64,000 nucleotides of DNA from Comamonas testosteroni ATCC 11996 (GTDB lineage: Bacteria > Pseudomonadota > Gammaproteobacteria > Burkholderiales > Burkholderiaceae_C): NCBI RefSeq assembly GCF_000241525.1, contig NZ_AHIL01000026.1:248001-312000 (forward strand), in the 5' to 3' direction. The position numbers and the translations under genes are program-made. Under the pieces are notes generated by a model. That model worked only from the letters and a program-made list of their open reading frames with translations. It ran no database searches and was not told the DNA's origin. Positions 1 through 64,000 of the stretch are shown here, piece after piece; position 1 is the first letter of the stretch, and every line of letters starts with the position of its first letter.

Positions 1-1
1 C

Positions 2-637
2 GCCGAAGCGCGGCTGGACAGCAGCCTGGGCGGTGCACTCAAGGCCTATCTGATCCTGTTGCGGGACTGGCATTACCTGGGCCTGGTGTTCATCGGCGGC
101 TGCGCCATGGCGGGCTTTTTTGTCTACCTGGCGGGCTCGCCGTTTGTGCTCATCAACTACTACGGCCTCTCGTCCACGCAGTACAGCATGGCGTTCGCGC
201 TCAACTCCATCGCCTTCATCGGTGCGGCGCAGCTGACGGGTCGGCTGGGTCAGCGCTTTGGCCTGGTCAATGTGGTCAAGGCCGCAGCTTCTGCCTCGGG
301 CGTGACCATGGCTGCATTGCTGGTCTATTACCTGCTGGGCGGCGAGCAGTTGACGGTGCTGATCGTGCTTTACTTCATTGCCAGCGCCTTCATGGGACTG
401 GTGATTCCCACGACCTCGGTGCTGGCCCTGGAAGAGCATGGCGAGATTGCCGGCACGGCCTCTGCCTTGCTGGGAACGCTGCAGATGCTGAGCGGAGCGG
501 CAGCCATGCAGATCGTGGGGCATTTTTCCAATGGCAAGCCCCTGCCCATGGTGGTGGGCATGGCGACCGGAGCCCTGGTGGGCGTGGCGCTGACCTGGAT
601 CACGCTGGGCCGTGTACACCGAGTCGCCCATGACTGA
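2..637 (+). CDS. MFS drug transporter, Bcr/CflA family (5' partial)
   Basis: This is the C-terminal part of a multidrug MFS exporter. The reading frame is open from the first full codon of the window, so the true start lies upstream. The visible part has about six hydrophobic segments and the stretch AGSPFVLINYYGLSS, typical of Bcr/CflA (DHA1) proteins such as bicyclomycin and chloramphenicol exporters. Its stop overlaps the start of the next transporter by 8 bases, so the two are probably co-transcribed. The substrate cannot be read from sequence. Confidence 0.85.
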   Translation, partial: AEARLDSSLGGALKAYLILLRDWHYLGLVFIGGCAMAGFFVYLAGSPFVLINYYGLSSTQYSMAFALNSIAFIGAAQLTGRLGQRFGLVNVVKAAASASGVTMAALLVYYLLGGEQLTVLIVLYFIASAFMGLVIPTTSVLALEEHGEIAGTASALLGTLQMLSGAAAMQIVGHFSNGKPLPMVVGMATGALVGVALTWITLGRVHRVAHD

Positions 638-2063
638 GAGCACTGCCCAGACTCCTGTCGCCTATGACGGCCTGCCTGACGGTGCGCGTGGCCGCGCCAT
701 GCTGGTCATCATTCTGGGACTGACACTGTCGGTGCTGGACAGCAGCATCGTCAATCTGGCCTTGCCCGCCATTGCGCGCGAGCTGCAGGCCAGCTCGGCC
801 CTGACGCTATGGGTGGTCAACGCCTATCAGCTTGCCGGCCTGGTGCTGCTGCTGCCGCTGGCGGCCCTGGGCGAGCGCCTGGGTTACCGGCGCATCTATC
901 TGCTGGGCATGACGGTGTTTGTCATTGCATCGGTGGCGGCCACGCTGGCCAGCTCGCTGGGCTCGCTGATTGCAGCGCGCGTGTTTCAAGGCATGGGTGC
1001 GGCCGGCATCATGAGCGTGAACGCGGCTCTGGTGCGCTTGACCTATCCACGTGCCATGCTGGGACGCGGCATGGCCATCAACTCGCTGGTGGTGGCGACC
1101 TCGTCCATGGCGGGGCCTTCGGTGGCCGCCGCCATTCTGTCTGTCGCCAGCTGGCCCTGGCTGTTTGCCATCAATGTGCCGCTGGGCTTGATGACCTTGT
1201 GGATGGGGCGCAAGGCGCTGCCGTCCAACCCCGTTGTGCGCAAGGATGGCGAGCCGATAGCGGCGCTTGACGTATTGCTCAATATTCTGATGTTCACTCT
1301 GCTTTTTCTGGGTGGTGAGCAATTGGGCGTGCGCATGGGGCAGGATCAGGGCGCTGCGGGTAGCCCGCTGATGCCTTCGGGCTGGTGGCTGCTGGGCGCC
1401 GGGCTGGTGGTTGGATATGTCTATCTGCGCCGTCAGTGGCACAAGGCAGCTCCTTTGTTTCCGGTCGATCTGATGCGCATTCCCGTGTTCCGGCTGTCGA
1501 TGTGCGGCTCGGTCTCAGCCTTCTGCGCGCAGATGCTGTCCTATCTGGCCCTGCCGTTCTTGCTCTTGGAGGCGCGCGGTCTGTCACCCATGGAGGCCGG
1601 CATGCTGATCACGGCCTGGCCGCTGGCCACCGTGCTGACGGCGCCGGTGGCCGGGCGCCTGATCGGCAAGTATCCTGACGGACTGCTGGGCGGCATCGGC
1701 ATGGCCATGTTTGCCTGCGGACTGTGGCTGCTGGCGGCCATGCCCATCGATGTCGCGCACTGGGATATGGTCTGGCGCATGCTGCTGGCGGGCAGCGGCT
1801 TCGCGCTCTACCAGTCGCCCAACAATCACACCATCGTCACTTCGGCCCCCATGTCGCGCAGCGGTGCAGCGGGCGGCATGCTGAGTTCTGCCCGCATGAC
1901 CGGACAGACGCTGGGTGCCGTGGTGCTGGCCACCATCTTTGCCATCTCGGGCGGGCATGGCGGCAATGCTGAACTGCTGGCGCTGGCTGTAGCCGGTTGT
2001 TTTGCGGCGCTGGCTGGAGTTTTCAGCATCTTGCGCGTACGCCCGGGCAAGCCGCAGCACTGA
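630..2063 (+). CDS. MFS transporter, DHA2 (EmrB/QacA) family
   Basis: This is an inner-membrane, proton-driven drug exporter of the 14-helix DHA2 type. The N-terminus has the family motif LDSSIVNLALPAIARELQ in helix 1, followed by WVVNAYQLA in helix 2. About 14 hydrophobic segments span the 477 residues, the normal size for EmrB/QacA proteins. I chose ATG 630 over an upstream GTG at 612 because it gives a compact start overlapping the preceding stop by 8 bases. It probably forms one transcription unit with the upstream Bcr/CflA gene. No EmrA-type partner is adjacent. Confidence 0.85.
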   Translation: MTESTAQTPVAYDGLPDGARGRAMLVIILGLTLSVLDSSIVNLALPAIARELQASSALTLWVVNAYQLAGLVLLLPLAALGERLGYRRIYLLGMTVFVIASVAATLASSLGSLIAARVFQGMGAAGIMSVNAALVRLTYPRAMLGRGMAINSLVVATSSMAGPSVAAAILSVASWPWLFAINVPLGLMTLWMGRKALPSNPVVRKDGEPIAALDVLLNILMFTLLFLGGEQLGVRMGQDQGAAGSPLMPSGWWLLGAGLVVGYVYLRRQWHKAAPLFPVDLMRIPVFRLSMCGSVSAFCAQMLSYLALPFLLLEARGLSPMEAGMLITAWPLATVLTAPVAGRLIGKYPDGLLGGIGMAMFACGLWLLAAMPIDVAHWDMVWRMLLAGSGFALYQSPNNHTIVTSAPMSRSGAAGGMLSSARMTGQTLGAVVLATIFAISGGHGGNAELLALAVAGCFAALAGVFSILRVRPGKPQH

Positions 2064-2315
2064 TTTGGCAGCAAAAGCGGCTTCTGTCCTGATATTGAGA
2101 GCGCAGCCAGTTGCCGATTCAGGCGTTTTGCGGGTGCTGGCTCTAGTCCGTTATGACGAGGAGCCTCGCTGCCAAGGTTTTCTACAGTGGTGTCTCAAGC
2201 CAGCGGGTGCTGCGACGCTGCATGCCCGCATGACAGGACAATGGCAAGCGGGTGATTGCCGGCATGTCATTGCGCATTTGGCTGCTTTACATTTTATTAA
2301 TATTGTCGGCGCACA

Positions 2316-3650
2316 ATGTTGACAAGTTCTTTAGTTCAGACCGCTCCACGTATGAAGATTGACCAGCCCGCTTCGCTGAGCCCGCGCCGAGAGGCGCATT
2401 TTTCTTGCCTGCCCAGTGCAAGCCGGCAAGGTCATCGCCAGCAGCGCTGGACACTGGCTGTGGGCGCCATGCTGATTGCTGCTGCACTGGTGGGCTGCTC
2501 CAAGCCCGAGGCAGAGCAAAAAGGCCCGCTCAAGTCCGAGCCCAAGGTCGGCGTGGTTACCCTGCAGTCGCAAAGTCAGCAGCTGGATGCCAGCCTGCCG
2601 GGGCGCACCCGTGCCTTCATGACTGCCGAAGTACGTCCCCAGGTCTCGGGCATCATTCAGCAGCGTTTGTTCACTGAAGGTGCTCTGGTCAAACAAGGCC
2701 AGCAGCTCTACCAGATCGATGCGGCATCGCTGAAGGCTGCCGAGGCCAGCGCAGCGGCTGCTGTGGCCAAGGCCGAAGCCAGCCAGCGCACGCTGGCTGC
2801 AACGGCACGGCGCAATGCCGAGCTGGTCAAGATCGATGCGATCAGCAAGCAGGCGTTTGACGAAAGCCAGGCGGCGGCGGCCCAGTCCGCATCGGATGTG
2901 GCCGTGGCTAAGGCCAATCTGGAAACCGCACGCATCAATCTCAAGTACAGCCGGATCGAAGCACCGATCGGCGGTCGCATAGCGCTGTCTGCCGTCACGC
3001 CTGGTGCGCTGGTCACGGCCAATCAGGCCACGGCGCTCACCACCATCGTGAGGCTGGACCCCATGTATGTGGACTTCACCCAGTCCAGCACCGATCTGAT
3101 GCAGCTCAAGCGTGATCTGGATTCCGGCCGCTACCAGAAGGTCGAAGGCAACAAGATTCCCGTGCGCATCCAGCTCGACGACGGCAGCGACTACCCGCAT
3201 CAGGGCAAGCTGGCTTTTGCGGGCGTGATCGTCAACGACACGACCGGCACACTGACCTTGCGTGCCGAGGTGCCCAATCCCGACGGCATGCTCATGCCCG
3301 GCATGTATGTGAAGGCCTTGCTGCCGACGGCTCTGGCCCCCGATGCATTGCTGGTGCCGCAACAGTCGGTGACCCGCGATCTGACCGGGCGTGCCAATGT
3401 CATGGTCGTCAAGGACGGCGATGTGGTTGAAAAGCGCGATGTGGAGCTGGACCGTGCCGTGGGTGCTTTCTGGTTGCTCAAGACGGGCCTGAAAGCAGGC
3501 GAGCGTGTGATGGTGGATGGCTTTCAGCGCATCAAGCCCGGCGACAAGGTTCAGACCGTGGAAGTGGATCTGAAGGCCAAGGCCGAGCGCAAGAGCCAGC
3601 GGGGCGAGCCGCCCGTGCAGGCCGCTGCCGATGCCCCTGCCAAGAAGTAA
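2316..3650 (+). CDS. RND efflux periplasmic adaptor lipoprotein (AcrA/MexA/TtgA type)
   Basis: This is the membrane-fusion protein of a tripartite RND pump, linking the inner-membrane permease to the outer-membrane channel. A lipobox (LVGC, cysteine near residue 61) follows a hydrophobic stretch, so it is probably a lipoprotein. The biotinyl-lipoyl half motif VRPQVSGIIQQRLFTEGALV, an alanine-rich coiled-coil hairpin (about residues 145-210) and beta-barrel segments follow in the family order. The N-terminal region before the signal is long, so ATG 2352 is an alternative start. It is first in a three-gene operon, with an 18-base gap to the permease. The 250 bases upstream hold no gene and presumably carry the promoter. 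Confidence 0.9.
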   Translation: MLTSSLVQTAPRMKIDQPASLSPRREAHFSCLPSASRQGHRQQRWTLAVGAMLIAAALVGCSKPEAEQKGPLKSEPKVGVVTLQSQSQQLDASLPGRTRAFMTAEVRPQVSGIIQQRLFTEGALVKQGQQLYQIDAASLKAAEASAAAAVAKAEASQRTLAATARRNAELVKIDAISKQAFDESQAAAAQSASDVAVAKANLETARINLKYSRIEAPIGGRIALSAVTPGALVTANQATALTTIVRLDPMYVDFTQSSTDLMQLKRDLDSGRYQKVEGNKIPVRIQLDDGSDYPHQGKLAFAGVIVNDTTGTLTLRAEVPNPDGMLMPGMYVKALLPTALAPDALLVPQQSVTRDLTGRANVMVVKDGDVVEKRDVELDRAVGAFWLLKTGLKAGERVMVDGFQRIKPGDKVQTVEVDLKAKAERKSQRGEPPVQAAADAPAKK

Positions 3651-3668
3651 GCAAGGCAGGCGACACAC

Positions 3669-6600
3669 ATGGCTCAGTTCTTCATCAATCGGCCCATCTT
3701 TGCGTGGGTCATCGCCATCATCATCATGCTGGCCGGGGCTTTGTCGATCAAGCTGCTGCCGCTGGAGCAGTACCCCGAGATCGCTCCTCCCCGGGTGACC
3801 ATCGGCGCCCAGTACACGGGCGCTTCGGCGGAGACGGTCGAAAACTCGGTGACGCAGATCATCGAGCAGCAGATCAAGGGCATCGACAACATGCTCTATA
3901 TGAGCTCGACCAGCAATGCGTCGGGTCAAGCGCGTATCACGTTGACCTTTGCTCCGGGCACCAATGTCGACGTGGCGCAGGTGCAGGTGCAAAACAAGAT
4001 TCAGGGCGCGGTCAACCGCCTGCCGGACGCTGTGAAGACGCGTGGCGTCTTCATCAACAAGGGCGGCCAGGATTTTCTCGTCACCTACAGTTTCTATGCA
4101 CCCGATGAGGACGTGACCGCCGTGGACATCGGCGACTACATCAACAGCAATCTGGTGGACATCATCGGGCGCATCGAGGGCGTGGGTGACATCAACGTCT
4201 TCGGCACGCCCTATGCGATGCGCATCTGGATGGACCCGGCCAAGATGGAGAAGTACGGGCTGATTCCCTCCGATCTGAGCAGCGCGCTCAACGCGCAGAA
4301 TGCCCAGGTCTCTGCAGGCCAGCTGGGGGCTCTGCCTGCGGTGCAGAACCAGCAGCTGAACGCGACCATCACGGCGCGCACCAAGCTCAAGACAGTAGAG
4401 CAGTTCGAGAACATCGTGCTCAAGTCCTCGAATGACGGCTCTGTCGTCACCATCAAGGATGTGGCCCGGGTGGAACTGGGGGCCGACAATCTGTCCATTC
4501 AGGCCAAGCTCAACGGCATGCCCGGTGCGGGCATGGGCATCATCCTGGCCGACGGTGCCAACGCCATGGCGGTGTCGGATGCAGTGGCGGCCAAGCTGGC
4601 CGAGCTCAAGCCCTTCTTTCCCAACCAGATCGACTACTTCGTGAGCTCGGACTCCACGCCCTTTGTGCGGGCCTCGATCAGCGAAGTGGTGCATGCGCTG
4701 GGCGAGGCCATGGTGCTGGTGGTGATCGTAATGTTCGTGTTCCTGCAGAACTTCCGAGCCACGCTGATCCCCGCCATTGCCGTGCCGGTGGTGCTGCTGG
4801 GTACCTTCGGCGTGCTGTCCGTCGCGGGCTTCTCCATCAATACCCTGACCATGTTCGCCATGGTGCTGGCCATCGGTCTGCTGGTGGACGATGCCATCGT
4901 GGTGGTCGAGAACGTGGAGCGGGTGATGCACGAGACGGGCAAGTCTCCCAAGGAGGCGACGCGCCAGTCCATGAGGGAAATCACGCCCGCACTGGTCGGT
5001 ATCGGGGTCACGCTGTCGGCGGTGTTCGTGCCCATGGCCTTCTTTGGCGGCTCGACGGGTGTGATCTACCGCCAGTTCTCCATCACCATTGTTGCGGCCA
5101 TGGCGCTGTCCGTGTTTGTGGCCCTGACGCTGACACCGGCGCTTTGCGCAACGCTTCTCAAGGCCCCGGATCGCAGCCATGGCGATGGCCATGAGCGTCC
5201 CATACGCTCCGGGGTGCTGGGCATCAACGACCGTTTCTTCCGCTGGTTCAACCGCAATTTCGATGCTTCGGCCAATCGTTATCAGAGCACCGTGGCTTTC
5301 AGCCTGGGCCGGGCCAAGCGCATGATGCTGATCTTCCTGGCCGTTCTGGCCGCGGTCTGGTTGCTGATGGCCAAGTTGCCCACCTCGTTCCTGCCGGACG
5401 AGGATCAGGGCTTTGTCTATGTCAATGTGAATCTGCCTTCCGGCGCTTCGGACGCCCGTCTGCAGGAAGTGCTGGACCAGGTGCGCGAGTATCTGGCCAA
5501 GCAGCCGGATGTGATCAGCTTCAACCAGGTTTCGGGCCTCAACGGCGACCAGAGCTCGGCGCGCGGCTTCATTCGTCTGAAGCCTTGGAGCATGCGTCCG
5601 CTGCCCTCGCAGTCGGCGGCGGCCATTGCAAACAAGGCGACCAAGGATCTGGCCGGCATCCGTGATGCGCGCGTGCAGGTGGTGTTGCCGCCCGCAGTGC
5701 GCGGCCTGGGTTCGAGCTCGGGCTACAACTTCATGATCAAGGACATCAATGGTGTGGGCCATGAAGCGCTGCTCGCCGCGCGGGATCAGGTGCTTGGCGA
5801 AATGCGTGCCAACAATCTGCTGACGGCTGTGCGCACCACCAATCTGGAAGACGCCAGCGAGCTGCGCGTGGATGTGGATGACCGCAAGGCTGCCGCTCTG
5901 GGGCTGGCGTACACCGACATCAACAGCGTGCTCTCCAGCGCCATGGGCGGCACCTATGTGAACGACTTCCTGAACAACGGTCGCGTCAAGCGTGTCTACA
6001 TCATGGGCGATGCGCAGTACCGCATGCTGCCCGGCGATATTGCCAAATGGACGGTGCGCAACAACAAGGGCGAGATGGTGCCGTTTGGCGCGTTCTCCAA
6101 AACCTACTGGGCCTATGGTTCGCCCCAGCTGCTGCGCTATAACGGCAGCCCGGCCTATGAGTTTGAAGGCCGTGCCGCAGCGGGCATCAGCTCGGGTACT
6201 GCGATGGAGACGGTGGAAGACATCCTGAAGAAGCTGCCCAACGGCATTTCCTACGAATGGACCGGAGCTTCTCTGCAGGAGCGCCAGTCAGGTGCGCAGG
6301 CGCCCATGCTGTATGCCATCTCGATTCTGTTCGTCTTCCTGTGCCTGGCCGCACTCTATGAAAGCTGGACGGTGCCGCTGTCGGTGATGCTGGCCGTGCC
6401 GCTGGGCGTGGTGGGGGCACTGCTGGCGACCTATACACGTGGCTTGACCAACGACGTGTATTTCCAGGTCGGTCTGCTCACCACCGTGGGTCTTGCGGCA
6501 AAGAACGCGATCCTGATCGTGGAGTTTGCGGTGCAGCTGCAGGAGCAGGGCAAGAAGCTGTTCGACGCAACGGTGGAAGCCGTGCGTCTGCGTCTGCGTC

Positions 6601-6836
6601 CCATCCTGATGACTTCTCTGGCCTTTGGTTTCGGTGTGATTCCGCTGGCCATCGGCACCGGCGCTGGTGCCGGTGGTCGCAATGCCATCGGCACGGCCGT
6701 ACTGGGCGGCATGGTGGCATCGACGGTGCTGGGTATCTTCCTCGTGCCGGTGTTCTTCCTGCTGGTGCGCAGCTGGTTCAAGAGCCGCTCGCGCAGCGAT
6801 GCGGCGGCTGACGTCAACAAGGAGAGCGCGGCATGA
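3669..6836 (+). CDS. RND multidrug efflux permease (AcrB/MexB/TtgB, HAE1 family)
   Basis: This is the inner-membrane, proton-driven drug pump. Its 1055 residues are the normal HAE1 length. It starts with the classic MAQFFINRPIFAWVIAI first helix and has a second hydrophobic half beginning near residue 540. The proton-relay residues are present: the Asp pair in LLVDDAIVVVENV (about residue 405) and the Lys in GLAAKNAILIVEF (about residue 943). It lies 18 bases after the adaptor gene, and its stop overlaps the start of the outer-membrane gene (ATGA). The substrate range is probably broad, including dyes, solvents and antibiotics; this is inferred from the family. Confidence 0.95.
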   Translation: MAQFFINRPIFAWVIAIIIMLAGALSIKLLPLEQYPEIAPPRVTIGAQYTGASAETVENSVTQIIEQQIKGIDNMLYMSSTSNASGQARITLTFAPGTNVDVAQVQVQNKIQGAVNRLPDAVKTRGVFINKGGQDFLVTYSFYAPDEDVTAVDIGDYINSNLVDIIGRIEGVGDINVFGTPYAMRIWMDPAKMEKYGLIPSDLSSALNAQNAQVSAGQLGALPAVQNQQLNATITARTKLKTVEQFENIVLKSSNDGSVVTIKDVARVELGADNLSIQAKLNGMPGAGMGIILADGANAMAVSDAVAAKLAELKPFFPNQIDYFVSSDSTPFVRASISEVVHALGEAMVLVVIVMFVFLQNFRATLIPAIAVPVVLLGTFGVLSVAGFSINTLTMFAMVLAIGLLVDDAIVVVENVERVMHETGKSPKEATRQSMREITPALVGIGVTLSAVFVPMAFFGGSTGVIYRQFSITIVAAMALSVFVALTLTPALCATLLKAPDRSHGDGHERPIRSGVLGINDRFFRWFNRNFDASANRYQSTVAFSLGRAKRMMLIFLAVLAAVWLLMAKLPTSFLPDEDQGFVYVNVNLPSGASDARLQEVLDQVREYLAKQPDVISFNQVSGLNGDQSSARGFIRLKPWSMRPLPSQSAAAIANKATKDLAGIRDARVQVVLPPAVRGLGSSSGYNFMIKDINGVGHEALLAARDQVLGEMRANNLLTAVRTTNLEDASELRVDVDDRKAAALGLAYTDINSVLSSAMGGTYVNDFLNNGRVKRVYIMGDAQYRMLPGDIAKWTVRNNKGEMVPFGAFSKTYWAYGSPQLLRYNGSPAYEFEGRAAAGISSGTAMETVEDILKKLPNGISYEWTGASLQERQSGAQAPMLYAISILFVFLCLAALYESWTVPLSVMLAVPLGVVGALLATYTRGLTNDVYFQVGLLTTVGLAAKNAILIVEFAVQLQEQGKKLFDATVEAVRLRLRPILMTSLAFGFGVIPLAIGTGAGAGGRNAIGTAVLGGMVASTVLGIFLVPVFFLLVRSWFKSRSRSDAAADVNKESAA

Positions 6837-8272
6837 GGCGCCCGAGCATGAAATTTTCGGCCATGGCGGCCGCCGCAGTGACGGCCTTGCTGGCGGGCTG
6901 CAACCTGGCTCCGGCCTATAGAACGCCTGATCTGCCCGTGCCCGAGACTGTCTCCGGCAACGCCGTGCCGGCTCAGGCAAGCGAGGCAGCGCTGCAACAG
7001 GCCCAGGCGCTGCAATGGTTGCAGTCGCCGCAGCTGCGCGAGGTGGTGGCGCTGGCGCTGAGCAACAATCGCGATCTGCGCGTCGCGCTGGAAAACATCG
7101 AGAAGGCGCGCGCCCAGTACGGCATCACCAGAGCCGACCTGCTGCCGGGCATCACGGCCCAGGCGCAGAGCAATCGCACGCGCACCGCGGGGGATCTGAC
7201 GACGGCAGGGCGCTCCAGTGTCGCTGAGCAATACACGGCTCAGCTGGGCTTTGCCAGCTATGAGCTGGATCTGTGGGGGCGCATCCGCAATCTGAGCGAA
7301 GCCTCGCTGCAGCAGTTTCTGCAAAGCCAGGACAACCGGCGCAATGTGCAGATCGGTCTGGTGGCTGATGTCGCCAATGCCTGGCTGACGCTGGCGGCCG
7401 ATCAGGCACGCCTGCAACTGGCCAGGGACACGCTGGACAGCCGCATCAAGGCTTTCGAGCTGACGCGGCGCATGCATGAGCTGGGCTCGACCTCCGGCCT
7501 GGTGTTGGCCCAGAACCAGACCACGGTCGATACGGCACGCGGCGATGTGGCCAGCTATACCTCCCAGGTCGACAGGGACCGCAATGCCCTGCAGCTGTTG
7601 GTAGGCGGTCCGGTGCCTACGCAGCTGCTGCCCAACGCCCAGACCCTGACGGGTGCGGCAGACACGGCGGCTCTCAAGCTCGTGCCCGTACCCTTGCCCT
7701 CATCGGTGCTGCTCAAGCGCCCGGATGTGCAGGCTGCGGAGCGCAATCTGCAGGCCATGAATGCCAATATCGGCGCAGCCAGAGCGGCGCTGTTTCCCAG
7801 CATCACGCTCACCGGCAGTGTCGGTACCGGCAGCAACGAGCTGGACCGCCTGTTCGGCAACAACAACAGCACCTGGAGTTTCATCCCTCTGGTCAAGCTG
7901 CCGATTTTTGATGGCGGCCGCAACCGCGCCAATGTACAGGTGGCCGAAAGCAATCAGCGCATTGCGCTGAGTCAGTACGAGAAGTCCGTGCAGACAGCCT
8001 TCAAGGAGGTGGCGGATGTGCTGGCTGACCGAGCCCAGTGGGGTGAGCGGCTGGCCGCCCAGACCAGCATGGTGGCCAATACGCAAAAAGCCTTTGATTT
8101 GTCGAATGCTCGCTTCAAGGCCGGCGTGGACAACTATCTGACGGTGCTGGATGCGCAGCGCAGCCTCTATACCGCACAGCAGACCTTGATAGGCCTGCGC
8201 CTGTCGGAACAACTCAACCGCGTGACCTTGTGGAAGGCTCTGGGCGGTGAAGAGGCCGCACTGCAGGGTTGA
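6833..8272 (+). CDS. RND efflux outer-membrane lipoprotein, NodT/OprM family
   Basis: This is the outer-membrane channel of the RND pump. The N-terminus carries a lipoprotein signal with lipobox LLAGC (cysteine about residue 23), followed by NLAPAYRTPDLPVP, typical of OprM/TtgC proteins. Two OEP repeats are visible, including the conserved ERNLQAMNANIGAARAALFP segment. The length of 479 residues is normal. The start overlaps the permease stop by four bases, which supports translational coupling. A strong hairpin terminator follows 22 bases after the stop, ending the operon. Confidence 0.93.
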   Translation: MRRPSMKFSAMAAAAVTALLAGCNLAPAYRTPDLPVPETVSGNAVPAQASEAALQQAQALQWLQSPQLREVVALALSNNRDLRVALENIEKARAQYGITRADLLPGITAQAQSNRTRTAGDLTTAGRSSVAEQYTAQLGFASYELDLWGRIRNLSEASLQQFLQSQDNRRNVQIGLVADVANAWLTLAADQARLQLARDTLDSRIKAFELTRRMHELGSTSGLVLAQNQTTVDTARGDVASYTSQVDRDRNALQLLVGGPVPTQLLPNAQTLTGAADTAALKLVPVPLPSSVLLKRPDVQAAERNLQAMNANIGAARAALFPSITLTGSVGTGSNELDRLFGNNNSTWSFIPLVKLPIFDGGRNRANVQVAESNQRIALSQYEKSVQTAFKEVADVLADRAQWGERLAAQTSMVANTQKAFDLSNARFKAGVDNYLTVLDAQRSLYTAQQTLIGLRLSEQLNRVTLWKALGGEEAALQG

Positions 8273-8294
8273 TGGGCGAACTCGCTCGATGAAC

Positions 8295-8329
8295 AAAGCC
8301 GCAGTCCGAAAGGTTGCGGCTTTGTTTTT
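8295..8329 (+). terminator. Rho-independent terminator of the RND operon
   Basis: A nine-base stem AAAGCCGCA/TGCGGCTTT (8295-8303 with 8315-8323) has an 11-base loop and is followed by GTTTTTG. It lies between the efflux operon and the convergent TetR gene. Confidence 0.8.
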
Positions 8330-8397
8330 GATAGCTACTGGCGCTTTACCAGTAAGCGATTGGACCGGATTTCATTGAAATTCTGGCGCGCCAATAC

Positions 8398-9036
8398 TCA
8401 AGGCATCTTGAACAGCAGGGTCACCTGGAGCCGGAACAGGGTTCCGGCATTCATGGGCACTTCGGGATGGATGACGGTGTTGTTCATCATGGCCAGCCAC
8501 AGCGGTGCAAGCAGCAATTCCGGGTGCTGCACCAGCTCAGGAGCCTTGAGTTCGCCACGTTTGGCAGCCAACTGTGCGAGCCGGGTGAAATGCTCGAGCA
8601 AGGCATCGTGAACGTAACGACGATACATCTGCGCCAGCAGCGGAAACTCCAGGCCTTCGGCGACGACCAGCCTGGCCGTGGCAGAGCGGCCGCTGCTGTC
8701 TATGACCTCCGCAGCGGCGCCCACGGTGCGCAGCAGATATTCGCCCACCGATTCATGCTCGTGCATGGGGCTGGACTGCAAGGCCACGGCGGCCGAGGCG
8801 ATATGTGTCTGGATGACAGCTTCGAACAGGGCTTCCTTGCTGTCGAAATAGCGAAACAGCGTGACCTTTGACAGTCCCGCGCGCTGTGCCACCGAAGCCG
8901 TGGTGCCACGCGCATAGCCGTGTTCCAGAAATTCTGCAAACGCAGCCGCCACGATGGAGCGGCGCGTGGCCTGAGTCTTTTGCGGACTGGGGCCGCGTGG
9001 CGTGCGCTTGGGACGTGCGGTGTCTGGTTCAATCAT
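8398..9036 (-). CDS. TetR/AcrR family transcriptional regulator
   Basis: This is a DNA-binding repressor of 212 residues. The N-terminal helix-turn-helix spans about residues 25-70, with ATTASVAQRAGLSK-like order (GTTASVAQRAGLSKVTLFRYF) and FDSKEALFEAVI after it. The C-terminal half is a ligand-binding domain of the AefR-like type. It is convergent to the RND operon rather than divergent from it, unlike ttgR or acrR, so control of the pump is plausible by proximity only. The start at 9036 gives a basic N-terminal tail, PRGPSPQKTQATRRSI, common in this subgroup. Confidence 0.88.
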   Translation of the reverse strand: MIEPDTARPKRTPRGPSPQKTQATRRSIVAAAFAEFLEHGYARGTTASVAQRAGLSKVTLFRYFDSKEALFEAVIQTHIASAAVALQSSPMHEHESVGEYLLRTVGAAAEVIDSSGRSATARLVVAEGLEFPLLAQMYRRYVHDALLEHFTRLAQLAAKRGELKAPELVQHPELLLAPLWLAMMNNTVIHPEVPMNAGTLFRLQVTLLFKMP

Positions 9037-9206
9037 GGACGCAAGAGCTGGTGAAGTCGCAGACTATGCCTGCTTGGGGGCGTGCATCGGAGAAAAGCAT
9101 GCGCGCGCAATGATGGCACATTTATACAACCCGATTCGAAGGCTCCATTCTTGCCTTTGTATGGAGCCTGTCCTGCCCGGAATGATGCGGGCAAACCCTT
9201 GTTTTT

Positions 9207-9707
9207 CTAAAAAATGCCCAAGGCCAGTCCCGTGGCCAGTGATTGCCCCAATGTTTCGCAGCGCTGCAAATCGTCGGCCGATATCTGCTTGGGGGCGAGT
9301 ATGGCCTCCGGCGTCTGAGCATGGGTGCAGATGATGAGCGGTTCTGCCACGGCCTTCAGGCGCCAGCCGGTGGCAATGCGTTCCATCTGCCTTGCTGCGT
9401 TATGACCGTCGCTGCCGGCGCAGACCAAGCTGGCATAGGGGCGGCCCTGTATCCGGTCGAGCACGCCGTAATAGCTTCGATCGAAGAAGTCCTTCATCAG
9501 ACCGCTGATGGCGGCCAGATTCTCCGGCGTGGCAAACAGATAGCCCTGAGCTTGCAGCAGGTCTTGCGGGCCGGCCTGGGAGGCATGCAGCACGCGGACC
9601 TCGACGGATTCCTCCTGTCGGGCGCCAGTGCTGGCCGCTTCAACCATCTGGAGTGTGCCGCCAGTCAGTGAGTGGTAGACGATCAGCAGAGTCGTGCGTT
9701 GTGACAT
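9207..9707 (-). CDS. Flavodoxin-fold / NAD(P)H-dependent FMN reductase-like protein
   Basis: This is a small cytoplasmic flavoprotein of 166 residues. The N-terminal strand TTLLIVYHSLTGGTLQMVEA carries the flavodoxin phosphate-binding loop pattern, and FATPENLAAISGLMKDFFDR matches the flavin-contact loop of flavodoxin-like reductases. ATG 9707 (MSQRT) is preferred over an in-frame ATG at 9731 because the family starts right before the first strand. It stands alone between TetR and a divergent c-di-GMP gene. The redox partner is unknown. Confidence 0.75.
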   Translation of the reverse strand: MSQRTTLLIVYHSLTGGTLQMVEAASTGARQEESVEVRVLHASQAGPQDLLQAQGYLFATPENLAAISGLMKDFFDRSYYGVLDRIQGRPYASLVCAGSDGHNAARQMERIATGWRLKAVAEPLIICTHAQTPEAILAPKQISADDLQRCETLGQSLATGLALGIF

Positions 9708-10157
9708 GGTTGTTTTATTGCCGGTGGGCAAACCACAGGCGCTTGCACGCGGGAATAACCGGGTAGGGCACTGTGGTTCTGCTTGATTGTGGCTAAAAAG
9801 ATACGAGTTGTCGTGGTTTGTGATGCGGCCTGAATAGGACTAAGCTCCGACAAATATTGACATTTGTCAATTTTGCGACCTGAGGTTGCTCTTGATTTTG
9901 CAGCGCTTTGTATTGGATATACAAGCTTGTGCCTATGATTTGATCTAAATCTAGACGCAATCATGCCAAGCCTTTCAGGGTAATCACTTGGTGTGAATGT
10001 TCTTTGGATGTAGGTTTGCTCCTACAAACTATGTCGCTCCTCATGTTGGCTCATGGTGCTGCAGCCTTTGCTGCAAGGCGCCACTGCCGACTGGAGCCAC
10101 CTCGCAACTCAGGATTCTTGTGTTTTTTGCATGTCGCAATTCGCAACTCAGCCAGTG
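9708..10157. promoter_or_regulatory. Divergent intergenic region with palindromes
   Basis: No gene is seen here. The region is AT-richer than its surroundings and must hold the promoters of the flavodoxin-like gene and of the GGDEF-EAL gene. It contains the palindrome ATTGACA-TT-TGTCAAT (9856-9871), a second inverted repeat TTGTAT-N5-ATACAA (9908-9924) and an overlapping perfect palindrome ACAAGCTTGT (9921-9930). Any of these could be operator sites. No binding protein can be named. Confidence 0.4.
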
Positions 10158-13100
10158 ATGAAAGTGCGTAAACCTTGGTTGGCGCTGCTGGCATTGGGTT
10201 TTGGAGTTTCCTGTGGCGGTTTGGGGGGCTGGATGCTCCATCAACGCCAGGAGTCGCGCATGCAACAGCGCTTGCAGCTCAGTGCCGATATGGCGACGCG
10301 AGCTCTGGAGCAGCGCCTGGGCAGCTATGACCGTCTGCTCGTCAAGCTCGCTGAGCAAATGGCCAGCAATGCGGATGCGGGGCAGCAGGTTTTTGCGCAG
10401 CATGCCCATGCTCTGCTCAGTCAGGATAGTCTGGTGGGGCTGCAGGCCCTGAGTCTGACCCGTGCGGTGGCTGCGGAGCAGCACACCGATCTTGTGCGTG
10501 ATTCCCAGGCCTTCGAGGTTTCCTACGTCTGGCCAATGATAGGCAACGAGGCATTGGCGGGAAGCAATGCGCGTCAGCCGGCGGCGGCATTTCATTCCTT
10601 GATGCAGGCATGGAGCTCTCGCCAGATGTCGATGTCGGCTCCATTTCGCTTTCTGCAACTTCCCGATAGCCCCAAGGGCGTGGTGTTGCGGGCTCCGTTG
10701 TGGGCTGCAGCAGAGGAGGGGGGCGCCGCCGCTATCGGGAAATTTTCCGAAAAGCCGCTGGGAACGCTCAATGCACAGATCCGTCTGGGCGAATTTGCGA
10801 GGGGGCTGGTTCCGGCCAACCTCTACCCTCAGGTGGCCTTCAAGCTGGTGGATCTCAGCCCAGCCGACCCATCGTCAAAGGCAGGAGGGGACCACAAGAG
10901 GCTGACCGCGCCGCTGTCTATGCTTGCCGGCGGTTCGGAGATTTTGTTCACTGGCTCACTGTGGGCGGAGGCGGAAACCCATCCTGAATTTGCCTTGATC
11001 AAGCCGCTGGAGCGGCAGATACAGGTGTATGACCGCATCTGGTCACTGCAGTTCAAGCCCGCGCTCAGCTCTCAGAGAAGGCATGAGAGGAATCTGCCCT
11101 GGCTGGTATTGGGCCTGGGCCTGCTGGCGGGGCTGGTGCTGGCTGCCTTGGTCTCGGGCTGGTGGCAAAGCCGCTGGAGCTGGAGCCGGCGCCTCAAGTT
11201 CAGTGCCCAGGCAAGGCAGGAGAGTGATGCGCGCTTTCACGCCATGTGCGAGCAGGCTGCCATGGGAGTGCTCGAGCTTGATGTCGCCACGCGCAGCGTA
11301 CTCAAGGTCAACCAGCATTTCTGTCGGTTGCTGGGCTATGAGGCCCAGGAGATTCGCAGGCGCAACGTGCTGGAGCTGGTCATGCCCGAAGACCAGGCGC
11401 ACTGTGCGCAACTGCTTGAAGGACTGGACCTGCAGCAGTTCCTGCACAACGCGGGCGAGTTCTGTCTGCGTTCCAAGGAGGGGGCGCCAGTCTGGGTTGA
11501 ACTCAATGCATTTCTGACCGGACGTCATGAATCGCGGCGCCTGCAGGTGCTGGTGCAGGACATCAGCGGGCGCAAGCGCCTCGAGCAGATGGAGCGTCTG
11601 GGTCATCAGCAGTTGCGCAATCTCATGCAAAGACTTCCGGTGGGTCTGGTCATGGAGGATCTGGATGGGCGTCTGGTCTACTGGAACGAAGAGTTTCTGC
11701 GTCTGGCCGGCCATGGGGGCAAGCCCAGCGTATCAACCCAGCAATGGTGGGAGCGCATGTTCCCTGATGCTGCTGAGCGCGAGCGAGTCATCCAGCGCTG
11801 GGAAGTCGCCACGGCTCAGGCCCGCCGGACGTTGCAGCTGCGCCAATCCGAGCGTGTCGACGATGTGCAGGCTCAGTGGGACGAGCTGGCCACCGAGGCG
11901 TCGGCCTGCACGGTGTCTGCGCAGACATTGATGCTCAGGGGGGTAGACGGTCTGCGCCGCCCAGTTGCGGTCAGTGCCGTGCTGCAAGCCGAGGGGTGCT
12001 TGATGGTGCTGCAGGATCAGAGCCAGCGTATGGCGGCCGAGCAGGAGGTCCGCCGTCTGGCCTTCTACGATGCCTTGACTGGCCTGCCCAACCGGCGCCT
12101 GCTGGCTGATCGGCTGCAACAGGCTCTGGCCGTGGCTCAACGCCAGGCCCATTTTGGTGGTGTGGTGCTGCTGGATATCGATAATTTCAAAGCCTTCAAC
12201 GAGACCTATGGTCTGGATCAGGGTGATTTGCTGCTGCAGTCGATGAGTCAGCGCATCCGTGGTCTGCTTCCTTCAGGGGCCACGATTGCTCGTCAGGGCG
12301 GTGATGATTTTGTACTTTTGATAGATGACCTTGGCAGCGATTCCGTGGCGGCTGCCGCCAGGCTGGAGCAGCAGGCCGACCAGTGGCTGAGCCGATTACG
12401 TGAGCCCATAGAAATCGGCGGTATTCCGCGCTCCATCACCGTCAGCATGGGCCTGAGCCTGTTTGGCGAGGCAGAACTGACGGGTGAAGAGGTACAGCGC
12501 CGCGCTGAAATGGCCATGTACCAGGCCAAGAGCCAGGGGCGCAATGTCAGTTGCTTCTTTGACCCCCAACTGCAATCGGCGCTGCAGGAGCGCCGTACGC
12601 TTGAGCAGGACATGCGTGCCGGTCTGCAGGCCGGTGAGTTCGAGCTGTTCTATCAACCTCAGGTGGAGATGGGCAAGGTGATCGGCGCCGAAGGTCTGCT
12701 GCGCTGGAAGCATCCTGAAAAAGGCTTCGTCCCCCCTGCGCACTTCATTCCGCTGGCTGAGGAAACAGGCGTCATACTGCCCCTGGGCGACTGGGTGCTG
12801 CAGGCCGCCTGCCAACAACTGGCGAAATGGGCCAAGCACCCCCGTTATGCGCAACTGGTGCTCTCGGTCAACGTCAGTCCCAAGCAGTTCCATCAGGGCG
12901 GATTTGTCGAACAGGTGCTCAAGGCGCTGGCCGAGCATGGGGCCGATGCGCGTCGGCTCAAGCTGGAGTTGACCGAAGGCATGCTGGTCTCCGATGTGGA
13001 CGACACCATCGCCAAGATGATGCGTCTGAAGTCCTACGGCATCGGATTTTCGCTGGACGACTTTGGTACCGGCTACTCCTCGCTGTCCTATCTGAAACGG

Positions 13101-13400
13101 CTGCCGCTCGATCAGCTCAAGATCGACCGCAGCTTTGTGCGTGACGTACTGACCGATCCCAATGACGCAGCCATTGCCCGCACCATTGTGGCTCTGGCCA
13201 AGAGCCTGAGCCTGCATGTGATCGCCGAAGGCGTGGAGACCCAGGCCCAGTGCCGTTTTCTCGAAGGCATACGCTGCTATGCGTGGCAGGGGTATCTGAT
13301 GAGCCCGCCCGTGCCGGTCAGCGAGTTCGAGAGCCTGGTCACCAATGGCAATGTGCCGGGATCTCCGACGCCGGCTCTCAGTCCGGTGTCCATGCGCTGA
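10158..13400 (+). CDS. CHASE-PAS-PAS-GGDEF-EAL cyclic-di-GMP enzyme
   Basis: This is an inner-membrane sensor that makes or breaks cyclic-di-GMP. In order it has a first membrane segment (WLALLALGFGVSC), a periplasmic CHASE-like domain, a second membrane segment (about residues 315-340), two PAS domains, a GGDEF domain (AFYDALTGLPNRRLL, signature GGDDF) and an EAL domain. The EAL core is intact: EGLLRW, SVNVSPKQFH, LELTEGML, DDFGTGYSS, LKIDRSFV and IAEGVET. The signature letters differ slightly (GGDDF, EGL), and I see no RxxD inhibitory site at the usual place. The start is uncertain; ATG 10131 and ATG 10053 are also in frame. I chose 10158 because the signal-anchor follows directly. Confidence 0.9.
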   Translation: MKVRKPWLALLALGFGVSCGGLGGWMLHQRQESRMQQRLQLSADMATRALEQRLGSYDRLLVKLAEQMASNADAGQQVFAQHAHALLSQDSLVGLQALSLTRAVAAEQHTDLVRDSQAFEVSYVWPMIGNEALAGSNARQPAAAFHSLMQAWSSRQMSMSAPFRFLQLPDSPKGVVLRAPLWAAAEEGGAAAIGKFSEKPLGTLNAQIRLGEFARGLVPANLYPQVAFKLVDLSPADPSSKAGGDHKRLTAPLSMLAGGSEILFTGSLWAEAETHPEFALIKPLERQIQVYDRIWSLQFKPALSSQRRHERNLPWLVLGLGLLAGLVLAALVSGWWQSRWSWSRRLKFSAQARQESDARFHAMCEQAAMGVLELDVATRSVLKVNQHFCRLLGYEAQEIRRRNVLELVMPEDQAHCAQLLEGLDLQQFLHNAGEFCLRSKEGAPVWVELNAFLTGRHESRRLQVLVQDISGRKRLEQMERLGHQQLRNLMQRLPVGLVMEDLDGRLVYWNEEFLRLAGHGGKPSVSTQQWWERMFPDAAERERVIQRWEVATAQARRTLQLRQSERVDDVQAQWDELATEASACTVSAQTLMLRGVDGLRRPVAVSAVLQAEGCLMVLQDQSQRMAAEQEVRRLAFYDALTGLPNRRLLADRLQQALAVAQRQAHFGGVVLLDIDNFKAFNETYGLDQGDLLLQSMSQRIRGLLPSGATIARQGGDDFVLLIDDLGSDSVAAAARLEQQADQWLSRLREPIEIGGIPRSITVSMGLSLFGEAELTGEEVQRRAEMAMYQAKSQGRNVSCFFDPQLQSALQERRTLEQDMRAGLQAGEFELFYQPQVEMGKVIGAEGLLRWKHPEKGFVPPAHFIPLAEETGVILPLGDWVLQAACQQLAKWAKHPRYAQLVLSVNVSPKQFHQGGFVEQVLKALAEHGADARRLKLELTEGMLVSDVDDTIAKMMRLKSYGIGFSLDDFGTGYSSLSYLKRLPLDQLKIDRSFVRDVLTDPNDAAIARTIVALAKSLSLHVIAEGVETQAQCRFLEGIRCYAWQGYLMSPPVPVSEFESLVTNGNVPGSPTPALSPVSMR

Positions 13401-13451
13401 GGCGGTTCATGCTCTCTACAATGCCCGCATTTCGCTGTGTGAGAGATTGAA

Positions 13452-13781
13452 TTGCCTGAAATCAAGACCCTGCTGTTATTTGTCCTGACCGCCGTGGCGG
13501 AGATTGTGGGCTGCTACCTGCCCTGGCTCTGGCTCAAGCAGGGCGCCAGCGCCTGGCTGCTGCTGCCTGCTGCGGTCAGCCTGGCCTTGTTTGTCTGGCT
13601 GCTGACTTTGCATCCCTCGGCCTCTGGTCGTATCTACGCGGCCTACGGCGGCATCTACATCAGCGTGGCGCTTCTGTGGCTGTGGCTGGTGGATGGCATC
13701 AAACCCAGCGCCTGGGATATGGCAGGGGTGGCCGTCTGTCTGCTGGGGGCGGGCCTGATTGCTTTTCAGCCTCGCACCTGA
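13452..13781 (+). CDS. ynfA: YnfA/UPF0060 family small membrane protein
   Basis: This is a 109-residue inner-membrane protein with four hydrophobic helices. The motifs [18 protein letters not shown] and [24 protein letters not shown] are diagnostic of UPF0060, related in fold to small multidrug resistance transporters. The start is TTG at 13452, directly before the conserved PEIKTLLLF. It stands alone between the c-di-GMP enzyme and smc. The function is not settled in the family. Confidence 0.9.
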
Positions 13782-14032
13782 GGCGCCCGCTGCTCTCTTA
13801 TTCGATCAAAATCGGCCCAATCCCTTACCGATCCTGCGCAGGCAGCTATGGTTTGCGTGTATGCAGCAATCTTGGCTGATGAGGGGGCAGGCCGCGTTAT
13901 GATTCCCGTCTGTTGACGGTTGCTAGCAAGAACAGGGCTTTTTCAAGTTTTGCGTTTGTGCAACCGCTTTTGCCGTTTTCCTTTCCCAATCACAAGCCTT
14001 TGCTGGCCAGCCTCTAGACCGACACCGACACC

Positions 14033-17000
14033 GTGCGCCTGAATTCCATCAAGCTCTCCGGCTTCAAATCCTTTGCCGAGCCCACCAATTTCATTCTGCC
14101 GGGGCAGATGGTCGGCGTGGTGGGGCCCAACGGTTGCGGCAAGTCCAACATCATGGATGCGGTGCGCTGGGTGCTGGGGGAGAGCAAGGCCAGCGAGTTG
14201 CGTGGCGAGTCCATGCAGGACGTGATCTTCAATGGCACCACGCATCGCAAGCCGTCCAGCCGTGCCAGTGTGGAGCTGACCTTCGACAACAGCGACCACC
14301 GTGCGGGCGGTCAGTGGGGACAGTTTGGAGAGATCGCCGTCAAGCGCGTGCTCACGCGCGAGGGCAACAGCAGCTACTTCATCAACAACCAGCCCGTGCG
14401 TCGTCGCGACGTTCAGGACGTGTTTCTGGGCACGGGTCTGGGACCGCGTGCCTATGCCATCATCGGCCAGGGCACGATCAGCCGCATTATCGAGTCGCGC
14501 CCCGAAGAGCTGCGTCTGTTCCTCGAAGAAGCGGCCGGGGTTTCCAAGTACAAGGAGCGTCGTCGTGAGACGGAAAACCGCCTCTCGGCCACGACCGAGA
14601 ACCTCACCCGTGTGGAAGACATTCTGCGCGAGCTCAATGCCAATCTGGACAAGCTGGAAAAGCAGGCCGAAGTTGCGGCCAAGTACAACGGCCTGAACGC
14701 CCAGGTCACGCTCAAGCAGCATCAACTGTGGTTCATGAAGCGGGCCGATGCCGAGGCCGAGCAGGACCGCGTGCGCATTGAAGGCCTCAAGGTCGTCAAC
14801 GAGCTCGAAGAGCGCATGGCCGATATCCGCAACAACGAGAGCGGACTCGAGACCCTGCGTCAGTCGCACTACGACGCCAGCGATCAGGTCAATCAGGCGC
14901 AGAGCAAGCTCTACGAAGCCACGGCCGAGGTCGGCAAGCTGGAGGCTGAAATCCGCTATGTGGTCGAAGGCCGCCAGCGTGTGCAACTGCGTCTGCAGCA
15001 ACTGGCCGAGCAACTGCTGCTGTGGAGCAGCCGCAGCGAAGAGGCCCAGGGCGAGATCGAGAACATCGAAGGTGCGGGCATGGATGCCGAAGAGCAGGCC
15101 GAGATGCTGGCTGCCCAGCTCGAGGAGCAAAGCACCCGCCTGCCCGATCTGGAAGATTCTCTGCATAAGGCGCAGAAAGCCGATGCAGACCAGCGCAACT
15201 CGGTGGTGCAGGTGCAGCAGCAGATTCAGGTGCTGGCCGCCGAGCAGCGCAGCCTCGATGAGCAGCGTCGCCAGTTTGAAACCCGTTATGAACGTTTGCG
15301 TGCCGACCGCAATGCACTGGAAACGCCGGACGAAGCGCGCCTGAACAATTTGCAGGCACAACTGGCCGAGGCGCAGGAGCTGGCCGAGATGGCCGATGCC
15401 GTCCTCAATGAGTTGCAGGACAGCGTGCCGCAACTCGACGAGGATAGGCGCGCACGCCAGCAGGCCGTGAATGCCGAAAACAGTCGTCACGCCGATCTGT
15501 CTGCGCGGCTGGATGCGCTCAAGGCCTTGCAGGAAAAGGTCAAGACCGATGGCAAGCTTCAGCCCTGGCTGGCCAAGCATGGGTTGGACGGCATGCAAGG
15601 TCTGTGGAGCCGCATAGCCATCGAGTCGGGCTGGGAAAATGCGCTGGAAGCCGCACTGCGCGAACGTCTGGGGGCACTGGAAGTCGGGCGCCTCGACATG
15701 GTGCGCGGTTTTCTGGGCTCGGGGGGGCTGGACGCTCCGCCGGCCCGGCTGGCCTTCTTCAGCCAGGCTCAGGCAGCCGGTGCCCCGTCAGCTGCGCGCT
15801 TTGCGCGTCTCAGCGATCTGCTCAAGATCAATGACGCCGGTCTGCGCGCCGTGCTGGTGGACTGGCTGACGGGCTGCTATACCGCGCCCACGCTCGACGA
15901 GGCCCTGGCCAAGCGTGCCGATCTGCAGGCCGGCGAGACCATTTATGTGCCCACCGGCCATGCGGTGACGGCCCACAGCGTGACTTTTTATGCGCAGGAC
16001 TCCGAACAATCTGGGTTGCTGGCGCGGGCGCAGGAAATCGAGCACCTGGAAAAGGAAGTCCGCGCCCAGGCGCTGATCGCTGATGAATCGCGTTCGGCTT
16101 TGGTGCGCGCCGAAAGCGCTTATGCAGATGCCTCGCAGCGGCTGGTGTCTGCACGTCGCGAAGCCAGCGAGTCGCAAAGTCGCTCCCATGAGCTGCAGGT
16201 CGAGACCTTGCGCCTGTCTCAGCTGGCCGAGCAGGCGCGGGCACGCAACGCGCAAATTTCGGCGGATCTGTCCGAAGTCGAAACCCAGCTCTCCGATATC
16301 GAAGAGCGCAAGGTCGCCGCCGAGGCACGCTTTGAAGAGCTGGACATGCAACTGGCCGACAGCCAGGAGCGTCATGCCCAGCTGGGAGATCGCGTGCTGG
16401 AGGCCGAGCGCCGCCTGAACGAATCGCGCGAGCAGTTGCGCAGCCTGGAGCGTCAGGCCCAGGAGGCAACCTTCTCGCAGCGCACTCTGCACGCGCGTCG
16501 CGCCGAGTTGTCGCGCACCATCGAAACCGCCAGCCAGCAGGCCAAGTCCCTGGCCGAGGAGCAGCAGCGCGCTCAGGACGAACTGGCAAGACTGTCTGAT
16601 GCCGCGGCGCAGGGTGGTCTGCAGGATGCACTGGATCTGAAGATGCAGCGCGAAAAAGAGGTTGCCGAACGCCGCAGCGAATATGAGGATCTGACCAACA
16701 AGCTGCGTGCCAGCGACGAGCGCCGCCAGAGCCTGGAAAAGGCACTGGACCCGCTGCGTCAGCGCATCACAGAATTTCAGCTCAAGGAGCAGGCCGCGCG
16801 TCTGGGTCTGGAGCAGTACAGCAACCTGCTGACCGAAGCAGAGGCTGATCTGGCGGCGGTGGCTCAGTCGATCGCCGAAGGCAATGTGCGCATGCACGGC
16901 CTGCAAGGTGAAATCGACCGTCTGCACCGCGAAATCCAGGCCTTGGGGGCCGTGAATCTGGCCGCGCTGGATGAATTGACCCTGGCGCGTGAGCGAAAGA

Positions 17001-17560
17001 CCTTCCTCGATGCGCAGATGGATGATCTGACCAAGGCCATGAATACCCTGGAAGAGGCGATCCGCAAGATCGATGCCGAAACGCGGGATCTGCTGACCGG
17101 CACCTTCGATATCGTCAATCGTCACTTCGGCCGCATGTTCCCCGAGCTGTTCGGTGGCGGTCAGGCCAAGCTGGTGATCACTGGCGACGAAATCCTTGAT
17201 GCCGGCGTGCAGGTGATTGCCCAGCCGCCCGGCAAGAAGAACCAGACCATTCACCTGCTCTCGGGCGGCGAAAAGGCGCTGACCGCGATTGCGCTGGTGT
17301 TTGCCATCTTCCAGCTCAACCCAGCGCCATTCTGTCTGCTGGACGAGGTGGATGCGCCGCTGGACGATGCCAATACCGAACGTTATGCCAAGCTGGTTTA
17401 CAGCATGAGCAAGGGAACCCAGTTCCTGTTCATCAGTCACAACAAGATTGCCATGGAGATGGCCGAACAGCTGATTGGTGTGACCATGCAGGAGCAGGGC
17501 GTTTCACGAATTGTTGCGGTGGATATGGAGTCCGCCCTCTCCATGGCTGAGCTATCCTGA
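14033..17560 (+). CDS. smc: Chromosome segregation ATPase SMC
   Basis: This is the bacterial condensin subunit that compacts and separates chromosomes. The N-terminal Walker A GPNGCGKSN lies at about residues 31-39. Two long coiled coils rich in Glu, Gln, Ala and Arg flank a hinge near residues 510-640. The C-terminal head has the signature LLSGGEKALTA (about residue 1075) and Walker B FCLLDEVDAPLDDAN (about 1100). Its 1175 residues are the normal length. The start is GTG. No scpA or scpB is in the window. zipA follows after 36 bases, so they are probably co-transcribed. Confidence 0.97.
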   Translation: MRLNSIKLSGFKSFAEPTNFILPGQMVGVVGPNGCGKSNIMDAVRWVLGESKASELRGESMQDVIFNGTTHRKPSSRASVELTFDNSDHRAGGQWGQFGEIAVKRVLTREGNSSYFINNQPVRRRDVQDVFLGTGLGPRAYAIIGQGTISRIIESRPEELRLFLEEAAGVSKYKERRRETENRLSATTENLTRVEDILRELNANLDKLEKQAEVAAKYNGLNAQVTLKQHQLWFMKRADAEAEQDRVRIEGLKVVNELEERMADIRNNESGLETLRQSHYDASDQVNQAQSKLYEATAEVGKLEAEIRYVVEGRQRVQLRLQQLAEQLLLWSSRSEEAQGEIENIEGAGMDAEEQAEMLAAQLEEQSTRLPDLEDSLHKAQKADADQRNSVVQVQQQIQVLAAEQRSLDEQRRQFETRYERLRADRNALETPDEARLNNLQAQLAEAQELAEMADAVLNELQDSVPQLDEDRRARQQAVNAENSRHADLSARLDALKALQEKVKTDGKLQPWLAKHGLDGMQGLWSRIAIESGWENALEAALRERLGALEVGRLDMVRGFLGSGGLDAPPARLAFFSQAQAAGAPSAARFARLSDLLKINDAGLRAVLVDWLTGCYTAPTLDEALAKRADLQAGETIYVPTGHAVTAHSVTFYAQDSEQSGLLARAQEIEHLEKEVRAQALIADESRSALVRAESAYADASQRLVSARREASESQSRSHELQVETLRLSQLAEQARARNAQISADLSEVETQLSDIEERKVAAEARFEELDMQLADSQERHAQLGDRVLEAERRLNESREQLRSLERQAQEATFSQRTLHARRAELSRTIETASQQAKSLAEEQQRAQDELARLSDAAAQGGLQDALDLKMQREKEVAERRSEYEDLTNKLRASDERRQSLEKALDPLRQRITEFQLKEQAARLGLEQYSNLLTEAEADLAAVAQSIAEGNVRMHGLQGEIDRLHREIQALGAVNLAALDELTLARERKTFLDAQMDDLTKAMNTLEEAIRKIDAETRDLLTGTFDIVNRHFGRMFPELFGGGQAKLVITGDEILDAGVQVIAQPPGKKNQTIHLLSGGEKALTAIALVFAIFQLNPAPFCLLDEVDAPLDDANTERYAKLVYSMSKGTQFLFISHNKIAMEMAEQLIGVTMQEQGVSRIVAVDMESALSMAELS

Positions 17561-17596
17561 GCCCGGTCATCCCCTATTGAAGAACCGTTTTCTCAC

Positions 17597-18946
17597 ATGA
17601 GTAACTTGCAAATCAGTCTGGCCGTCATGGGAGTGGTGCTGTTGGCGCTGATCGTTGCCTACAACTCCTGGACTGCGCGCCGCAATGCGCCCAAGCGGGC
17701 CGAGCCTGAGGAGGAAAGCGCAGATCCTCAGCGTCTCGAGCCCGGAATGAACACCGTCGGTCATGGTGCGGACCTGACCAAATACCAGCATGAGCCCGTG
17801 CTCGGGGACTTCGGCAAGGCCATTCCCGGTACCGAGCCCCTGCAGATGCCCGAATCCGCAGGTCGCTTTGCCGAAGCCGATGCCGAGCTGGCCCGCCTGG
17901 TAGCACGCGAAGCCCATGAGGAAGCGCAGCGCCAGGAAGCCCTGGCTGCCGCCCAGCACAAAGCCGAGGAGACTGAGGCTGCGCATGCTGTGCAAGAGGT
18001 GACTGCTCAGCGCACGGAGCCAGCCATTGCTGCCGTGACCGAGCAGGCCGCGCAAGCAGTGGAGCCCGTGCTGACGGACGCTCCTCTGGCTGCTTCGATT
18101 CCTCCCGCCTCGTCAGTGGAGCGGCGCGGCCATCTGGATGCGCTGATCGATGCGATCGCTCCGATTACCGTGGCCCAGATTGTTCCTGGTGAAGTGGCCT
18201 TGCAGGCCCAGCCCAGCACCCGCCGTGCCGGCAACAAGCCCTTTGCCATTGAAGGCATGAACCAGGACAGCAAGCAGTGGGAGCCGTTGCAGACCGGCCA
18301 GCGCTATCTGGGCTTTCAGGCCGGTGTTCAACTGGCCAACCGTACCGGTGCACTCAACGAGATCGAGTTTTCGGAGTTCGTCACCAAGGTGCAGCGCTTC
18401 GCCGATGCGCTGGGCGCCATGGTCGACGTGCCCAATATGCTCAATGAGGTCTCGCGGGCACGCGAGCTCGATCAGTTCGCCAGCGAGCACGATGCGCAGC
18501 TGAGCTTTATGCTGCGTGCGCGTCAGGCATCCTGGAGTGCCGGTTATGTGCAGCAGAATGCGCAGCGCCTGGGCTTTGTCATCACGCCCATGCCGGGCCG
18601 CATGGTGCTTGCCTCTCCCATCCAGGGCCTGCCGCCGGTGCTGGTGCTGAACTACGACCCTCAGGCCGCCATGGGCGACGATCTGGATCAGTCCGTCGTG
18701 CGCGAATTCCTGCTCAGCCTGGATGTGGCCCAGGTGCCGAGAGGGCAGCAGCCGTTTGCGCGCCTGCGCCAGGTGGCGGAGCAGCTGTGCCAGACCATGG
18801 ACGGAGTGCTCTGCGACCAGAATGGCTATCTGCTGCCGGTCTCGGCGCTGGACCCGATTCAGCATGACCTGGAGCTGCTCTACGACAAGCTCGACAGTGC
18901 AGAGCTGTCGGCAGGATCACTTCTCGCCAGAAGGCTTTTCAGCTAA
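17597..18946 (+). CDS. zipA: Cell division protein ZipA-like
   Basis: This membrane-anchored FtsZ-binding division protein has 449 residues. One N-terminal membrane helix (LQISLAVMGVVLLALIVAYN) is followed by a long Ala/Glu/Pro-rich linker (about residues 35-210) and a C-terminal ZipA domain with the pattern FAIEGMNQDSKQWEPLQTGQ and later FLLSLDVAQVPRGQQPFARL. It lies between smc and ligA, an order known in Burkholderiales. The terminator after it separates it from ligA. It is longer than E. coli ZipA, mainly in the linker. Confidence 0.88.
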   Translation: MSNLQISLAVMGVVLLALIVAYNSWTARRNAPKRAEPEEESADPQRLEPGMNTVGHGADLTKYQHEPVLGDFGKAIPGTEPLQMPESAGRFAEADAELARLVAREAHEEAQRQEALAAAQHKAEETEAAHAVQEVTAQRTEPAIAAVTEQAAQAVEPVLTDAPLAASIPPASSVERRGHLDALIDAIAPITVAQIVPGEVALQAQPSTRRAGNKPFAIEGMNQDSKQWEPLQTGQRYLGFQAGVQLANRTGALNEIEFSEFVTKVQRFADALGAMVDVPNMLNEVSRARELDQFASEHDAQLSFMLRARQASWSAGYVQQNAQRLGFVITPMPGRMVLASPIQGLPPVLVLNYDPQAAMGDDLDQSVVREFLLSLDVAQVPRGQQPFARLRQVAEQLCQTMDGVLCDQNGYLLPVSALDPIQHDLELLYDKLDSAELSAGSLLARRLFS

Positions 18947-18955
18947 AACAAACAG

Positions 18956-18978
18956 GGCCAACGATGTTGGCCTTTTTT
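18956..18978 (+). terminator. Rho-independent terminator after zipA
   Basis: The perfect seven-base stem GGCCAAC/GTTGGCC has a GAT loop and is followed by six T. It lies 9 bases after the zipA stop and 32 bases before the ligA start, so ligA probably has its own promoter or is read through. Confidence 0.8.
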
Positions 18979-18992
18979 ATCCCAGACCGTGA

Positions 18993-21137
<2,145 letters not shown>

Positions 21138-21167
21138 GTCGACTTTAGAAGCAGCAAGGAGGGCGAC

Positions 21168-22214
21168 ATGAACAAATTGCGACGCAAACCCGTTGTGGGC
21201 CTGGCCCTGGGCAGTGGCTCCGCAAGAGGCTGGGCGCATTTTGGCGTGCTGCGCGCGCTGCGCGAGGCAGGTGTCAGCCCCGACATCATCTGCGGCACCT
21301 CCATTGGCTCATTGGTCGGTGCAACCTATGCGGCTGGCGAAATGGATGCCTTCGAGAGTTGGGTACTGGGCCTGGGCAAGCGCAAGGTCTTCGGCTTCAT
21401 GGATTTCAATCTGGGCGGCGGATTGCTCAAGGGCGAGAAGATCATCGAATTCTGGCGCGAGAATTTCGTCCAGGAAACCGTGGAGCAACTGGGAACGCCG
21501 TTCGGCTGCGTTGCCACCGATCTGCAGACTGGTGCCGAGGTCTGGCTGCGCAAGGGCTCGATTGCCGAGGCCGTGCGCGCGTCCATCGCCTTGCCCGGCC
21601 TGTTCACTCCGGTGATGCGGGAAGGGCGGCTACTGGTCGATGGCGGTCTGGTCAACCCGGTGCCGGTGTCGCTGGCGCGCGCCATGGGCGCTGACATCGT
21701 CATCGCCGTCGATTTGAATGCCGACATCATGCGCAGGCATATGAAGCCCGTGGACATGAGCGAGAGCGAGCTCAATCTGCATGCCCGCGAGCTCAGGGTC
21801 TCGCAACTGCATCTGGAAGAGGAGGAGCCCCCGGTACCTCTGGGTCAGATTCCCGAAGCTCTGGCGGCGAATGGCTCGCCGCTCGGCTGGACGGGGGCCT
21901 GGAAGCGCAGCATGACCAGCGTGAAGACATTGTCCTCGTCCGTCATGCGCAGGGGCCGCAAGGGGGAGGGGGATGCCGAGGACGATGCTTCTGTGCCTGT
22001 ACCCTCGCTGGTCAATGTGGTCATGGCCAGTGTCAACATCATGCAGATGCGCATCACCCGCAGCCGCATGGCGGGTGACCCGGCCGAGGTGCTGATTGCT
22101 CCGCGCCTCTCGCATGTCGGGCTGATGGACTTCTACCGCGGGCGCGAATCCATCGATGAGGGCTATGTAGCAACCCAGCTGGCGTTGCCTGCGCTCAAGG
22201 ACTGGGGTCTTTAG
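21168..22214 (+). CDS. rssA: Patatin-like phospholipase, RssA family
   Basis: This is a serine acyl hydrolase of 348 residues. The oxyanion loop LGSGSARGWAHFGVLRAL, the nucleophile elbow GTSIGS (about residues 44-49) and the catalytic Asp in VDGGLVNPVPV are all present, so the Ser-Asp dyad is complete. The C-terminal third is longer than in E. coli RssA. A good ribosome binding site (AAGGAGGGCGAC) sits before ATG 21168. The natural substrate is unknown. Confidence 0.88.
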   Translation: MNKLRRKPVVGLALGSGSARGWAHFGVLRALREAGVSPDIICGTSIGSLVGATYAAGEMDAFESWVLGLGKRKVFGFMDFNLGGGLLKGEKIIEFWRENFVQETVEQLGTPFGCVATDLQTGAEVWLRKGSIAEAVRASIALPGLFTPVMREGRLLVDGGLVNPVPVSLARAMGADIVIAVDLNADIMRRHMKPVDMSESELNLHARELRVSQLHLEEEEPPVPLGQIPEALAANGSPLGWTGAWKRSMTSVKTLSSSVMRRGRKGEGDAEDDASVPVPSLVNVVMASVNIMQMRITRSRMAGDPAEVLIAPRLSHVGLMDFYRGRESIDEGYVATQLALPALKDWGL

Positions 22215-22257
22215 CCCGGGGCGCGCGGGGCTATGGAGTGCCGAGGATGCAGCCTGC

Positions 22258-22608
22258 TCAGCTGCGTATATAGGTCCAGCCATCCTGCTGCATGCGGGCG
22301 ATGGCTTCGACGGCGCCCATGGGCAGTACCTGAATATTGTCCGGTGCGCTGATGCCGGCGTTCCTGAGCGTGTTGGGGCACAGCAGCACATGTGCCAGAG
22401 CCGGTCCCATGTCGTCCGGCTGCTCCAGTACGGCTTGCACGGCCTGGGCGTTGACGACAATCCAGACCTCCAGCTCGGGGTTGGCAGTTTTCAGGTTCTT
22501 GAAGTTGCCGCGTGCGCGGAGCAGCGCTTGCGTGCTGGGGGCATGCAGCACGATGCGGGTGTCGGGGTGCAGAGTGGGCAGCAGGGTGTTCCAGTCAGGT
22601 CGGCTCAT
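22258..22608 (-). CDS. Small DsrE/DsrF-like protein
   Basis: This is a cytoplasmic protein of 116 residues. The pattern TRIVLHAPSTQALLRARGNFKNL, then VWIVVNAQAVQAVL, then VLLCPNTLRNAGIS and VLPMGAVEAIARMQQDGW, is that of the DsrE/DsrF-like sulfur-relay fold. One Cys (CPNTL) sits where DsrE-family proteins often carry the sulfur-accepting residue. It precedes dsbG on the same strand's downstream side, with about 75 bases between, so co-transcription is possible. No partner of a Tus or Dsr system is adjacent. Confidence 0.6.
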   Translation of the reverse strand: MSRPDWNTLLPTLHPDTRIVLHAPSTQALLRARGNFKNLKTANPELEVWIVVNAQAVQAVLEQPDDMGPALAHVLLCPNTLRNAGISAPDNIQVLPMGAVEAIARMQQDGWTYIRS

Positions 22609-22684
22609 GGTATTTGGGCAGATTTGCTATTGCAATGATAGCTGCTTGCAGATTCTGTGTAAGGGCTATACGACGGTTTGAATC

Positions 22685-23590
22685 CTAACGTGCTGGCGAC
22701 TTGGCGGGAGCTTTGTCCATCAACTCGTCCAGCAGCCCGGGCGGCATGCCGGTGCGGATCTGCACCAGTCCCTGGGCATTCTTCCAGATCGTCGCGGGTG
22801 TGGCCCCTAGGCCTGCACTGCTCATCAGCGCGGCGTTGTTGGCCAGTGCATCGCGGGCCGACAGGGGGATGCGCTGCAGCGGTGCAATACCCAGGGCATC
22901 GGGATTCTTGCCATGAGCGTCGGCATAGGCCATGGCGTGGCTGGCAAGAGCTTGCTCGGGTGCCTTGGAGGCCAGAATGGCGGCGGCCTTGCCTTCGCTG
23001 CTGGGGCGCAGCATGCCCACCAGAATATGGCGTAACTGCAACTGGCCAGCTTGCACCAGTGGCCTGGCATCGCGCCAGAGCTGGTTGCAATAGGGGCAGT
23101 TGGGGTCGGTGAACACATAGGCGATGCGGGCGGCATCGGGCCTGCCGTCGCCAATCCAGTGTGTACGCTCCAGATCGGTCCAGAACCCCTGACCCATGGG
23201 CTTTTGCACGGCATTGTGCAAGGCTTTGGCGTTGACATCCTTGCCCTGGGCATCAATGACGGTGCCAATCACCCAGTGCTTGCCGTCAGGCATGCGGTAG
23301 ATAGGGATGGGCTGCTGGTCGCGGTAGGCGGCCCAGGCCTTGAGGCCGCCGGAGCTCTGCATGGGACCCACGATCTGCAGGCCTTGCTCGGCGAGAAACT
23401 GTGCTGAGGGCAGTTCGCTGTTTGCCGCACTGCTTGCGGCAGCGCTGCTGGCGGCAATCACGTCGCGGGTATAGGCCACGGCCACCACGGTGGCTGCGGC
23501 TGCAGCGAAGATGGGGAGCGTCAGAGCCGCCAATTGGCGTGACAGGGGTTGTAAACGTGGCACGATAAACCTTTGTCCATCTTGAGTCAT
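22685..23590 (-). CDS. dsbG: Thiol:disulfide isomerase DsbG-like
   Basis: This is a periplasmic thioredoxin-fold protein of 301 residues that probably isomerises or protects cysteines of secreted proteins. An N-terminal hydrophobic segment (about residues 20-42) serves as signal or anchor, an N-terminal dimerisation region follows, and the active site is TDPNCPYCNQLW (Cys165, Cys168). CPYC is the DsbG-type active site. Its start overlaps the stop of the DsbD-like gene by four bases (ATGA), so the two are coupled; the upstream gene may keep DsbG reduced. Confidence 0.85.
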   Translation of the reverse strand: MTQDGQRFIVPRLQPLSRQLAALTLPIFAAAAATVVAVAYTRDVIAASSAAASSAANSELPSAQFLAEQGLQIVGPMQSSGGLKAWAAYRDQQPIPIYRMPDGKHWVIGTVIDAQGKDVNAKALHNAVQKPMGQGFWTDLERTHWIGDGRPDAARIAYVFTDPNCPYCNQLWRDARPLVQAGQLQLRHILVGMLRPSSEGKAAAILASKAPEQALASHAMAYADAHGKNPDALGIAPLQRIPLSARDALANNAALMSSAGLGATPATIWKNAQGLVQIRTGMPPGLLDELMDKAPAKSPAR

Positions 23591-25008
23591 GGGGCCTGCG
23601 TTGGAGGCGCAATGATGCGCAACTGCTCGCTCAGGCTGGCGCGGGAGAGCTCCCCCGTACGGGTGGAGCGCAGGCGTCCGTTTGCGTCATAGAAATAGGT
23701 GGATGGCAAGGAGCGTTGCTGCCAGTGCTGACCGGCAAGCTGCTCGGGGTCCAGGAGCACCTGGGCCGGGGGTAGAGGCATGGACTGCAGATAGCGCAGG
23801 ACTGCAGCGGCGTCTTCACCCTGGTTGATCCAGATGAAGCGCACGCCTGGATGGTCTTTTTGCGCTTGGGCCAATACCGGCATCTCGCGCTTGCAGGGCG
23901 GGCACCAACTGGCCCAGAGATTGATGACCAGCGGTTGACCGCCGTAGCTGCGCAGATCCGTGGGCTGAGCGGCAGCGTTGACCAGCGTCAAAGAGGGGAG
24001 TGAGGATGTAGGAGGCTCAACCCAATTTCGCAGTGCGTAGGCTGCCATCAGAATGAAGGCGCCCACACCCAGGGACTGCAGTACGCCACGTTTCAAGGTC
24101 ACATGGCTGCGGCAGCTCCAGGCTGCCCAGAAAGCCGCCACCAGCAGTCCGGCCCAGAGGTTCCAGCCGCCGTCGCGAATATCCAGAATCTGCAGCGCGT
24201 TGGCGGGGGATACGCTCACTGGTGCCCAGTACTCGGGCCACCATTGCACGACGTAGGCCGCGCGCGCTGCCACCATTCCAGCAAGCGTGGAGTGAAGCAG
24301 CAGAGCCTCTACAGGCTGATCGCTTTGCCGCTGCTTGAGCCGCGCCCACCACTGGCTGGCAAGCAACGCCAGAAAAGCGGCAAGAGCCATGGTGGGCAGA
24401 GCGAGAGGGCCTATCCGCACGCTGGGGGGCAAGGCCAGTGCCTGCAACAAACCGGGCTGAGTTGTTTGCGTGTTGTCTTCGCTCAGGGCTGGAGTCGGGG
24501 CATCCGCATTCCTGTCCGTGCCTGCTTGAGCGGCGCTGATGCTTTGCTGCTGTACCGGGTAGCAGATGCCTATCTCGGCACAGCCCTGCCATTGCAACTC
24601 CAGTGGCCATTGCGCCGACCGTTCAGGCAGCGCAGCCTCAATGCGCAACTCCTGATGAAAGACCTGCACACGGCCAAAAAAGGCATCGCTCAGGGTCCGA
24701 CCTTCAGGAATCTGCAGCGGTATCGGCTGCCCCTGAGCATCGAGCAGGCGCAACTGGTCGCGGTAGAGATAGTGACCAGGGGCAATGTTCCAATGCAGCT
24801 CCAGCAGGCGGCGGCCATCAGCCTCTGTTTTGATGGCGCTTTGCTCGGGGTGTACCAGCTCGAACGCCTGTTCCGCACTCAGGACTTCGGGTTGCGCAGC
24901 GGGCTCGTCGGCATTCAGGCTGGGTAGGGTCAGCGGCTGTGCCCCGGCAGTCATCCCCGTCAGCAGGACTGAAAGCACAACGAGGGCTGCGGCAGAGCGA
25001 AGAGACAT
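23587..25008 (-). CDS. DsbD-alpha / Lgt-like membrane / TlpA-like thioredoxin fusion protein
   Basis: This 473-residue protein combines three parts. After a signal peptide (about residues 1-23) comes a DsbD N-terminal (alpha) domain with YLYRDQLRL and the redox pair Cys143/Cys149 in QGCAEIGICYP. Next is a membrane part (about 195-330) whose IGPLALPTMALAAF and VAARAAYVVQWW segments resemble prolipoprotein diacylglyceryl transferase (Lgt). Last is a TlpA-like thioredoxin domain with WASWCPPC (Cys369, Cys372). The membrane part shows only one Cys (C299), so it cannot relay electrons as the DsbD beta domain does. ATG 25008 starts right at the signal peptide; an upstream in-frame ATG at 25050 is less likely. 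Confidence 0.75.
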   Translation of the reverse strand: MSLRSAAALVVLSVLLTGMTAGAQPLTLPSLNADEPAAQPEVLSAEQAFELVHPEQSAIKTEADGRRLLELHWNIAPGHYLYRDQLRLLDAQGQPIPLQIPEGRTLSDAFFGRVQVFHQELRIEAALPERSAQWPLELQWQGCAEIGICYPVQQQSISAAQAGTDRNADAPTPALSEDNTQTTQPGLLQALALPPSVRIGPLALPTMALAAFLALLASQWWARLKQRQSDQPVEALLLHSTLAGMVAARAAYVVQWWPEYWAPVSVSPANALQILDIRDGGWNLWAGLLVAAFWAAWSCRSHVTLKRGVLQSLGVGAFILMAAYALRNWVEPPTSSLPSLTLVNAAAQPTDLRSYGGQPLVINLWASWCPPCKREMPVLAQAQKDHPGVRFIWINQGEDAAAVLRYLQSMPLPPAQVLLDPEQLAGQHWQQRSLPSTYFYDANGRLRSTRTGELSRASLSEQLRIIAPPTQAP

Positions 25009-25192
25009 GAATGGTGGCGGCTGAATGTCTTGGATGAGGCAGCCCTGCATCTTGGGTGCAAGGGATTAAGCAGGGGTTAACGCTGCGAAAAGATAAATCT
25101 GCGATGCTCGGCCGATTCGGATAAACAAGGCGCGTAACGGGTACTCACATCTCCGGATGTGATGGTGCGGGTGGCGGTTGCGCAGTGAAAAA

Positions 25193-25867
25193 ATGCATGT
25201 GCTGTTAGTGGAAGATAACGCTTTGGTCGCCAGCGGGGTGAAGGCGGGCCTGCAGCTACAGGGCTTTGGCGTGGACGTGGTGGGTTGTGCGAGCCAGGCT
25301 GATGCGGCGCTCAAGTCCTCCCACTTCGATGTATGTGTGCTGGATCTGGGTCTGCCCGATGAGGACGGTCTGCATCTGCTGGCGCGGTGGCGCCGTCAGG
25401 GGCTGGAGCTGCCGGTGCTGGTGCTGACCGCACGTGATGCAGTGGACCAGCGCATTGAAGGCTTGCAGACCGGGGCTGACGACTATCTGGTCAAGCCCTT
25501 CGATCTGCACGAGCTGGCGGCGCGACTGCATGCGCTGCTGCGACGGGCGGCGGGACGTACTGTGGACTGGATTGTGCTGGGCGATGTCAAAGTGGATCTG
25601 GCCGCCGGCCAGGCCATACGGGAGGGCAGCATCGTGGACCTGTCGCGTCGTGAATGGGCGTTGCTGCGCGCGCTGCTGCAGTCGCCGGGGCGAGTGCTGA
25701 GCCTGGAGCAACTGCGCGACAGCCTCTATGGCTACAGCCTTGATGTGGAGAGCAACGCGGTCAATGTACATGTGCACCATCTGCGTCGCAAGCTGGGCTC
25801 GGATATGGTGGAGACCGTGCGTGGTGTGGGTTTCAGATTAGGGCGCGTGCAGGGAGGCCGTTGCTGA
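25193..25867 (+). CDS. Response regulator, OmpR/PhoB family (QseB-like)
   Basis: This is a two-component DNA-binding regulator of 224 residues. The receiver domain has VLLVEDNALV, the phosphorylatable Asp in CVLDLGLPDEDG (about residue 51), a Thr in VLVLTARD and the Lys in DYLVKPFD. The C-terminal winged helix spans about residues 125-222 (LSRREWALLRALLQSPG, NAVNVHVHHLRRKL). ATG 25193 is preferred over TTG 25178. It is divergent from the DsbD-like gene with about 185 bases between, so it could control the Dsb pair. Its stop overlaps the kinase start (TGATG). Confidence 0.9.
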   Translation: MHVLLVEDNALVASGVKAGLQLQGFGVDVVGCASQADAALKSSHFDVCVLDLGLPDEDGLHLLARWRRQGLELPVLVLTARDAVDQRIEGLQTGADDYLVKPFDLHELAARLHALLRRAAGRTVDWIVLGDVKVDLAAGQAIREGSIVDLSRREWALLRALLQSPGRVLSLEQLRDSLYGYSLDVESNAVNVHVHHLRRKLGSDMVETVRGVGFRLGRVQGGRC

Positions 25868-27690
25868 TGCGCAGTCTGCGGGTCCGTTTGCTGGTCTGGC
25901 TGTGTCTGGCGCTGTGCACGTTGTGGGGCGGTGTGGCCGCCTGGATGTTTGCCGACATGAGGCATGAGCTGCGTTCCGTGCTCGACGACCGACTGATTGC
26001 ATCGGCCCGCATGGTGGCGGGCATTGTCCACCAGTTCAAGCCGCACAACACCAGTCCCGAGGACTGGGGGCCCATGCTCAATGTGGTGGCGCGTGATGGT
26101 GTGGCTTGCGAGGTCAGCATGATTCGCAGCGAAGTGCATACCGCGCCTACGCATGATGCTATGGATCCGGATGCAAGTGCTGTGTCGGACCAGGCGAGCG
26201 GCAAGGCGGCTCGACCGGCACTGATTCCGGCATCTCCGCTGGATGCACCGCGCACCAAAACTGCAAAGACCGGCCGCGCCGGGGATTCCGCAGATACGGT
26301 TCCCGAGCGGGCGACCGAGCCTACCGATTCTCAGGTACTGGCTCGCACTGCGGGTGCGCCCAGCTTCCAGGGGCCGCTGCCGCTGGGCTTCTCGAGCATC
26401 ACCAAAGGCGGCAAGCCCTGGCGTACCTATGTGCTTGAGGAGCATGGTGTGCGCATTGCCACGGCCGACCGTATCGATGTGCGCGAGGGACTGATCCATG
26501 GTTTCGCCTACACCATCATCCTGCCCTTTGTGCTGGCGCTGCTGGCCAGCATGGTGTTGATGTGGTGGGGAGTGACGCGCGGCCTGCGCCCCCTTGAGTC
26601 GCTGCGCCAGGAGTTGAGCGAGCGTCCGCCCGGGGATGATTCGCCCGTGGCGCAAGGCAGGCAGGTCAAGGAGCTGGCACCATTGGTGCAGACCATCAAT
26701 CACCTGCTGCAGCGCGTGCATAGAGCCATTGAGCGCGAGCGTCGCTGGAGCGACGATGCCGCCCATGAGCTGCGCACTCCGCTGACTGCCGTCAAAACGC
26801 ATGTGCAGGTGGCGCAGATGGCGGTGGCCAATGCGGGGTCTCAGATGGTGGCTTTGAGAGATCAGCTCGGCGCCGGAAAAGCGGATGCTGCGCCCAGGCC
26901 GATTTCGGAGACTGCGCAGTGGCAGATGACCCGGCAGGCGCTGGAGCAGGCGGGGGAGGGCGTGGAGCATTTGCAGCACACGCTTGAGCAATTGCTGCTC
27001 TTGGCCAGGCTGGATTGTCAGCCGGTGAGCGAAGATGCAGGAGGCTCTCGTGCCATGGCCTGCGGTAGCGAACCCGCCTGTGCCTGGGAGGCTCTGGAAA
27101 AGGCCTGGGGATTGGCTGCCACTGCCATTCCTTCGGGCTCGCTGCGCCTGCGCTGGTTGCCTCAGCAAGCCCTGAACGACATCAGGCTGCAGGACTTGCG
27201 TGTGGCCGTACCTCAGCCTCTGCTGGTGTCTGCATTGCGCAATCTGATGGAAAACGCCTTGCGCTATGGGCAGCAGGCAGGTGGCGAGCCGGGCGACTCT
27301 GCGGTACTGCTCGGCTTGCGCCATGTTGCGCAGCTGGCGCAGTTCGGCTGCGACAAGCCTCAGACGATGCCTGTCAATCCTGCCGGTTATGTGGAGTTCA
27401 CGGTGGTCGACCATGGGCCAGGGCTGAGCAGCGAGGACTGTGCTGTGGCGACCCAGCGCTTCTGGCGCAAGCAGCATCAGGCTCATGGCAGCGGCCTGGG
27501 ATTGGCGATTGTGCAGCGCATTGCACACTGCAGCGACGGTGAGCTGGAGCTGCTGCCCTTGGCCAAGTGGCAGCAGCATAAGGGCTATGCATGCGAACAG
27601 GTGCACAACGGCCTGGCGCCAGAAGCGACGACAGGGCTGGTGGTGCGTTTATGCCTGCCGGTGAAGCCCTGTGCTGCGCCGCCTGATTAG
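25867..27690 (+). CDS. Sensor histidine kinase (QseC-like)
   Basis: This is an inner-membrane sensor kinase of 607 residues. An N-terminal helix (LVWLCLALCTLWGGVAAW), a long periplasmic loop (about 30-215), a second helix (about 218-236), a HAMP-like linker, the dimerisation H-box RWSDDAAHELRTPLTAVKTH (His about 300) and an ATPase domain with N-box NLMENALRYGQ and GSGLGLAIV follow in order. The periplasmic part carries an unusually Ala/Thr/Pro-rich stretch, possibly disordered. It is coupled to the response regulator by a one-base overlap. Confidence 0.9.
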   Translation: MRSLRVRLLVWLCLALCTLWGGVAAWMFADMRHELRSVLDDRLIASARMVAGIVHQFKPHNTSPEDWGPMLNVVARDGVACEVSMIRSEVHTAPTHDAMDPDASAVSDQASGKAARPALIPASPLDAPRTKTAKTGRAGDSADTVPERATEPTDSQVLARTAGAPSFQGPLPLGFSSITKGGKPWRTYVLEEHGVRIATADRIDVREGLIHGFAYTIILPFVLALLASMVLMWWGVTRGLRPLESLRQELSERPPGDDSPVAQGRQVKELAPLVQTINHLLQRVHRAIERERRWSDDAAHELRTPLTAVKTHVQVAQMAVANAGSQMVALRDQLGAGKADAAPRPISETAQWQMTRQALEQAGEGVEHLQHTLEQLLLLARLDCQPVSEDAGGSRAMACGSEPACAWEALEKAWGLAATAIPSGSLRLRWLPQQALNDIRLQDLRVAVPQPLLVSALRNLMENALRYGQQAGGEPGDSAVLLGLRHVAQLAQFGCDKPQTMPVNPAGYVEFTVVDHGPGLSSEDCAVATQRFWRKQHQAHGSGLGLAIVQRIAHCSDGELELLPLAKWQQHKGYACEQVHNGLAPEATTGLVVRLCLPVKPCAAPPD

Positions 27691-27870
27691 TCAGCTTGGG
27701 GGCCAATTGTTTGCAGCATTAATTGGCTCTTAATCTTCTATAAGTATCTTTGGGCAATGTGCTTGCTGTCATTGGGCTGCTTTGGCTCGTGACATTCCAG
27801 GCCAGACGTCGGCGTTCAGCACACGCCTGATGTGCGGCAGATCTGAGCCGCCTAAACCTCCATTCCCAAG

Positions 27871-28590
27871 ATGAATCGCTTGAACACAAAGACTCTGCCC
27901 CGGTCGTGGGTGGCTGTCGGCATTTCCATGCTGATGGCGACCAGCGCCTGGGCGCAAGAACCTGCTGCCGCCAAGGCTGCATTGAACGGCAATGCCGCTG
28001 CCGGTGCAAAGATCGCTCAGTCCGGCTCGGCCGGCGGTGCGGCTGCCTGCGTCACCTGCCATGGTGCCAAGGGCGAGGGCCAGCCTGGCTTCCCCGCACT
28101 GGCGGGCCAGCACGCCGGTTACCTTGAGCGTCAGCTGAACCAGCTGGCGGCTGGTGCTCGTCAGTCCGCTGTCATGGCTCCCATGGCCAAGGCCTTGAGC
28201 GAGCAGGAGCGCGCCGATGTGGCCGCCTATTACGCCAGCCTGCAACTGCCCATCAAGAGAGTGCGCGGTGCATTGCCCGGCAAGAGCGACGATGGCGGTG
28301 CCTGGCTGGTCGAGCGCGGCCGCTGGGCCGACGGCATTCCTGCCTGTGCGCAGTGCCATGGCCCAGGCGGAGTAGGCGTGGGCAAGGACTTTCCGGCCAT
28401 CGGCCATCTGACAGCCGACTATATGCAAAGTCAGATCGATGCCTGGAACAAGGGGCAGCGCGAGGCCGGCCCACTGGGTCTGATGGGGGCTGTGGCCAAG
28501 AAGCTCACGGCCGATGACGTCAAGGCCGTTGCAGCGTACTACCAGCGCCTGCACAACCCCGCTGCTGCAGCAGCAACCGCCAAGCCTTAA
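27871..28590 (+). CDS. tsdB: Diheme cytochrome c, TsdB-like electron acceptor
   Basis: This is a periplasmic cytochrome of 239 residues with a signal peptide ending at about SAWAQ. It has two class I heme c domains: CVTCH near residue 60 and CAQCH near residue 165, with probable Met ligands in APMAKAL and GLMGAVAKKL. The overall build is that of cytochrome c4. It sits 17 bases before a TsdA-like gene, matching the known tsdBA arrangement in which TsdB accepts electrons from thiosulfate dehydrogenase. A general cytochrome c4 role is the alternative. Confidence 0.75.
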   Translation: MNRLNTKTLPRSWVAVGISMLMATSAWAQEPAAAKAALNGNAAAGAKIAQSGSAGGAAACVTCHGAKGEGQPGFPALAGQHAGYLERQLNQLAAGARQSAVMAPMAKALSEQERADVAAYYASLQLPIKRVRGALPGKSDDGGAWLVERGRWADGIPACAQCHGPGGVGVGKDFPAIGHLTADYMQSQIDAWNKGQREAGPLGLMGAVAKKLTADDVKAVAAYYQRLHNPAAAAATAKP

Positions 28591-28607
28591 GAGTTCGGGA
28601 GTTGACA

Positions 28608-29585
28608 ATGTCGGACAAACAACAAACTGCTTCCAAAAGCTCCAATCTCGCTGAATACACCGTGGTGGCCTGCCTGTTCGCAGGTCTGGGCGGCGCGCTC
28701 TGGTATGGCATGAGCATCAGCAGTCCCAAGAAGGCCGAGGAACCAGCCAAGGTGGCTGCGCCTGCTGCGGAAGCCAAGGCCGTGACAGTGGCTGCCAAGC
28801 CCGGCGAATTCACACCTCCCGGCGTCAGCGACTACCCGGAAGGCCCCATGGGCGAGTGGGTGCGTCGTGGCGAAGCGATCTTCACACGCACGCCGGTCAA
28901 TGCCGTGGGCTTTTCGGGCAATCCGCTGAGCTGCACCAATTGCCACCTCGACGCTGGTCGCTTGAAGGGCGCAGCACCCATGTGGGGGGCCTACCCCATG
29001 TACCCGGCCTATCGCAAGAAGACCGACCATGTGGACACTTTTGCCGAGCGCGTGCGCGGCTGCTTCATGTACTCCATGAACGGCAAGGCACCGGACGACG
29101 GTCATGACATTCTGGTGGCGTTGGAGTCCTATGCCTACTGGATGGCACAGAAGGCCCCCACGGGCGAGAAGCTGCCCGGTGCAGGTTTCAAGAAGGCGGG
29201 CAAGCCTGAAGAGACTCCCACCTATGAAGCCGGTGCCAAGGTTTATGAAGCCAAGTGCGCGCTATGTCACGCTGCAGACGGCAAAGGACAGTTTGTCGGC
29301 GACGTGGCCGTGTTCCCGCCGCTGTGGGGCAAGGACTCCTATAACTGGGGCGCCGGCATGCATGACATCGACAAGGCGGCCAACTTCATCAAGAACAACA
29401 TGCCCTACGGCAATGCAACGCTGAGCGATCAAGAAGCCTGGGATGTGGCAACCTTCATCAACAGCCAGGAGCGTGGCCAGGACCCGCGCTTCAACGGCAA
29501 TCTGCAGGCCACGGCTGAAAAGCACCATGGCAAATACTCCATGTATGGCAAGGAAGTAAACGGCAAGCTGCTCAAGGGTCTGTAA
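28608..29585 (+). CDS. tsdA: Diheme c-type thiosulfate dehydrogenase, TsdA-like
   Basis: TsdA joins two thiosulfates into tetrathionate and passes electrons to cytochromes. The protein has an N-terminal membrane anchor (about residues 17-35), heme site CTNCH (109-113), a Cys in ERVRGCFMYSMNG (Cys152) at the place of the unusual Cys heme ligand of TsdA, heme site CALCH (217-221), and NNMPYGNATLSDQEAWDVATF, which matches the TsdA C-terminal signature with Met265 as likely ligand. ATG 28608 has GGGAG upstream; TTG 28602 is an alternative. The strong terminator after the gene closes a two-gene operon with tsdB. Confidence 0.75.
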   Translation: MSDKQQTASKSSNLAEYTVVACLFAGLGGALWYGMSISSPKKAEEPAKVAAPAAEAKAVTVAAKPGEFTPPGVSDYPEGPMGEWVRRGEAIFTRTPVNAVGFSGNPLSCTNCHLDAGRLKGAAPMWGAYPMYPAYRKKTDHVDTFAERVRGCFMYSMNGKAPDDGHDILVALESYAYWMAQKAPTGEKLPGAGFKKAGKPEETPTYEAGAKVYEAKCALCHAADGKGQFVGDVAVFPPLWGKDSYNWGAGMHDIDKAANFIKNNMPYGNATLSDQEAWDVATFINSQERGQDPRFNGNLQATAEKHHGKYSMYGKEVNGKLLKGL

Positions 29586-29620
29586 ATGGACGCTTGATCA
29601 GGTCTGCTGGATGCAGGCTC

Positions 29621-29654
29621 AAGGCCAGCCCTGTAGTCTGGGCTGGCCTTTTTT
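29621..29654 (+). terminator. Rho-independent terminator after tsdA
   Basis: An 11-base perfect stem AAGGCCAGCCC/GGGCTGGCCTT with an eight-base loop is followed by TTTT. It lies 36 bases downstream of the tsdA stop. Confidence 0.85.
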
Positions 29655-29826
29655 GTGATCGGGGTGGCCAGACTGTGTGTCCAGCTAGGCAGCCGTTGAG
29701 CCATCGACGGTACGTTGCGCTCTGGTCACGGAGCCCAGGGTTTGGCAGGGCTGCACAAGATCCATTGAATCCGCACTCAAGCGTAGATTCGGAAAGCACG
29801 GGAAGATCACTTTCCGACAGACGTAG

Positions 29827-29850
29827 AAAAGCCCGGCGAGCCGGGCTTTT
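29827..29850 (-). terminator. Terminator of the ctaA-ctaB unit
   Basis: AAAAGCCCGGC-GA-GCCGGGCTTTT forms a seven-base GC stem flanked by A and T runs, so it can act in both directions. On the minus strand it lies 22 bases after the ctaB stop. Confidence 0.75.
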
Positions 29851-29871
29851 GCAATGGCAGGGCTTGAAAGA

Positions 29872-30777
29872 TCAGGCCATGAACAGGTAGTGATCCACGA
29901 GCAGGGCGAGAAACAGCAGGCTCAGGTGAAGCAGTGAAAAACGGAAGGTGCGGCGCGACAGCTCGTCCGAGTAATTGCGGTACAGGGCTACGGCATAGGC
30001 GATGAAGCCAGCGCCAAGAACGACAGCCGCGAACAGATACAGCCAGCTGCTCATGCCGTACATGAAGGGCAGCAGACCGGCCGCAAACAGCACAACGGTG
30101 TAGAGCAGAATCTGCAGGCGCGTGTATTCGCTGCCATGGGTCACGGGTAGCATGGGCAGGCCGGATTGGCGGTAGTCCTCCACGCGGTACAGGGCCAGGG
30201 CCCAGAAGTGGGGCGGAGTCCAGAGGAAGATGATGAGGAACAGAATCAGCGCCTCGGGGCCGACATTGCCTGTCATGGCGGCCCAGCCCAGCACGGGCGG
30301 CATGGCGCCAGAGGCTCCGCCGATCACGATGTTCTGTGGCGTGGCGGGCTTGAGAACCACGGTGTAGATCACCGCATAGCCGACAAAGGTAGCCAGCGTC
30401 AGCCACATCGTCAGCGCATTGGTCCAGACCAGCAAAATCGTGGCGCCAATCATGCAGAGAATGGCCGAGAAGGCCAGTGCCTGCTGACTGGAGAGTTCAC
30501 CGCGCGCCGTGGGGCGCCAGGATGTGCGCTTCATCTTGGCATCGATATGACGCTCCACCAGGCAGTTGAAGGCCGCAGCGGCGGCCGCTACCAGCCAGAT
30601 GCCGACGCAGGCAACGCCCATATGTATCCACTGATTGGCTGTGGGCCAACCAGGAACGGCCAGCACCATGCCGATAAGGGCGCAGAACACGATGAGCTGC
30701 ACCACGCGCGGCTTGGTCAGTGCATAGAACTGGCTGATTCGCGAGGTGTTATTCAACAAGGCTTCACTTTGACTCAT
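29872..30777 (-). CDS. ctaB: Protoheme IX farnesyltransferase (heme O synthase)
   Basis: This inner-membrane prenyltransferase makes heme O for terminal oxidases. It has 301 residues and about nine membrane helices, starting with [20 protein letters not shown]. The catalytic region [16 protein letters not shown] followed by RP matches the UbiA/CyoE family, as does the later [15 protein letters not shown]. It lies downstream of ctaA on the same strand with a 24-base gap, forming the heme A branch. The oxidase genes are not in the window. Confidence 0.95.
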
Positions 30778-30801
30778 GCAATCACTCTTTTACGCTATGC
30801 C

Positions 30802-31980
30802 TCAGGTGGGGCGGCGCGCCATTTCGGGCCCGGGGGCGGCGACGGCATTTGCGCGCGTCACGGCCAGACTCCAGACCACAATCGTTACCAGGGCCGCGGC
30901 TCCACCGGTGTGAAGCACGGCCGCAACCAGGGGCCAGTCCAACACCACGTTGGACAGACCCGTCAAAACTTGCAGCACCGCAAAAAATCCCAGCAGCCGG
31001 CGCTGCTTGGCCAATGCAGGAGCATGGCGCAATGCCCACCACAGACCCGCCAGTGCCAGAACCACCACATAGGCCGCCATACGGTGGGTGTAGTGAATGG
31101 CGGTCAGCGCTTCGAAGCTGATGTGGCTGCCGTCCTTGAGCATGCCCAGAGGGCGCCAGATCTGCAGCGCTTCGGCAAAATTCATGGCTGGCCACCAGCT
31201 ACCCTGACAGCCGGGGAAGGTCGTGCAGGCCAGCACGGCGTAATTGGTGCTGACCCAGCCGCCCAGGCTGACCTGGACGATGAGCAGCGCCAGGCAAAGC
31301 CACAGCACGATGCGCAAGCGTCTGGCGATCAGGGCTGGAGAGCGGCCAGCTTGCTGCTGGCTCAGGCCCGATGCGGGAATGGCGAGCAATGCCAGCAAGC
31401 CGGTACCGCCCAGCAGGTGCAGCGTGACGATGGCTGGAAACAGTTTCATGGTGACTGTCAGCGCCCCAAAAGCGCCTTGTATGCAGACCCATACCAGAGC
31501 CAGAGTCGGCCACCAGGGGTTGGCAGCGCCTCTGAAAGAGGTGTGTTGACCCGTTTGCCTGGCTGCACGTGCCTGCTTCCAGCTCATGACTGTCATGGCA
31601 ATAATGAGCACGCCGACCGTGGTCGCCAGATAGCGGTGAATCATTTCCACCCAGGCCTTGCCATGGGTGACCGGGCCGGTCGGCATGGAAGCTTGCGCCT
31701 CGGAGATCTGGGCATGCGCTGCGATAGGGCTGGCCGTGCCATAGCAGCCAGGCCAGTCAGGGCAGCCCAGGCCCGAGTCTGTCAGACGTGTGAAGGCGCC
31801 GAATAGAACCAGATCGAAGGTCAGGAACAATGTCAGCACGCATAGCGCCTGCAGACGTTTGCTGGGGCCGGTGCCCCGACTGCGCCACCAGACCCAGCAC
31901 AAGGGCCCCAGGGCCAGCACCAGACCGAAAGCCATCAGCTCCAGTGCAGGAGCCAGGTCGTATAGCTGCTGCTCTGTCAT
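30802..31980 (-). CDS. ctaA: Heme A synthase, COX15/CtaA family
   Basis: This inner-membrane enzyme oxidises heme O to heme A. It has 392 residues with about eight helices and the conserved segments LTDSGLGCPDWPGCYG, EMIHRYLATTVGVLI, FPGCQGSWWPAMNF and IHYTHRMAAYVVV, which contain the heme-ligand histidines. ATG 31980 (MTEQQ) is preferred over ATG 32007. It is first in a two-gene unit with ctaB. Confidence 0.92.
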   Translation of the reverse strand: MTEQQLYDLAPALELMAFGLVLALGPLCWVWWRSRGTGPSKRLQALCVLTLFLTFDLVLFGAFTRLTDSGLGCPDWPGCYGTASPIAAHAQISEAQASMPTGPVTHGKAWVEMIHRYLATTVGVLIIAMTVMSWKQARAARQTGQHTSFRGAANPWWPTLALVWVCIQGAFGALTVTMKLFPAIVTLHLLGGTGLLALLAIPASGLSQQQAGRSPALIARRLRIVLWLCLALLIVQVSLGGWVSTNYAVLACTTFPGCQGSWWPAMNFAEALQIWRPLGMLKDGSHISFEALTAIHYTHRMAAYVVVLALAGLWWALRHAPALAKQRRLLGFFAVLQVLTGLSNVVLDWPLVAAVLHTGGAAALVTIVVWSLAVTRANAVAAPGPEMARRPT

Positions 31981-32489
31981 GCCGTAACTCCGCAGACTGG
32001 CTTCCATCGTCCAGCCGCCTGTGCTTCAGACAGGGCACGGCGGTCAGCGGGCAAGAAAAAATCGCAGAAGCAAAGCGGCATGATTCGGCAGGGGCGTTCA
32101 GTACTTGGCCAGTATTTACAGAAATTATTGAAGATCTTGGTCAAGCGCAAAAACGAGAGGAACCTGCTTGGTCATCATGAGACTTGCGTGCTCCAGGACC
32201 AGGACTTTGCTCGACGCTTGGAGCAGCAGTTGAATGCAGGCTCTTTGATCCCGCACAATTTTACCCATGTGATTTGAGGCTAAGCAGTCGTGACCGGAGT
32301 GTCCCTAACAAAGAGGAAGAAAGGCTTGTCCTCAAAACCCTGCCTTCGGGGAAACTCCGAGGCAAAAAATTGCCAAAATGCTCCGATTTTGAACCGAGGC
32401 TACATAGCCTTGATGTACGATAGCCCCAGCTCGCAGCCTGGAACTGTGAGCCTGTCAAAGACAGCTGCAGTCGCGGCTTCGTCGCAGAC
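31981..32489. other. Intergenic region between ctaA and tRNA-Gly
   Basis: About 500 bases hold no convincing gene. Short open frames exist but show no family signature or plausible composition. The region should contain the ctaA promoter and the tRNA promoter. Base composition is less GC-rich than in the flanking genes. Confidence 0.5.
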
Positions 32490-32563
32490 GCGGGCGTCGT
32501 TCAATGGTAGGACTCTTGCTTCCCAAGCAAATAACGTGGGTTCGATTCCCATCGCCCGCTCCA
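32490..32563 (+). tRNA. tRNA-Gly (anticodon CCC)
   Basis: The cloverleaf can be drawn by hand: acceptor GCGGGCG/CGCCCGC with all seven pairs, D stem GTTC/GGAC, anticodon loop TTCCCAA with anticodon CCC at about 32523, T loop TTCGATT, and encoded CCA at 32561-32563. It reads GGG codons. The anticodon stem has one end mismatch (C-A). It sits 27 bases from the 3' end of an integrase gene, the usual arrangement of a tRNA used as an integration site. Confidence 0.93.
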
Positions 32564-32590
32564 GATTTACCCTTCTAGAACAAAGACTTG

Positions 32591-33211
32591 TCACGATCTT
32601 TGTTTTTTCGGGGGAGTTCGTGGGGAGTTTTGTCCGATAAAGGACTCCAGCTTCGCCTGCTCTATATCCCCCTGACCGTCGTCCAGCCACTTGGAATAGA
32701 CGTTCAAAAACATCTCCACCGAATGCCCCATCTGCTTGGCTGCATAGGCCGGCGTGGCACCTGCCATAAGCAGCATCGTCGCATAGGTGTGGCGCATGTG
32801 GTTGGGCGGGCGGTACCGAATGCCCAGCGCCTTGAGCATCGGCACCCAAAAAGGGTTGCGAAACCGCTTGTCGTCTGCCCAGGGCTCGCCATGCGTCGGG
32901 TCGGCGAAGATCGTTTGTGAATCTTTGGGCGCGGCCTGGCTCATGACGTCGCCGGCCAGGCTGCCGAGTTGCGCCCTCGGGGTCTGTTCCTTCTGCCTTT
33001 CCAGCGCATCCAGGGCCCGGCTGTTCAGGCTGACCAGGCGGGCCTTGTTGGTCTTGGTCTGCTTGCGCAGGCCCTTGACGACCGCTTCGTGGATCAGCAC
33101 CTGCTTCTTGTTCCAGTCGATGCTGTGCCAGCGCAGGGCCACCATCTCGCTGGTGCGCAGACCTGAGAAGAATCGGAATGCGATCAGATTGCTGGCAGCA
33201 TTGGGCATCAC
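32591..33211 (-). pseudogene. Tyrosine integrase, 3' part only (catalytic domain)
   Basis: This encodes about 206 residues of a phage/island integrase. The catalytic residues remain: Arg in FSGLRTSEM, His-x-x-Arg in NHMRHTYATM, His in MGHSVEM and the Tyr nucleophile in LNVYSKWL. The N-terminal arm-binding and core-binding domains are missing, since normal integrases have about 350-400 residues. The same frame stays open upstream of 33211 and runs into the end of uspA, so the break lies near 33260. It faces the tRNA-Gly 3' end. It is probably a remnant of the island's integrase and is unlikely to be functional. Confidence 0.8.
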
Positions 33212-33263
33212 CGCCGCAGGTTTGGGCGGCTTGATCGCCGCTATCCGCTGGTGGTGACCGCGC

Positions 33264-33719
33264 TTACTCTTTGACCACAGGCCTGTGCACCAGCACCGGA
33301 ATGTGGCTGTTCACCAGCACGCGCTGGGTTTCGCTGCCCAGCAAAATGCCGGCAATGCCCTTGCGGCCGTGCGATGCCATGCAGATCAGGTCGCAGTGGC
33401 TGTCCTCGGCCTGTCGGATGATGGCCTTGTGCACCGATGCATTCATGGCTCGCGCAGTCTTGCAATCCACCCCCTCGGCCCTGGCAATGTTCTGCACCTC
33501 TTGCAACACCCTGTCGGCCGTTTTCTCGGCGTCCTTGTTCAGGTCGTTGGTGTTGTAAGTCATCATCGCCTCGCCGGTATACATCAAGGCGGCATAGTCC
33601 GGCATCACATACAGCACCGTCACCTGGGAGTCTTGCTCCTTGGCCAGCTGCATGCCCGCGCGCAGCGCGGCTTCCGAGAGTTTCGAGCCGTCCGTAGGAA
33701 TCAGAATGTGCTTGAACAT
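33264..33719 (-). CDS. Universal stress protein, UspA family
   Basis: This is a cytoplasmic stress protein of 151 residues. It starts with MFKHILIPTDGSKLSEAALR, and the ATP-binding loop is recognisable in ICMASHGRKGIAGILLGSETQRVL (the G-2x-G-9x-G-S/T type). A strong ribosome binding site (AAGGAGGC) precedes ATG 33719, which decides the start over an upstream ATG at 33746. Its 3' end overlaps the open frame of the truncated integrase, which suggests that a rearrangement joined the two. Confidence 0.92.
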   Translation of the reverse strand: MFKHILIPTDGSKLSEAALRAGMQLAKEQDSQVTVLYVMPDYAALMYTGEAMMTYNTNDLNKDAEKTADRVLQEVQNIARAEGVDCKTARAMNASVHKAIIRQAEDSHCDLICMASHGRKGIAGILLGSETQRVLVNSHIPVLVHRPVVKE

Positions 33720-33961
33720 TTTCAGCCTCCTTGCGCGCCAGCGCATGTGCGATTGCCAATCAACTCTAACTTAACGATTGCCATAATCAATACTCACACT
33801 CCGGGGCAGCGATTGCAACACCTGGCGTCAATATTCAAGCCTTCGCTGCTTGTGCTTCTTGCCGCATATCGGTGGCTGCGGCGCGACAGGGCGCAAGGTA
33901 GGCGCCAGGGTTGGGTAGCATGCTGACGATGTCTTCATCCTTCGGATGACAAGGAAGTCCC

Positions 33962-34519
33962 ATGCTCAACACGGATACCGTTGCGAAGAGGCTGTTTGGA
34001 GCCTCCGCAGATACCTTGGACGAAAGAGCGCTCAAGGTCGCCCAGCACATTGCCCGGCGCAAACACATCTCGCGCAATGTGGATGAGGAGCTGGATCAAA
34101 CGCCGCCCACCTTCGGCCAGCGCGCAGCTGATGCTGTCGCCACCTTTGGCGGCTCCTGGGCCTTTGTGCTCCTGTTCTGCGCAACGATGGTGGCCTGGGT
34201 CGGCCTCAACTCCCTGCTGCTATGGGCACGCGGCTCCACGTTCGACCCGTATCCCTACATTCTGCTGAACCTGTTTCTGTCCATGCTGGCAGCCATCCAG
34301 GCGCCCATCATTCTCATGTCGCAGAACCGCCAGGCAGACAAGGACCGCATCCGCGGCGAGCACGACTACGAAGTCAACCTCAAGGCCGAGCTGGAGATCA
34401 TGCTGCTGCACGAAAAAATCGACGAGCTGCAAAAAACGCAGTGGAGCGAGCTCATCACCATCCAGAGCGAGCAACTGCAACTGCTGCGCCGGTTGGCGGA
34501 CGGGCATCGGCCCATCTAG
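33962..34519 (+). CDS. DUF1003 family membrane protein
   Basis: This is a cytoplasmic-membrane protein of 185 residues with two helices (FVLLFCATMVAWVGLNSLLL and PYILLNLFLSMLAAIQAPIILM). The sequence between and after them, MSQNRQADKDRIRGEHDYEVN followed by a coiled LKAELEIMLLHEKIDEL region, is diagnostic of DUF1003. The function is unknown. It is divergent from uspA across about 240 bases. Confidence 0.85.
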   Translation: MLNTDTVAKRLFGASADTLDERALKVAQHIARRKHISRNVDEELDQTPPTFGQRAADAVATFGGSWAFVLLFCATMVAWVGLNSLLLWARGSTFDPYPYILLNLFLSMLAAIQAPIILMSQNRQADKDRIRGEHDYEVNLKAELEIMLLHEKIDELQKTQWSELITIQSEQLQLLRRLADGHRPI

Positions 34520-34619
34520 CCACGCAGGCATTGTGCGTGGTGCTCTCGCATCCGCAGTGCAGATCGCCATCAACGGCTAGGGCGGTAGTACGATTCGCCA
34601 ATAGCAACTTGGAGAGGGT

Positions 34620-35045
34620 ATGGGCAAATCGACGTATCGCGCATTGGTGATTGCTTCGCTGGGCATCCCATTATTCGGAATGCTGGTGGAATATGGCTTT
34701 GATCTCGTGCCCCATGAGCTAACCGACCTTTCCCAGAGCCTTCTGATGCAGTCAGAGGTCGGCCCCACGGACTGGATCTTCTTGCTGGCGCTTTCGGTGC
34801 TCGTGGTGCTCGGCCTCATTTCCTTTTACGGGCTGCTGTGGTTCAGAGCATGGGCACCTCGGTTTACCCTGTGGTCTTCTGTTGCGACCGCAGTCGTCGC
34901 ATGTTTCAGCCCGCCGATTGTGCTGTCCGGCCTGGGGAACGCGACATCGGGCTTGGGCTTTGCGCTGTTTGGCGCAGTGCTTGCATTGCCGTACTACGCA
35001 CCCGAGGTGCGAGAGATGTTCTGGCCCTCCAAGCCAGAGGCCTGA
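34620..35045 (+). CDS. Hypothetical four-helix membrane protein
   Basis: I do not recognise this 141-residue protein. It has four clear hydrophobic segments (about residues 8-26, 50-75, 82-102 and 105-125) with short loops, and a charged C-terminus. A GGAGAGGGT-like ribosome binding site lies just before ATG 34620. A hairpin terminator follows immediately after its stop, which supports a real gene. It may be co-transcribed with the DUF1003 gene 100 bases upstream. Confidence 0.6.
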   Translation: MGKSTYRALVIASLGIPLFGMLVEYGFDLVPHELTDLSQSLLMQSEVGPTDWIFLLALSVLVVLGLISFYGLLWFRAWAPRFTLWSSVATAVVACFSPPIVLSGLGNATSGLGFALFGAVLALPYYAPEVREMFWPSKPEA

Positions 35046-35047
35046 AC

Positions 35048-35071
35048 AAAAGCCCCTGTCAGGGGCTTTTT
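35048..35071 (+). terminator. Rho-independent terminator
   Basis: AAAAGCCCCTG-T-CAGGGGCTTTTT forms a GC-rich hairpin with flanking A and T runs, directly after the four-helix membrane protein. It can also serve the opposite strand, where umuD ends about 95 bases away. Confidence 0.8.
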
Positions 35072-35165
35072 GCATGGCAAAGCGCTTTCGACTATCAAAG
35101 CGGACTATCTACGTTATGCGCGGCATGCTTCAACAGCGGCGTGCATTGTGCCGGTGCGCATGTAT

Positions 35166-35576
35166 TCATTTTGCAAAGCGCTTGATGCAGCTGGTGACGA
35201 CGCCCCATATCTCCAGCGTCTGTCCTTCCGGCGGCACAACGTCGGGGTAGGTGGGGGCGCCTGCCTTGAGCTTGCAGGTGTCGCCATCGCCGTCCAGCAC
35301 TCTGATGACGAGTTCGCGCTCGACAACCGCCACGACGATGCTCCCATCACGAGCGCGCAACTCCCTGTCCACCACGACGATATCGCCGTCATCGATGCCG
35401 TGTTCCTGCATGGACGGGCCGGTCACGCGCAGCAGGAACGTGGCCTTGGGGTGCGTGACCAGCAGGTCTGTAATATCCAGCCGCTTGCCTGCAAAGTCAT
35501 TGGCGGGCGAGCCTGTGCGCGCGCTGCGATCAGCCAGCGGCAAAGTAACCGGGGAAGCGATCAGTTGGACGGGCAT
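35166..35576 (-). CDS. umuD: UmuD-like SOS protein, active-site Lys replaced
   Basis: This is a LexA/UmuD-type S24 peptidase fold of about 136 residues, the normal UmuD length (E. coli 139). The catalytic Ser is present (TGPSMQEHG, Ser55). The catalytic Lys, in VKKL of E. coli UmuD, aligns with Arg92 in ELVIRVL (codon AGA, 35301-35303). The self-cleavage region reads ARTGSPANDF, with Thr-Gly in place of Cys-Gly. No umuC lies on either side. A perfect SOS box sits just upstream. The start is M at 35576 or 35585; longer versions would run through the SOS box. It may be a cleavage-dead or specialised paralogue. Confidence 0.75.
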   Translation of the reverse strand: MPVQLIASPVTLPLADRSARTGSPANDFAGKRLDITDLLVTHPKATFLLRVTGPSMQEHGIDDGDIVVVDRELRARDGSIVVAVVERELVIRVLDGDGDTCKLKAGAPTYPDVVPPEGQTLEIWGVVTSCIKRFAK

Positions 35577-35595
35577 ACAACTCATGAGACGATGA

Positions 35596-35611
35596 CTGTG
35601 CATACGTACAG
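35596..35611 (-). promoter_or_regulatory. LexA (SOS) box of the umuD-like gene
   Basis: CTGT-GCATACGT-ACAG is a perfect CTGT-N8-ACAG LexA operator. It lies 11 bases upstream of the 35585 start and 20 bases upstream of the 35576 start of the umuD-like gene. This implies DNA-damage induction. Confidence 0.85.
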
Positions 35612-35855
35612 TGTAGCGGTTGATGCAACTCAGGTGTTGTGAACCCACGTTGATGTCGCATGCTTTCCACGCGATATTGCGCCCGGTTCTGTGCGAAGCC
35701 GGGGTCCAATGTTGTGTTGCATATGCTGCGCCGAAGGCTGGCCAGCCCACAGTGGCGACTGTGGCTGGTGGCCATTAAGCGGGCATTAGCGGGCACTAGA
35801 AAATGACTAGCCGCATGCATTGCAGATGCATAACGGCATTATCGGAATTACTGCG

Positions 35856-36194
35856 CTACGCGGCAGCTAGAGCAGCCAAGTGTATATCCGCCGCCCCTTG
35901 AGTGCTGACTGCATTCACATGGTCAAAGTAGTCGTACCAGCCGCTGGCTTTGATGCCCGCCAGCAGGGCGTCACGAGCGGCCTGGTCAGGAAAGCGCCAA
36001 ATGCCAAGGAATTTATGCGCGGATCCTTGGTCGATGTTGGAGTCCGTTTCTGCCAGAGAGAGGACTTCGACACCGAGGCTGGAGAGTTGATTTAAGGCGA
36101 GTCCGATGCCGCCGAGAAAGTGTTGCCTTTGTTCGGCGGGCAGTGCGAGCCAAGCCGAATTGGGGGTGTAGAGCTCTACGAGGTAATGAGACAT
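35856..36194 (-). CDS. Small conserved protein, DUF6616/EthD-like
   Basis: This is a cytoplasmic protein of 112 residues. The pattern MSHYLVELYTPNSAWLALP, LGIWRFPDQAARDALLAGI and GWYDYFDHVNA suggests a small ferredoxin-like alpha/beta fold resembling DUF6616 or EthD-like proteins; this assignment is from memory. It is the last gene of a MarR/AlkC-like operon, 10 bases after the AlkC-like stop. The function is unknown. Confidence 0.6.
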   Translation of the reverse strand: MSHYLVELYTPNSAWLALPAEQRQHFLGGIGLALNQLSSLGVEVLSLAETDSNIDQGSAHKFLGIWRFPDQAARDALLAGIKASGWYDYFDHVNAVSTQGAADIHLAALAAA

Positions 36195-36204
36195 GGTTCC
36201 ACTT

Positions 36205-36978
36205 TCACTTGAGATTGCGCAGTGCGCGTTGACATATACGTTGTGTGGCGGCGGCTTGGGAGCTTTGAAGCCATTGGGCACAGATGTCACGTACCCAGGT
36301 TGACTGGTCCTTGGCGGCATCATTGAGCCAGTTGGCGACCGAGTCCTGCACGTAGACCGAAGGGTCGCTCTTCAGAGCTGAGAGCAACGGCAGCGCTTGT
36401 TCAGGCGAGCGTTTGAGCTGTGAGATATGCGTGCTCCACACACCGCGGGGACGCAAAACCTCGCACGCGAATCGTCGGACACGCTCAGAAGGATCTTGTG
36501 TCCATGGCATCAGCTGTGCGATAGCCGCAGCTAGGTCTTGCACCAGGTGCGGCCGCATCGCCATCCAAGCCCATTCACGCACACCAAAATGGGCGTCGTC
36601 TGCCAGCGGGCGCATTGCGGCCAGCCGTACACCGAGATCTAGGTGAGGCTGAGCACCGACTATGAAACACGCCCAGCCGCGTGCCATATCGGCGCGGTGC
36701 GTTTGGCACTGTGCAATGCCTTCAGTACCCAGGGCCTCCAGCAAGACTGCGCCGATACGGGCCATGCGTTTGAGCACGCCCAGCTGGCAGGCTTCATCGA
36801 TCGTGTTCAGGGTGTGAGCCGTAAGTGCCGGAAGGAGTGTTCGTGCCAGTACGGCCTGGTCGACTGCCAGGCATTCAGCCAGCGTTGCACATTCCAACTC
36901 TCCGCGCGATAGTGCATGCAGAACGTCCCGAGGAATGTCAGCGGTGCGCGTCGCGCCTTTGCGGACTTGATCTCTCAT
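36205..36978 (-). CDS. HEAT-repeat DNA alkylation repair-like protein (AlkC/AlkD type)
   Basis: This 257-residue, mostly helical protein resembles AlkC/AlkD DNA glycosylases, which remove alkylated bases. Helical repeat signatures are VREWAWMAMRPHLV, VRRFACEVLRPRGVW and the AlkC-like end VQDSVANWLNDAAKDQSTWV. The first 100 residues are less typical. It overlaps the MarR stop by four bases (ATGA), and a small protein follows, so the three form one operon. Catalytic activity is not proven by sequence. Confidence 0.65.
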   Translation of the reverse strand: MRDQVRKGATRTADIPRDVLHALSRGELECATLAECLAVDQAVLARTLLPALTAHTLNTIDEACQLGVLKRMARIGAVLLEALGTEGIAQCQTHRADMARGWACFIVGAQPHLDLGVRLAAMRPLADDAHFGVREWAWMAMRPHLVQDLAAAIAQLMPWTQDPSERVRRFACEVLRPRGVWSTHISQLKRSPEQALPLLSALKSDPSVYVQDSVANWLNDAAKDQSTWVRDICAQWLQSSQAAATQRICQRALRNLK

Positions 36979-37469
36979 GATTCAACGTCCGATTTAGGGC
37001 CTCGTACTTTCTCCAGCAGCGCTGCTAGCTGCTTTCGTTCAGGTACAGACAGGTTGCCAAACAGGCCTGCAATCCACCGGCCATGCTGGTCGATAACGGT
37101 ACTGGCGATCTGTTTTCCTTTTGAGGTGAGCCGAATGCAAAGTGCCCGGCGGTCTTCGGCGTTGGCCTGACGCTCAATCAGGCCTTCGCGCTCCAGTCCG
37201 TCTAGCAGGCCGGTCACCGTGGCTCGGGTGACCCCAGCCTGTTCGGCCAGCGCGTTGGGTGCGAGTCCGTCAGGCGCCACATCGAGAAGGAACAACAGCA
37301 CAAAGCGCCCCTCAGACAAACCATGAGGGGCCAGCAAAGCAGCACAGTCGCGGTCGATGTTTGCAGCCATCGACAGCACTTGAAAACACAGCTGAATGCC
37401 ATCCACATCGGGAAGCTTGCGTCGTTGCGCTTCTTCAATTAGCGCCTGGTACTTTTGTTCAAGCTTCAT
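36975..37469 (-). CDS. MarR family transcriptional regulator
   Basis: This is a DNA-binding regulator of 164 residues with a winged helix at about 50-120 (LAEQAGVTRATVTGLLDGLEREGLIER) and the wing AEDRRALCIRLTSKGK. It heads an operon with the AlkC-like and DUF6616-like genes. An inverted repeat directly before its start codon (37473-37499) suggests that it represses its own operon. The inducer is unknown, possibly an alkylating or phenolic compound. Confidence 0.9.
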   Translation of the reverse strand: MKLEQKYQALIEEAQRRKLPDVDGIQLCFQVLSMAANIDRDCAALLAPHGLSEGRFVLLFLLDVAPDGLAPNALAEQAGVTRATVTGLLDGLEREGLIERQANAEDRRALCIRLTSKGKQIASTVIDQHGRWIAGLFGNLSVPERKQLAALLEKVRGPKSDVES

Positions 37470-37472
37470 TAG

Positions 37473-37499
37473 TTAGCCAAAATATAATATGGTGGCTAA
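37473..37499 (-). promoter_or_regulatory. Palindromic operator of the marR operon
   Basis: TTAGCCA-N13-TGGCTAA has seven-base perfect arms with an AT-rich centre and begins four bases before the marR start codon. The centre contains TATAAT (37483-37488 read on the plus strand), so promoter and operator may overlap. Confidence 0.6.
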
Positions 37500-37568
37500 T
37501 TATATGGGCAAATTCACTTCGTGAGTAGCAGGCACCTGTGCGGGCCGAGGCCCGCGCCTTCATCCCGG

Positions 37569-38249
37569 TCAGTTGGTGGCAAAGCAGTACATCAACCCGG
37601 CGCTGCCGCTTTGCTGGAGTTGCTCAACGCTGCAGCCGCGTGTGCCGTGCGATGAGTTCCACGAGGCATTGGCCACAGGGGCGGGGTTGGTGCCCTTGTG
37701 GTCGTGGTGGCCCACGATGGCGGAGCCGTCATCGCTCTTGGTCCAGTTGCCGCAGGTGGTGTCTTTACCGGGCTCGGGCACGGCCAGGGTGCCGTCAGGG
37801 CGCGAGCCGGTGAGGATGTCGTGGCGGTTGACTTCATCTCCGAAGCCCGAGACGACTTCGCCCTTTTCGGTCAGCGAGGTGTCTTTGCCGACCTTGGCAT
37901 TGGCGCTGTGCAGGTCGGCCACGCTGGTGGCAATGACCACGCCCTTGGCGTTGCGCCACGGCCCGTTGCCGATGCGATCGCGCGCATTGACGGCCGGTTG
38001 TCCGTTCAGGGCAGCATTGCTCAGGTAGGCGTGCCAGGTCTTGTTGCCTGCGCCAACGCTTGCGGCCAGCGACTGGCAGTAGCGGTCGGCCCCGGCCAGC
38101 CCGCCCAGGTCGCCGCCCTTGCCGGGGTTGGTGCTGGTGATGAAGAAGCTCATGGGGTTGCCGCCCGACGACCCCATGGCGCCGCAACCCACAATCAGTG
38201 CGGCAGCCGCAAGGGCGGTGCTGGCGGAAAGAACCAAACGACGGGACAT
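37569..38249 (-). CDS. Secreted lectin-like lipoprotein
   Basis: This 226-residue protein has a lipoprotein signal (ALIVGC, Cys about residue 22). The body begins MSFFITSTNPGKGGDLGGLAGADRYCQ and ends with GTRGCSVEQLQQSGSAGLMYCFA, a pattern often annotated as lectin (C-type lectin/endostatin-like fold) in Proteobacteria. It has a Cys pair in the C-terminal part and one near residue 59, which fit disulfides. It sits between the marR operon and the giant autotransporter. The ligand is unknown. Confidence 0.65.
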   Translation of the reverse strand: MSRRLVLSASTALAAAALIVGCGAMGSSGGNPMSFFITSTNPGKGGDLGGLAGADRYCQSLAASVGAGNKTWHAYLSNAALNGQPAVNARDRIGNGPWRNAKGVVIATSVADLHSANAKVGKDTSLTEKGEVVSGFGDEVNRHDILTGSRPDGTLAVPEPGKDTTCGNWTKSDDGSAIVGHHDHKGTNPAPVANASWNSSHGTRGCSVEQLQQSGSAGLMYCFATN

Positions 38250-38851
38250 GGCAGGCTCCTGAGCAATGGTGGAGCACGCAGGCTAACGCAATGGGGTGTC
38301 AGCGGCAATATGAGCTGTTGTGTGAGCTGGGCCCGGCGCAGTGGCCCTTGCACAGATAGACGGGGCCGCCTGAATGGCCGCTGTGCAGGGTGGCGGTTTT
38401 GTCTTCACCGCCTTTGTGTACCTCTTGAGGGTAGGTGCTGCAGCGGTCAATGGGCGGCGTTGCACTGCCACCGACCTTCAACAAGACGCACGGTTTTAGC
38501 GTTCAGACGCGGCAGCATGACGTAGCGGAGAGGGCATGGAGTCAGGGCCTCGTTGGGAGGGGAGGGGGACTCCAGTGTCAGTCGGTCTTTCACAGACTGC
38601 TCATGCTTTCTACTCGATTGATGCGTATCAGGAAGGCGCACTCACTTGGGGCTTTCTTCTTCAAAAAATCACTGATTTCAATGATTTTTTGTACACAATT
38701 TTCCTTTAAGCTCGCAATGTAAGTAATTGTCAATTTAGAAACGAATTGGTTGAGACAGCAGGAGCTGCAAGTGCGGCTGCGCAGGTCTGCCGCAGCCTAC
38801 CTCTCTCGGAATTGACGCACTTCACTATCAATTAGACGAGAGGTAAGGCCC
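38250..38851. other. 600-base intergenic region before the autotransporter
   Basis: No confident gene is seen. A minus-strand frame at 38299-38484 (61 residues, Cys-rich tail ending SYCR) could be the 3' remnant of a secreted protein, but it has no clear start signal. The half nearest the autotransporter is AT-rich and should contain its promoter, including repeated TCAATGATTTTT-like sequence near 38670. Confidence 0.4.
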
Positions 38852-41800
38852 GTGAATCAGGTCCATCGTGTGGTATTTAACGCCGTGACAGGCGTGTGGC
38901 AAGCCGTCAGCGAAATCGCCAAAGGCCGTGTGAAAAGTAGCCGTTCTTCTGTGGCGCTTGGCGGTGTTGCGGGGGTTGTTCTAGCCGGTGCGCTGGGTAG
39001 CGGATCGGCTTTGGCTGCAATTGAGCAAGAGTTCTATTGGGACCCTGCTCAGATTGGCATTCCTCCGGGATCGGGCGGTAGCGGTGTGTGGGATAACTCC
39101 AATCCTATCTGGACCGATGGTTTTGGTACCACTTCATGGTTCGGCCCTGCTGTTGCAGTCTTTCAAGGTGCAGCAGGTATTGTTAACGTGGGCAATCCTA
39201 ATCCTACAGGCGTCGTGGGGCTGAAGTTCGTCACCAATGGCTATTTGCTGAATGGGGGCACCATTCAACTGATGAATGGCAGCAGTGGTGCCTTTGATGT
39301 CAGTGTCGAACCCAACGTCACTGCTACGGTCAATACATCGCTTACGGGCATTAGCCACCTTCGCAAGCTCGGGTCTGGCACTCTTGTGCTGAATGGCGGG
39401 AATTCCTATACACAAGGAACCTCGCTGGCTGCCGGGACACTGGTGGTCGGCAACAATGCCGCGCTGGGTGCTGGTGCATTGACTGCGCTGGCGGGAACAA
39501 CGCTAGATGCCAGCACCACCGTGGCGCTAAGCAACGCTGTCGCCCTCAACGGCAACCTGAACATCGCCGGCAACGCAAACCTGACCCTCGGTGGTGTGCT
39601 CAACGGAGCCGGTGGCAGCCTTGTGAAGAACGGCGCGGCCAATCTGATCCTCAACGGCAGCAACACCTACAGCGGCGGTACCACCCTCAACGCTGGTACC
39701 CTGACCGTTGGCAATGCTGGCGCGCTGGGCAGCGGCGATCTGACAGTCGCCGGCGCCGCGACCCTGGACAACAATACCAGCGTGGCGCTGGCCAACAATG
39801 TGGTGCTCAACGCCGACCTAGGCATCGGCGGCAGCAATGCGCTGACCCTGGGCGGCGTAGTCAGCGGCGCCAGCCAGCTGATCAAGAACGGCACGGCCAA
39901 CCTGACCCTCAACGGCAGCAACACCTACGGCGGCGGCACCACCCTCAACGCCGGCAGTCTGACCGTTGGCAATGCTGGCGCGCTGGGCAGCGGCGATCTG
40001 GCGGTGAATGGGGCGAGCACGCTCAACAGCAGCGCCAACGTGACGCTGAGCAACGCGATTGCGCTCAACACCAACCTCACGGCGGGCGGTGCCAATGCGC
40101 TGACCCTCGGCGGCGTGATCAGCGGCTACGGTAGCCTGATCAAGGTCGGTAGCTCGAGCCTGACCCTCAACGGCAGCAACAACTACGACGGCACCACCGC
40201 GTTGAACACCGGCACGCTGATCGTCGGTAGCAACATGGCATTGGGCCGCGGTGTGCTGAACGCCAACGGCGGCACCACACTGGATGCGGGTGCGGCAGTG
40301 TCGCTGACCAACAACGTCAACCTGGGCGGCAACCTGACCGTCGCTGGCAGCAATGCCCTGGCCCTCAACGGTACGGTAGGCGGCATCGGCGGGCTGATCA
40401 AGAACGGCGCCGCCGACCTGACCCTCAACGGCACCAACACCTACTTCGGCAACACCGCGCTCAACGCTGGCAAGCTGATCATCGGCAGCAATATGGCGCT
40501 GAGTAGCGGCGCCCTCAACGCAGCGGCCGGAACGACGCTGGATACCAACACCAGCGTCAGCTTGGGCAACACAGTGAACCTGGCCGGCGCCCTGAACATC
40601 GGCGGCACCGCAAACCTGACCCTGGGCGGGGCGGTGAACGGCGTCGGCAGCCTGGTGAAGAACGGCACGGCCAACCTGACCCTAGCCGGCAACAACACCT
40701 ATGTCGGCGGCACAACCCTGAATGCCGGGACCCTGACCATCGGCAGCAATTCAGCGCTGGGCAGCGGTGCGTTGACCGTCTCCGGGGCCGCGACCCTGGA
40801 CAACAGCTCGGCGCTGGTCAACCTGAACAACGCGGTCACCCTCAACGCCGCCCTGACCGTCGCCGGTTCGCAGAACCTAGCCCTGGGCGGAGTGATCAGC
40901 GGCACGGGCTCGCTGGTCAAGAACGGCACGGCCAACCTGACCCTCAACGGCATCAACACCTACCAGGGCGGCACCACCCTCAATGCCGGCACGCTGACCC
41001 TCGGCACTCCGGCGGCGCTGGGCAGCGGCGCGCTCACCGTCAGCGGGGCGGCGACGCTGGACAACAGCTCGGCCCTGGTGCTGGGCAACGACATCACCCT
41101 GAACGCAGGGCTGACCGTGGCTGGCAACAACAGCCTGGTGCTCAGTGGCGTGGTCAGCGGCGCTGGCAACCTCACCAAGAGCGGCCTCGACGACCTGACG
41201 CTGATGGGCACCAACACCTTCACCGGTGCGCTGAACATTCTCGCCGGCAGTGTCTCGACCCTGAGCAGCGGCGCGCTGGGCAACACCTCCGGCGCGGCCA
41301 TCAGCGCCGGGGCCAGCCTCAACCTGGGCAGCGACGCGAGCATGGGCGGGCTGAGCGGCAGCGGCAGCGTGCAGGTCGGCGCCGGCAGCACCCTGACCGT
41401 GGGCGGGGTGAGCACCACCAGCACCTTCGACGGCGGCATCAGCGGCAGCGGCGGCCTGACCAAGGTCGGCACCGGCACCCTGAACCTCACCGGGATCAGC
41501 GGCCTGACCGGCAACACGCTGGTGAGCGGCGGCACCCTGAACCTCAGCGGCTCGCTGGGCAGCGCTCAGGTGGATGTCGGCAGCGGCGCGACCTTCACCG
41601 GCAACGGCACGGTGGTCGGCCAGCTGAACGTCGCCAACGGCGGACACCTGGCGCTGTCTTCGGGCAACCAGCTGTCGGCGAGTGGCTTGACCCTCGGCGC
41701 CAGCAGCAACCTCAACGCGGCCTTGGCCGCGCCGTCGACCACCTCGCTGATCGACGTCGGCGGCAACCTGACCCTGAACGGCAACCTCAACGTCACCGAC

Positions 41801-44800
41801 GCCGGCGGTTTCGGCGTCGGCGTGTACCGCCTGATCAACTACACAGGCAGCCTGACGAACCTGGGCCTGGACGTGGCCAGCGTGCCGGTCGGCTTCGGCC
41901 TCGGCGACCTGGTGGTGCAGACCTCGGTCGGCAACCAGGTGAACCTGCTGGTGTCGGCGCCGAACGCCAACATCCGCTTCTGGGACGGCAGCAACACCGT
42001 CGCCGATGGTACGGTGGACGGCGGCAGCGGTACCTGGAACAACGCGGGAACCAACTGGACCAGCGTCAACGGAACCCTGAACCAGATCTGGGCCGGCGAT
42101 TTTGCCGTGTTCCAGGGCACCGCCGGCACCGTGACGGTGGACGGCACGCAACTGTTCACCGGCCTGCAGTTCACCACCGATGGCTACAGCCTAGTCAACG
42201 GCACGGCGGGGCAACTGACCGCCGTCAACGGCACCGGAGGCACCACGGCGGTGCGGGTCGACCCGGGCGTGACCGCCACGATCGGCGTGAACATTGACGG
42301 CACCGGCACCCTGGCCAAGCTGGACAGCGGCACTCTGGTGCTCAATGGCGCCAACACCTACAGCGGCGGCACGCTACTCAATGGTGGCAAGATTGTCGTT
42401 GGCAACAACACCGCGCTGGGAAGTGGCGACCTCAGCACCGGCGCGAACACCAGTCTCGATGCCAGCGGCGGGGGCGTCACTCTGGCCAATGCCGTGCATC
42501 TAGGTGGCACGCTTAACGTGCCAGGCAGCGCCAATCTCACCCTCAATGGCGTGCTTGATGGCGTTGGAGGTCTAAACAAGTCGGGTGCCTCAACCTTGAC
42601 CTTGACCGGCGCCAACAACTATTTAGGGGGTACCACCCTCAATGGCGGCACCCTGCAGGTCGGCAGCAACAACGCGCTTGGGCAGGGCGCCCTGACCGTC
42701 GCTGGTGCCTCGACCCTCAGCAGCTCCGGCAATGTCACCCTGGCCAATAACGTTACCCTCAACGCCGGCCTCACTGTCGATGGCGGCAACGACCTGACGC
42801 TCAACGGTGTGATCAACGGTACTGCTGGTTTGACCAAGAGCGGCAGTGGCAACCTGACCATCAATGGCAACAACGGCTACCAGGGCGGCACCCAGCTCAA
42901 CGCCGGCCGACTGACCTTGGGTAGTAGTGGCGCCTTGGGCACAGGAACGCTTGCGGTTACGGCCGACGCCACTCTCGCCAACATCTCGCCGATGGCCCTG
43001 GGCAATACCATCGCTCTGAGCAATAGCGCCAATCTGACCGTCGAAACAGCCAACGCACTGATCCTCAGCGGCGATCTTGGTGGCAACGGCAACCTGATCA
43101 AGACCGGCGTGGACGATCTCACCCTGGTCGGGGTCAAGACATTTACCGGCAATGTCGATATTCAGGCTGGTTCGCTCACCACACTTGGCAGCGGTGTGTT
43201 GGCAAACGTCGGAACCCTCAATGTTGGCTCCAGCGGCCAGTTAAATCTCAATGGCAACGCCAGCCTGGGCAGCCTGACCGGCAGCGGCCAAGTTGATGTT
43301 GGTATTGGCAGCGTCCTGAGCCTTGGCAGCAACAACTTCAACAGCACCTTCGTCGGTAGCCTCAATGGCCTGGGCGGGCTGACCAAGGTCGGCAGCGGCA
43401 CCCTGACCCTGACCGGCAACAGCAACCTGGCCGACAACACCCTGGTCAACGCCGGCACCTTGAAGGTTGACGGCACCTTGGGCAGCAACCTGCTGACGGT
43501 GGCCAGCGGTGCGACCCTTACCGGCAGCGGCAATGCCAATGCCACGGTGGTCATCGGCAACGGTGGCCAACTGGCGGGGCAGAGCGGCAGCACCCTGGGT
43601 CTCGGCAGCCTGGTGCTCAATAGCGGCTCGATCGTCAATGCGGGCCTGGGCGCTCCGTCTACCGGCGGCACGGCCCTGTTTAGCGTTGGTGGCAATCTGA
43701 CCCTCGACGGCACGCTTAATGTCAGCAACATCGGTGGCTTTGGCAACGGTGTGTACCGGATCTTCAACTACAGCGGTGGGCTCACCGACAACGGTCTGGA
43801 CTTCGGCAGCCTGCCGCTGGGCGTGGCCCTTGGCGATGTGAGCCTGCAGACAGCCCTGGCGAATCAGGTCAACTTGCTGGTCAGCTCTGCGGGACTGGGT
43901 CTCCAATTCTGGAACGGTAGTCAGACTGTTCCTACAGGCCAGATTGAAGGTGGCGCAGGTGTATGGAATGCTAGCAACTCCAACTGGAGCGATGCTAACG
44001 GCATGCTCAGCGCCACGTGGGGCAATAACTTTGCAGTGTTCCAGGGCACAGGAGGTGACGTCACTGTCGAAGGAAGTCATACCGTCAATGGAATGCAGTT
44101 CGTCAGCAATGGCTATCGTCTGCTGGCGGGCACTGGTGGCGAGCTCAACCTTGTCAATGACACTGGTGGGAATACCAATCTGCGCGTCGACCCAGGCGCG
44201 ACCGCCATCCTCGACGTTGGTCTGACCGGCAGCGGCAAGCTCAACAAGCTTGACACCGGAACCCTGGTGCTTAACGGCAGCAATACCTATACCGGTGGCA
44301 CCGTCCTCAGCGGCGGCACCTTGGTTGCTGGAAACAACAATGCTCTAGGTAGCGGAATGTTGGAAACCGCTGCTGGTGTAACGCTTGACAGCAACACCGC
44401 TGTGAAATTGAGCAACGCCATCAGCCTGGGCGGTCCGTTGAATATTGCGGGTAGCAATAATCTGGAGCTGGCTGGAGTGATCAATGGTGCTGGCGGTCTG
44501 GTCAAGAATGGCAGTGCGGCCCTTACTTTGAGCGGAAGTAACGGCTACAACGGCACCACCACCATCAACGCTGGCACGCTGCAAGTCGGCAATGGTGGCA
44601 CCAGCGGCAATCTGGGCACCGGCGCTGTGACCAATAATGGCTCTCTGGTTTTCAACCGCAGCGATGCCACGACCGTCTCCAACAATATCAGCGGCACCGG
44701 TAGCCTCGTTCATGTCGGCACGGGCATCACCACCCTGACCGGCAGCAACAGCTATACCGGCGGCACTTTTGTGCAAGCGGGTACGTTGAAGATCGGCACT

Positions 44801-46831
44801 CTCTCCTCGCTGGTGCAAGGCACGCTCTATCAAGTGAGCTCGGGCGCCACGCTGGATCTCAACGGCTATGCACTCAAGACCGGTGGCATCTCTGGCACGG
44901 GGCACGTCGCCTTGGGCTCGCAAGGCCTGACGGTGAACACCGCTGCGGGGGCCGTTTCCGAGTTCGACGGCAAGATGGATGGCACGGGTGAGCTGATCAA
45001 GCAAGGCGACGGCACGCTGTCGCTGAACACCGCCAACAGCTTCAGCGGCGGTGTCAGCCACAAGGGTGGCAATATCAACCTCGGCAACGAGAAGGGTCTG
45101 GGTAGCGGCACGCTGTCCATGGACGATGACACGAAGATTACCTTGATCGCCAACGGCATGACCATTGCCAACAACCTGCACATGACCGGCAACAACGATC
45201 CCATCGTTGACACCGGCAGCAACAACGGAACTTGGACCGGTGCCATCACCGGAGCGGGCTTCCTGACCAAGCAAGGCACTGGCACGCTGACGATGACCAG
45301 CACCGGCAATACCTACACAGGCGCCACCGATGTCGCCCAGGGTACCTTGCAAGCAGGCGCTGCCAACACCTTCAGCAGCACCTCGGCCCACACTGTGGCC
45401 AGCGGCGCTGTGCTGGATCTGGCGGGCTACAACCAGACCCTGGCCAGCCTGAACAACAGCGGCACCGTCAAGCTCAGCAGCAACAGCGGTGCAGCACCGG
45501 GCACGGTGCTGAAGGTTACCGGCGCTTATGTGGGCAACAACGGCAACCTGGGCCTGTCCACTGTGCTGGGTGCGGACGGCAGCGCCACCGACAAGCTGCT
45601 GCTGTCCGGCGCCTCGGCCGTGGCCAGCGGTAGCACCACGGTGCACATCACCAATGCCGGCGGTCTGGGCGCTCAGACTACGGGCAACGGTATTGGGATC
45701 ATCGGTACGGAGAACGGAGCCAGCCTGCAGCCGGGCAGCTTCACCCTGGCTGGCGGTCATGTGGATGCCGGTGCCTATGAGTACCGCCTGACGCAAAACA
45801 CCCAGGGTGCGGCTCTGCATTCGACCACTACTGCTCCCACAACGCCCACGACACCGACCACGGCCTACCGTGCCGAAGTGCCGCTGCTGTCGGCCCTGCC
45901 GGCACAGCTGCGCCAGGCCGACATGGCCATGCTGGGGGATCTGCGCAAGCGCATGGGCGATGAAGGCGCACAAGCCACGACCAGCTCCGACACAGGCGCC
46001 AGCCGCCGAGTGTGGGGCCGTATTCTGCGCACCGATCCCAAGATCAGCCAGCAAGGCACCGTCAGCCCCGAGAGCAGCGGTCACCTGACCGGCTTCCAGG
46101 CAGGTCTGGATCTGTATGCCGACCAGAGCATCAAGGCCGGCATCTATGTCGGTCAGCTTGAAGGCGACATGAGCGTCAAGGGCTTTGCCAGCGGCGTGGA
46201 TCGCAAATACGTCGGCTTCAACAACCTGCGCACCCGCTACCTGGGTGTGTACGGCACCTGGCAAGATCAGTCTGGCCTGTATGCCGATGCCGTGCTGCAA
46301 GGCGCTGACTACCGCAGCGACCTGCGCACCGCCGGCGACACAGCCCAGGCCCGCACCAAGGGCAGCGGCTGGCTGGCTTCTCTGGAAATGGGCAAGGCCT
46401 TTGCTGTGACCTCCAACTGGCAGATCGAGCCTCAGGCGCAGATCATCTACCGCAAGCTGAGCATCGACGACACAGCGCTGAGCCTGGCCACGGTCAAGAA
46501 CAAGGCCGACGATGACTGGACCGTGCGCCTGGGTGCCCGCATCAAGGGTAACTTTGCGACCGGCGCCGGCGTGCTGCAGCCCTATGGCCGCATCAACGTC
46601 TACAAGGCGAGCAACACCACCGACATCGCCAGCTTTGCGGCGCCGGGCGGCACCACCGACATCAAGGCCAAGGGCGGCTATACCGCGACCGAGATGGCTG
46701 CCGGTGCGAGCCTGCAGATCAACCCGCGCACCAGTGTTTATGGTGAGTTGGGCAAGCTGTGGGCCAATGGCGGCGACAGCCGGGTCAAGAGCGGGGTGCA
46801 GGCCTCCATTGGCGTAAAGGTGCAGTGGTAA
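38852..46831 (+). CDS. Giant autotransporter with PATR-type beta-helix repeats
   Basis: This 2659-residue type V secreted surface protein is probably an adhesin or aggregation factor. GTG start with GAGAGGTAAGG upstream. An extended signal peptide (ESPR) MNQVHRVVFNAVTGVWQAVS is followed by a hydrophobic core and a cleavage site near ALAA (about 56). The passenger (about 57-2320) is built from autotransporter-associated beta-strand repeats such as NTYSGGTTLNAGTLTVGN, in 86-residue units. Three super-modules begin near residues 60, 1043 and 1685. A Thr/Pro linker (about 2326) leads to the beta-barrel (about 2386-2659), which ends in Trp as outer-membrane barrels do. I see no Cys. A strong terminator follows. 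Confidence 0.93.
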   Translation: MNQVHRVVFNAVTGVWQAVSEIAKGRVKSSRSSVALGGVAGVVLAGALGSGSALAAIEQEFYWDPAQIGIPPGSGGSGVWDNSNPIWTDGFGTTSWFGPAVAVFQGAAGIVNVGNPNPTGVVGLKFVTNGYLLNGGTIQLMNGSSGAFDVSVEPNVTATVNTSLTGISHLRKLGSGTLVLNGGNSYTQGTSLAAGTLVVGNNAALGAGALTALAGTTLDASTTVALSNAVALNGNLNIAGNANLTLGGVLNGAGGSLVKNGAANLILNGSNTYSGGTTLNAGTLTVGNAGALGSGDLTVAGAATLDNNTSVALANNVVLNADLGIGGSNALTLGGVVSGASQLIKNGTANLTLNGSNTYGGGTTLNAGSLTVGNAGALGSGDLAVNGASTLNSSANVTLSNAIALNTNLTAGGANALTLGGVISGYGSLIKVGSSSLTLNGSNNYDGTTALNTGTLIVGSNMALGRGVLNANGGTTLDAGAAVSLTNNVNLGGNLTVAGSNALALNGTVGGIGGLIKNGAADLTLNGTNTYFGNTALNAGKLIIGSNMALSSGALNAAAGTTLDTNTSVSLGNTVNLAGALNIGGTANLTLGGAVNGVGSLVKNGTANLTLAGNNTYVGGTTLNAGTLTIGSNSALGSGALTVSGAATLDNSSALVNLNNAVTLNAALTVAGSQNLALGGVISGTGSLVKNGTANLTLNGINTYQGGTTLNAGTLTLGTPAALGSGALTVSGAATLDNSSALVLGNDITLNAGLTVAGNNSLVLSGVVSGAGNLTKSGLDDLTLMGTNTFTGALNILAGSVSTLSSGALGNTSGAAISAGASLNLGSDASMGGLSGSGSVQVGAGSTLTVGGVSTTSTFDGGISGSGGLTKVGTGTLNLTGISGLTGNTLVSGGTLNLSGSLGSAQVDVGSGATFTGNGTVVGQLNVANGGHLALSSGNQLSASGLTLGASSNLNAALAAPSTTSLIDVGGNLTLNGNLNVTDAGGFGVGVYRLINYTGSLTNLGLDVASVPVGFGLGDLVVQTSVGNQVNLLVSAPNANIRFWDGSNTVADGTVDGGSGTWNNAGTNWTSVNGTLNQIWAGDFAVFQGTAGTVTVDGTQLFTGLQFTTDGYSLVNGTAGQLTAVNGTGGTTAVRVDPGVTATIGVNIDGTGTLAKLDSGTLVLNGANTYSGGTLLNGGKIVVGNNTALGSGDLSTGANTSLDASGGGVTLANAVHLGGTLNVPGSANLTLNGVLDGVGGLNKSGASTLTLTGANNYLGGTTLNGGTLQVGSNNALGQGALTVAGASTLSSSGNVTLANNVTLNAGLTVDGGNDLTLNGVINGTAGLTKSGSGNLTINGNNGYQGGTQLNAGRLTLGSSGALGTGTLAVTADATLANISPMALGNTIALSNSANLTVETANALILSGDLGGNGNLIKTGVDDLTLVGVKTFTGNVDIQAGSLTTLGSGVLANVGTLNVGSSGQLNLNGNASLGSLTGSGQVDVGIGSVLSLGSNNFNSTFVGSLNGLGGLTKVGSGTLTLTGNSNLADNTLVNAGTLKVDGTLGSNLLTVASGATLTGSGNANATVVIGNGGQLAGQSGSTLGLGSLVLNSGSIVNAGLGAPSTGGTALFSVGGNLTLDGTLNVSNIGGFGNGVYRIFNYSGGLTDNGLDFGSLPLGVALGDVSLQTALANQVNLLVSSAGLGLQFWNGSQTVPTGQIEGGAGVWNASNSNWSDANGMLSATWGNNFAVFQGTGGDVTVEGSHTVNGMQFVSNGYRLLAGTGGELNLVNDTGGNTNLRVDPGATAILDVGLTGSGKLNKLDTGTLVLNGSNTYTGGTVLSGGTLVAGNNNALGSGMLETAAGVTLDSNTAVKLSNAISLGGPLNIAGSNNLELAGVINGAGGLVKNGSAALTLSGSNGYNGTTTINAGTLQVGNGGTSGNLGTGAVTNNGSLVFNRSDATTVSNNISGTGSLVHVGTGITTLTGSNSYTGGTFVQAGTLKIGTLSSLVQGTLYQVSSGATLDLNGYALKTGGISGTGHVALGSQGLTVNTAAGAVSEFDGKMDGTGELIKQGDGTLSLNTANSFSGGVSHKGGNINLGNEKGLGSGTLSMDDDTKITLIANGMTIANNLHMTGNNDPIVDTGSNNGTWTGAITGAGFLTKQGTGTLTMTSTGNTYTGATDVAQGTLQAGAANTFSSTSAHTVASGAVLDLAGYNQTLASLNNSGTVKLSSNSGAAPGTVLKVTGAYVGNNGNLGLSTVLGADGSATDKLLLSGASAVASGSTTVHITNAGGLGAQTTGNGIGIIGTENGASLQPGSFTLAGGHVDAGAYEYRLTQNTQGAALHSTTTAPTTPTTPTTAYRAEVPLLSALPAQLRQADMAMLGDLRKRMGDEGAQATTSSDTGASRRVWGRILRTDPKISQQGTVSPESSGHLTGFQAGLDLYADQSIKAGIYVGQLEGDMSVKGFASGVDRKYVGFNNLRTRYLGVYGTWQDQSGLYADAVLQGADYRSDLRTAGDTAQARTKGSGWLASLEMGKAFAVTSNWQIEPQAQIIYRKLSIDDTALSLATVKNKADDDWTVRLGARIKGNFATGAGVLQPYGRINVYKASNTTDIASFAAPGGTTDIKAKGGYTATEMAAGASLQINPRTSVYGELGKLWANGGDSRVKSGVQASIGVKVQW
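39666..40959 (+). repeat. Tandem 258-261 bp units in the autotransporter passenger
   Basis: Five successive units begin at about 39666, 39924, 40182, 40440 and 40698, with the next at 40959. Each encodes about 86 residues around the core NTY-GGTTLNAG. The DNA itself is highly similar between units, for example the recurring run GCCAACCTGACCCTCAACGG, so recombination between units should be frequent. Confidence 0.8.
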
Positions 46832-46877
46832 GCACGAGTGCGTAGCTTTCCTGCAAAGGAGGCTACATAACAAAACT

Positions 46878-46913
46878 GAGGCCCATAGTCATAATGACTA
46901 TGGGCCTCTTTTT
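46878..46913 (+). terminator. Rho-independent terminator of the autotransporter gene
   Basis: A perfect 15-base inverted repeat beginning GAGGCCCATAG (46878-46892 with 46894-46908) is followed by TTTTT. It lies 46 bases after the stop. Confidence 0.9.
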
Positions 46914-47106
46914 ATATTGTCACTATGAGAAGTAAAGCTGACGCTGGAGGTCTGAGTTGCCGACGGCCAGGCAGAGTAGGGTAGCTGTGACGCATGGAAG
47001 CGTCAGGGGAGTTTTCTGGGGAGTTTAGGGGGCGCGGCGAGAATTGAAATGATGTCGCTCAGAGGGAGAAACACTTGGTGTCACCCCCTTAAACCCCGGC
47101 CTGATC

Positions 47107-47123
47107 GGTTCGATTCCCATCGC
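47107..47123 (+). repeat. 17-bp copy of the tRNA-Gly 3' part, candidate attachment site
   Basis: GGTTCGATTCCCATCGC is identical to 32539-32555 of the tRNA-Gly gene and in the same orientation. It continues into ATAGGCACCA, so it resembles a tRNA 3' end without a complete tRNA. It may mark the far end of the island that starts at the tRNA. Caution: GGTTCGATTCC is the T-arm consensus of many tRNAs, so only the last six bases are specific. Confidence 0.45.
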
Positions 47124-47191
47124 ATAGGCACCAATGCTGCAGACCTTGCAGGTTGGACCGCATCTAAAGACTGCTGCTGACCAGTCCGCTG

Positions 47192-47536
47192 ATGGGGATT
47201 GGTTTAGACGAGGCGCGAAGCCGCAGGTGGCAAAGAAGTATGACAAGGCGAAGCAACGACGTATCAAGGGTCGTGTTAATGGCCCCTGGCGAATGCGTTG
47301 CATTGGTTGGTTGGATCCAGGCAGACTTTGACTGGTATTTCGCGGTGCTCCATGTAAATCGCGGCAATCAATTTCGCGGCTTTTCGATTAGCAATCGGTT
47401 GATGGCCCCCAATTCTCTTTTCTGGGCCAAGGCCTCAATACTCGATTGGTTGCTGCGAACTAAAAGAAAAATTGCTGCAAAGGAAAAAGCCAAGGCGATC
47501 GCGAAGGCGGCAGCGGCTTCGTTGATGACGGTTTAA
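47192..47536 (+). CDS. Hypothetical small protein (doubtful)
   Basis: This open frame of 114 codons runs from the dispersed repeat into unique sequence. The C-terminal part is basic (KRKIAAKEKAKAIAKAAAAS). The first 30 codons are repeat sequence, so an internal ATG near 47280 would be a more believable start. There is no recognisable family and no clear ribosome binding site. It ends convergently against the next frame. Confidence 0.25.
   Translation: MGIGLDEARSRRWQRSMTRRSNDVSRVVLMAPGECVALVGWIQADFDWYFAVLHVNRGNQFRGFSISNRLMAPNSLFWAKASILDWLLRTKRKIAAKEKAKAIAKAAAASLMTV
47201..47277 (-). repeat. Dispersed 77-bp repeat, copy 1 (inverted)
   Basis: The reverse complement matches 59219-59295 without gaps in 65 of 77 positions by hand alignment, and weaker similarity continues about 40 bases further. 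The conserved core is GGCTTCGCGCCTCGTCT. The stretch produces open frames on both strands that look alike in both copies but do not resemble real proteins. Confidence 0.75.
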
Positions 47537-47862
47537 GGTACCAAAAGCCACAGCAAGCCAAGTGTTGTGGTCAAGAAGACTGTGAAAATTGCTGCCAGAA
47601 GAATTTGACTTTGTTTTTCCCCCGTCAGCCTTTTACGCCGTGAAGAACTTGAAAAATAGGCCTGGTGATAGAAGCACAAAAAACAGGCCGAAGTCAGAAG
47701 GCTATCCAGCGTCCGCAGCACCAGCTCAATAAATTGCTTCAAGCGCAGCCATAGAGCCAGAGGTCCGAGCAGGCTTGTACAAGGAGTACACAAGAATTGA
47801 GCTTGAGATGAAAGAACTGGAGTGAGATATAAAAAGAGCGAGAAGTTGGGCAGCTTCCTCAT
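47533..47862 (-). CDS. Hypothetical small membrane protein (doubtful)
   Basis: This 109-codon frame has a C-terminal hydrophobic helix (ILLAAIFTVFLTTTLGLLWLLVP) preceded by a basic loop (SSSRRKRLTGEKQ), and a weaker hydrophobic stretch before that. Base composition is lower in GC than in neighbouring genes, which fits recent acquisition or non-coding DNA. No family is recognised. Confidence 0.35.
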   Translation of the reverse strand: MRKLPNFSLFLYLTPVLSSQAQFLCTPCTSLLGPLALWLRLKQFIELVLRTLDSLLTSACFLCFYHQAYFSSSSRRKRLTGEKQSQILLAAIFTVFLTTTLGLLWLLVP

Positions 47863-48059
47863 TGGTGACGCATGCGATGCCTGAAACAGGAGTCACCTGC
47901 CGTGCAGCGCTGGGCTAACACGTTGGCGAGCAAGGTTCAGCGAATACTGTCGCTGAACGTTAAGCCGCCATCCAGGGGCTGTCGACTACTTGAGAGTGAT
48001 CGCAACGGCTGCACACCAAACCATGCGAAAGCTGACAAGCTTGTACCAAAGCGTGTGGA

Positions 48060-48485
48060 TCAGGCCATATTTGCGGACCAACTGCGAACTTGCTTTCGTG
48101 ATTTGATCTTCCAGCCATCCTTTGTGCGCTCAAGGCTGTCTTCATACCAGAGGCCGCTCACAGAAGTGGCTTCTTTGCCTTCAGGCGTCTTGCCTGTCAT
48201 GGGGACGATGGCTGCAGATCGAGCGGTGGCGCTATTTCCTGCCAGATCAATTTTGACGGTAGAGACTGTGTGCTGTGTCGAGGGCAGGCTGCCAAGGATT
48301 GGCGCAAAAAACGCTTGCAGCTCGGCAGGAGAGCCTTTGGGGCCACCAAGAGCGGTGAAGTCCAAAATCGCATCAGGAAGAAATATCGCTTGAAACGAGT
48401 GCCAATCCTTTTCATCTAAGGCATGACAGTAACGTGCCAGGAGTTCATTGATTTCTACCTTGTCCGAGATGTCCTGAAGTGTCAT
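48060..48485 (-). CDS. SnoaL-like / NTF2-fold protein
   Basis: This is a 141-residue protein of the nuclear transport factor 2 superfamily. The typical start IRDLLARY-like pattern appears as VEINELLARYCHALDEKDW, followed by FLPDAILDFTALGG and the C-terminal strand GWKIKSRKQVRSW. GGAG lies before ATG 48485, which decides the start. Such proteins act as small enzymes (dehydratase, isomerase or hydroxylase partners) or ligand binders. It is divergent from a LysR gene across 378 bases, so LysR may control it. Confidence 0.7.
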   Translation of the reverse strand: MTLQDISDKVEINELLARYCHALDEKDWHSFQAIFLPDAILDFTALGGPKGSPAELQAFFAPILGSLPSTQHTVSTVKIDLAGNSATARSAAIVPMTGKTPEGKEATSVSGLWYEDSLERTKDGWKIKSRKQVRSWSANMA

Positions 48486-48863
48486 TGCTGGCTCCGTTTG
48501 GAAGTCATGATTTGAACCAATCAGGACAATACGAGCATTAGCTGGCTGGACATCGTCTGTATCGACTATCGCGCATGTAGCGATGCTGTTCGAGGAGCAC
48601 CTCAGCCTTCGCTTTTGATTGCCCTCGGAGGCAGAGCGCGACCCTGAGCGGACATTCTCTGAGTAGGCCGGGTGCCGATGTTCTGTCGAAACCCAGATCG
48701 GTCTGGACGGATGTGCTGGAAGGGCGCGTTGCGCAAGTCTCGGCAATGAGAACTTGCCAACGAAACGGCGCGACTTCGATCAGTCAAAGCTCAATGGAAT
48801 TCAGGAATCCATGGCTGATGTCTTCTATTATTGGTCCAGCCTCTGGAGTTTATTTCCATAAAC
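48486..48863. promoter_or_regulatory. Divergent intergenic region, NTF2-like gene / lysR
   Basis: No gene is supported in these 378 bases. The region should hold both promoters and the LysR binding site. Confidence 0.4.
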
Positions 48864-49772
48864 ATGTATTCCTCTGAACGCCTGAAAGGCATAGATGTCT
48901 TCGTATCTGTGGTGGACGCCGGTAGTTTCACCGCTGCCTCGGAACGCCTGAACCTGACCAACTCCGCCGTGGGCAAGGCGGTTGCACGTCTGGAGTCACG
49001 CCTGGGCGTGCGGCTGTTTGAGCGGACCACCCGTCGCCTTTCGTTGACCGATGCGGGGCAGGCCTTTCACCGGACCTGCCAGCGTGTCCTTGGCGAACTG
49101 GAGGAGGCCGAGCATGTACTGAAAGCCGAAGACACGGTGCCAGTGGGCAAGCTGCGCATCGACCTTCCTGCAACATATGGCCGCATGTGTGTAATGCCTG
49201 TGCTCTTCGACTTCATGAAAGTCTATCCCGGCGTGCAGCCGGAGATTTCCTTCACAGATCGATTTGTGGACCTTGTGGAAGATGGGGTGGATGTCGCGGT
49301 GCGCATTGGCGGCGGCGAGACCTGGCCGGCTCCCATCGGATATCGCTTTCTCGGCAGGGAGCGGCGCATCTTCTGCTGCGCACCGAGCTACCTGGAAAAG
49401 GTTGGCGAGATTGAGGATGATGTGGAGTCGCTGGACCGCTTGGATTCCGTGCTCTACCGGCGCCCCAACGGCACACCCAGCCCATGGCTGATTCAGTGCA
49501 GGGATGCACCCATCGAACACTACAGCCCTGCAGCGAGATTGGAGGTGGGCAGCGCTGAATCCTGGGTGGAAGCCGTGAGCCAAGGATTCGGGGTAGCCCA
49601 GATTTCAACTTGGCTCATTGGCGAGCGCTTGGCCAAGAGCGAACTGGTGGAAGTATTGCCCTCCTTGGCGGTGAATGGCCTGCCTCTGTATCTCCAATGG
49701 CAGCGCAGCCGGCAATTGCTGCCCAAGGTAGACGCATTACTCAGCCATCTAGGAGCCAGGCTGCGTGTCTGA
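48864..49772 (+). CDS. LysR family transcriptional regulator
   Basis: This 302-residue regulator has an N-terminal helix-turn-helix (SFTAASERLNLTNSAVGKAVARLE) and a substrate-binding domain starting with KLRIDLPATYGRM and DGVDVAVRIGG, which belongs to the CrgA/AaeR-like group. ATG 48864 is used rather than the earlier frame opening. It lies just upstream of an MFS exporter, 95 bases away, and probably regulates it. Confidence 0.9.
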   Translation: MYSSERLKGIDVFVSVVDAGSFTAASERLNLTNSAVGKAVARLESRLGVRLFERTTRRLSLTDAGQAFHRTCQRVLGELEEAEHVLKAEDTVPVGKLRIDLPATYGRMCVMPVLFDFMKVYPGVQPEISFTDRFVDLVEDGVDVAVRIGGGETWPAPIGYRFLGRERRIFCCAPSYLEKVGEIEDDVESLDRLDSVLYRRPNGTPSPWLIQCRDAPIEHYSPAARLEVGSAESWVEAVSQGFGVAQISTWLIGERLAKSELVEVLPSLAVNGLPLYLQWQRSRQLLPKVDALLSHLGARLRV

Positions 49773-49867
49773 TTATGGAATTTTTGGATGAAGTCAATGG
49801 AATTTGCATCCAACATAAGAATGTTGGGAGTTAATAAGCTCTGGGTTTGAAAATCCCCTTGCTGAAA

Positions 49868-51064
49868 ATGTCCTCTTCGTCTAACACCGCCTGTCAGGGT
49901 CCAGGAAATGCCGCGCAGGCTGGCACCGCATCCATGTATATCCTGGCGATTGCGGCGTTCGTGATCGTCACGACCGAGTTCTTGATGGTCGGCCTGCTGC
50001 CGGCACTTGCTCGCGATCTGTCGATTTCCATCGCTACGGCAGGCCAACTGGTCACCTTGTTCGCAATCGTGGTGATGTTCTTCGGGCCGCCCCTGACGGC
50101 ATGGCTGGCACACGTAGAGCGCAAACGTTTGTTCATGGCGATTTTGGCTCTCTTCGCCGTGTCCAACGCCGTGGCCGCACTGGCCCCGAACTTCTGGGTC
50201 CTGGCCGTTGCCCGCATCATTCCTGCGCTTGCGTTGCCGGTGTTCTGGGGGACGGCCAGCGAGACAGCAGCTCAGCTGGCCGGGGTCGAGCGCGCAGGCA
50301 AGGCCGTTTCCACGGTCTACCTCGGGATTTCCGCGGCCATGCTGCTGGGGATTCCCTTGGGCACGGTCGCAGGCGACGCCATGGGCTGGCGCGGCGCTTT
50401 CTGGGTGCTCGCGATCATGTCCTTGTTGATTGCCGTCCTCTTGCACTGCTTCATGCCTGCCATGGTCGCAGGCCAACGGGTCGGGCTTGCACAGCAGGTG
50501 CGTATCCTCCGCGATCCGGCCTTTGTGGCCAACGTGCTGCTGTCGGTCGCGGTGTTCACGGCCATGTTTACGGGGTACACCTACCTGGCAGAGCTGCTGG
50601 AGAAGGTTGCGCATGTGCCTTCGGTGCATGTGGGCTGGTGGCTGATGGGTTTCGGCGCCGTCGGCCTTCTCGGAAACCGGCTGGGCGGAATATGGGTAGA
50701 CCGCAAGCCGCTGGCAACCACCGCACTGTTCAGCGTCGTGCTGGCTATTGGTATGCTGGCTACGGTACTGATGGCAGCGCAACCGGCAGGGTTGGCCCTC
50801 GCGTTGGGCGTGTGGGGCATTGCGAACACGGCGCTGTATCCCATCTGCCAGATCCGGGTCATGAAGTCAGCACCACATGCCCAGGCTCTGGCCGGAACCA
50901 TTAACGTCTCGGCTGCCAACGGAGGTATCGCGCTGGGTGCGCTGCTAGGTGGGGCAAGCATCACCTGGTGGGATGCCGGCAGTGTTGCCGTTGCAGGAGC
51001 TGTTTGTGCAGCAGTTGCTGCCGTTGCCGCAGCAGGTATCAGTCGATGGCTGGGAAAGCGCTGA
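49868..51064 (+). CDS. MFS transporter, DHA1 family (AraJ/YdhP/NepI type)
   Basis: This is an inner-membrane exporter of about 398 residues with 12 hydrophobic helices. FVIVTTEFLMVGLLPALARDL in helix 1 is diagnostic of the DHA1 subgroup that exports sugars, purine ribonucleosides or drugs. ATG 49868 is preferred over TTG 49847. It follows a LysR regulator, a common efflux cassette arrangement. Confidence 0.88.
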   Translation: MSSSSNTACQGPGNAAQAGTASMYILAIAAFVIVTTEFLMVGLLPALARDLSISIATAGQLVTLFAIVVMFFGPPLTAWLAHVERKRLFMAILALFAVSNAVAALAPNFWVLAVARIIPALALPVFWGTASETAAQLAGVERAGKAVSTVYLGISAAMLLGIPLGTVAGDAMGWRGAFWVLAIMSLLIAVLLHCFMPAMVAGQRVGLAQQVRILRDPAFVANVLLSVAVFTAMFTGYTYLAELLEKVAHVPSVHVGWWLMGFGAVGLLGNRLGGIWVDRKPLATTALFSVVLAIGMLATVLMAAQPAGLALALGVWGIANTALYPICQIRVMKSAPHAQALAGTINVSAANGGIALGALLGGASITWWDAGSVAVAGAVCAAVAAVAAAGISRWLGKR

Positions 51065-51252
51065 AGATGGCGTTTCGTGTGACTTGCTCAGGTAGGTGAA
51101 CGTCCGTGGCGAAAACCGATTGCGGCTGTCGCAGCTCAGCCCATTGCAGTCATACAACTGGCGATAGGACTTCTATATGACAGAGCGTCTACAGCCATCG
51201 AGTCGCTGAATATATGCTCTTGTCCGTCGTCATTTCTTCAGGTACAGATGCT

Positions 51253-51462
51253 ATGAAAATCAGTGCTCGCAATGTCTTGCAAGGCAAGGTTATCTCGATT
51301 GTCACGGGCCCGGTCAGCACGGAATTGACACTAGAAGTTGCCCCTGGTGTGAGAGTCACGTCCTCTATCACCTCAACGTCGGCCCAGTCCCTGGGATTGA
51401 CGGAGGGCGACAATGCGTATGCCGTCATTAAGGCGTCGTCGGTGATGGTTGCTGTGGATTGA
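51253..51462 (+). CDS. Molbindin, single TOBE-domain molybdate-binding protein
   Basis: This is a 69-residue protein. MKISARNVLQGKVISIVTGPVS, followed by EVAPGVRVTSSIT and AYAVIKASSVMVAVD, is the standard Mop/TOBE domain that binds molybdate in oligomers. ATG 51253 starts exactly at the family start. No modABC genes are adjacent. A terminator follows. Confidence 0.9.
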   Translation: MKISARNVLQGKVISIVTGPVSTELTLEVAPGVRVTSSITSTSAQSLGLTEGDNAYAVIKASSVMVAVD

Positions 51463-51483
51463 ACAGTTCTGCTGTCTAAGCAA

Positions 51484-51507
51484 AAAGGCTCCTGTAGGAG
51501 CCTTTCT
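51484..51507 (+). terminator. Terminator after molbindin gene
   Basis: AAAGGCTCC-TGTA-GGAGCCTTT is a nine-base perfect stem preceded by A residues and followed by CTG. It lies 21 bases after the stop. Confidence 0.75.
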
Positions 51508-51683
51508 GATCCAGCCAGTTCAGATCGATTGCATGCGCTAAGCTGAAAACTTCTTTCGCGAGTACAACGATCTCCAGACCGGCGCAGCGGATCGAACGGC
51601 GAGGTCTGCGCAGACAGCCTGCAGGCATCAGGCGCCGGACAAGGGATCGCTGCGCTTCTGGATCCCGGGCGTTTGAGGTCCAA

Positions 51684-52016
51684 TCAAGTCAGGTGGTCTT
51701 CCACAATCAACCAGCCCATGCTGCCAACACCATCATTGATGATGTCCAAGTGGTTGCCGCCCTCGTACACACGAATGTTTTGACCAACGAAGGCTTTGGG
51801 TGCAACGCGCTCAATATTGGACAGAACCAGTCTTATTTGCTCGCCAATCTCAGAAAGCGACTTTTGAGAGTAGTCGATGTCGATAGCCTCGGCCAGCAGT
51901 CCATAGACAACTCTCTTTTTCCCCTCTTCAGGGAAAGAGAGCACCTTTGTATGCAAGAGCTCTGCATTCGAAAATTTGCGACCAGTGAGCTTTTCAAAAA
52001 CTTCAATGCTTGGCAA
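51684..52016 (-). CDS. Hypothetical small acidic protein
   Basis: I do not recognise this 110-residue protein. It is cytoplasmic, with an N-terminal helical part (IEVFEKLTGRKFSNAELL) and a strand-rich C-terminus (NIRVYEGGNHLDIINDG). Size and the Ile/Val/Glu-rich composition are like those of immunity proteins in contact-dependent or type VI systems, but no toxin gene is adjacent. Base composition is lower in GC than the flanks. Confidence 0.55.
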   Translation of the reverse strand: MPSIEVFEKLTGRKFSNAELLHTKVLSFPEEGKKRVVYGLLAEAIDIDYSQKSLSEIGEQIRLVLSNIERVAPKAFVGQNIRVYEGGNHLDIINDGVGSMGWLIVEDHLT

Positions 52017-52164
52017 AGTTCCCTCCTAGCGCAGCGTGACTCAATGTAACCAGCATAGTCGAGCGCATTGAAGAGATGCAAGCACCAAGAGCGCGTAGTT
52101 ACGCTTACTTCATTAATGAAACCAGGACTGCAAACGACCCAGACCAGTCGCTGGAAAGCGTTTG

Positions 52165-52506
52165 TCAATCGTCCTCGGGTGCCTGATCCTGCCCGTGAAA
52201 GGCTTCCCATGCTGCTGCTTCCAGTTCACCGCCATCAGAGATGAGATTGCCGTCCTCATCATGAAGCGTATACGTTTGTTGCTCGCCTCCAATGCTCGCG
52301 GCGCCATCGAGTCCCAGCAGCAATGTATACATGGTGTCTCTCAGCACAGAATCCAGAATTGCTCGAAGTTGCTCGTGCTGCTTGGGCGTAAGTCCTAGAG
52401 CCTCGATCCTCGCTGCGACCTCCGACTCTTCATGAGCATTCATGAAAGACAAAAGAAGTTCTGATTTGAGGTTGACCCAGTTTTCAACAAATTGTTTGGA
52501 GTCCAT
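52165..52506 (-). CDS. Hypothetical small acidic protein
   Basis: This 113-residue acidic protein has no family I can name. The N-terminal half is helical (FVENWVNLKSELLLSFM), then TLLLGLDGAASIGGEQQTY and a strand turn LHDEDGNLIS, and it ends in GQDQAPEDD. ATG 52506 is preferred over an ATG at 52533. It stands 148 bases upstream of the other small acidic gene on the same strand. An orphan immunity-type role is possible but unproven. Confidence 0.55.
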   Translation of the reverse strand: MDSKQFVENWVNLKSELLLSFMNAHEESEVAARIEALGLTPKQHEQLRAILDSVLRDTMYTLLLGLDGAASIGGEQQTYTLHDEDGNLISDGGELEAAAWEAFHGQDQAPEDD

Positions 52507-52633
52507 CGTCATATACCAGGATGAAATGATCAAAAAACCGCTATTGGCCGATTGAATCCCCGCCCATCGCAGTCATCGGCAGCGTCTAGGATGCTGAAGA
52601 AAAATTACGGCAAAAATCGCGACTGGTGGCAAC

Positions 52634-53557
52634 TCACTGCTCGCCAGCACTCTGTTTGCAGCTGTTCATTACAGCAAGCCTGAGCCAGGTCAACGCAGGG
52701 TCATTGTGCTTTCGCGTGTGCCAGGCTTGCTGGTATGCCATTTTCGGTAGTTGCAATTGGCGTGGAGGCGCAAACTGCCGCAGATTCTTGAATGAGCGCA
52801 GCGGGCCTACAGCACGACGGGCAATCGTCAGAACCAGATCGGTACCTGGCAGCAATTCAACCGCAGCGCTCCAGTGTGGCAAGGCCACCGCAATCCTCCT
52901 TTTGAGTCCCTTGGCGGCGAGTGCGCGCTCGATCTCGTCGTTCGCATCCGGCCTCAATGCCAGCATGACATGAGGGCGCGTCAGCCATTCCTCTAACGAC
53001 AGTCCTCCTTTTTCCGGACTGACGGCCTTGTCTGCGAGACAGATGAAATCCTCTTCGAACAGTGTTTCGACCTGGATGTCTTGTGCAAGATCGGGAAAGA
53101 TCCCCAGAGCCAGGTCCAATTCACCATCGGCTAGCTGTACCAGCATGGCATCCCGGCTGGCCTGACTGATGGCGAAGTCAAAGCCGGGCGCATGTTTGCG
53201 GACGTATCGCATCAGGTCCGGAAGTACCAGACGAGCCGCATAGTCGGACAGTGACAGCCTGAATCGTCGCTGCGCCTGCAGTGGATCGAACTGAGGTGTT
53301 CCCAGCAGAGTATTGAGGCTGCCCAAAGCCTCCGAGAGTGGTTGCAGCAGCGCATTGCCTCGGGCTGTCACCTCCAGCTTTCCCTGCTTGCGCACCAGCA
53401 ATGGGTCATTGAAATGCTCGCGCAGCTGAGCTAGCGAATGACTCACTGCCGGTTGGCTCTTGTGCAGGCGCATGGCAGCCCTGGTCACGTGCTTCTCGGT
53501 CAGCAACGCGTGAAGTGTCAGCAGCAGATTGAGGTCGATACGACGCAGATCATCCAT
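52634..53557 (-). CDS. LysR family transcriptional regulator
   Basis: This 307-residue regulator has a helix-turn-helix HVTRAAMRLHKSQPAVSHSLAQLREHF and a C-terminal effector domain of the NodD/LeuO-like group (RFRLSLSDYAARLVLPDL). It is divergent from a YdcZ-type transporter gene across 98 bases and probably controls it. Confidence 0.9.
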   Translation of the reverse strand: MDDLRRIDLNLLLTLHALLTEKHVTRAAMRLHKSQPAVSHSLAQLREHFNDPLLVRKQGKLEVTARGNALLQPLSEALGSLNTLLGTPQFDPLQAQRRFRLSLSDYAARLVLPDLMRYVRKHAPGFDFAISQASRDAMLVQLADGELDLALGIFPDLAQDIQVETLFEEDFICLADKAVSPEKGGLSLEEWLTRPHVMLALRPDANDEIERALAAKGLKRRIAVALPHWSAAVELLPGTDLVLTIARRAVGPLRSFKNLRQFAPPRQLQLPKMAYQQAWHTRKHNDPALTWLRLAVMNSCKQSAGEQ

Positions 53558-53655
53558 GTGAAGAATAGTACATGTGCATATAAACGATTTCCATAATTAA
53601 TCCGTATGCGAGACCATTCAAACATTGCTTGTAGACGTTTGAAGGAGTGGCAGAT

Positions 53656-54177
53656 ATGAACAGCAAGATGGCATTGATGACGGTCGCCTCACTGGGCATG
53701 GCCTTGCTGGCGGGGGCCATCCTGCCTTTTCAGGCCGCAGCAAATGCCAACGTAGGCCGTGCTCTTGGTCACCCTTTCTGGGGGGCTGCCACATCGCTGG
53801 TGATCAGCCTGGCCGTGATGGTGCCCATGCTGATTCTGGTCAAAGCCCCCATGCCGAATTTCAGCAATGCGTTTCACGGTCCCTGGTGGTTGTGGATCGG
53901 CGGTGTCCTGGGGGCTGTTTACGTCGCCAGTGCTGCAGCCCTGATACCCAAACTGGGTGCCGGCGGATTTCTGGTCGCCGTGGTCGCAGGGCAGATGGTC
54001 GTGGCGGTCTTGATCGATCACTTCGGTGTCATGGGGCTGGAGCCAAAGCCCATCAACGTCATGCGTGTGCTGGGTGTGCTCCTGATTCTTGGCGGGGTGT
54101 TCCTGATCCAGGGAGCGGGAGCAGCCAGGCCTGCCGCCACAGCGATCCCCGTCACCTCCAGCGTGGGCTTGGCGTGA
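53656..54177 (+). CDS. DMT superfamily transporter, DUF606/YdcZ type
   Basis: This 173-residue membrane protein has five hydrophobic helices. LAGAILPFQAAANANVGRALG and HPFWGAATSLVISL, with GPWWLWIGGVLGAVYVAS, are the DUF606 signature. AAGGAG before ATG 53656 decides the start over a GTG at 53647. It is paired with a divergent LysR gene. The substrate is unknown. Confidence 0.85.
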   Translation: MNSKMALMTVASLGMALLAGAILPFQAAANANVGRALGHPFWGAATSLVISLAVMVPMLILVKAPMPNFSNAFHGPWWLWIGGVLGAVYVASAAALIPKLGAGGFLVAVVAGQMVVAVLIDHFGVMGLEPKPINVMRVLGVLLILGGVFLIQGAGAARPAATAIPVTSSVGLA

Positions 54178-54445
54178 GCACAAAAATAGTGATTGACCCA
54201 CTGGCGCGGCACCAGTGCGCTGAACACTTCTGGAAAGGAAATGGAAATCAGCGCCTCACGCCGAAATGCTCAATGCGAGCCCTTGGGTGGACATTGACGG
54301 CCCCATGTCGTAACTGCTTGACAAGATCAAGCACGCACGGGCCTTCCGATCGAAAAAATGTCCCTGACGCTCGCCGAATGTTTGGGGTTCCATCACACCA
54401 AGTGCATACGATTAGAAGTATGCATGCCTGGAGCAGGAGATCGCG

Positions 54446-54862
54446 ATGAGCAAATTCAGTATTCAGCACATTGATCACATCGTGTTGCGCGTCACCGACC
54501 TGGAGCACAGCATCCGCTTATACCAAGTGGTCCTGGGCTGTACCTTGGTGAAGCGCCGCGAGGATCTGGGTATGGTTCACCTGCGAGCTGGTGCATCCAT
54601 GATTGACCTGGTGGATGTTGAGGGCCCTTTAGGCCGTGCGGGGGGCGCTGCGGCCACAAGCGAGCGCAGAAACGTCGATCATTTTTGCCTGCGTATCGAG
54701 CCATTTGATGAGCAAGCCATCCTCTTGCACCTGGCTGGCCACGGTCTCGAGGCAGATAGGGCGGTGCGACGCTTTGGCGCTGACGGCATGGGCCTGTCCA
54801 TCTACTGCAAAGACCCGGACGGCAATCAGCTTGAACTTAAAGGGCCTGCGAGCGCCGATTGA
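54446..54862 (+). CDS. VOC (glyoxalase/dioxygenase fold) family protein
   Basis: This 138-residue metal-binding-fold protein begins with IQHIDHIVLRVTDLEHSIRLY and ends with GLSIYCKDPDGNQLELKGP, the two halves of a VOC domain. Candidate metal ligands are His in DHIVLRV, His in NVDHFCLRI and Glu in QLELKG. A ribosome binding site GGAG lies before ATG 54446. The reaction cannot be deduced; virulence-protein-like VOC proteins are close in size. The 268 bases upstream hold no gene. Confidence 0.85.
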   Translation: MSKFSIQHIDHIVLRVTDLEHSIRLYQVVLGCTLVKRREDLGMVHLRAGASMIDLVDVEGPLGRAGGAAATSERRNVDHFCLRIEPFDEQAILLHLAGHGLEADRAVRRFGADGMGLSIYCKDPDGNQLELKGPASAD

Positions 54863-55062
54863 CAGCTCAGGCGGCAGTCGGAACTCCCGGAGTGCTCGCT
54901 ATGTCCGATCTGGCTGACCGAAAGACAGCCTTTGGCTGTGGATTCAAGCGATTGCGGCTGCCGCTGTCTGCCCCGCAAGAGACGCTCTCCCTTGCGACAA
55001 GTCGACACAGTCACTGTCCCTGCCACCTCAAGATGGGTTCGTTTGACCTTTAAACTAGCCGC

Positions 55063-55863
55063 ATGAATCGACGTAGTCTGGTCTTATCCGCCCTGGCCGC
55101 AGGGTTTGCTCAAGTGACGGCAGCTGGCCCCCAGCTTCAAGAAATGACAGAGTGGTCTCGGTTTTTCACAGAAGCCGATGCGCAAGGCAGCATCGTTGTT
55201 CTCGATGCACGTGATAACTCAGAAATTACCCACGTCTACAACGTGTCGCGTTCCAGTCAGCGTTACTCGCCAGCCTCTACCTTCAAGATTCCGCACAGCC
55301 TGTTTGCGCTTGATGCAGGGCTGCTGCGTGACGAATTTCAGCTCATTCAATGGGATGGTGTGAAACGGCCTGTGGCGGCGTGGAACGTGGACCAGAATCT
55401 GCGCTCCGCGATGAGGAACTCCACCGTCTGGGTGTATGAGCGCTTCGCCAAGGAACTCGGCGATGCACGCGAGAGCGCCTATATGCGCAAGATTGGGTAC
55501 GGCAATGCGGTCGCCACTGGCGACAAGCCATTCTGGGTTGAGGGCGACCTCGCCATCTCATCCTTCGAGCAGATTGCTTTCTTGCAACGGCTTTACCGCA
55601 ATCAACTGCCTTTCCAGGTCGAGCACCAGCGGCTTGTGAAGGACGTGATGGTCAATGAAGCGGGGCCTGACTGGATACTGCGTGCAAAAACGGGCTGGAC
55701 CGGAAAAATCGGCTGGTGGGTGGGCTGGGTAGAGTGGCCCAGCGGCCCCGTCTTCTTCGCCTTGAACATGGACACGCCCAACAGACTTGCCGACCTTGCC
55801 AAACGGCAAAGCATCACACGCAATATTCTGCGCTCCATTAAGGCGCTACCCACTTCAGCATAG
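55063..55863 (+). CDS. Class D beta-lactamase, OXA-2-like
   Basis: This periplasmic serine beta-lactamase of 266 residues hydrolyses penicillins, with the carboxylated Lys mechanism. A signal peptide covers about residues 1-21. All class D motifs are present: Ser72-Thr-Phe-Lys75 (STFK), Ser120-Thr-Val (STV), Tyr146-Gly-Asn (YGN), Lys209-Thr-Gly (KTG) and GWWVGWVEWP. Segments such as RSAMRNSTVWVYE and QIAFLQRLYRNQLPF resemble the OXA-2 group. I see no integron attC site or integrase near it, so it looks chromosomal. Confidence 0.95.
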   Translation: MNRRSLVLSALAAGFAQVTAAGPQLQEMTEWSRFFTEADAQGSIVVLDARDNSEITHVYNVSRSSQRYSPASTFKIPHSLFALDAGLLRDEFQLIQWDGVKRPVAAWNVDQNLRSAMRNSTVWVYERFAKELGDARESAYMRKIGYGNAVATGDKPFWVEGDLAISSFEQIAFLQRLYRNQLPFQVEHQRLVKDVMVNEAGPDWILRAKTGWTGKIGWWVGWVEWPSGPVFFALNMDTPNRLADLAKRQSITRNILRSIKALPTSA

Positions 55864-55980
55864 ATCTGAACCGGGTGCAGAAGCCGGCAGGGCTGTGTCT
55901 TGAAGAGCTCTTGCGGCCGGTTCCTGCCTTCCGTTTGCATGTTCCAAAGGGATACTTGAGATGTGAGCCGACATTGATAG

Positions 55981-56700
55981 TCAGGCGACGATCTCTCCGT
56001 TGCGGATCGCCACGCGAATGGCCTGCGCCGTCGTGGCAACGCCCAGGCGCTTGCGGATGCGGCGCAGGTGGTTTTCCACAGTGCGTTCGGACAGGCCGAG
56101 GGTTGCGGCAATCTCCGTCTGCCGCCGGCCGGCGGCCGTCCACGCAAGCACCTCGCGTTCGCGATCAGACAGGGTGCTGAGCTCCTCTTGTGGGGGCAGT
56201 TCCAGCAATCTGCGCGCTGTGCGGAATGCGGTTTGGGCGATCAACTCTAGCGCCAGCCGGGCCTGCGGCGAGGCATCAATGCGCTCGCCGCCCAGGCTCA
56301 TCGCGCCTTCCAGCCCCAGGAGGCCGAATACAGGCACTTGCAGACCGTGGATACCCGGGCCCTGCGGCGCGCGGACGACGCTGTAACGCTCGCCCTGAGC
56401 GCCGTTCGTCTTGGTCCAGAAGAAGGGCTGGTTCGTCTCCAGGATATGGCGCGTTACGGGGCAACGCCGCACGTAGGTTTCAGCATCGACAGGCGCGCCC
56501 GTGCCGAACCAGTCGCCCTCGATCCAGTAGATGCGCTCCACCGCATCGTCCCGAGCGCTGGAGGCCGAGAACAGCACAAAGCGGTCGTACCCTAGCGGCG
56601 CGCCGACAGCACGCACCGTATCTTTGATTGCGGCAAGGCTGCGGGCGCCCTCGATGGCGAGGGATCCCTGGAATGCCGCCTGCGCGATTGCGGTGCTCAT
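55981..56700 (-). CDS. LuxR family regulator with autoinducer-binding-like domain
   Basis: This 239-residue regulator has a C-terminal LuxR helix-turn-helix (LSDREREVLAWTAAGRRQTEIA and LSERTVENHLRRIRKRLGV) and an N-terminal domain resembling acyl-homoserine-lactone binders (YDRFVLFSAS, WFGTGAPVD). ATG 56700 starts one base after the hchA stop, so it is co-transcribed with hchA. No LuxI synthase is in the window, making it an orphan (solo) type. Confidence 0.85.
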   Translation of the reverse strand: MSTAIAQAAFQGSLAIEGARSLAAIKDTVRAVGAPLGYDRFVLFSASSARDDAVERIYWIEGDWFGTGAPVDAETYVRRCPVTRHILETNQPFFWTKTNGAQGERYSVVRAPQGPGIHGLQVPVFGLLGLEGAMSLGGERIDASPQARLALELIAQTAFRTARRLLELPPQEELSTLSDREREVLAWTAAGRRQTEIAATLGLSERTVENHLRRIRKRLGVATTAQAIRVAIRNGEIVA

Positions 56701-56701
56701 C

Positions 56702-57550
56702 TCAGGCCGTGACTTCCTTGAGCAAGGTTTCGGCCGCGAGCTTGCCAAGCGCATTGCCAGCCAGAGGGCTGTCGCCGGTGATCAGCTGGCGGTCCCGGTT
56801 CACGGCACCCGAGATGCCGTCGTTGACGATCTCGAAACCCAGAGCCTTGAGCCTTTCGCCGAACTTCCAGGTCAGGTGACCCGGCATGTAGCCGATGGCC
56901 GGGGTCTGTGCATCGAGTGAGTCAGGGAAGGCGCAGATCTTGTAGCCTCGGTAGATATCGCTGTCGCCAACCGCGAGGAAGGCCGCAGGGCCGTGGCACA
57001 GGGAGATGACAAACCGGTTGTTGGCCGCCGCCCATTCCAGCACCTCGCCTACATCATGGCTGCCGGGGATGCCGATCAGCGCGCCATGCCCGCCAGGGAC
57101 GAAGATGGCGGCGTACTGCTCCAGTCCTCGCTCAAGCACCGTAGACAGGCGCAGCGGCTCCTTGAATTGGGAGTGGTACTTGTTGAAGAAGCCCTTGACC
57201 GTCTCATCTTCCGAAGGCATTGCCCAGAACTCGAACTTGACAGGATTTCCCGACACCGTTGCCACATCGAACGCGAATCCCGCCTTGTCCAAGTGGTACA
57301 TGGGCAGCAGCGTCTCGACCGGGTGGTTGCCGGTGGAGAAGAAGCTGCCGTTATCGGTCAGCAAGTAACGTTCGTCTGCGCCGATCATCAGGATCTTCTT
57401 GCTGCCTTGATAGGTTTTTGCGTAGTCGGCCCCGCTCAGGTCGGACTTGGGCGACGTGAACTGGCTGAGCGAGTAGGGGGAGGGAAAGAACGCATTGAGT
57501 TCGGCCGGATCGGGCTGCGGTTGCTTGTCGGGAGTCGATGGTTCAGCCAT
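56702..57550 (-). CDS. hchA: Glyoxalase III / protein deglycase HchA (DJ-1 superfamily)
   Basis: This 282-residue cytoplasmic protein converts methylglyoxal to lactate and is linked to repair of glycated proteins. The nucleophile Cys185 lies in [12 protein letters not shown], at the same number as in E. coli HchA, with Glu79 in [13 protein letters not shown] and the typical [15 protein letters not shown] loop. ATG 57550 has AGAGGTG upstream. A LuxR regulator follows directly in the same operon. Confidence 0.93.
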
Positions 57551-57733
57551 GGGGCACCTCTGGGATAGTTTGCGGAGTGCACAACAATGCGGCGGCAAGA
57601 AACCTGAGGCAATGAGGGATTTCCGTCAACGCGGGTCAGGCGAAGCCGGAGTTTTACTCCCGGTCTGTTTCAGGCTCGCACAGAACCAAAGTCGGAAGCC
57701 GAAACCTGGAGTCGCTCCGCCAATTTGCGTGTC

Positions 57734-58513
57734 TCAGTGGCTTCCCTGGCGATCCACGATCAGTGCAATGTGGTGTCCAGTCAGGTAGAGCGCTATTTCC
57801 GGCGCATCGAACTTCACCGTGGCGGAGCCCAGAGGCACGTCGTCTTCATTCGCGATACGGCTTGCCACAAAATAGGACGGCGTCTTGTTCAGCCGGGCGA
57901 TACCGAACGAATGGTCATTGCCGCCACGCAATGCATCGATCAGATAGGGACGGCCAGAGTAGATCATGCCCACGATGCTGTCAGGCTCGTCCTAGTTGCT
58001 GGCCGTTACCGTGTCGTCCGACATATTGTTCATGAAGATACGGGCATAGCGCAGATCGCTGCAGAGTTCATGCATGAAGTCGCCGACTTTGTGCACCAGC
58101 GAATCCTGCGTGAATTGCGCTGCGCGCTGCTGGCGCGTGAGCATGGACAGACTCGGCGGATCTTAGCGATACCGGGTGGTCAGCTGGATCACCGAGCCCT
58201 GGCGCGCCACCATATTGGTCACACTCAGCATTTCCGTGAACAGCCGGTCCATGATGCGAGCCGTCGTCTTGGCTTCGTATTCGGCGCTGGCCGTCAAGCG
58301 GTCCAGCTCTGCACCCACGACTCGCTTGGACATCCACCACCCCGGACCAGCCACCAAGGTCAGCCACGCAACGGCCATTCCCAGCGTCGCCATGCGCACG
58401 GTGGATCGCATTGACTGCTTGCGCTGAGCTTGCTGCGGTAATGCCTTGCCCACGTACTCTCCCCAGGCCGTTTTGAACGCATGGTAACAAGTACGTCTGG
58501 AGCGAAAAGTCAT
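57734..58513 (-). pseudogene. Broken sensor gene (periplasmic sensor domain only)
   Basis: One reading frame runs across the whole stretch but is cut by a TAA at 58163-58165 and a TAG near 57991, and then ends at 57734. The first part has a membrane helix (TLGMAVAWLTLVAGPGWWM) followed by AELDRLTASAEYEAKTTARI, typical of dCACHE sensors. The last part resumes with IVGMIYSGRPYLIDALRGG and IALYLTGHHIALIVDRQG. The output domain (diguanylate cyclase or kinase) is absent. The start may be at an internal ATG near 58411. Confidence 0.7.
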
Positions 58514-58573
58514 CAGGGAAGCCGATGCCGCGGCCGGAGGAGTCCTCTCCTGTGCATGGCCGCAGGTATGCGG

Positions 58574-58604
58574 CTAAACTAAGTCTGTATCAGTCGGAGT
58601 TATG
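58574..58604 (+). promoter_or_regulatory. Candidate Rrf2 operator upstream of the rrf2-like gene
   Basis: The right arm GTCGGAGTTATG (58593-58604) is identical to one arm of the palindrome at 60671-60701. The left arm (58574-58585, CTAAACTAAGTC) matches in 7 of 12 positions, with the same seven-base spacer. GGAG in the right arm also serves as the ribosome binding site of the gene starting at 58607, so binding could block translation start and transcription. Confidence 0.55.
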
Positions 58605-58606
58605 CG

Positions 58607-59131
58607 ATGAGTTTTTTGAGCGCAGGTGTCGAATATGGCTTGCACTGCATGCTGTACTTGGTTCACTCCGCCGAGCATGGCGTTGCGGAGGCCAGCACCC
58701 GTGACCTTGCAGATATGCAGGGCGTACCAGCGGAGTACGTCGCCAAGCTCTTTACCAAGCTGGGGCATGCTGGACTCGTACGTGCGGCAGAAGGGGTTCG
58801 CGGTGGCTTCTCCCTGGCGCGGCCAGCTGAGAAAATTACGGTGAAAGACGTCGTGGAGGCAATTGATGGCGTGAAGCCGGTGTTCGATTGCCGGGAGGTA
58901 CGAGAGCGCTGTGCTGTTTTTGGCGAAGTCGCTCCCGCATGGGCCACACGTGGCACTTGTTCCATCCATGCAGTGATGGAGGGAGCAGAGAAGGCCATGC
59001 GCGACGAACTCGACCGGCACACGCTTGCGGACCTCGCAAGCCGAACCAGGTCCAAAGCGCCAGCGAGCCACGAAGCCAAAGTCATCGAATGGTTTGGTGC
59101 ACGCTCGGCGGCTCGGCGCTCGACCTCTTAG
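58607..59131 (+). CDS. Rrf2 family transcriptional regulator
   Basis: This 174-residue regulator has a winged helix (about residues 25-70: DLADMQGVPAEYVAKLFTKL and VRGGFSLARPAEKITV). Three Cys follow in FDCREVRERC and RGTCSIHAVM, at positions where Rrf2 proteins such as IscR and NsrR bind iron-sulfur clusters, though the spacing (C-x6-C-x15-C) differs from IscR. It is likely a redox or NO sensor. A palindrome shared with the oxidoreductase gene at 60537 suggests a small regulon. Confidence 0.88.
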   Translation: MSFLSAGVEYGLHCMLYLVHSAEHGVAEASTRDLADMQGVPAEYVAKLFTKLGHAGLVRAAEGVRGGFSLARPAEKITVKDVVEAIDGVKPVFDCREVRERCAVFGEVAPAWATRGTCSIHAVMEGAEKAMRDELDRHTLADLASRTRSKAPASHEAKVIEWFGARSAARRSTS

Positions 59132-59218
59132 TTTGGGATGTGAACGGATATCGGGACACGGTCCTCATGTAGAAGAGGCGCGAGGTCTCTTCCATCGATT
59201 GTCCTGTTTGGAGTTGCC

Positions 59219-59295
59219 AACACACCCCTTGATACCGCGTCGCTTTGCCTTGTCGTACTTCTGTACTACCTGTGGCTTCGCGCCTCGTCTCAACC
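59219..59295 (+). repeat. Dispersed 77-bp repeat, copy 2
   Basis: This is the direct-strand copy of the repeat at 47201-47277. It lies between the convergent Rrf2 and oxidoreductase genes. The similarity continues weakly to about 59340, reaching the end of the oxidoreductase gene. Confidence 0.75.
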
Positions 59296-59331
59296 GCAAA
59301 CCTTCGGTATGCCGGGGCGTGTCAGCCGTTC

Positions 59332-60537
59332 TCAGGCGACGACTATTCGCAGGGGGTCAGCCGACTCCAATGCTTCGGCACGATTCGCCGATGGGGGATA
59401 GATCCATTCGGTGTTGATTTTCTGCTTGAGCGCCTTTGCCTCCGCTCCAACCAGCTTGACCGAGCGCTCCCATCCTTCGGTATAGACCGCTCCCCAGGGG
59501 CCGAGGTCAAGGCAGGTCACATACTTTGGCTGACTATAAGGAATCGGAGCCAGCCCAAGCAGATCGGCGGCAACGTTGTGTCCAGCAGAGCGGCCGAGAT
59601 TCATTGCATGCTGGCACGACATCATGGCTACATGGCCTTGATCGTCAGTCGCGGCGTAGGCGACATCTCCCGTTGCATAGATGGTTGGCACCGCCTTCAC
59701 GCGCAAATCATGGTCAACGTGCAATCGACCGTATGCGTCCCGCTCTCCCGGGATTTGCAATGTGAGTTCATTCGCCCGGGCGCCTGCTGTCCACACGACC
59801 GTGCTTGCATCGATGCGCTGACCGGCCGATGTGACCAATCCATGCTCATCGATAGCGGTCACACCAGCACCCAGAACCGCAGTTACGCCGAGTTCTGCGA
59901 GCGCCTGTTCGATCACCGGCCGCGGGCCCGGCCCGAGGTCGGGTCCAATGTCGCTGTTGCGTTCGACAATCACGACATTCACTGCTGCGCTTTCGCCCAG
60001 GGCCGCACGTAGCCGGGCAGGCATCTCTGCAGCAGTCTCGATTCCGGTAAAGCCGCCCCCGACAACGACAAGGGTACGCCTAGCTTCTGTGTCGGGCTGG
60101 CTGCGAAGGCTCTGAATGTGCGCTTCAAGAGCCGCCGCTTCATCCACCTGATCCACGCTGAAGGCGTATCTGGTGAGCCCCGGAATATCGGGTCGGAAGA
60201 GCTTGCTCCCGGCTGCAAGCACCAGGCGGTCATAGGACAGCTGAGCATCCTGGCCCTGCGCCTTGACGACAACTTGCTGCTGCTGCACGTCAATTTTTTC
60301 GACGCTTCCTTGCATGAACCTCACGCCGACGGCATCAAGCAACTCAGTTAGCTTGACCCGCATGGTGTTTGGGGCTTCCTCGTACAAGCGAGGTCGAACA
60401 TGTAGCTCAGGCTGGGGGGCCACAAGCACAACTTCAATATCGGAACGCTTTTGCATGTCCAGGGCGCGCGCCGCAGCAAGGGCGCTCCACATGCCAGCAA
60501 AGCCTGCACCAACAATCACGATGCGTTGAGTATTCAC
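59332..60537 (-). CDS. FAD-dependent NAD(P)H oxidoreductase, NDH-2-like
   Basis: This 401-residue pyridine-nucleotide disulfide oxidoreductase family protein resembles type II NADH:quinone dehydrogenase. The FAD-binding motif RIVIVGAGFAGMWSALAAA opens the protein, a second dinucleotide fold TLVVVGGGFTGIETAAEM sits near residue 160, and the FAD contact TIYATGDVAYAA near 290. The start is GTG 60537 with GAAGGTG upstream; the frame extends further but without family similarity. A 31-bp palindrome 135 bases upstream is shared with the rrf2 promoter. It is convergent with rrf2. Confidence 0.85.
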   Translation of the reverse strand: MNTQRIVIVGAGFAGMWSALAAARALDMQKRSDIEVVLVAPQPELHVRPRLYEEAPNTMRVKLTELLDAVGVRFMQGSVEKIDVQQQQVVVKAQGQDAQLSYDRLVLAAGSKLFRPDIPGLTRYAFSVDQVDEAAALEAHIQSLRSQPDTEARRTLVVVGGGFTGIETAAEMPARLRAALGESAAVNVVIVERNSDIGPDLGPGPRPVIEQALAELGVTAVLGAGVTAIDEHGLVTSAGQRIDASTVVWTAGARANELTLQIPGERDAYGRLHVDHDLRVKAVPTIYATGDVAYAATDDQGHVAMMSCQHAMNLGRSAGHNVAADLLGLAPIPYSQPKYVTCLDLGPWGAVYTEGWERSVKLVGAEAKALKQKINTEWIYPPSANRAEALESADPLRIVVA

Positions 60538-60670
60538 AGATTCACCTTCATCCCACGTATCACGGCATGCTCGGTTGGCCTGTTGGCTCACCGAGGTCCG
60601 GTAGGAGTATCGACAACTGGCGCGCAGGAGACCGCCTTGGCTCGGCAGACTGGAAGTCGCCGGTCGAACA

Positions 60671-60701
60671 CATAACTCCGACAATCATAGTCGTAGTTAT
60701 G
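60671..60701 (-). promoter_or_regulatory. Candidate Rrf2 operator upstream of the oxidoreductase
   Basis: CATAACTCCGAC-AATCATA-GTCGTAGTTATG has 12-base arms with one mismatch and a seven-base spacer. One arm (read on the minus strand) is identical to the element before the rrf2-like gene. Confidence 0.65.
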
Positions 60702-61110
60702 TGAGAGCACATCAAATGGAAGATTCCCGGCCAAAGATTGAGGATTTCAGCTGTTGCAATAGAGATGCAAAGGACGCCGCGAGTGAAGGGCGCACGAGTG
60801 ATCGCCGGTGTGCCTGGTGCGGGTTGACCTTGCTCCCTGCAAAGTGGATTTCTTCACCCTGTTCAAGAAACGACAAAGGGACAAGCAATGGCAGCAAGTC
60901 GGTGCGTAGCACACGCTTGAAATTCAAGCCACCAGACGCATGCCAGGTCCGTGGTGGGCAATCGCAACCGGTGGTCGTAGCGATTCAGGGCATTCCAAGG
61001 CCAGCCAGAGCGGTGAGGGCGCTTACAAAGCCGGATTAGTCGATGGTTGAAGCGGCTGGATGCGACCGCATTGAGGGAGCTCCCGAAGGGGAGCCGTTTT
61101 TCCCGAGTAC
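60702..61110. other. Intergenic region without a recognised gene
   Basis: A plus-strand open frame (60701-61039) and a minus-strand frame (60712-60927) exist, but neither resembles a protein family. A GCTCCC-GAAG-GGGAGC hairpin followed by CGTTTTT (61079-61101) looks like a plus-strand terminator with no clear gene in front of it. The stretch may hold a small RNA or a decayed gene. Confidence 0.35.
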
Positions 61111-62511
61111 TTAAACCACCGCAGCGCTGAACGGCTCGGGCCTTCTCGCCAGCAGATGAGACAGCCTTTGAAGGCCCGTCTGCAAGCGTCTGCGGTCCTT
61201 GATGCTGCCCAACGAGATACGAATGGCATTGACGGAGTCGCTGCTGGCGGCACTAGTTGTGAATGCCTCCGCCGGCGTGACTGCGATACCCTCGCTGCCG
61301 GCTGCACGCGCAAGCTGTGAGGAGCTCCAATACCCTGGCAACTCGAGCCATACATGAAGGCCGTCTCCAGTGCCGCTGTACCTCCCCGCAAGAATATCCC
61401 TGGCCATCCAGTGGCGCAGACGCGCCTCCTTACGTACGCCTTCCATCAACGCGGCAGCCGAGCCGTCGAGGATCCACTGTGTGGCCAGTGCGGCCGTCAG
61501 AGGTGCGACCATCAGCGCAAATGACCTGAGCGCGACCAGAAAACGTTCACGTTCATACTGGTCACGTATGAGCACGAAGGCGACACGCAAGCCGGGCGTC
61601 AGGCACTTCGACAGGGTCGAGATGTAGGACACCTGTTCCGGGGCAAACGTGGCAATAGGTGGTGGCGGTGCATCGGCAAGCAGCCAGTAGGGGTCATCTT
61701 CGACGATGCGTACAGTGCAGCGCTTGGCGATTTTGGCGAGCTCCTTGCGCCGGCGCTCCGGAATGGTGATGGCGGTCGGGTTCTGCAATGTAGGGTTGAG
61801 GTAGACCAGCCGAGGCTGGTGCTGATGGCAGGCTTGCTCCAGCATCTCGGGCACCATCCCGTGCTGATCCGCTTCCACCGCAACGATGCGTCGGCCGAAC
61901 TGGGTCGCAGCAGTACGCAGGCCCGGATAACTTGCTGGCTCTGTCATTATCACATCGCCAGGCTTCGTCAGCGCCAAGATCAATGCGGCAATTGCTGCTT
62001 GCGCGCCCGGACAGACAACAACCTGCGCTGAATCCAGGGATCCAAACATCGGCTCCAGCCATCTGGCTCCTGCCTTACGGTCGGAGTCGCTTCCTCCGCC
62101 CAGGTGGTAAGTCATCAGCAATGTGGTGTCTGCCCCCATCATTACCTGAGAAAGGCCTTGTTTCAGCAGGTCGTCGAAGTCCACGCCAGCGGGTGGGGGC
62201 GGTGTGTTCATGCTCAGGTCGAGGACCGAGGTCAGCTCAACTTTCGGTGCCGCGACATAGGTACCTCGCGCGCCGCGGCCCTCCAGCAGATGGCGGCGTC
62301 TGGCTTCGTCGTATGCGCGCGTGACCGTCGTCAGGTCGAGGTTCAGCTGTGCTGCCAGCTGGCGCTGCGGAGGCAGACGATCACCCGGTTTGAGCGATCC
62401 GTCTGCCATTGCCGCCTGCAAGGCATCCGCAATCTGCAAGAAGCGCGGCCCGCCATGCACGGCCAATCGCGGCAGCCAAACTGGCAAACTGTCATCTTGT
62501 ATGGTTTTCAT
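61111..62511 (-). CDS. MocR-type regulator (GntR winged helix fused to PLP aminotransferase domain)
   Basis: This 466-residue protein has an N-terminal GntR winged helix (about residues 15-85: LKPGDRLPPQRQLAAQLNLDLTT) fused to a class I aminotransferase-like domain (about 100-450). The PLP-binding Lys is in YISTLSKCLTPGLR and the aspartate in RIVEDDPYWLL. Members such as GabR and PdxR act as sensors of amino compounds or PLP. It is divergent from a small membrane protein gene, with TGTATGG repeats between and at its start. Confidence 0.9.
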   Translation of the reverse strand: MKTIQDDSLPVWLPRLAVHGGPRFLQIADALQAAMADGSLKPGDRLPPQRQLAAQLNLDLTTVTRAYDEARRRHLLEGRGARGTYVAAPKVELTSVLDLSMNTPPPPAGVDFDDLLKQGLSQVMMGADTTLLMTYHLGGGSDSDRKAGARWLEPMFGSLDSAQVVVCPGAQAAIAALILALTKPGDVIMTEPASYPGLRTAATQFGRRIVAVEADQHGMVPEMLEQACHQHQPRLVYLNPTLQNPTAITIPERRRKELAKIAKRCTVRIVEDDPYWLLADAPPPPIATFAPEQVSYISTLSKCLTPGLRVAFVLIRDQYERERFLVALRSFALMVAPLTAALATQWILDGSAAALMEGVRKEARLRHWMARDILAGRYSGTGDGLHVWLELPGYWSSSQLARAAGSEGIAVTPAEAFTTSAASSDSVNAIRISLGSIKDRRRLQTGLQRLSHLLARRPEPFSAAVV

Positions 62512-62593
62512 ACGCAGACATTTTGTCTCAATGTATGGAAATTGCTTTTAAGTAATATGCCTCAGAGCGTGTGGCGATCCCATTCTTGTATGG
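62498..62593. promoter_or_regulatory. Three direct TGTATGG repeats, candidate MocR operator
   Basis: TGTATGG occurs at 62498-62504, 62532-62538 and 62587-62593. The first two starts are 34 bases apart, and paired direct repeats are the known target form for GabR-like MocR proteins. The first copy lies within the first codons of the regulator gene, which suits autorepression. Confidence 0.45.
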
Positions 62594-62679
62594 CAATCGC
62601 CGACGTTTTCGCCTCTCTCCTTCGGGAGGCGGTGTTCCTCACGATAGACAGTGTCAAGTCATAGCTGGAAAATCTCAAA

Positions 62680-62913
62680 ATGATCGATTGGGTCCCTGTA
62701 CTCTTTGTTACGTTCAAGGTTCTCATCTTCGGTGCGTGCATGTTCTTCGCCATCAAGTGGCATTACGACCAAGGAAAGAAGGGCATGGACAGGCGCGCGT
62801 TGCTGCGCACGGGAAGCAAGGTCGCTGCCGCCTTCATGCTGGCGCTGCTGTGTGTGCTGCTGTTCACCTTCGGCCTTGCCAAGATGCTCGGTATGGACTT
62901 GAGCCTCCCATGA
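62680..62913 (+). CDS. Small two-helix membrane protein
   Basis: This 77-residue hydrophobic protein has two clear helices (VPVLFVTFKVLIFGACMFFAI and VAAAFMLALLCVLLFTFGLA) joined by a basic loop (HYDQGKKGMDRRALLRTGSK). The positive-inside rule places the loop in the cytoplasm. No family is recognised. It is divergent from the MocR gene and may be its target. Confidence 0.55.
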   Translation: MIDWVPVLFVTFKVLIFGACMFFAIKWHYDQGKKGMDRRALLRTGSKVAAAFMLALLCVLLFTFGLAKMLGMDLSLP

Positions 62914-63081
62914 CTGCAAAGGCTGGTCGGCCGATATTCAGTCATGCAATGAACCTTGCACTCATCGCACGACCGTAACTTGTTGCCTTATCGACGGTGG
63001 CAATCTGCTTTGCGTCGCTGTTGCAGACTACCTTTGGCTCCAGGCATTCGGTAGATCACTTGCTTCGGATGACGAGGTCGC

Positions 63082-63966
63082 TCAATGCTCCACCGTCAGA
63101 CTGGCCCTGCTTTTCCGGGCCAGCTCGACAAAAGCCAAAGCAGCGGGCGAGAGCTTGTCAAAGCTCAGCGCGGCCAACGCGATTTTCCGGCGACAACGGG
63201 GCTTTAACTGGCGGTAGACAACACCTGCCGGGGGCTCGGGCAGAGCCAGGCGTGCGGCAATGGTGACTGCCTCGCCTTGCGCTACAAAGCCCATCATTGA
63301 AGTGAGCTGCTCAAACCTGAACAGGGTTCTGGGTGCGGCGCCCTGGCTGGCCAAAAATGCATCGATATGGGGGCCCGAGCCTGCGCTGGTGCGGATAAAG
63401 GGCTGTCCATGAAAGCTCATGGCGCCAATGGCTGATTGGGACGCCAGGGGGTGCGCAGCGGGCAGCACCGCCACCAGCTCGTCTTCGGCCAGGGGCAGGG
63501 TATCGAAGCGCTCGTCGGGCAAGGCGACGAAGCCCAGTTCCACGCGCCGTTCCAGCAACCACTGAACGACAGTGCTGTCTACGGCCTCCTCAATGTGCAC
63601 CTCGACCAGGGGGTGCTTCTGCTGAAAGCGTGCCAGGAGGCTCGGCAGCAGACGCAGCGACGAGGTGGCGCCAAAAGATGCAATGCGCAAGTTGCCCCGG
63701 GCAATGCCATGCTCCGCGTCGGCTTCCTGCTGCAATGCCTCTTTTTGCTGAAGGATGTCATTGGCGCGGCTCAGTAGCCTGACGCCCACTTCGGTCAGTG
63801 TTGCCGCAGCCCCTTCGCGCTTGAAAAGCGTGACGCCCAGTTCTGTCTCCAACTGCTTGATGGCATGGCTGACGCCGCTCTGGGAAATACCGAGCACACC
63901 CGCTGCGCGCGAGAAGCTGCCGACCCGGGCGAGTGCTGCAAAGACTTCGAGTTGCGTGAATGTCAT
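63082..63966 (-). CDS. LysR family transcriptional regulator
   Basis: This 294-residue regulator has a helix-turn-helix (SFSRAAGVLGISQSGVSHAIKQLE) and a substrate-binding domain beginning GNLRIASFGATSSLRLLPSLL. It belongs to the CysB/CynR-like half of the family. Its start, ATG 63966, lies 35 bases from the window end, so the divergent partner gene is not visible. Confidence 0.9.
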   Translation of the reverse strand: MTFTQLEVFAALARVGSFSRAAGVLGISQSGVSHAIKQLETELGVTLFKREGAAATLTEVGVRLLSRANDILQQKEALQQEADAEHGIARGNLRIASFGATSSLRLLPSLLARFQQKHPLVEVHIEEAVDSTVVQWLLERRVELGFVALPDERFDTLPLAEDELVAVLPAAHPLASQSAIGAMSFHGQPFIRTSAGSGPHIDAFLASQGAAPRTLFRFEQLTSMMGFVAQGEAVTIAARLALPEPPAGVVYRQLKPRCRRKIALAALSFDKLSPAALAFVELARKSRASLTVEH

Positions 63967-64000
63967 GAGCTTTTACTCATTCGACGATGAATTCTGATTA

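Follow-up and report, generated by a model that had tools for sequence, protein, structure and literature searches.

The rrf2 gene of Comamonas testosteroni ATCC 11996 and the convergent ndh gene, which encodes an NDH-2-like oxidoreductase, quite likely form a self-contained, horizontally acquired redox switch, in which an RsrR-like protein would repress its own gene as well as ndh and would be released when the redox state of its cluster changes. Both genes lie in the window, that is, the whole 64,000-nt stretch of DNA that was analysed. Co-control of rrf2 and the oxidoreductase gene through a shared motif is well supported by comparison of sequences. The elements that appear to be new are a proteobacterial branch of RsrR-type regulators, an NDH-2-like enzyme as the predicted target, and Tyr/Gln at the positions of Trp9/His33.

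Two palindromic sites sharing a 12-mer

The 12-mer GTCGGAGTTATG occurs at 58593-58604 on the forward strand, ending 2 nt before the ATG of rrf2 (58607), and again at 60671-60682 on the reverse strand, where it makes up one arm of a palindrome upstream of ndh. The other arm of this palindrome, GTCGTAGTTATG at 60690-60701 on the forward strand, carries one mismatch; 11 of the 12 pairs of the 12-7-12 arrangement are intact, and an additional flanking A/T pair extends it to 13-7-13. This putative ndh-side operator (60670-60702, one mismatched pair) lies 133-165 nt upstream of the ndh start, with its centre at 149 nt. The putative rrf2-side operator (58574-58604, forward strand) consists of the intact right arm at 58593-58604 and a degenerate left arm at 58574-58585, in which 7 of 12 pairs are kept when counted by eye. 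The original prediction is borne out: the motif before the rrf2 start and in the arm upstream of the oxidoreductase gene is confirmed to the base, and the near-perfect palindrome and the degenerate second arm hold with the pair counts given here. Written as ACTCCGA-N9-TCGTAGT, the ndh site shows the spacing of Streptomyces RsrR sites and agrees with them at 11 of 14 core letters; for the rrf2 site the agreement is 10 of 14. The right arm on the rrf2 side contains GGAG at ribosome-binding distance, likely a ribosome-binding sequence. Because its GGAG occupies that position, this arm by itself is weak evidence for an operator.

The 12-mer is rare. In the genome of 5,410,155 bases its exact sequence occurs twice, both times at this locus, and the same pattern read backwards, which served as a control, occurs once. 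Ten places in the genome lie within one mismatch of the 12-mer, three of them at this locus. With up to three mismatches allowed, the palindrome pattern matched 11 places and its backwards control 89. Only the ndh site had as few as one mismatch, and the rrf2 site was among ten with three. Within the 64-kb window only, three matches at up to two mismatches are at chance level (mean 2.43), and the weight of the motif evidence lies in its exactness, position and conservation, not in its count in the window. A common genomic repeat is excluded by the exact count and the palindrome pattern scan, which answers the genome-wide motif search that had been named as a check.

Conservation of the predicted operator among rrf2 homologues

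In form, the site common to both genes resembles an operator of the RsrR type, with the geometry ACTCsGA-N9-TCsGAGT. Probes described for electrophoretic mobility shift assays (EMSA) with RsrR of S. venezuelae contain ACTCGGA-N9-TCCGAGA and ACTCGGA-N9-TCCGAGT (PMC5015018). Upstream regions were compared across 39 rrf2 loci, namely the window, both of the two places from one search, all 19 other places from the searches of the order, class and phylum, and 17 of 326 plasmid records, the last picked from the best 40 of the 326 for genus spread. The Streptomyces core, which is independent of the window, was scored in the 100 nt before rrf2 with other stretches of the same locus as background, and 30 of 39 loci reached an empirical p no higher than 0.05, although the loci share ancestry, so that such counts are not independent events and the p-values are too small. 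The window gave p 0.038, and the nine loci that missed the threshold were L084, L085, L101, L102, L106, L115, L116, L117 and L125.

The position of the site is conserved as well. With ties broken randomly, the best core match fell within one 9-nt band, its centre 12-20 nt before the rrf2 start, in 30 of 39 loci. The largest band count never exceeded 13 (mean 8.7) when random stretches of these loci were drawn 500 times. A repeat run without the window gave 28/38, and a thinned set of loci gave 17/23 as compared with at most 12 in 500 draws. When 300 nt were searched instead of 100, the best match lay in the band from -28 to -11 in 25 of 39 loci (22 without ties), and the count is lower partly because ndh-side sites then compete. 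A split test placed 17 of 20 loci in the band against 2.2 expected, but the band had been set after all loci were seen, so this is no true hold-out. Several homologues keep the palindrome at the same place without GGAG, for example L107 and L109 (TCCGCGT).

A matrix built from rrf2-upstream sites predicts the ndh-side sites. It was made from 34 such sites, five of the 39 regions, whose core score was below 9, being kept out, and each locus was scored without itself. In this leave-one-out scoring the ndh site of the window reached 31.7 bits and the rrf2 site 20.7 bits; elsewhere in 7 kb of the locus nothing scored above 5.4 bits. Shuffled loci (n=195) in which dinucleotide content was roughly kept never exceeded 17.7 bits, and two places in 1.43 Mb reached 13 bits. 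The two Streptomyces sites scored just 13.6 and 14.4 bits with this proteobacterial matrix, below the best shuffle, and for this reason the two groups of operators are described as alike but not the same.

An ndh homologue is present in 25 of the 39 rrf2 stretches read, and the stretch read holds none at the other 14 loci. A predicted site (at least 23.8 bits) stands upstream of ndh in 6 of 7 loci where the genes are convergent and in 11 of 11 where they are divergent, together 17/18, as compared with only 1 of 7 tandem loci. Cupriavidus metallidurans CH34 (L082) shares the convergent arrangement of the window. The seventh convergent locus, without an ndh site, is the broken copy L113; the sole tandem locus with a site is a Sphingopyxis plasmid with a truncated ndh, and in L117, also tandem, the score before ndh is 11.1 bits. 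Where the genes are in tandem, the rrf2 promoter could also serve ndh, which would explain why the ndh-side site is kept where ndh needs a promoter of its own and is mostly absent elsewhere. Counted from the operator edge, with the ndh sites read toward ndh, TTG lies upstream of the ndh operator (T at -9 in 16/18, T at -8 in 16/18, G at -7 in 15/18). In many loci, inspection by eye places a TATA-like stretch within the centre of the operator, at a distance of about 17 nt from this TTG. Such an arrangement suggests that repression works through occlusion of the promoter. The TTG is absent upstream of the ndh operator in the window, and a simple promoter scan returned no sigma-70-like promoter.

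A profile of such sites (R1) was also run against the whole genome. It left out the window, L113, L115, L116 and L117, and two of 57 sites were dropped since they lie inside the ndh coding sequence. The ndh site was the only place recovered (E 8e-4). The scan has a loose first filter, and the weak rrf2 site was not recovered at E = 10. The pattern and profile scans of this genome give only this locus above noise, and no wide regulon was found by them.

The regulator, the predicted enzyme and their insertion

The rrf2 gene (58607-59131, forward strand) encodes a 174-residue protein that matches the Pfam Rrf2 family at 5.2e-33. Its kinship is with RsrR. RsrR is its best match in the PDB (1.3e-23), with 86.9 bits in a phmmer search of solved structures as against at most 42.4 for any other Rrf2 structure, and a 26-row profile gave 125 for RsrR and 63 for the next. 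In a 64-row tree, the 38 homologues form a group with S. venezuelae RsrR (SvRsrR) at support 99/96, separate from 25 further Rrf2 rows, which comprise 23 distant matches after removal of duplicates and fragments of NsrR and IscR; the name IscR/NsrR-type for the 23 distant rows is a label given in this analysis. The broken paralogue L113 was left out of this tree, and the tree program warns of long branches. Within the joined group, SvRsrR sits with L115 and L116 (100/99), and the other 36 rows, including the window, form a weakly supported branch (80/41). The protein scores below the NCBIfam equivalog cut-offs for NsrR (54.8 bits against 182), IscR (51.4 against 207.55), RirA, CymR and the SUF regulator. 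Placement as NsrR or IscR is rejected on these cut-offs, the PDB match, the profile and the tree, and an RsrR-type regulator is favoured. A fold search with the predicted structure (pLDDT 69) listed RsrR chains first by E-value with TM-scores of 0.45-0.51, but CymR chains had higher TM-scores (up to 0.52 and 0.72); since the fold search does not discriminate RsrR from CymR, the placement rests on sequence. The genome carries two other Rrf2 paralogues.

The [2Fe-2S] cluster of RsrR is described as held by E8, H12, C90 and C110 (PMC9218516), and the counterparts E9, H13, C95 and C118 are the predicted ligands in the window protein. These positions are kept in 38/39 (E9), 39/39 (H13), 39/39 (C95) and 38/39 (C118) rows, with exceptions only in L113. 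A third Cys, C102, is present in 29 of 39 rows, and C14 in 33 of 39. Trp9 is given as the switch residue of RsrR (PMC9218516), and His33 is known here from the title of the PDB structure of an H33A variant. The window protein has Tyr10 and Gln38 instead, and it is accordingly called an RsrR-like variant, not RsrR. Tyr/Gln is found in 37 rows (including the window), Trp/His in three (SvRsrR, L115 and L116) and a mixed pair in none.

The ndh gene (59332-60537, reverse strand) starts with GTG at 60537 and encodes a 401-residue predicted FAD/NAD(P) oxidoreductase (Pyr_redox_2, 4.4e-49). An open frame extends back to a TTG at 60684, but the alignment with homologues begins only at about 60537. Its best PDB match is 4nwz, and its closest solved relatives are NDH-2-type enzymes; the product stays under the cut-off in each of the 25 NCBIfam families listed out of 30 matched. 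Both Rossmann motifs, G10xG12xxG15 and G160xG162xxG165, are invariant in 23 of 23 homologues, as are C308 and C342. The quinone-site motif of NDH-2 is AQxAxQ. At this position the ndh homologues have M-S/T-CQHA, in which the Gln is kept. The enzyme is named NDH-2-like and probably oxidises NAD(P)H. The AlphaFold model (pLDDT 52.5) was too poor for a fold search.

The rrf2-ndh unit lies in an insertion of about 2,478 bp (58549-61026), as indicated by empty junctions in close relatives. In G016 (L150) and G018 (L149) the alignment runs up to window position 58548 and resumes at 61027, with 6-7 bp between, and G020 (L151), a third close relative without the insertion, has the same empty junction; three more distant relatives aligned over the downstream gene alone and are uninformative on this point. 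The unit was inserted beside a decayed gene: 57741-58548 (reverse strand) is the remnant of a gene that is whole in a relative (566 aa, with a GGDEF motif by eye; intact ORF in L149 at 2765-4465). The adjacent window bases 57742 and 57741 map to L150 positions 4426 and 3510, so that about 0.9 kb is missing in the window. On the other side, a MocR-type GntR/aminotransferase regulator gene (61114-62511, reverse strand) is present in 18 of the 23 genus relatives searched. The sole near DNA match among plasmids is in Diaphorobacter (84% over the MocR-type gene). Comparison of 100 nt at each end of the insertion gave no common direct or inverted repeats of 8-12 bp, and no transposase was recognised by eye in the ORF list; an insertion sequence as the origin is rejected on these grounds. 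As regards a phage origin, the closest matches in the phage collection are 49% identical and lie in two contigs labelled Acinetobacter phage.

A search of 36 other genomes from the genus found neither rrf2 nor ndh; the rrf2 matches there are distant (E about 1e-9 or worse). Counting its own genome, rrf2 homologues occur in 3 of 399 genomes of the order at E 1e-15, and at E 1e-25 in 5 of 369 of the class and 15 of 398 of the phylum. The unit was most likely acquired horizontally. Where ndh is missing (14 loci), the genes next to rrf2 are in some cases redox-linked too. A Psychrobacter plasmid has a 30.6-bit site between the rrf2 homologue and a gene for an NAD(P)H-dependent flavodoxin-fold oxidoreductase; Sinorhizobium, Azospirillum and Rhizobium plasmids have rrf2 neighbours with NmrA-like matches, and other such loci have cupins or an alternative oxidase. 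No clear redox partner was seen in some others, such as L061 and L097.

Proposed switch and its relation to known systems

In the proposed switch, the rrf2 product would be a dimer in which a [2Fe-2S] cluster is bound by one subunit through C95 and C118 and by its partner through E9 and H13. With the cluster oxidised, the protein would bind the ACTCsGA-N9-TCsGAGT palindromes before its own start codon and upstream of ndh, and repress both genes by covering the promoter or start region. Upon reduction or loss of the cluster, it would leave the DNA, the NDH-2-like flavoprotein would be made, and electrons would move from NAD(P)H to quinone or a similar acceptor, thereby restoring redox balance. 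Binding, repression, cluster type, redox direction and substrate are all inferred steps here, and induction on reduction is the least secure of them. It is suggested by the tight DNA binding described for oxidised RsrR (PMC5015018; PMC11138216) and agrees with oxidation of NAD(P)H by the enzyme. Because Trp9 and His33 are replaced, the published release mechanism of RsrR may not carry over. A more specific reading, which is offered tentatively, regards the unit as a portable valve for reductive stress. The RsrR-like [2Fe-2S] repressor, with its Tyr/Gln variant of the switch, would read over-reduction of the cytoplasm and turn on, by way of a dedicated operator, one NAD(P)H-oxidising flavoenzyme that relieves it. 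The trio would be carried by chromosomes as well as plasmids among alpha-, beta- and gammaproteobacteria, rearranged into convergent, divergent or tandem order with the site kept where a separate promoter needs it.

The same operator logic could serve a protein that senses thiol chemistry, electrophiles or quinones through C95, C102, C118 or C14, or one that senses loss of an Fe-S cluster. The extra C102 in most rows, the quinone-sensing Rrf2 protein SifR (PMC9218516) and the oxidoreductase gene next to the Psychrobacter plasmid site speak for such a sensor, but C102 and C14 vary while E9, H13, C95 and C118 are invariant save in one broken paralogue, and a thiol sensor leaves the conserved Glu and His unexplained; this reading is unlikely. 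An NO sensor like NsrR or a cluster-status sensor like IscR is highly improbable. The protein does have three Cys in the right region, and NsrR is described with three Cys plus Asp8 (PMC5411485), where Glu9 stands here; however, RsrR is closest by sequence, profile and tree, the scores lie under the NsrR and IscR cut-offs, the third Cys is not conserved, and the operator resembles RsrR sites. The original prediction had proposed sensing of cluster loss, NO or redox stress. Among these, redox sensing is favoured by the RsrR-type placement and the Glu/His/Cys/Cys ligands, and the same placement together with the incomplete conservation of the third Cys argues against NO and cluster loss, whose sensing is the mechanism of NsrR and IscR.

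The sharing of the 12-mer might also be fortuitous, if rrf2 is simply preceded by a ribosome-binding sequence and ndh by a palindrome that has nothing to do with it. This would account for the GGAG and the degenerate left arm on the rrf2 side. It is hardly credible, however, given an exact 12-mer found just twice in 5.41 Mb, a palindrome in the same place in most homologues, several of them without GGAG, and ndh sites that are predicted from rrf2 sites. Shared control of rrf2 and the oxidoreductase gene, as originally proposed, is therefore upheld by the comparative evidence; the respiratory bypass role given to the enzyme is not, its NDH-2 quinone-site motif being altered.

RsrR is a regulator whose switch has been solved and which has no clear job. 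PMC12594620 describes its in vivo signals as little known, and the account in PMC5015018 gives no phenotype for an rsrR deletion and, among class 1 targets, a change of the neighbour gene only. The apparent minimal circuit in C. testosteroni, with one predicted enzyme target, would make both signal and physiological output directly measurable, and the exchange of Trp/His for Tyr/Gln may be regarded as a natural experiment on how the redox state of the cluster is passed to the DNA-binding domain. Proteobacterial RsrR-type control of an NDH-2-like enzyme did not come up among the matches listed from open-licence PMC papers.

The ndh product and NDH-2 (PDB 4NWZ, 5NA1) share two Rossmann nucleotide-binding motifs and a similar length. 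However, CQHA replaces AQxAxQ in the ndh product, which also has the invariant C308 and C342. NsrR and IscR resemble the proposed regulator in Rrf2 family, Fe-S region and short palindromic operators, but they fall outside the RsrR part of the tree, the third Cys is not conserved among the homologues compared here, and the window protein has Glu9 where NsrR has Asp8. SifR of Streptococcus pneumoniae likewise represses as an Rrf2 protein and is linked to the chemistry of quinones and redox reactions; its subgroup is described as having a single conserved Cys in HxxPNPxC (PMC9218516), a motif that is absent from the window protein by eye. The closest counterpart is RsrR of Streptomyces venezuelae (Sven6563; PDB 6HSD), which has the same Rrf2 sequence family and E/H/C/C ligand positions, a similar operator half-site and spacing, an NAD(P)H-linked neighbour and a site at its own promoter, as is predicted for rrf2 here. 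RsrR is reported to repress this neighbour gene and to bind sites between it and rsrR (PMC5015018). The window protein differs by Tyr/Gln for Trp9/His33 and by one extra Cys, and its partner is an NDH-2-like enzyme where that of RsrR is NmrA. The operator at the promoter of RsrR is an 11-3-11 palindrome, whereas in the window one arm of the rrf2 site is degenerate, and two sites are found in this genome as compared with the 630 ChIP-exo sites given for RsrR (PMC5015018).

Possible mobility and additional copies of the rrf2-ndh unit

The pairing of the regulator with a redox enzyme also occurs on small plasmids, namely a 24-kb plasmid of Psychrobacter (locus L084) and the 10.6-kb plasmid pA4J1 of Pseudomonas sp. 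(L085). Because the two genes lie near a recombinase gene on both plasmids, the unit may be mobile cargo. Homologues of ndh are found on 13 Escherichia plasmids in a search at E 1e-60. Genome G944 carries the two genes twice, once as an intact locus (L112) and once in broken form (L113).

Genes beside the insertion

The rrf2-ndh unit adjoins a decayed gene at 57741-58548 of the window. Its counterpart in L149, a relative with an empty insertion junction, is an ORF of 566 amino acids with a GGDEF motif; compared with this gene, the remnant has lost about 0.9 kb, and the remainder is split into short ORFs. A gene at 55063-55863 on the forward strand, which resembles a class D (OXA-like) beta-lactamase, has a transpeptidase domain by domain match. 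Since an ORF at 6271-7071 of L149 closely resembles it by eye, this gene lies outside the insertion.

Further operator-like sites and the cysteines of ndh

In three related genomes, a third operator-like site scoring 16-19 bits is present within the ndh coding sequence (L123, 2964-2992; L126, near 2616 with the locus turned to place rrf2 on the forward strand; L128, 5119-5147). Its position, +563, is identical in all three, and the sequences would fit either protein conservation or an internal site. The highest score among the loci read, 33.4 bits, belongs to the predicted ndh operator of the Sphingopyxis granuli plasmid pRW412a (L106, 3690-4854), beside a truncated ndh that is cut off directly ahead of an IS6100 element.

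Cys308 and Cys342 of the ndh protein encoded in the window are invariant in 23 of 23 homologues. These two cysteines are possibly redox-active, and their positions are close to the quinone site of NDH-2.
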